Source: Dysgonamonadaceae bacterium (lineage in GTDB: Bacteria > Bacteroidota > Bacteroidia > Bacteroidales > Azobacteroidaceae). From it: 18,897 nt of DNA. A program made the position numbers and the translations under genes. Within the stretch, counting starts at the first letter, position 1; every line of letters starts with the position of its first letter. Below are positions 1 through 18,897 of this stretch, piece after piece. The DNA lies in the NCBI GenBank assembly GCA_031255425.1, contig JAIRSN010000131.1, positions 1 through 18,897 on the forward strand, read 5' to 3'. Below the pieces are notes generated by a model. It had not been told where the DNA came from and ran no database searches. It saw only the letters and a list, made by a program, of their open reading frames with translations.

Positions 1-183
1 AGCGAATATATTAAGGTGATGCGCCTGCGTCATGCCGCCTGGCTGCTGACGACTCAAAAGCTCTCGGTTTCGGAAGTTACCTACGCCACGGGGTTCTCGA
101 CGCTTTCGCATTTCTCCAGTAGTTTCCGGGAGTTTTATGGGATGTCGCCCAGCCAGTATATTGAAGTGAACGGGACGACGTAG
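1..183 (+). CDS. AraC-family DNA-binding domain, C-terminal end (partial)
   Basis: Sixty codons in frame 1 end at a TAG at 181-183; the start lies left of the window. The fragment matches the second half of an AraC/XylS double helix-turn-helix domain. It opens with EYIKVMRLRHAAWLL, has the second HTH around LSVSEVTYATGFSTLSHFSS, and ends with the typical FREFYGMSPSQYIE signature. In Bacteroidales this domain often ends a hybrid two-component system protein that controls a polysaccharide locus, but a stand-alone AraC regulator would look the same here. Whether it controls the mannan locus 4 kb away cannot be told, because the acetate operon lies between them. The family call is secure; the protein type and target are not. 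Confidence 0.85.
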   Translation, partial: SEYIKVMRLRHAAWLLTTQKLSVSEVTYATGFSTLSHFSSSFREFYGMSPSQYIEVNGTT

Positions 184-194
184 GGGCGGGGTGC

Positions 195-225
195 AAAAAA
201 ATCCCGGCGTCGTTCAACGCCGGGA
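195..225 (-). terminator. Intrinsic terminator of the pta-ackA operon
   Basis: A perfect 9-bp stem, TCCCGGCGT (202-210) with ACGCCGGGA (217-225), closes a 6-nt loop. Read on the minus strand it is followed by a run of seven T (complement of 195-201), giving a textbook rho-independent terminator about 30 nt after the ackA stop. Read on the plus strand the hairpin is not followed directly by T, so it would serve the AraC-type gene less well. Confidence 0.85.
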
Positions 226-256
226 CTCGTCAAAAAAACACATAAACAATTACACT

Positions 257-1468
257 TCAATTCAACAAGTTCAATGTATCGCGCGCGATCATCCATTCCT
301 CATCCGTGGGAATGACCACGATCTTCACCGGGGATTCCGGATGACTGATGACCGCATTCTTCCCGCGTGTATCGTTCGCAGCGTCGTCCACCCGTATGCC
401 CATAAACTCCAGTCCTTCGCAGGCGGCTTTGCGCATGCTTACCTGGTTCTCGCCTACGCCGCCGGTGAAGACCAACACGTCCAAACCGCCCAGGGCGGCA
501 GCATAGGCGCCGATGTATTTCTTGATTTTGTAGGCGTATATCTTCAGCGACAGGCACGCCCTTTCGTTTCCTTCGTTGACGGCGGCTTCGATCTCGCGCA
601 TGTCGGACGATACGCCGGAGACACCCAATACCCCGCTGTACTTATTCACAATCGTGGAGATGGCTTGCGAACCGATGTTCTCCTTTTCCATAATGTAAGC
701 CAGCACGCCGGCGTCCACATCGCCGCACCGCGTTCCCATCAGCAGCCCTTCCACCGGCGTCATGCCCATGGACGTGTCCACGGAGGCGCCGTTGCGGATT
801 GCCGCCACGGAAGCGCCGTTGCCGATGTGGCAAGTGATGATCCGCTGCTTTTCGCAGGGAAGGTTCAGGAAGCGGCAAGCCTGTTCGGATACGTACCGGT
901 GGCTTGTCCCGTGAAAACCATAGCGGCGGATGGCGTACTTCTCATACAGCGAATACGGCAAGCCGTACATATAGGCGTAGTCCGGCATCGTCTGGTGAAA
1001 AGCCGTGTCGAAAACGCCCACCTGCGGCACGTTCGGCATCAACTCCCTGATGGCAAGAATCCCGTTCAGGTTCGGCGGATTGTGCAGGGGCGCCAGGTCG
1101 ATACATTCGATAATCTTTTGTATCACCTCGTCGTTGATCAGCACACTGGAGTTGAATTTCTCCCCGCCGTGTACCACCCGGTGACCGACGGCGTCTATCT
1201 CCGATAACGACCGGATGCATCCGTATTTTTCACTCGTGATAACGCCCAGGATATACTCGATTCCGGTCTGGTGTTCCAATATTTCCCCTTCCAGGATTAC
1301 CTTGTCGTCGTTCGGCAGCGTGAGTTTCAGGAAAGAACCGGTCAGTCCGATTTTTTCCACACCGCCCTGGGCGAGTATCGTATTCGCCGACATATCCAGC
1401 AGTTTGTATTTGATGGATGAACTTCCGCAGTTTAATACTAATATTTTCATTGCTTTCATGGCTTTCAT
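257..1468 (-). CDS. ackA: Acetate kinase
   Basis: Makes ATP and acetate from acetyl phosphate and ADP in the cytoplasm, the last step of the Pta-AckA pathway. Family motifs run in order: NCGSSSIKYKL near the N terminus, GHRVVHGG, FDTAFHQTMP (catalytic Asp), YGFHGTSHRYV, CHIGNGASVAAI, GTRCGDVDAG (catalytic Arg), FTGGVGEN and TDEEWMIARDT (metal-site Glu). Length (397-403 residues) is normal for the family. Three in-frame ATG codons begin at 1468, 1459 and 1450. Homology favours 1450 (MKILVLNCGSSS), while the ATG at 1468 overlaps the upstream stop as ATGA, which suggests translational coupling. It is the third gene of the minus-strand operon, followed by a terminator. Confidence 0.96.
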   Translation of the reverse strand: MKAMKAMKILVLNCGSSSIKYKLLDMSANTILAQGGVEKIGLTGSFLKLTLPNDDKVILEGEILEHQTGIEYILGVITSEKYGCIRSLSEIDAVGHRVVHGGEKFNSSVLINDEVIQKIIECIDLAPLHNPPNLNGILAIRELMPNVPQVGVFDTAFHQTMPDYAYMYGLPYSLYEKYAIRRYGFHGTSHRYVSEQACRFLNLPCEKQRIITCHIGNGASVAAIRNGASVDTSMGMTPVEGLLMGTRCGDVDAGVLAYIMEKENIGSQAISTIVNKYSGVLGVSGVSSDMREIEAAVNEGNERACLSLKIYAYKIKKYIGAYAAALGGLDVLVFTGGVGENQVSMRKAACEGLEFMGIRVDDAANDTRGKNAVISHPESPVKIVVIPTDEEWMIARDTLNLLN

Positions 1469-2427
1469 TTATTCTGTCCGACTATTTTCCCCTTATCGTA
1501 GACGAAAAATCCTTTCCCGTTCCGTGTACCCAACTGTTGCGTCCGGTAAAGCCGCCACAGAAGCGGCGAGGGCTTGTATTTTTTATCCCCGTATTCGTTA
1601 AACATATCTTCCATCAGGGGAACAATCTTTTCGATGCCGATAATGTCCGCCATCTTGAAGATGCCCGACCGCATACCGTAGACGATTTCCGTCAGGCGGT
1701 CGATGCTGTCCATAGACGACACATTTTCCAACAGCATCTGGCACGCCTCGTTCAACAAGACCGCCATCAGGCGCATGCTTACCAGCCCGTTGCTTTCGTG
1801 TACCTCTATCGTTTCGTACTTGATCAGTTTGGAGAACAGAAGTACCTTGTTATAGACCTCTTCCGAGGTATAGATACTTTTTACAACCTCCAGTATCTTG
1901 GCGTCGGAATGGGCAATCGGGAAGTGCAGGCTCACGCAACGTTCCTTGTGCTTTAATGCCGCCGCCAGTTCGCTGATGATTACCGTCGTTGCGTTGGTCG
2001 CGATGATGGCTTCGGGGGAAACGACTTTCTCTATTTCCTTGAAGGCTTCTTTCCGGAGCGCCGTACTCCGTTCGCCGGTTTCCGTGTCGTAGCGGATACA
2101 TTCGATTACGAAATCGCAATCGCCCAGGTCGCGGTAATCCACCGAGCCTTTGATTCGCCCCATTATCGCCCGTTTCTCGCCGGGCGTCAATCCCCAGTTC
2201 TCGATCCGGCTGTCTAATCCTTCGCTGATCCGTTCGAAAGCGAAATCGATCCGTTCCCGGCTTACTTCGATAAAGATTACTTCCAGGCCGGTGGACGATG
2301 TCAACCGGATAATATTCCGCCCGTCCCTGCCGGCGCCTACTACACCAATCTTGGAAAACAGGGATCGTTTCCTGTTTTTGGATGAAAGGCCAAACGGTTC
2401 AATCGGTTCAATAATTGTTTCTGCCAT
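1465..2427 (-). CDS. 3-hydroxyacyl-CoA dehydrogenase-like protein, divergent active site
   Basis: A 320-residue protein with the two-domain layout of short 3-hydroxyacyl-CoA (3-hydroxybutyryl-CoA) dehydrogenases. The Rossmann motif GAGRDG is at 31-36, and an acidic residue ends strand 2 (IFIEVSRERI), as expected for NAD binding. The C-terminal domain has GIFKMADIIGIE and GTRNGKGFFVYD. By eye alignment, the catalytic His (H168, LHF) and Glu (E180, LEVV) remain. The catalytic Ser position reads Thr (NATTV, 145-149), the usual HFFNP motif reads HFPIA, and the substrate-contacting Asn of the VNRL motif reads Met (SMRL, M218). About 18 residues precede the Rossmann fold. It lies 15 nt after pta and overlaps ackA by 4 nt, so it is co-transcribed. 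It may act on another acyl-CoA or serve as an NAD- or CoA-binding regulator; the fold is sure, the activity is not. Confidence 0.85.
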   Translation of the reverse strand: MAETIIEPIEPFGLSSKNRKRSLFSKIGVVGAGRDGRNIIRLTSSTGLEVIFIEVSRERIDFAFERISEGLDSRIENWGLTPGEKRAIMGRIKGSVDYRDLGDCDFVIECIRYDTETGERSTALRKEAFKEIEKVVSPEAIIATNATTVIISELAAALKHKERCVSLHFPIAHSDAKILEVVKSIYTSEEVYNKVLLFSKLIKYETIEVHESNGLVSMRLMAVLLNEACQMLLENVSSMDSIDRLTEIVYGMRSGIFKMADIIGIEKIVPLMEDMFNEYGDKKYKPSPLLWRLYRTQQLGTRNGKGFFVYDKGKIVGQNK

Positions 2428-2442
2428 AGTTTATTTATTTGT

Positions 2443-3444
2443 TTACTTGTTTATTGCTTGATTGGCGCAGATAGCCACCATTTTGTAGATGTCGTCCACG
2501 GAGCATCCCCGCGACAGGTCGTTGACCGGCGCCGCCATTCCCTGAAGGATGGGACCTACGGCTTCCGCACGCCCCAGGCGTTGCACCAGCTTGTAGGCGA
2601 TGTTTCCGCACTCCAGGTTCGGGAAAACCAACACATTGGCTCGTCCTGCCACGCGGCTGCCGGGGGCTTTGCTTACCCCGACGGAGGGCACCAGCGCGGC
2701 GTCTGCCTGCAATTCGCCGTCGATCGACAGGTCGGGAGCCATCTCTTTGGCGATCCGGGTGGCTTCGATCACCTTGTCTGCCAATTCGTGCCGGGCGCTT
2801 CCTTTCGTGGAGAAACTCAGCAGGGCGACCCGCGGTTCGACGCCCACGATTGTCTGCGTTGTCCGGGCGGTTGTCACGGCGATTTCCGCCAGTTCTTTGG
2901 CATTGGGATTCGGCATCACGGCGCAGTCGGCAAACACCAGTATGCCGTTTTTGCCATACGACCGGTCCTGGACAAACATCAGGAAGGCGCCGGAAACAAC
3001 GCTGATTCCGGGCAAGGTTTTGATGATTTGCAGCGCGGGACGCAAAACGTCGCCGGTGGTGTTTTGCGCTCCGGCGATTTCTCCGTCGGCGTCGCCGTTT
3101 TTAATCATCAGGCAGCCCAGGTACAGGGGATTTTCCACCAGTTTCTCCGCTTCTTCCATCGTCATGCCCTTGCTTTTCCGCAGGTCTGCCAGCAGGCGGG
3201 CGTATGCTGTTTTCTTTTCGTGGTCGACCGGGTCGATCACTGTTGCTTCGTCGATGTACTGAAGCTGGTACTGTCGCGACAGGGTCTTTATTTCCGAGGG
3301 GTTTCCTACTAAAATAAGGTGGGCTACGCCGTCGGCTATCAACCGGTCGGCGGCGTACAGGGTGCGCTTTTCGGTTCCTTCGGGAAGTACTATCCGCTGC
3401 TTTGCGGTTTTTGCCCGCTCAATAATATCTTGCATTAAGTTCAT
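2443..3444 (-). CDS. pta: Phosphate acetyltransferase (phosphotransacetylase)
   Basis: Converts acetyl-CoA and phosphate to acetyl phosphate and CoA, feeding acetate kinase two genes downstream. It is the short, single-domain form (333 residues) without the N-terminal regulatory domains of the enterobacterial enzyme. Visible family motifs are LPEGTEKRTLYAADRL near the N terminus, AGAQNTTGDVLRPALQ, SGAFLM, FADCAVMPNPNAKELAEIA, SFSTKGSARHELADKV, LVPSVGVSKAPGSRVAG and GMAAPVNDLSRGCSVDDI near the C terminus. I chose the ATG at 3444 (MNLMQDIIERAK). The frame stays open to a TTG at 3450 that adds two residues, and another ATG at 3435 is possible. It is the first gene of the operon. Confidence 0.96.
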   Translation of the reverse strand: MNLMQDIIERAKTAKQRIVLPEGTEKRTLYAADRLIADGVAHLILVGNPSEIKTLSRQYQLQYIDEATVIDPVDHEKKTAYARLLADLRKSKGMTMEEAEKLVENPLYLGCLMIKNGDADGEIAGAQNTTGDVLRPALQIIKTLPGISVVSGAFLMFVQDRSYGKNGILVFADCAVMPNPNAKELAEIAVTTARTTQTIVGVEPRVALLSFSTKGSARHELADKVIEATRIAKEMAPDLSIDGELQADAALVPSVGVSKAPGSRVAGRANVLVFPNLECGNIAYKLVQRLGRAEAVGPILQGMAAPVNDLSRGCSVDDIYKMVAICANQAINK

Positions 3445-3494
3445 AATCAACTAACTGGAAATATAAATGAATAATAGTCTTAATTTCTCGACTG

Positions 3495-3530
3495 CAAAAT
3501 TAATAATAATTGTCATAGATGAGTTACAAA
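3495..3530 (-). promoter_or_regulatory. Putative promoter of the pta operon
   Basis: On the minus strand, TAATTTTG (complement of 3495-3502) matches the Bacteroidales -7 box TAnnTTTG exactly, 50 nt upstream of the pta ATG. A TTTG (complement of 3527-3530) could be the -33 box, but its 24-nt spacing is longer than the usual 19-21 nt. The -7 box is therefore the main evidence. Confidence 0.5.
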
Positions 3531-3621
3531 AAGGTATAAATCTACGGGGGGAAAAATACCATTTTGATGGAGGCGCCACCACCGCCGACCCGGGGTTACT
3601 CATATTCGGTGACTGCGGATT

Positions 3622-3650
3622 ATCATCATCCTATACCTGTATATAAGGTA
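3622..3650 (+). repeat. Head module of the left repeat element
   Basis: ATCATCATCCTATA (3622-3635) followed by TATATAAGGT (to 3649). The same pair of motifs occurs on the opposite strand at 18732-18760 in the right-hand element, again just ahead of the hairpin-bearing part. In this copy about 30 further bases precede the first array unit. This is a comparison within the window; no family name is known to me. Confidence 0.65.
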
Positions 3651-3678
3651 GAAATGAGGTTTGGGGATGCCGGCGGCG

Positions 3679-4035
3679 CTTTCCATTGTATATGGAAAAC
3701 GTCCAGGAGTCTGATTCACGTTTTCCGGGAAACCGGAAAACGTTCCGGCGCTAACATTTGCATTTTCCGGGAAACCGGAAAACGTCCCGGCGTTAACATT
3801 TGCGTTTTCCGGTTCCACCGGAAAACGTGCCGGCGTTAACATTTGCACTTTCCGGTCACACCGGAAAACGTGCCGGAGTCTTATTTACGTTTTCCGGTCA
3901 CACCGGAAAGTGTCCCGGAGTCTCATTTGCGTTTTCCGGTCACACCGGAAAGTGTGCCGGAGTCTCATTTGCGTTTTCCGGTCACACCGGAAAGTGTCCC
4001 GGAGTTCTATTCACGTTTTCCGGGAAACCGGAAAG
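3679..4035 (+). repeat. Tandem array of 42-nt hairpin-bearing units (9 hairpins)
   Basis: Seven full units start at 3721, 3763, 3805, 3848, 3890, 3932 and 3974 (lengths 42, 42, 43, 42, 42, 42, 42). A degenerate unit lies at 3679-3720 and a partial one at 4016-4035. Each starts with a dyad TTTTCCGG, 4-5 nt, CCGGAAAA (or ...AAAG), then a linker like CGTGCCGGAGTCTCATTTGCG. The first, degenerate unit has TTTCCAT-5 nt-ATGGAAA: both arms changed and pairing kept. Units 1-3 share a CGGCGTTAACATTTG linker, while units 4-7 share CGGAGTCT.ATT, so two sub-types exist. Loops are GAAA (1, 2, 8), TTCCA (3) or TCACA (4-7). This is not CRISPR-like, because linkers are repeated rather than unique. Confidence 0.93.
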
Positions 4036-4038
4036 ATT

Positions 4039-4090
4039 AAAAGCGGCTGCGCCGCCGTTTTCCGGGAAACCCGGCGCCGCCGCCGCTTTT
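4039..4090 (+). repeat. 52-bp imperfect palindrome closing the left array
   Basis: The 19-nt arms start AAAAGCGGC (4039) and end GCCGCTTTT (4090); they pair except for about three central bases, around a core TTTTCCGGGAAAC. The right arm runs into TTTTGTATTTT, so a transcript would end in a terminator-like hairpin. The left 31 nt (4038-4068) recur almost exactly, in inverted orientation, at 18693-18722. Confidence 0.8.
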
Positions 4091-4126
4091 GTATTTTCGG
4101 GAAACACACCCCTGTGCATAGCAGGT

Positions 4127-4167
4127 ACACCGTACCTCTTTCAAATTATAAAAGATACCGAGCGTCC
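4127..4167 (+). repeat. Tail module of the left repeat element
   Basis: Begins ACACCGTACCTCTTT and ends with AAAAGATACCGAGCGTCC. It aligns with 18776-18815 on the same strand (about 35 of 40 positions) and with the reverse complement of the sequence beginning at 18505. It marks the right limit of similarity between the elements. Confidence 0.75.
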
Positions 4168-4324
4168 CCGGAAATCATATAAACCATACGGATCACCGTG
4201 CAGACCCTTACACTTTTGGCAGAGTGTTTCAATTCAGATCCGTTTAAGTATCAAAAACACAAGCAAGGTAACATTTCCAACAAGAATGGATGCAAACATT
4301 ATGTTAATTTGTTAAAACAATCCC

Positions 4325-4332
4325 TACTTTTG
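4325..4332 (+). promoter_or_regulatory. Putative -7 box of the mannan locus promoter
   Basis: TACTTTTG matches the Bacteroidales consensus TAnnTTTG. It would start transcription near 4338, leaving an A/T-rich leader of about 55 nt before the susC ATG. A TTTG lies upstream but only 13 nt away, too near for the usual -33 spacing; nothing better is visible. A poor -33 box fits a promoter that depends on an activator. Confidence 0.5.
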
Positions 4333-4393
4333 TAACAAAAAATTAAACATTTTTTAATTGAAAAATTTATTAAACCCATTTTAATAATCGCGC

Positions 4394-7300
4394 ATGAAAA
4401 AGCTAATGTTGTTTTTACTGATGTATTGCATCGGTGTTTACGCTTCGGCACAAATAACTGTCAGCGGCGTTGTGACGTCCTCCACGGACGGATCGACAAT
4501 GCCGGGCGTTAGTGTCACTGTGAAAGATGCAGCCCAGGGAACCGCCACCGGCATCGATGGCAACTTCTCTCTTTCGATTCCGTCGGAAAGGGCTGTCTTA
4601 GTGCTTACGTATATTGGTTACCGGAAAAAAGAAGTTCCGGTGACCGGTAGTTCAAAAGACCTCCGGATCAGCATGGAGGAAGACGTCCTACTGCTGGACG
4701 AGGTGGTGGCGGTAGGATATGGTACCATGAAGAAAAGTGATTTGTCCGGGGCCTCGTTCTCGCTGGGCGAAGACAAGATCAGGGGATCATTGATCACCAA
4801 TATCGACCAGGCGTTGCAAGGCCGCGTTTCCGGAGTGACATCGGTCATGACCTCCGGTGCGCCCGGATCGTCGGTTTCGATTCGCGTCCGCGGGCAGGCG
4901 ACACTGAACGCAGGGGCGGAACCGCTCTACGTGGTGGACGGTGTAATCTGGCAAAGCGGCGAAACCAACAGCCTCCAGTTAGGGCTCGACCTTGGAAACG
5001 GCAAGGCGGGTTCGATTTCTCCCCTGTCTACCTTAAACCCCTCCGACATTGTGTCGATGGAGATTCTGAAAGATGCTTCCGCCACCGCCATCTACGGCGC
5101 GCAGGGAGCCAACGGCGTGGTGCTGGTCACCACCAAACGGGGCAAAGCCGGCGAAGCCAGATTCACCTACGAAGGGATGTACGGCGTACAAAACCAAGTC
5201 CGCCGCCTGGATATGATGAACTTGCGCGAGTATGCCACTTACAGCAATGCGATTCAGGCGCAAACGGCGGGGGCAATCGAACAGCCCGAATATTCCGATC
5301 CTTCCCTGCTCGGAGCGGGAACGAATTGGCAAAACGCTATCTTCCAGGCAGCGCCCATGCAACAACACACCCTTTCGGCGCAAGGCGGTACGGAAACGGT
5401 ACAATATTATGTATCCGGATCGTGGATGGATCAAAAGGGGACGATTATTGGCAGCGACTTCCAACGGTTTTCGGTTCGCGCCAACCTGGATGCGCAACTC
5501 AAATCGTGGTTGAAACTGGGTTTCAATGCCCTGTATTCAAACACCAACGAGCATCTGACCCGCGCGGAAGGCGAACAGGGAGTGCTTACCTATTCGCTTC
5601 AGACGCCTCCGGACATACCTGTCTACGATGTGGACGGCAACTACGCTTCGCAGGTACGCGAGGGCTACACTATTATCAACCCGATTGCCATCGCCCATCT
5701 GGACGAGAACTTGTTGAACCGCCAGAAACTGAACGGAAATGTCTTCCTGGAAGTTACGCCGTTCAAAAACCTCGCCTGGCATACGGAACTGGGTTACGAC
5801 ATCGGCAACAACCGTTCCGAAAACTGGAAACCGACCTACCACTTCGGCCCCGCCGTACAGCGTCCGGTCAACAGTCTTTCGTGGCAACGGACCAACAATT
5901 TCTACTGGCAGGTAAAGAACTATGTGACTTACACCGGCAAAACCGGCAAACATAATTATACCGCAATGGCGGGACAGGAGGCTTGGGAATCGGAATGGGA
6001 ATACCAGCGGATTATGGCAACCGGGCTTCCCGGCGATGAGGTGCGCAACCCCGCCCTGGGCGACAACACGCAACAAGCCTTTGCCAACGGGCTCGGCGAC
6101 GGTTCGATGGTGTCTTTCTTTACCCGCAGCACCTACAATTACGACGACCGGTACCTGGCTACCTATACTTACCGTTACGACAGTTCCTCGAACTTCGGTC
6201 CGAAAAACCGTTGGGCAGGCTTCCATTCGCTCGCTGCTTCGTGGCGTTTTTCCAACGAGTCTTTCCTGGAAGGCGCGAACGACGTACTGAGTAACGGAAA
6301 ACTCCGCGCCGGCTGGGGACAGACCGGAAATTCCAACATCAACGGCGGGCTCTGGAGCCCGACACTCACGCAGTTTCCCACCGGGTTGGGCGCCGGTTAC
6401 AAGCAGTCGCAGATCGCCAATCCGTACGTGAAATGGGAAACGCAGGAACAGTGGAACCTGGGGATTGACCTGGGGTTTGTCTACAACCGCATCAACCTGT
6501 CCGTCGACCTGTACGACAAAACCGCCGCCAATATGTTGATGGAACTGCAACTGCCTTCTTACTTCGGTTCGATGGGAAACGACAACTCCAAACTGACGGC
6601 GCCGATGGGAAACTTTGGAACAATCAACAACAAAGGATTGGAAATATCACTCAATACGCGCAATCTCACCGGAACATTCAAGTGGGATACCGACCTTCAG
6701 GTTTCGTTCAATAAAAACAAACTCGTCGCCTTGCAGGGGACAGACGCCGCAGGAATCTTTGGTTACGGGCAATGGAGCGATGCCATCAGCCTTTCGGAAA
6801 TCGGAAGTTCCCTTTATGAATTTTACGGTTATAAGGTAGAAGGCGTTTACCGGTCCGAAGCCGAAATCAGGGAACATCTCTGGGGAGAAAACTTGGGAGA
6901 ACTCCGGCGAAATTCGACCGTCTTTGTCGGCGACTACAAATATGCCGACCTGGACGGCGACGGCAAGATAACCGAATACGACCGCACAAGCATCGGTTCG
7001 CCGCTGCCGCTGTTCACCTACGGGCTGAACAATACGTTCAGCTATAAGGGTTTCGACTTGAGTATTTTCCTGCAAGGAAGTTACGGCAACAAGGTTTTCA
7101 ACGCGCTCGACCGCCAATTTACCGGAATGGGTTATTGGAACAACCAGTTGAGCAAGGTAATGGATTATGCCAATATCGTGGTAATCGATCCCTCGCAAAC
7201 CTACCCGCGTACCGTGACCGACGGGGCGGGGAATTCGTACGGGGTCGCGAACTGGTACGAAGACATTACCAACGTGCAGCTATCCAATCCCGACACCCGG

Positions 7301-7618
7301 ATCTCGCGGGCGGGACGCAGCTTGCCCTACAACAACCAGCGAATCAGCGACCGCTACATCGAAGACGGTTCCTACCTGCGGATTAAAAACATTGTACTGG
7401 GCTATACTTTGCCCCGGAAATGGATCGCAAAAGCAAACGTGTCGCAGGCACGGGTGTATGTGAACCTGCAAAACCTCTACACCTTTACCAGGTATTCGGG
7501 TTATGATCCCGAAGTGGGTGTCAATCCGCAAGACGCTTCCGGATTCACTTTCGGCTTCGACCAGGGACGTTATCCTGCGCCGCGTGTTATTTCGGGAGGG
7601 GTTAGTATTTCATTCTAA
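4394..7618 (+). CDS. SusC-family TonB-dependent outer-membrane transporter
   Basis: A 1074-residue outer-membrane channel that imports oligosaccharides with its SusD partner, powered by TonB. Residues 1-19 are a signal peptide ending YASA. Residues about 21-97 form the carboxypeptidase-D-like domain typical of SusC (VSGVVTSSTDGSTMPGVSV...). LDEVVAVGYG (about 101-110) is the TonB-box region. The plug follows to about residue 252, with LKDASATAIYGAQGANGVV and VTTKRGKAG. The rest is beta-barrel, with the common late motif DGSYLRIKNIVLGYTLP and a C-terminal Phe. No N-terminal STN signalling domain is present, so it should not drive an anti-sigma factor. It is the first gene of the locus; susD follows after 12 nt. 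Its substrate, probably beta-manno-oligosaccharides, is inferred from the enzyme genes downstream. Confidence 0.96.
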   Translation: MKKLMLFLLMYCIGVYASAQITVSGVVTSSTDGSTMPGVSVTVKDAAQGTATGIDGNFSLSIPSERAVLVLTYIGYRKKEVPVTGSSKDLRISMEEDVLLLDEVVAVGYGTMKKSDLSGASFSLGEDKIRGSLITNIDQALQGRVSGVTSVMTSGAPGSSVSIRVRGQATLNAGAEPLYVVDGVIWQSGETNSLQLGLDLGNGKAGSISPLSTLNPSDIVSMEILKDASATAIYGAQGANGVVLVTTKRGKAGEARFTYEGMYGVQNQVRRLDMMNLREYATYSNAIQAQTAGAIEQPEYSDPSLLGAGTNWQNAIFQAAPMQQHTLSAQGGTETVQYYVSGSWMDQKGTIIGSDFQRFSVRANLDAQLKSWLKLGFNALYSNTNEHLTRAEGEQGVLTYSLQTPPDIPVYDVDGNYASQVREGYTIINPIAIAHLDENLLNRQKLNGNVFLEVTPFKNLAWHTELGYDIGNNRSENWKPTYHFGPAVQRPVNSLSWQRTNNFYWQVKNYVTYTGKTGKHNYTAMAGQEAWESEWEYQRIMATGLPGDEVRNPALGDNTQQAFANGLGDGSMVSFFTRSTYNYDDRYLATYTYRYDSSSNFGPKNRWAGFHSLAASWRFSNESFLEGANDVLSNGKLRAGWGQTGNSNINGGLWSPTLTQFPTGLGAGYKQSQIANPYVKWETQEQWNLGIDLGFVYNRINLSVDLYDKTAANMLMELQLPSYFGSMGNDNSKLTAPMGNFGTINNKGLEISLNTRNLTGTFKWDTDLQVSFNKNKLVALQGTDAAGIFGYGQWSDAISLSEIGSSLYEFYGYKVEGVYRSEAEIREHLWGENLGELRRNSTVFVGDYKYADLDGDGKITEYDRTSIGSPLPLFTYGLNNTFSYKGFDLSIFLQGSYGNKVFNALDRQFTGMGYWNNQLSKVMDYANIVVIDPSQTYPRTVTDGAGNSYGVANWYEDITNVQLSNPDTRISRAGRSLPYNNQRISDRYIEDGSYLRIKNIVLGYTLPRKWIAKANVSQARVYVNLQNLYTFTRYSGYDPEVGVNPQDASGFTFGFDQGRYPAPRVISGGVSISF

Positions 7619-7630
7619 AAAATAAACATT

Positions 7631-9457
7631 ATGAAAAGGATAAATTTTATACAATACATCACCATCGCCTTGTTGTTTGCCGGCTTTGCTTCGTGCGAAG
7701 ACTTTCTCGACCGGCCCGACAAAGGCAGTTATACGCTCTCCGATTTCTTCAAAACCGACGAGCAGTGTTTGCAGGCGGTTAATCCGCTTTATTCCGTTCC
7801 CTGGAACGATTTTATCTCCTGGCGCGGATGGATACAGTTGGGCGATGCCATGTCGGGGAATTACTACATTGCCGACAACGGTTTCTGGTCGTTAACGCCC
7901 AACAACGGCACCTGTACCGATCAACTCCGTTACATGTCGTATTCGCTTTGGGCGGTGAATGCCCGGGCAAACACGGCGATCGAAAACATCAATGCCTATG
8001 CCGGCGAAGGCACCACCGAAGCCGGCAGGAATGCGGCAAAGGGAGAAGCCCTTGTCTGGAAAGCGCTGGCATACTTCTATATGGTGCGCATCTACGGCGC
8101 GGTGCCGATTGTCCATAACAATACGGAACTCTTGGGAACCGGCGAGTACAACACGCTCTACCGCGCTACCATCCCGACGGTTTACGGGTATATTATCAAA
8201 ACGCTGGAGCAAGCCATTGCCTGGTTGCCCGAAACAGCAACCGAAGCGGGACGTATCGACAAATACGTTGCCTGCGGATTGTTGGCAAAGGTATACCTGA
8301 CCAAATCGGGTTACGGGCGCAACGGCGACCGCGACGAAAACGATTTGGCGAAAGCGGCGGAGTATGCCGGCAAAGTCGTCCACGAGAGCGGGCGTACCCT
8401 GATGCCCGAATATTCCGATATTTTCCGCGGACACAACAACACTGCAGACGAAAGCCTGATTGCCTGGCGCTGGGTTGCCACCGGCGACAATTTCTGGACG
8501 GCATCCAATTACATGCAAACCGAATTTGTAGCTGCCGGCTTCTCGGAAGGCGAAGCATGGGGCAACTGGACCGGGCCGAGCCTGGACTTGCAGGCGGCTT
8601 TCGGCGAAACCTTCGACGGCGCGAATCCTTCGGGCGCGCTTTCACCTGTCCGTGCCAATGCAGACAAACGCCGGAAGGCAACCATGATGATGTACGGCGA
8701 TGTCTATGATTATTTCTGGCGCGACCATCCGTCCAAAGAAGATGCCGACCAGAAAATCCATACGTTCCCCCACGGCTTTGACTGGACGAAATTCTATGGC
8801 GATGTATTGGGCGATTTCAGCAGCAGTACCGGCGCCAATGCGGTGAAGCACATTGTCGGGAACGATGCAGACCATACCGCCGAGTTCGGTATTCCGCTCG
8901 GAGGCGCTGCGAAAAAGGCGACAAGCCTGGCGACCCACGTGTTGCGTTTGGGCGATGTGTACTTAGTTTATGCCGAAGCGCTCCTGGGGAATCAAGCGTC
9001 CACGTCCAATGCGGAAGCGCTCAGCGCGTTCAATGCCGTACACGGGCGTGCCGTGGAAAACGATGTTCGTTCGAGTATTACGTGGAGCGATATTTTCAAA
9101 GAACGGCGCCTGGAATTGGCCTTTGAGGGCGATTTTTGGTACGACCTTGTGCGCTGGCATTACTACAAGCCGGACGACGCGCTCAATTTCCTGAAAAACC
9201 AGGAGCGCAGAAATTACGTCGGGCTTTCGCAATATTATAAGGATAAAGGATGGGAACGCTGGGGCGAAACCGATGCGTATCCCAAGCCCGAAACCGAAGG
9301 CAGCACGAAACTGGTTCCGCGTATCAACGATGAGATAGCGGCGCCCAACCCGACTCATGCGCTGTTTGAGATGGCTTTTCCCGAAACGGATCTGAAAATG
9401 AATCCCCATTTAAGCGAAGAACCGCGGGAATACGATTTAAGTCAGTTTAATTATTAA
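7631..9457 (+). CDS. SusD-family surface glycan-binding lipoprotein
   Basis: A 608-residue lipoprotein that forms the lid of the SusC channel and captures glycan. The signal peptide ends FAGFASC with the lipid-carrying Cys at 22. The following EDFLD is both the usual SusD start and an acidic surface-export signal. Helical TPR-type segments include KGEALVWKALAYFYMVRIYGAVPIV and, near the C terminus, VYLVYAEALLG and ERRLELAFEGDFWYDLVRW, all hallmark SusD motifs. Length is at the upper end for SusD, with several loops rich in Trp and Tyr (for example NDFISWRGW, NGFWSL, SEGEAWGNW) that could contact sugar. It lies 12 nt after susC and 11 nt before the next lipoprotein gene. Confidence 0.96.
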   Translation: MKRINFIQYITIALLFAGFASCEDFLDRPDKGSYTLSDFFKTDEQCLQAVNPLYSVPWNDFISWRGWIQLGDAMSGNYYIADNGFWSLTPNNGTCTDQLRYMSYSLWAVNARANTAIENINAYAGEGTTEAGRNAAKGEALVWKALAYFYMVRIYGAVPIVHNNTELLGTGEYNTLYRATIPTVYGYIIKTLEQAIAWLPETATEAGRIDKYVACGLLAKVYLTKSGYGRNGDRDENDLAKAAEYAGKVVHESGRTLMPEYSDIFRGHNNTADESLIAWRWVATGDNFWTASNYMQTEFVAAGFSEGEAWGNWTGPSLDLQAAFGETFDGANPSGALSPVRANADKRRKATMMMYGDVYDYFWRDHPSKEDADQKIHTFPHGFDWTKFYGDVLGDFSSSTGANAVKHIVGNDADHTAEFGIPLGGAAKKATSLATHVLRLGDVYLVYAEALLGNQASTSNAEALSAFNAVHGRAVENDVRSSITWSDIFKERRLELAFEGDFWYDLVRWHYYKPDDALNFLKNQERRNYVGLSQYYKDKGWERWGETDAYPKPETEGSTKLVPRINDEIAAPNPTHALFEMAFPETDLKMNPHLSEEPREYDLSQFNY

Positions 9458-9468
9458 TAATTAGGAAT

Positions 9469-10695
9469 ATGAAAAATATAATTTATAAAGCATTTTTCCT
9501 GCTACCGCTTCTGGCGTTTGTATCCTGCCAGGAAGAAACGCCCGGAAAATACGAGATGACAGACGGCGTGCCGACGGTACACTACATCCGTTACCAGGAC
9601 AAAGACCTGGAAGAACAACTGCTGGAAGGCGCCTTTATGAACGAAAACATTGTCATCATAGGCGAAAACCTCACCAGTATCCGCGAGGTATGGTTCAACA
9701 ATGTAAAAGCGGCGTTGAATATCAATTTCATTACCAAAAACACGCTCTTTTGCGCCGTACCCAGGGATTTGCCTTCGGTACGTACCGACAAAATGTATCT
9801 GGTAACGGGAAAGAACGACACGGTCGCTTACGACTTTGAAGTGAAAATCCCGGCTCCGGTACTCAGCCGCATCAAATGCGAAATGGTTCCGGAAGGAGGG
9901 CTCGCAGTGCTTACCGGCGACTATTTCCTGGCGCCCGACCTAAGCCTGATTCATGTATTTATAGGCGATTACGAAGTCCCGACCGCCGATATTGTCAGTT
10001 GTGAAAAGAACAGCATCGTATTCAAGGCGCCTGCAATGGACATCCGGGGAGCGGTGGAAGTGAAAACCCTGTATGGCAACAGTGGGCGTTCGAAGGATAT
10101 TTTCCACGACGACCGCGGTTGGATCACCGGCTTCGAAGAAGGTTTCGTAGGCGGCTGGGGACGTCCCACGCACATCGAAAATGACCCCGAACTGGCGCTT
10201 ATGGGCAATTATGTGAAATTGTCCGGCGACCTGGCGGCAGGCACCTGGGTTTCCGGTGGAAACGATTACACCATTAATATCTGGGGCGAAGACAACGGCG
10301 TTCCGTCCGGCAACCTGTTCCCGGGCGATCCGGCGACTGCCACTTTGAAGTTCGAAGTGAATGTCTTGCAGCCGTGGTCGGGCATGCCGCTGATTGTTTG
10401 CTTCTTTGAGCAGGGCTACCATGAAGATTGGTTGTGGAACAGCGATTATCCCCGCGCTTTCTGGACTCCCTGGCGAGTGAACGACAAGGTCGTCCCCTAT
10501 GTGACGGATGGCTGGGAAACCCTGTCGATTCCCCTTGCCGACTGCCGGTGGAGCGCTCACGGAACCGCGGTGCCTTTGGCGACGCATTACGGAGCCTTGG
10601 GATTCAGTGTCCACACGTTCGGCAATTACGATGCCGTCGTCGGCGAAGATTGCAGCCCCATTATCCTTATCGACAATATTCGCGTAATTCCCTAA
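9469..10695 (+). CDS. Surface glycan-binding lipoprotein with IPT/TIG domains
   Basis: A 408-residue protein. The lipobox LLAFVSC places the acylated Cys at 20, followed by QEE, an acidic surface signal. Residues about 34-128 and 129-217 resemble two IPT/TIG immunoglobulin-like domains (NIVIIGENLTSIREVWFNN; GLAVLTGDYFLAPDLSLIHV). From about 218 onward a beta-sandwich starts WITGFEEGFVGGWG and ends IILIDNIRVIP. It is rich in exposed aromatics (NVLQPWSGMP, HEDWLWNSDYPRAFWTPW), as in the C-terminal binding domain of SGBP-B-type proteins. Position directly after susD fits a surface glycan-binding protein that holds mannan for the GH26 enzyme. The ligand is inferred from the locus. Confidence 0.88.
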   Translation: MKNIIYKAFFLLPLLAFVSCQEETPGKYEMTDGVPTVHYIRYQDKDLEEQLLEGAFMNENIVIIGENLTSIREVWFNNVKAALNINFITKNTLFCAVPRDLPSVRTDKMYLVTGKNDTVAYDFEVKIPAPVLSRIKCEMVPEGGLAVLTGDYFLAPDLSLIHVFIGDYEVPTADIVSCEKNSIVFKAPAMDIRGAVEVKTLYGNSGRSKDIFHDDRGWITGFEEGFVGGWGRPTHIENDPELALMGNYVKLSGDLAAGTWVSGGNDYTINIWGEDNGVPSGNLFPGDPATATLKFEVNVLQPWSGMPLIVCFFEQGYHEDWLWNSDYPRAFWTPWRVNDKVVPYVTDGWETLSIPLADCRWSAHGTAVPLATHYGALGFSVHTFGNYDAVVGEDCSPIILIDNIRVIP

Positions 10696-10712
10696 CCCAA
10701 AATTATACAATC

Positions 10713-13064
10713 ATGAACAAGAAAAATAGAATAATAACCGTCCGGACCATCGGGTTGATGTTGCTCAGCGCATTCTTCGTTTTCACAACCTGCCAGAACG
10801 ACGACCTCAACACCGATTCGTTAAGCAGTTCGGCTACCACGCTGAAGGCTTTCGGTCCGAATCCTGCCTTGCGCGGGCAAAAATTGAGCTTTGCCGGTAC
10901 CCATTTGAATAAAATCACCAAAGTGATTCTGCCCGACGGCATCGAAATTACCGACATCGAAGTAGTAAGTGATAAATTGATTCAAGTGCCGGTTCCGCAG
11001 GAAACCGTTGGAGGCGTGGTCCGGTTGACCGGCGCCAACGGGTTGGAACTGGTTACGAAAGACCCGTTAACGATTTCGGAACCGGTTGAGATTACGAAAA
11101 TAACCCCGCAACCGGTCAAAGCCGGACAAACGTTGACGATCGAAGGAAACTATTTCAATTTAATGGGAAAAGTCATTTTTTCCGACAAAGTAGAAGTACT
11201 GAAAGAAGATTGCCAAACATGGGAACGCACCAAAATCACGTTGGTTGTTCCTGCCGAAGCGCAAACCGGCGTCGTTATCTTAGCCGACAATGCCGAGATT
11301 CCACTCGAATATCAATCGCCCGAACCCTTGCAAGTGGTTCTTCCGTCGGTGGATAAAGTATTGGATTTAACGGACAAAAAACCGGAGGAAACCGTCCGCA
11401 CAACGGGCTCCGACCTGGACTTGGTGGTTTCGGTTGAAATGCCGGACGGCGAAGAAGTACCGTTCACGGTTGAAGACAACACGCTTGCGTTTGCGCTCTC
11501 CGGAACAGTAAGCGACGGCGCTGTCGTGATGATTCCGGCGTCCGGCGTCCGGGTGGTTGTCGCCAATATCGGCGTCGCCGTTCCCGCCGGAATCACGGTC
11601 ACCCCGGCGGCGGGATTGCGCGCCGGCGACGAGATAACGGTCACCGGTATCAATATGGAGCTGGTCACCTCCGTTACGTTTCCGGGGGTAGCGGAAGCCG
11701 TTGTACCCGGTTCGGTTTCGGCAACCGAGATCAAAGTAAATATGCCTGAAAAAGCCATCAGCGGCGAAATCACCTTAAATACCGCCAGCGGGAAAACCGT
11801 TGCCGCCGAAATCGCGACCCTGAAACCCGGTGTGACAAACTACAACCCGTCGCCCGTTGCCGCCGGTTCGGAGGTCATACTGGAAGGGCATCACCTCGAC
11901 TTGGTGGTTTCCGTAACCTTTGGCGGGGAACTGCTTGTTCCGGTGACGCCTGCGGCTGCCGAACAACTGACGGTTGCCGTTCCGCTCAATGCATTGCCGG
12001 GCGTTGTCGTACTGACAATGGCAAACGGCGAAACCGTGGAATGTGAGGCGTTGGAAATTACCGCCCCTGCTTTTGCCTACCTTCCGGATCCTCCGGGACC
12101 GAAAGCCGAAATCTATGCGGGAGGCGTCCTGTCCCTGACCGTGGAAAACGGCAACCAGTTGACCGACGTGCAAATCAACGGGGCACCGGTGAAATACATC
12201 CTGGATAATCCGCTGCTGTATGCTGTTGTGCCGAACAACGCCAAAGGCGACACCGAATTGAAACTGGTTTCGTCGAACGGCACGGCGGTCTATACGATTC
12301 CGGTGATTGGCGCCGGCATTGTTGAGACGGTTGTCTTTGAAGGGCTTCACGAATTGAATTGGGGAGCGGGCTTGACATTGGAGAAGGATTTATTCCGGAG
12401 CGTTCCGTCCGGTTCGGTCCTGAAAGTCTATCTGACGGTTACGGATGCCGGGGCATCCATTGCCTTCAGCGATGCGGGGTGGACGAAATTAACGGTCGAT
12501 CATCCCGACTTTCAACCGGACTGGGGAACCGTGGCGCTCGCCGAGGGCACAACCAGCCTGGAAATCGTGCTGACGGCAGAGATTCTGAATACGATCCTGA
12601 CGGTTGAAGACGGTTGGAGCCAAACCGCCCTGATGATGACCGGTGCAAACGCTATCGTCTCCAAAGTATCGATTATCGTGGGCAGCAGCGCGACGGAAGA
12701 AGTCGTTATTTCCGAAGAAACAGTCGATTTCGGCGCTTGGGAAAACACCCTGCGCTTGAATAAGGAATCGTTCGACGGCGTGCGGGCGGGAGCCATCCTG
12801 AAAATGTACATCACCACCACCGGCGACGCGCCTCAATTCGCGTTGCAGGATGCTAACTGGGCGAAAGTAGCCATTCCCGACGACCCGAATTTCGATTCGC
12901 AATGGGGTTCGGTGACCGTTCCGGCGGGCGCTACCTCGTATGAAGTGGTGCTTACCCAGGATATTCTGGATGCCATTCTTATTCCCGACGACGGTTGGTC
13001 GACAACGGCTATCGTGCTTGGCGGAACCGGTATGATCGTCAACAAGGTGTCGGTTATTCAATAA
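10713..13064 (+). CDS. Large surface lipoprotein with about six IPT/TIG repeats and twin C-terminal modules
   Basis: A 783-residue protein from the ATG at 10713 (MNKKNRIITVRT), 17 nt after the preceding stop; the frame is open further upstream, but only inside the previous gene. The lipobox FFVFTTC gives an acylated Cys at 27, followed by QNDD. Then come about six IPT/TIG-like repeats of about 80 residues (roughly 43-125, 126-210, 211-290, 291-370, 371-452, 453-534). Repeats 3-5 share a DLVVSV-type motif. Residues about 537-655 and 660-783 are two related beta-sandwich modules sharing the order W(G/E)...L, LK.Y.T.T, DANW or DAGW, WG.V, LT..IL..IL, DGWS.TA and KVSI. They look like carbohydrate-binding modules, but I cannot assign a CBM family. 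The gene is followed by a strong terminator hairpin. Role as extended mannan-binding protein is inferred from context. Confidence 0.85.
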   Translation: MNKKNRIITVRTIGLMLLSAFFVFTTCQNDDLNTDSLSSSATTLKAFGPNPALRGQKLSFAGTHLNKITKVILPDGIEITDIEVVSDKLIQVPVPQETVGGVVRLTGANGLELVTKDPLTISEPVEITKITPQPVKAGQTLTIEGNYFNLMGKVIFSDKVEVLKEDCQTWERTKITLVVPAEAQTGVVILADNAEIPLEYQSPEPLQVVLPSVDKVLDLTDKKPEETVRTTGSDLDLVVSVEMPDGEEVPFTVEDNTLAFALSGTVSDGAVVMIPASGVRVVVANIGVAVPAGITVTPAAGLRAGDEITVTGINMELVTSVTFPGVAEAVVPGSVSATEIKVNMPEKAISGEITLNTASGKTVAAEIATLKPGVTNYNPSPVAAGSEVILEGHHLDLVVSVTFGGELLVPVTPAAAEQLTVAVPLNALPGVVVLTMANGETVECEALEITAPAFAYLPDPPGPKAEIYAGGVLSLTVENGNQLTDVQINGAPVKYILDNPLLYAVVPNNAKGDTELKLVSSNGTAVYTIPVIGAGIVETVVFEGLHELNWGAGLTLEKDLFRSVPSGSVLKVYLTVTDAGASIAFSDAGWTKLTVDHPDFQPDWGTVALAEGTTSLEIVLTAEILNTILTVEDGWSQTALMMTGANAIVSKVSIIVGSSATEEVVISEETVDFGAWENTLRLNKESFDGVRAGAILKMYITTTGDAPQFALQDANWAKVAIPDDPNFDSQWGSVTVPAGATSYEVVLTQDILDAILIPDDGWSTTAIVLGGTGMIVNKVSVIQ

Positions 13065-13075
13065 ATTATTCATCG

Positions 13076-13110
13076 AAAAGGGCAAAGATCCTATGCTTTG
13101 CCCTTTTTCT
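13076..13110 (+). terminator. Intrinsic terminator inside the mannan operon
   Basis: A perfect 12-bp stem, AAAAGGGCAAAG (13076-13087) with CTTTGCCCTTTT (13096-13107), an 8-nt loop and a T-rich tract running on to about 13115. It begins 11 nt after the stop of the large lipoprotein gene and ends about 17 nt before the GH26 start, leaving no room for a separate promoter downstream. It most likely attenuates rather than ends transcription. Confidence 0.85.
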
Positions 13111-13126
13111 TTTTGCCTTTTCTAAA

Positions 13127-14218
13127 ATGATACGTACCCTTTATTACTGCTTTTTTTCCGGTTTGTTGCTTTTCTCGTGCGAGCATCCGGGTGAACCGCC
13201 GGCGGCTCCGGTTTTGCCGGAAATTCCCGGAACGCAGGAACCTCCCGCCGTCGAACAGCCGGGCTTGGTGGTGAAACATCCGACCGCTGCGACGCTGCGC
13301 TTATACCATTTCCTCCAGGAAAACTACGGCAGGAAAATCCTCTCCGGAACGGTTGCCAATGTCAGTTGGAACACCCACGAAGCCGAATGGGTGCATCACC
13401 ACACCGGAAAATATCCCGCACTGAATACCTTCGATTATATCTTCCTTTATGCCTCGCCTGCAAATTGGATCGATTACAGCCAGACGCAGGTCGTGGAGGA
13501 TTGGTGGAACAACAACGGCATCGTGAGCTGTATGTGGCACTGGAATGTCCCCGTCCGTCCGGGAAGCGATGCGTATGAATTTTACACCGGCCGGACCTCA
13601 TTCGACATCTCCAAAGCCGTCGTGGAGGGAACGTATGAAAATGCCGTGGTCAAAGCCGACCTCGAAAAAATAGCCGGAAACCTTTTATTATTGAAACAAA
13701 AAAACATACCCGTCCTTTGGCGTCCTTTACACGAAGCCGCCGGCGGATGGTTCTGGTGGGGCGCGAAAGGCGCTCAACCCTGCAAAGCGCTTTGGAAGAT
13801 GATGTTCGACTTCTTTCAGGAAAAAGAATTGAACAACCTGATCTGGGTATGGACTTCCGAACCCAACGATGAGGCATGGTATCCCGGCGACGCCTGTGTC
13901 GATATAATCGGGCGGGACATGTACAACAAAACCGGCGCAACGGATATGTACGAAGAATACGATGCCCTGAAAAAGCGTTTTCCCCATAAAATAATCGCCC
14001 TCAGCGAATGTGGAAACGTAGCCGGAATAGCTGCGCAATGGAACGCCGGCGCTACCTGGTCGTGGTTTATGCCGTGGTACGATTATGAGCGGACGAACGA
14101 CCCCGCCGGCAGCGCTTTCAACAGCGAGGCGCACCAACATGCAAGCGCCGCCTACTGGAAAAGCGCTTTTGCGAACGAACAAGTGATTTCCCGGGACGAA
14201 ATGCCCGGATTAAAATAA
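13127..14218 (+). CDS. GH26 beta-mannanase lipoprotein
   Basis: A 363-residue glycoside hydrolase of family 26 that cleaves beta-1,4-mannosidic bonds. I chose the ATG at 13127 (MIRTLYYCFF...); upstream codons of the frame lie inside the previous gene and the terminator. The signal peptide ends LLLFSC (Cys18), so it is a lipoprotein, and a Pro-rich linker (19-47) tethers the (beta/alpha)8 domain. The acid/base is E203 in WRPLHEAAGGWFWWG and the nucleophile is E294 in ALSECGN, both at the positions expected for GH26. Aromatic subsite segments CMWHWNVP and WSWFMPWYDYERTND also fit the family. Family GH26 also holds lichenases and xylanases, but the GH130 and epimerase genes next door point to mannan and mannobiose. 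It may match the mannobiose-forming GH26 of the B. fragilis mannan cluster. Confidence 0.93.
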   Translation: MIRTLYYCFFSGLLLFSCEHPGEPPAAPVLPEIPGTQEPPAVEQPGLVVKHPTAATLRLYHFLQENYGRKILSGTVANVSWNTHEAEWVHHHTGKYPALNTFDYIFLYASPANWIDYSQTQVVEDWWNNNGIVSCMWHWNVPVRPGSDAYEFYTGRTSFDISKAVVEGTYENAVVKADLEKIAGNLLLLKQKNIPVLWRPLHEAAGGWFWWGAKGAQPCKALWKMMFDFFQEKELNNLIWVWTSEPNDEAWYPGDACVDIIGRDMYNKTGATDMYEEYDALKKRFPHKIIALSECGNVAGIAAQWNAGATWSWFMPWYDYERTNDPAGSAFNSEAHQHASAAYWKSAFANEQVISRDEMPGLK

Positions 14219-14225
14219 ATAAGCA

Positions 14226-15404
14226 ATGGAATTGTATAAACAAAAAGTAAACCGGTTGTTTGAACAGCAGGAACAACTGTTGTCCCGGAAAAACGAAATG
14301 AAACAAATATCCAACGGCATCTGCCGGCGGTACCGGTACCCGGTGCTGACGGCGGCGCATACCCCGCTGATCTGGCGTTACGACTTTGACCCGGCGAGCA
14401 ATCCCGCGCTGTTGGAACGGATCGGGATGAACGGAACGTTCAATGCGGGCGCTATCCGCTGGGAGGGGAAGTACGTGCTGGTGGTGCGCGTGGAAGGAAA
14501 CGACCGGAAATCGTTCTTTGCGATAGCCGAGAGTCCCAACGGGGTAGACAATTTCCGTTTCCGCGATTATCCCGTTTCCCTGCCCGACGGGGACGACCCG
14601 GAAACCAATGTCTACGATATGCGCCTGACCAAACACGAAGACGGATGGATCTACGGTTTGTTCTGCGCGGAAAGGAAAGACCCCGCTGCCGCCCCCGGCG
14701 ACTTGTCGTCCGCAACGGCTTCCTGCGGAATCGTGCGGACCCAAGACCTCCTGTCCTGGGAACGCTTGCCCGACCTGAAATCAAAATCGCAGCAACGCAA
14801 TGTCGTCCTTCATCCGGAATTTGTGAACGGCTGTTACGCCCTTTATACCCGTCCGCAAGACGGTTTTATCGATGCCGGTTCCGGTGGCGGAATCGGGTGG
14901 GCGCTGGTTGAGGATATGGCGAAGGCGGAAATCACCGGCGAAAAAATCATCAACCTGCGCCAATACCATACCATCAAAGAGGTGAAAAACGGCGAAGGAC
15001 CGCCTCCCATCCGGACGGCGAAAGGCTGGTTGCACCTGGCGCACGGCGTCCGGGCATGCGCTGCCGGGCTCCGGTATGTCCTCTACCTTTATATGACCGG
15101 ACTGGAGGATCCGTCGGAAGTGATCGCGGAACCTGCCGGGCACTTGCTGGCGCCGGAGGGTGAAGAACGCACCGGCGACGTTTCCAATGTCCTCTTTTCC
15201 AACGGCTGGATTGCCGGCGACGACGGTACGGTCTATCTTTATTATGCTTCTTCCGATACCCGGATGCACGTGGCTACGTCGACCCTCGATAAGCTGGTGG
15301 ACTATTGCCTGAACTCTCCCGCCGACGGAGGGCGTTCCAAGACCTCGGTCGATGCGATTATACGGTTAGTCAATAAAAACAAATCAATGCCGGATCTGCG
15401 CTAA
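14226..15404 (+). CDS. GH130 4-O-beta-D-mannosyl-D-glucose phosphorylase
   Basis: A 392-residue cytoplasmic enzyme without a signal peptide. It splits mannosyl-beta-1,4-glucose with phosphate to mannose 1-phosphate and glucose, saving one ATP. Family GH130 five-blade propeller motifs are present: NGTFNAGAIRWEGKYVLVVRVEG, NVYDMRLTKHEDGW, TRPQDGFIDAGSGGGIGWA, RTAKGWLHLAHGVR, LYMTGLEDPSEVI and DGTVYLYYASSDTRMHVA. The proton donor Asp is at residue 131, the same number as reported for the B. fragilis enzyme. The sequence and its epimerase neighbour favour the mannosylglucose subfamily (GH130_1) over manno-oligosaccharide phosphorylases. It starts 7 nt after the GH26 stop. Confidence 0.94.
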   Translation: MELYKQKVNRLFEQQEQLLSRKNEMKQISNGICRRYRYPVLTAAHTPLIWRYDFDPASNPALLERIGMNGTFNAGAIRWEGKYVLVVRVEGNDRKSFFAIAESPNGVDNFRFRDYPVSLPDGDDPETNVYDMRLTKHEDGWIYGLFCAERKDPAAAPGDLSSATASCGIVRTQDLLSWERLPDLKSKSQQRNVVLHPEFVNGCYALYTRPQDGFIDAGSGGGIGWALVEDMAKAEITGEKIINLRQYHTIKEVKNGEGPPPIRTAKGWLHLAHGVRACAAGLRYVLYLYMTGLEDPSEVIAEPAGHLLAPEGEERTGDVSNVLFSNGWIAGDDGTVYLYYASSDTRMHVATSTLDKLVDYCLNSPADGGRSKTSVDAIIRLVNKNKSMPDLR

Positions 15405-15425
15405 ACGCTGCATCCCAAGCGAATC

Positions 15426-16616
15426 ATGCAAACACTTCAATCGGAATTAACAAACGAACTTTTCGAAAATATCCTGCCGTACTGGATGACGAAAATGCCG
15501 GACGTTGAAAACGGCGGCTTTTACGGGCGAATCGACGGGCAGGAACACGTGCACAAACAGGCGAATAAGGGGCTGGTGCTGAATGCCCGCATCCTGTGGA
15601 CTTTTGCCGCGGCGTACCGGTTGCGGAAACATCCCCGCTACCTCGAAACGGCGGAACGGGCATTCGCTTATATCCGCGAATATTTTATCGACAAAGAATA
15701 CGGCGGCGTTTATTGGGAACTGGATTACCGCGGCAGGCCGGTCAGTACGCGCAAGCAAATCTATGCGCAGGGATTTGCCCTGTACGGCTTTAGCGAACTG
15801 TACCGTGCCACCGGAAACCCGGACGCGCTGGAGGAAGCGCTCCGGATGTACGACCGGATCGAACGGCTGGCACACGACGCCCGCTACGGCGGCTACCTCG
15901 AAGCATTGAGCCGGGAGTGGCAGCCCATCGGGGACATGAAGCTGAGCGCCCGCGACGCCAATGTCCCCAAGTCCATGAACACGCACCTGCATATTCTGGA
16001 GCCGTATACCAACCTTCTGCGCATCCGGCGCGACCCGGCGCTGGAAAAGGCGCAGGAAGCCTTGATCCGGATTTTCTGCGATCACATTGTTTCCGCCGAA
16101 ACGCATCACCTGACGCTTTTTTTTGATGAAAGATGGAACAAAAAATCGACCGTCGTTTCCTACGGACATGATATTGAAGCCGCCTGGCTCCTGTATGAAG
16201 CGGCGGAGGTGCTGGGGAATGAAACGCTCACCGGCAGGGTGAAACAGGTGGCTTTGTCGCTTGTGGATGCGGCTTACGAAGGTCTTCAAGAAGCGGGCGG
16301 GATGATGTACGAATCGGAAGGCGCGCGTTCCGACCGCGACCGCCACTGGTGGATTCAGGCGGAAACCGTCGCCGGGTCGGTGTACGCCTACCGTCTTTCG
16401 GGCGACGCTTCTTACCTGGACGTGGCGAAAAAGACCTGGCAGTATATCCGGCATCATATCCTGGATAAGGTAAACGGCGAATGGGTCTGGAGCGCCGGTC
16501 CCGACGGCAGGCAAAACCGCACGGACGATAAGGCGGGTTTCTGGAAATGCCCGTACCACAACGCCCGGATGTGTATGGAAGTGATGAATTGGAACGAATT
16601 AAAAGAACATTTATGA
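15426..16616 (+). CDS. Cellobiose/mannobiose 2-epimerase (AGE family)
   Basis: A 396-residue cytoplasmic enzyme of the N-acylglucosamine 2-epimerase superfamily, with the (alpha/alpha)6 barrel. It converts the reducing-end mannose of mannobiose to glucose, making the substrate of the GH130 enzyme encoded just before it. The three histidines of the cellobiose 2-epimerase active site are visible as H189 (NTHLHILE), H248 (SYGHDIEAAWLL) and H378 (WKCPYHNARM). Their spacing closely matches characterised enzymes. Other family segments are NGGFYGRIDG, KGLVLNARILWTFAAAY, YGGVYWELDYRG, QIYAQGFALYGFSELY and RHWWIQAETVAG. The stop overlaps the next start (ATGA), which suggests translational coupling with the symporter. 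Confidence 0.94.
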   Translation: MQTLQSELTNELFENILPYWMTKMPDVENGGFYGRIDGQEHVHKQANKGLVLNARILWTFAAAYRLRKHPRYLETAERAFAYIREYFIDKEYGGVYWELDYRGRPVSTRKQIYAQGFALYGFSELYRATGNPDALEEALRMYDRIERLAHDARYGGYLEALSREWQPIGDMKLSARDANVPKSMNTHLHILEPYTNLLRIRRDPALEKAQEALIRIFCDHIVSAETHHLTLFFDERWNKKSTVVSYGHDIEAAWLLYEAAEVLGNETLTGRVKQVALSLVDAAYEGLQEAGGMMYESEGARSDRDRHWWIQAETVAGSVYAYRLSGDASYLDVAKKTWQYIRHHILDKVNGEWVWSAGPDGRQNRTDDKAGFWKCPYHNARMCMEVMNWNELKEHL

Positions 16617-18499
16617 GAGAAATAGTATTAAGCGGAGTCGATATGACTGTTATTGCGCTTTACCTCGGCTTTTTGATTTTTATCGGGCTTTACCTGAAAA
16701 AGAGAGCTTCCGGCAACCTGGAATCCTATCTTCTGGGCGGCAAATCGCTGCCGTGGTATATGCTCGGATTGTCCAACGCCTCCGGAATGTTCGACATCTC
16801 CGGCACGGTCTGGCTGGTCGCCATCACGGTCGTTTACGGTATCAAAAGCATTTACATCCCCTGGTTGTGGCCGGTGTTCAACCAGATATTCCTGATGGTT
16901 TACCTCTCGGCATGGCTTCGCCGGTCGGGATGTACCACCGGCGCCGAGTGGATCGGTTTCCGCTTCGGGAACGACAAGGGCGCCCGGCTGTCCCATGCCG
17001 TTATCGTGTTGTTTGCCGTTATTTCCTGCCTGGGAATGTTGGCATACGGGTTTATCGGGATGGGGAAATTCATAGAGATTTTTCTTCCTTTAAAGACTTT
17101 GTTTCCGTTTCTTGGGTGGATTCCCGACGCATACGTTCCTTCGGTATGGGGCGTTGCGTTTACGCTCTTTGCTGTTTTCTACGCTTTGCTGGGCGGGATG
17201 ATTTCCATTGTCTGGGCGGATGTTGCGCAATACATCATTATGACGCTGGCGGCGATTGCTATTGCCGTCATTGCGATGCTGCACCTGACGCCGGAAACGT
17301 TCCACCGGCTTCTTCCCGAAGGTTGGCTGTCGCCCGGTTTCGGGAAAACCCTGGACTTGCACTGGACCGGCGCCTTTGCCGAGTTTAACGAGACGATTGC
17401 CGGGTCGCCCTACCGGATTTTCAGTCTTTTCTTCGGAATGGTTTTGTTGAAAGGCATTCTGGCTTCGGTTGCCGGTCCGGCGCCGACGTATGATATGCAG
17501 AAAATCCTTTCCGCAAAAAGCCCGAAAGAAGCCTCGATGATGTCGGGGTTTGTGAGCATCGTGCTGATGCCTGTCCGCTACCTGATGATTGCGGGGATTG
17601 CCGTACTCGGACTGATGCTTTTCCGCGACATCGAGCCGGGCATCCGCAATGCCGCCGGCGGGGTGGATTTCGAACTGGTACTGCCGGCGATTGTCGGGCA
17701 TCCGTGGATTCCGGCGGGACTGACCGGCATCGTGATTGCCGGGCTTCTGGCGGCTTTCATGTCTACTTTTGCCGGAACGTTGAATGCGGCGCAAGCCTAC
17801 ATCGTGAACGATATTTACATCAAGTTCTTCCGTCCGGACGCGACACCCGGACAAACGGCACGGGCGAATTACGGCGTGGGGCTGGCGATTGTTTCGATCA
17901 GCATCCTTTTCGGGATTCTTGCGCAGGACGTCAACCAGGTTTTGCAATGGGTGACGAACGCTTTGTATGGCAGTTACGTAGCTGCCAATATCCTGAAGTG
18001 GCACTGGTGGCGGTTCAATTCCAGCGGCTTTGCCTGGGGCATGGCGGCGGGATTGGTTCCGGCATTGATATTGCCGCTGGCGGTTCCGCCGCTGGTGGCG
18101 GCTTTGCCTTCGCAGTGGGCGTTGTTGAGCGAGCCGTTGTATTATTTTCCGGTAATTCTTTTGTTTTCCGTGGCGGGATGCATCGCCGGAACGTACGCTG
18201 CGCCGCCGACGGAGGAGGATACCTTGAAACGTTTCTACAAACAAACCCGTCCGTGGGGTTTCTGGAAGCCGGTACATGCGAAAGTGGTGGCGGATGATCC
18301 GTCGTTCTGCGGAAACAAAAACTTCGGACGCGATATGTTCAACGTGGTGGCGGGTATTGTCTGGCAGACGGCACTGGTGGCGACGCCGATCTATTTGGTA
18401 TGCAAAAAATTCTCTGCGGCGGGGCTTGGGTTGATGGTTATTGTTGTTACGTCGATCGTTCTCTACTCAAACTGGTATAAGAAACTGGAAGATTATTAA
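16613..18499 (+). CDS. Sodium/solute symporter (SSS family), probable mannobiose transporter
   Basis: A 628-residue inner-membrane protein from the ATG at 16613. It has many hydrophobic segments, the first at about 10-27 (MTVIALYLGFLIFIGLYL), followed by the family-typical LESYLLGGKSLPWYMLGLSNASGMFDISG. The SSS signature region AFMSTFAGTLNAAQAYIVNDIY lies mid-protein and includes the Ser-Thr pair near the expected Na2 site. A hydrophilic stretch near the C terminus (PPTEEDTLKRFYKQTRPWGFWKP) is followed by two last membrane helices. Position after GH130 and the epimerase matches the B. fragilis mannan gene set, where the transporter is thought to carry mannobiose into the cytoplasm. SSS membership is secure; the substrate is inferred. 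It is the last gene of the locus. Confidence 0.9.
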   Translation: MREIVLSGVDMTVIALYLGFLIFIGLYLKKRASGNLESYLLGGKSLPWYMLGLSNASGMFDISGTVWLVAITVVYGIKSIYIPWLWPVFNQIFLMVYLSAWLRRSGCTTGAEWIGFRFGNDKGARLSHAVIVLFAVISCLGMLAYGFIGMGKFIEIFLPLKTLFPFLGWIPDAYVPSVWGVAFTLFAVFYALLGGMISIVWADVAQYIIMTLAAIAIAVIAMLHLTPETFHRLLPEGWLSPGFGKTLDLHWTGAFAEFNETIAGSPYRIFSLFFGMVLLKGILASVAGPAPTYDMQKILSAKSPKEASMMSGFVSIVLMPVRYLMIAGIAVLGLMLFRDIEPGIRNAAGGVDFELVLPAIVGHPWIPAGLTGIVIAGLLAAFMSTFAGTLNAAQAYIVNDIYIKFFRPDATPGQTARANYGVGLAIVSISILFGILAQDVNQVLQWVTNALYGSYVAANILKWHWWRFNSSGFAWGMAAGLVPALILPLAVPPLVAALPSQWALLSEPLYYFPVILLFSVAGCIAGTYAAPPTEEDTLKRFYKQTRPWGFWKPVHAKVVADDPSFCGNKNFGRDMFNVVAGIVWQTALVATPIYLVCKKFSAAGLGLMVIVVTSIVLYSNWYKKLEDY

Positions 18500-18527
18500 G
18501 ACACGGACATGCAGTGTCTTTTATATT
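18498..18527 (+). terminator. Terminator-like hairpin ending the mannan operon, inside a repeat end
   Basis: AAGACAC (18498-18504) pairs with GTGTCTT (18514-18520) around a 9-nt loop and is followed by TTATATTTT. The hairpin starts within the symporter stop codon and is part of the left terminal inverted repeat of the right-hand element. The 7-bp stem and interrupted T tract make it moderate in strength. Confidence 0.6.
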
Positions 18528-18568
18528 TTAAAGGAATACGGCATATCTGCTTGGCTGCGCCGCCGGAA

Positions 18569-18662
18569 CTTCCGCTTTCGCAAAAAAGACCTCCGGCACG
18601 AAAGCGGAGCTTCCGCTTTTGCAAAAAAGACCTCCGGCACGAAAGCGGAGCTTCCGCTTTTA
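18569..18662 (-). repeat. Tandem 41-nt hairpin units of the right-hand element (2.3 copies)
   Basis: Units start at 18569, 18610 and 18651 (partial) with a 41-nt period and are almost identical. At each junction AAAGCGGA-GCT-TCCGCTTT forms an 8-bp stem with a 3-nt loop. Read on the minus strand the linker is CGTGCCGGAGGTCTTTTTTGC, which aligns with the CGTGCCGGAGTCT...TTTGCG linker of the left array, though the hairpin arms differ completely. Confidence 0.88.
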
Positions 18663-18682
18663 AAAAAAACATCTGCTGCGGA

Positions 18683-18722
18683 TTTTCGGAACTTCCCGAA
18701 AACGGCGGCGCAGCCGCTTTTA
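18683..18722 (-). repeat. Hairpin plus 30-nt motif shared with the left element
   Basis: TTTTCGG (18683-18689) pairs with CCGAAAA (18696-18702). Overlapping it, 18693-18722 read on the minus strand begins TAAAAGCGGCTGCGCC and equals 4038-4068 of the left element except for one missing C. Confidence 0.8.
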
Positions 18723-18788
18723 TATTACACCTTATATATAATAGGATATAGGATGATGATACGTGGATACCCCGGACACCGCACCTCT

Positions 18789-18896
18789 TTAAATTACAAA
18801 AGACACCGCGTGTCCGTGTTCTTCTAAGGAAACGGCATAGCGGACAGCTTGCCGGTAGACGCCGGTCCACGGGTTTTCGTCCGGAGTAGCCGCCAG
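18789..18896 (-). CDS. Possible C-terminal end of a minus-strand gene (partial, unidentified)
   Basis: The minus strand is open from the right edge to a TAA at 18789-18791, giving 35 residues that include NPWTGVYRQAVRYAVSLEEHG, with codon use like the neighbouring genes. The stop lies inside the terminal repeat. A second open minus frame ends at a TAG at 18824-18826, exactly at the repeat border, and ends with GKLSAMPFP. I cannot choose between them or name a family. Confidence 0.25.
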   Translation of the reverse strand: MAATPDENPWTGVYRQAVRYAVSLEEHGHAVSFVI

Positions 18897-18897
18897 G

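Follow-up and report, generated by a model that had tools for sequence, protein, structure and literature searches.

The question raised by this locus is how two arrays of palindromes, lying on one contig and joined by related linkers, come to carry different hairpin arms. The window, i.e., the whole stretch of DNA that was analyzed (18,897 nucleotides), is a single contig of the genome assembly of a Dysgonamonadaceae bacterium (2.01 Mb, 274 contigs, 76.9% completeness). An earlier note on this DNA, made from the sequence alone, had proposed that the arms are element-specific and homogenized, that the linkers are family-wide, and that the palindrome of each locus is perhaps a binding site or a processing signal.

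Positions 4394–18499 of the window carry what we take, from the translations, to be SusC/SusD-like genes, then mannan-use-operon-like genes and, as the last one, a sodium-solute-symporter-like gene. The best match of the window transporter gene was found in Dysgonamonadaceae Cc175_bin72 (82%, best segment) and a more distant one in Ca. Azobacteroides Mp193P4bin4 (75%), both bins presumably originating from termite gut. At the other side of the right array, a gene end on the minus strand (18787–18897; ..NPWTGVYRQAVRYAVSLEEHGHAVSFVI, stop) enters the right element, which supplies its last codons and the stop. Contigs C268 and C89 (loci L002 and L003) terminate in near-identical gene ends, and their upstream sequences are unlike each other; this may reflect either a repeated gene end or chimeric contigs.

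Two composite elements in the window

The left composite element (about 3540–4180, plus strand; a query region with approximate ends) contains an array of nine palindromes at ~42-nt spacing (3680–4034, plus strand; locus L031, 1641–1995), for which TRF reported a period of 42 and 8.1 copies over 3694–4034. Its first palindrome (3680–3698) reads TTTCCAT(TGTAT)ATGGAAA, the arms of the following ones are of the TTTTCCGG(T)/(A)CCGGAAAA types, and four middle units have TTTCCGGT(CAC)ACCGGAAA. An end-module hairpin common to both elements lies at 4038–4065 (plus strand; a 28-nt inverted match), and the right end of the element (4137–4167, plus strand) is 74% similar to 18505–18535.

The right composite element (18500–18820, minus strand) consists of an array and end modules, with a 33-nt inverted repeat at its borders. 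The first terminal repeat (18501–18533) adjoins the transporter stop codon and has a short hairpin and then TTTT inside, the second (18787–18819) matches it at 88%, and a hairpin with a T run is found at both ends of the element. On the minus strand, a palindrome with the arm AAAGCGGA.. (18563–18578), which from its sequence is truncated where the end module joins, is accompanied by the linker CGTGCCGGAGGTCTTTTTTGCG (18579–18600), a first full palindrome AAAGCGGA(AGC)TCCGCTTT (18601–18619), the linker CGTGCCGGAGGTCTTTTTTGCA (18620–18641) and a second full copy of the same palindrome (18642–18660), so that the array reads AAAGCGGA(AGC)TCCGCTTT - CGTGCCGGAGGTCTTTTTTGC - AAAGCGGA(AGC)TCCGCTTT (TRF: period 41, 2.6 copies, 18564–18669). 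The terminal palindrome of this element (18683–18702, minus strand) has other arms, TTTTCGG(..)CCGAAAA, of the type found at another locus of the genome (L111), and is overlapped by the end-module hairpin AAAAGCGGCTGCGCCGCC.. (18695–18722, minus strand), 28 nt of which are 96% complementary to 4038–4065. Folding of single DNA units gave −10.6 kcal/mol (z −3.7) for the left array and −9.5 kcal/mol (z −2.2) for the right one.

Seven left linkers (all but the first of the eight) were compared with the right linker and showed 67–86% identity to it; against shuffled left linkers this likeness was above chance for six of the seven (P at most 0.0135; P 0.105 for the seventh). The two arrays are real and related by linker, as the earlier note had it, and its further description was also borne out: the units are 41 and 42 nt long, a dyad stands between linkers in both arrays (8–9 bp, with a linker of ~22 nt), and the arms differ (AAAGCGGA/TCCGCTTT on the right, TTTTCCGG/CCGGAAAA on the left). 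The near-uniformity of arms within each element held for the inner units but not for the terminal ones, which have foreign arms at 3680–3698 and 18683–18702; on the right it rests on few units, because only two complete AAAGCGGA palindromes and a truncated one are present.

Partition of arms and linkers across the genome

DNA searches of the same genome with the two window elements as queries gave 109 and 154 matches. With a covariance model built on the unit the number was 164 at E ≤ 0.1, those listed being placed on 47 contigs; the units of the right array and of L004 are in the model alignment, yet absent among the matches listed (to about E 0.024). From 60 search loci, 47 were analyzed with a parser of self-complementarity and spacing (left out were 10 repeats of the same places as well as L002, L003, and L008), with a chain defined as three or more dyads at 38–46 nt spacing. 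The parser found 32 chains with 169 dyads in 29 of these 47 loci, and one block-shuffled control of the same loci contained 0 dyads in chains. In 580 kb from other Bacteroidota, made up of 80 transporter loci, the parser gave no array and three chains, each with three unlike dyads. A dyad of at least 6 bp was also present in the consensus of 48 out of 51 TRF arrays with a period of 40–44 (shuffled consensi: mean 5.6, maximum 9).

Across 39 own-genome loci, gathered by similarity to the window elements or by the unit model derived from them and therefore biased toward shared linkers, Kst was 0.74 for stems (95% bootstrap 0.63–0.84) and 0.62 for centers, vs 0.35 for linkers (0.26–0.43). Stems differed by 0.094 within and by 0.363 between loci, centers by 0.273 and 0.716, and linkers by 0.303 and 0.466. 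It is the arms that are partitioned by array, the linkers being so to a much lesser degree. It should be stressed that this claim rests on the within/between-locus partition, since there is no absolute excess of linker over arm conservation: the mean identity between loci was 0.665 for palindromes and 0.657 for linkers (0.608 and 0.590 when shuffled), and stems differed less between loci than linkers did.

The sharing of arms was also compared at given levels of linker identity. The probability of the same 7-mer arm was 0.69 within a locus for linkers less than 70% identical (104 pairs) and 0.90 for linkers at least 80% identical (137 pairs); between loci it was 0.315 for linkers at least 80% identical (1060 pairs) and 0.08 for those below 70% (6306 pairs), and for random palindromes 0.00025. 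Within-locus sharing exceeded linker-matched sharing between loci in 24 of 28 loci (p 1.5e-5), with a tie in L004 and the reverse in L022, L041, and the right array of the window (L001), whose sole linker-matched comparisons, two with L004, gave the same arms. A looser match (5/6 with shifts), by which arms were shared at 0.90 within a locus with dissimilar linkers vs 0.735 between loci with matching linkers and within-locus sharing was the higher in 26 of 31 arrays, was replaced by 7-mer identity because it made the TTCCGG and TTCGGG types indistinguishable.

Over 29 loci, there were 17 dominant arm words, 12 of them private to one locus (several being only one or two letters apart) and the others shared by six, four, and three loci and, for two words, by two loci. 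A near-same stem was found in 73 of 741 locus pairs; a near-identical linker flank was found in 243 pairs, 47 of which differ at >40% of stem positions. The linkers fell into 10 clusters, that is several related types (average linkage at 0.30, at which palindromes merged into five clusters that did not enter the arm counts). Across loci, arm type is associated with linker type, despite the partition of the arms. When the copies were collected, arms clustered by locus for the family as a whole, linker similarity persisted with more copies, and arms were not identical genome-wide; the picture of element-specific arms and family-wide linkers is partly supported, with the corrections that arms are partly shared and linkers are of several types.

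The gene context bears on function. At 10 of 40 own-genome loci a simple ORF rule gave a gene on either side, and the neighbors were divergent in four, convergent in three and tandem in three cases, which argues against one transcriptional role. A general role as terminator was dropped, as a strict-pattern terminator scan gave one case. The binding site or processing signal suggested in the earlier note gained no support. Arms serving as recognition sites of locus-specific proteins, or as a processing signal, would agree with their conservation within arrays, their dyad form and the regular spacing, but many readers would be needed for the 17 dominant arm words that a single genome has in 29 loci, no preference for orientation was seen, and an Rfam scan of the window gave 0 matches at the gathering score, so we hold this explanation to be improbable.

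Further features were noted within the family. As to the unpaired CGTC that CGTC-tagged REP sequences have at one stem end, ACGTCC follows the stem in many own-genome units and was, by eye, absent in L017, L018, L129, L132, and L146. End modules are themselves tandemly repeated, with copies of 92 and 98 bp, in L055 (550–1100) and L060 (80–700), and L023, L043, and L049 have further repeated palindromic modules (GACCC.. and CAGGGC..GCCCTG) near or inside composite elements.

Variation within arrays and in related genomes

Per-site differences within arrays amounted to 0.071 for the stem, 0.268 for the center and 0.280 for the linker, with the stem below the linker in 41 of 42 arrays of at least four units, in a test that is conditioned on dyads by its dyad-based calls. 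TRF-called arrays, in which dyads were not used, gave 0.070, 0.195 (loop), and 0.194, respectively, and the stem was below the linker in 40 of 44 computable arrays (p 2e-8; of the 51 arrays, three had no dyad and four too few units). Stems are about three to four times less variable than linkers within arrays. As duplication of whole units alone predicts equal diversity over the unit, contrary to these data, either selected hairpins or copied arms have to be considered.

Stems covaried in a sample of 94 units, to which no array contributed more than three distinct ones: 214 cells were changed on both sides vs 79 ± 7 in shuffled data, and the covariation score was 0.515 vs 0.180 shuffled and at most 0.168 slid. 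In the same sample, pairs with a change on both sides were in no excess (10 vs 9.1 shuffled, 154 of 500 shuffles). The number of further pair types was barely above shuffles (30 vs 26.3, 19 of 500 shuffles), and outer stem pairs are often unpaired. Within arrays, the 114 changed stem cells, which are non-independent events since one switch can fill a whole block, comprised 59 double Watson–Crick changes, 39 one-sided mismatches, 13 one-sided G-T pairs, and three double mismatches. As G-T is no commoner than other mismatches, a DNA palindrome fits better than an RNA stem.

Arms switch block-wise within the arrays L020, L022, L041, L132, and L146. In L132 the arms switch together with the linkers (0 of 2000 permutations), which unit duplication is enough to explain; for L020, L022, and L041 the association of arm block with linker had P of 0.19–0.66, with too few linkers to tell. 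L146, which belongs to a genome of another family (G392), changes from TTTCAGAA to TTTCGGAA after the seventh unit, both sides being changed, and this double change (A.T to G.C) is held in the last 10 of 17 units; its linker variants showed no significant association with the arm block (P 0.12).

By eye, one linker family occurs in the window's genome with three arm states, represented by L111, L006/L012, and L001/L004. Arms are TTTTCGG/CCGAAAA in L111 and AAAGCGGA/TCCGCTTT in L001 (the right array) and L004, and L006 and L012 have hybrid palindromes, with one arm AAAAGCGG.. and the other ..CCGAAAA (also by eye). The end-module hairpin starts with AAAAGCGG. It is plausible that the swapped arm of the right array arose from a half-palindrome taken from the end module, after which the other arm would have been corrected; in L006 and L012 the hybrid arm stays asymmetric throughout the array, hence such correction is not always fast. 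Half-and-half palindromes were also noticed by eye in L230 of a related genome (G025), where blocks of different arms meet.

Arms could alternatively be the target sequence, with a linker module as the mobile part that was inserted into a palindrome already standing at the site, the palindrome being duplicated with every insertion. Linker types do recur with different arms, L129, L130, and L132 start and end with a palindrome bordering other sequence (by eye; in L131 and L146 one border is linker-like), and L019 has an end module flanked by two copies of one palindrome arm. However, the five arrays with block-wise switching change their arms internally, the same arm words turn up at further loci, and an empty site was never observed, which makes an origin by insertion unlikely.

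Arrays are also present in relatives. Matches to the unit model at E ≤ 0.01 were obtained in 14 of 45 genomes of the family, own included, and among 11 stretches from genus relatives six, from three other genomes, contained arrays, with no chain of three dyads in L134, L135, and L137–L139. A search of 393 genomes of the order, of low sensitivity (16 candidates scored per genome), gave matches at E ≤ 5e-4 in two others, G392 and G068; the former carries the 17-unit L146, and the stretch from the latter (L148) had no chain of three dyads. The arrays of relatives have the same anatomy, with linkers and arms of their own. Downstream of the transporter in six relatives no array was visible, the intergenic sequence being too diverged for calling an empty site.

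Two arrays of G025, L130 and L131, share a linker type and each lies beside a copy of one module (74% identity overall, 549 columns). At arm positions 5–7 from the center the identity between the two is 0.00, 0.17, and 0.14, and elsewhere in the arm it is 0.79–1.00 (positions 1–4) and 0.86–1.00 (positions 8–10). Linker positions differ about as much as within L130, which is itself heterogeneous at arm positions 4 and 7. Since the flanking module is dispersed in G025, the two arrays need not be duplicates of one locus. This module (L130, L131, and L230–L248) contains a microsatellite, either (TG)n or (CA)n, and its flanks are conserved; with one array plus the module as query, 54 matches were obtained in G025, and a chain of at least three dyads was found in three of the 20 loci parsed. 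L236 (520–700) of the same genome has a run of TGCGAGTGCTCTCGCA-type palindromic units with a period shorter than 41 nt.

The arrays might in principle be an assembly artefact of a fragmented metagenome bin, as the genome is in 274 contigs at 76.9% completeness and many of its arrays are at contig ends. This is largely refuted by mid-contig arrays between coding regions (L031, L027, L040, and L043) and by arrays in the independent genomes G025 (93% complete) and G392 (99% complete), and is very improbable; the arrays may themselves add to the fragmentation of metagenome bins, because so many of them lie at contig ends.

Known systems and the possible origin of array-specific arms

Among known systems, the closest are elements of Porphyromonas gingivalis, another member of Bacteroidales (BrickBuilt, MITE464/PgRS; PMC4596501), in which a minisatellite lies inside a MITE-like intergenic element, as here. 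In the available part of that source, BrickBuilt and PgRS have flanking segments and inverted-repeat ends, shown here for the right element only, BrickBuilt has no transposase inside, and the tandem units of PgRS are 41 nt long, like the 41–43 nt here (a comparison by description only). The same part gives 23-nt repeats without spacers for BrickBuilt and does not describe locus-specific palindromic arms; the IS5-type terminal repeat GAGAC(C/T)NTTGCA given there is unlike the GACACGGACA.. of the present elements, and by eye this IS5-like sequence is absent from the right element, the terminal repeat of which is GACACGGACATGC..GTGTC.

Other systems share single features. Neisserial mosaic elements (dRS3 + RS; PMC3898611) combine intergenic palindromes of ~20 bp with other repeats, as is the case here, but in the accessible text dRS3 has constant outer arms (ATTCCC N8 GGGAAT) and the RS repeats form several families, whereas here the arms vary and the linkers are shared; the dRS3 arm was not among the 17 dominant arm words over 29 loci. 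REP/CGTC palindromes and REPINs (PMC3733652, PMC3116915) are, in the portions available, high-copy short extragenic palindromes, some of them clustered, and the CGTC types have 8–9 bp stems (PMC3733652), as do those described here; head-to-tail dimers of CGTC repeats are given as negligible in that portion, in contrast to the head-to-tail arrays of fixed period here. REP sequences with RAYT are a Y1 transposase system, and Y1_Tnp (PF01797) had 0 matches in the window's genome (77% complete), with 6 of 14 control genomes positive. Organelle repetitive hairpin elements and selfish palindromes (PMC2800124, PMC2670323) are intergenic hairpins alike in structure and divergent in sequence, as here; they are organellar, and the consulted sections do not describe tandem 41–43 nt arrays with shared linkers. 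A CRISPR array, which would have a single constant repeat and unique spacers, was rejected, as related linkers recur at other loci and the palindromes differ between loci. The palindromic repeats of the cited papers are, in the parts available, described by a fixed stem sequence, unlike the present arrays, and in the share of the literature covered (titles and starts of abstracts) no bacterial system with array-specific arms and shared linkers was found.

Arms are uniform along an array or block, covary and are less variable within arrays than loops and linkers, and loci that differ in their arms have related linkers and end modules in common. We consider, at a probability of roughly 50%, that the elements are MITE-like and intergenic and that their palindromes are homogenized by hairpin template switching together with unit duplication. 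Such elements would be non-autonomous and composite, and each can carry a palindrome/linker minisatellite with a unit of 41–43 nt. Their mobility is presumed because of dispersal and terminal inverted repeats, no transposase (no Y1_Tnp) being tied to the element.

Each palindrome of an array would be complementary to itself and to its neighbors in both directions, so that replication stalled in a palindrome could switch template within it or to a neighbor and thereby copy an arm. A new arm might arise by a point change or from a half-palindrome of another module, be made symmetric, and then spread along the array; duplication and deletion of units would spread arm and linker jointly, and recombination between loci would redistribute linkers and end modules. 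Precedents for the first step exist: according to the parts of the sources seen, in E. coli stalled polymerases switch template at quasi-palindromes and make them more perfect (PMC7202029), and in yeast template switching homogenizes the arms of inverted repeats (PMC8604942). In these portions quasi-palindrome correction makes imperfect inverted repeats more perfect, which is the same process as proposed here, but it concerns single sites, and spread along a tandem array is our extension to the present elements.

The main rival of copying is selection on the ability to form a hairpin (in RNA or DNA, e.g., as terminator, RNA stabilizer or insulator), the arm sequence itself being irrelevant; arms would then change slowly by rare compensated changes, arrays would grow by duplication, and arm types would be old subfamilies. 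Stem covariation agrees with this, as do the lower diversity of the stem in 41 of 42 arrays (equally expected from purifying selection on the hairpin), arm words common to groups of loci, the linker–arm type association (0.315 vs 0.08), the joint switch of arm and linker in L132, and the hairpin followed by a T run at both ends of the right element. G-T pairs, however, are not favored (13 vs 39 mismatches), no single transcriptional role fits four divergent, three convergent and three tandem contexts, 47 of the 243 linker-flank-matched locus pairs differ at >40% of stem positions, and L130 and L131, with one linker type, have unlike base pairs at three arm positions in almost every unit. Selection of this kind is possible, although less probable than copying. 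The copying model, which is drawn from standing sequences, is ranked first because of L130/L131, L146, and the hybrid palindromes, and under this model the array-specific palindrome would mainly reflect concerted evolution of a self-complementary sequence rather than a locus address with a dedicated reader.

Array-uniform arms next to related linkers suggest that the palindromes of an array, as DNA, may overwrite each other's sequence. Between arrays the stem can change freely; along one array it is constant, with pairing kept, and linkers behave otherwise. The stronger form of this idea, in which palindromes template their neighbors and an arm variant sweeps the array independently of the linkers, is still tentative and somewhat unlikely. 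If true, the arrays would be small populations of competing palindromes (palindrome drive), each locus converging on its own hairpin. If arms do spread apart from linkers, these elements would be natural records of hairpin template switching, showing concerted evolution at base-pair resolution, and may serve as a test bed for the origin and sweep of compensated changes.
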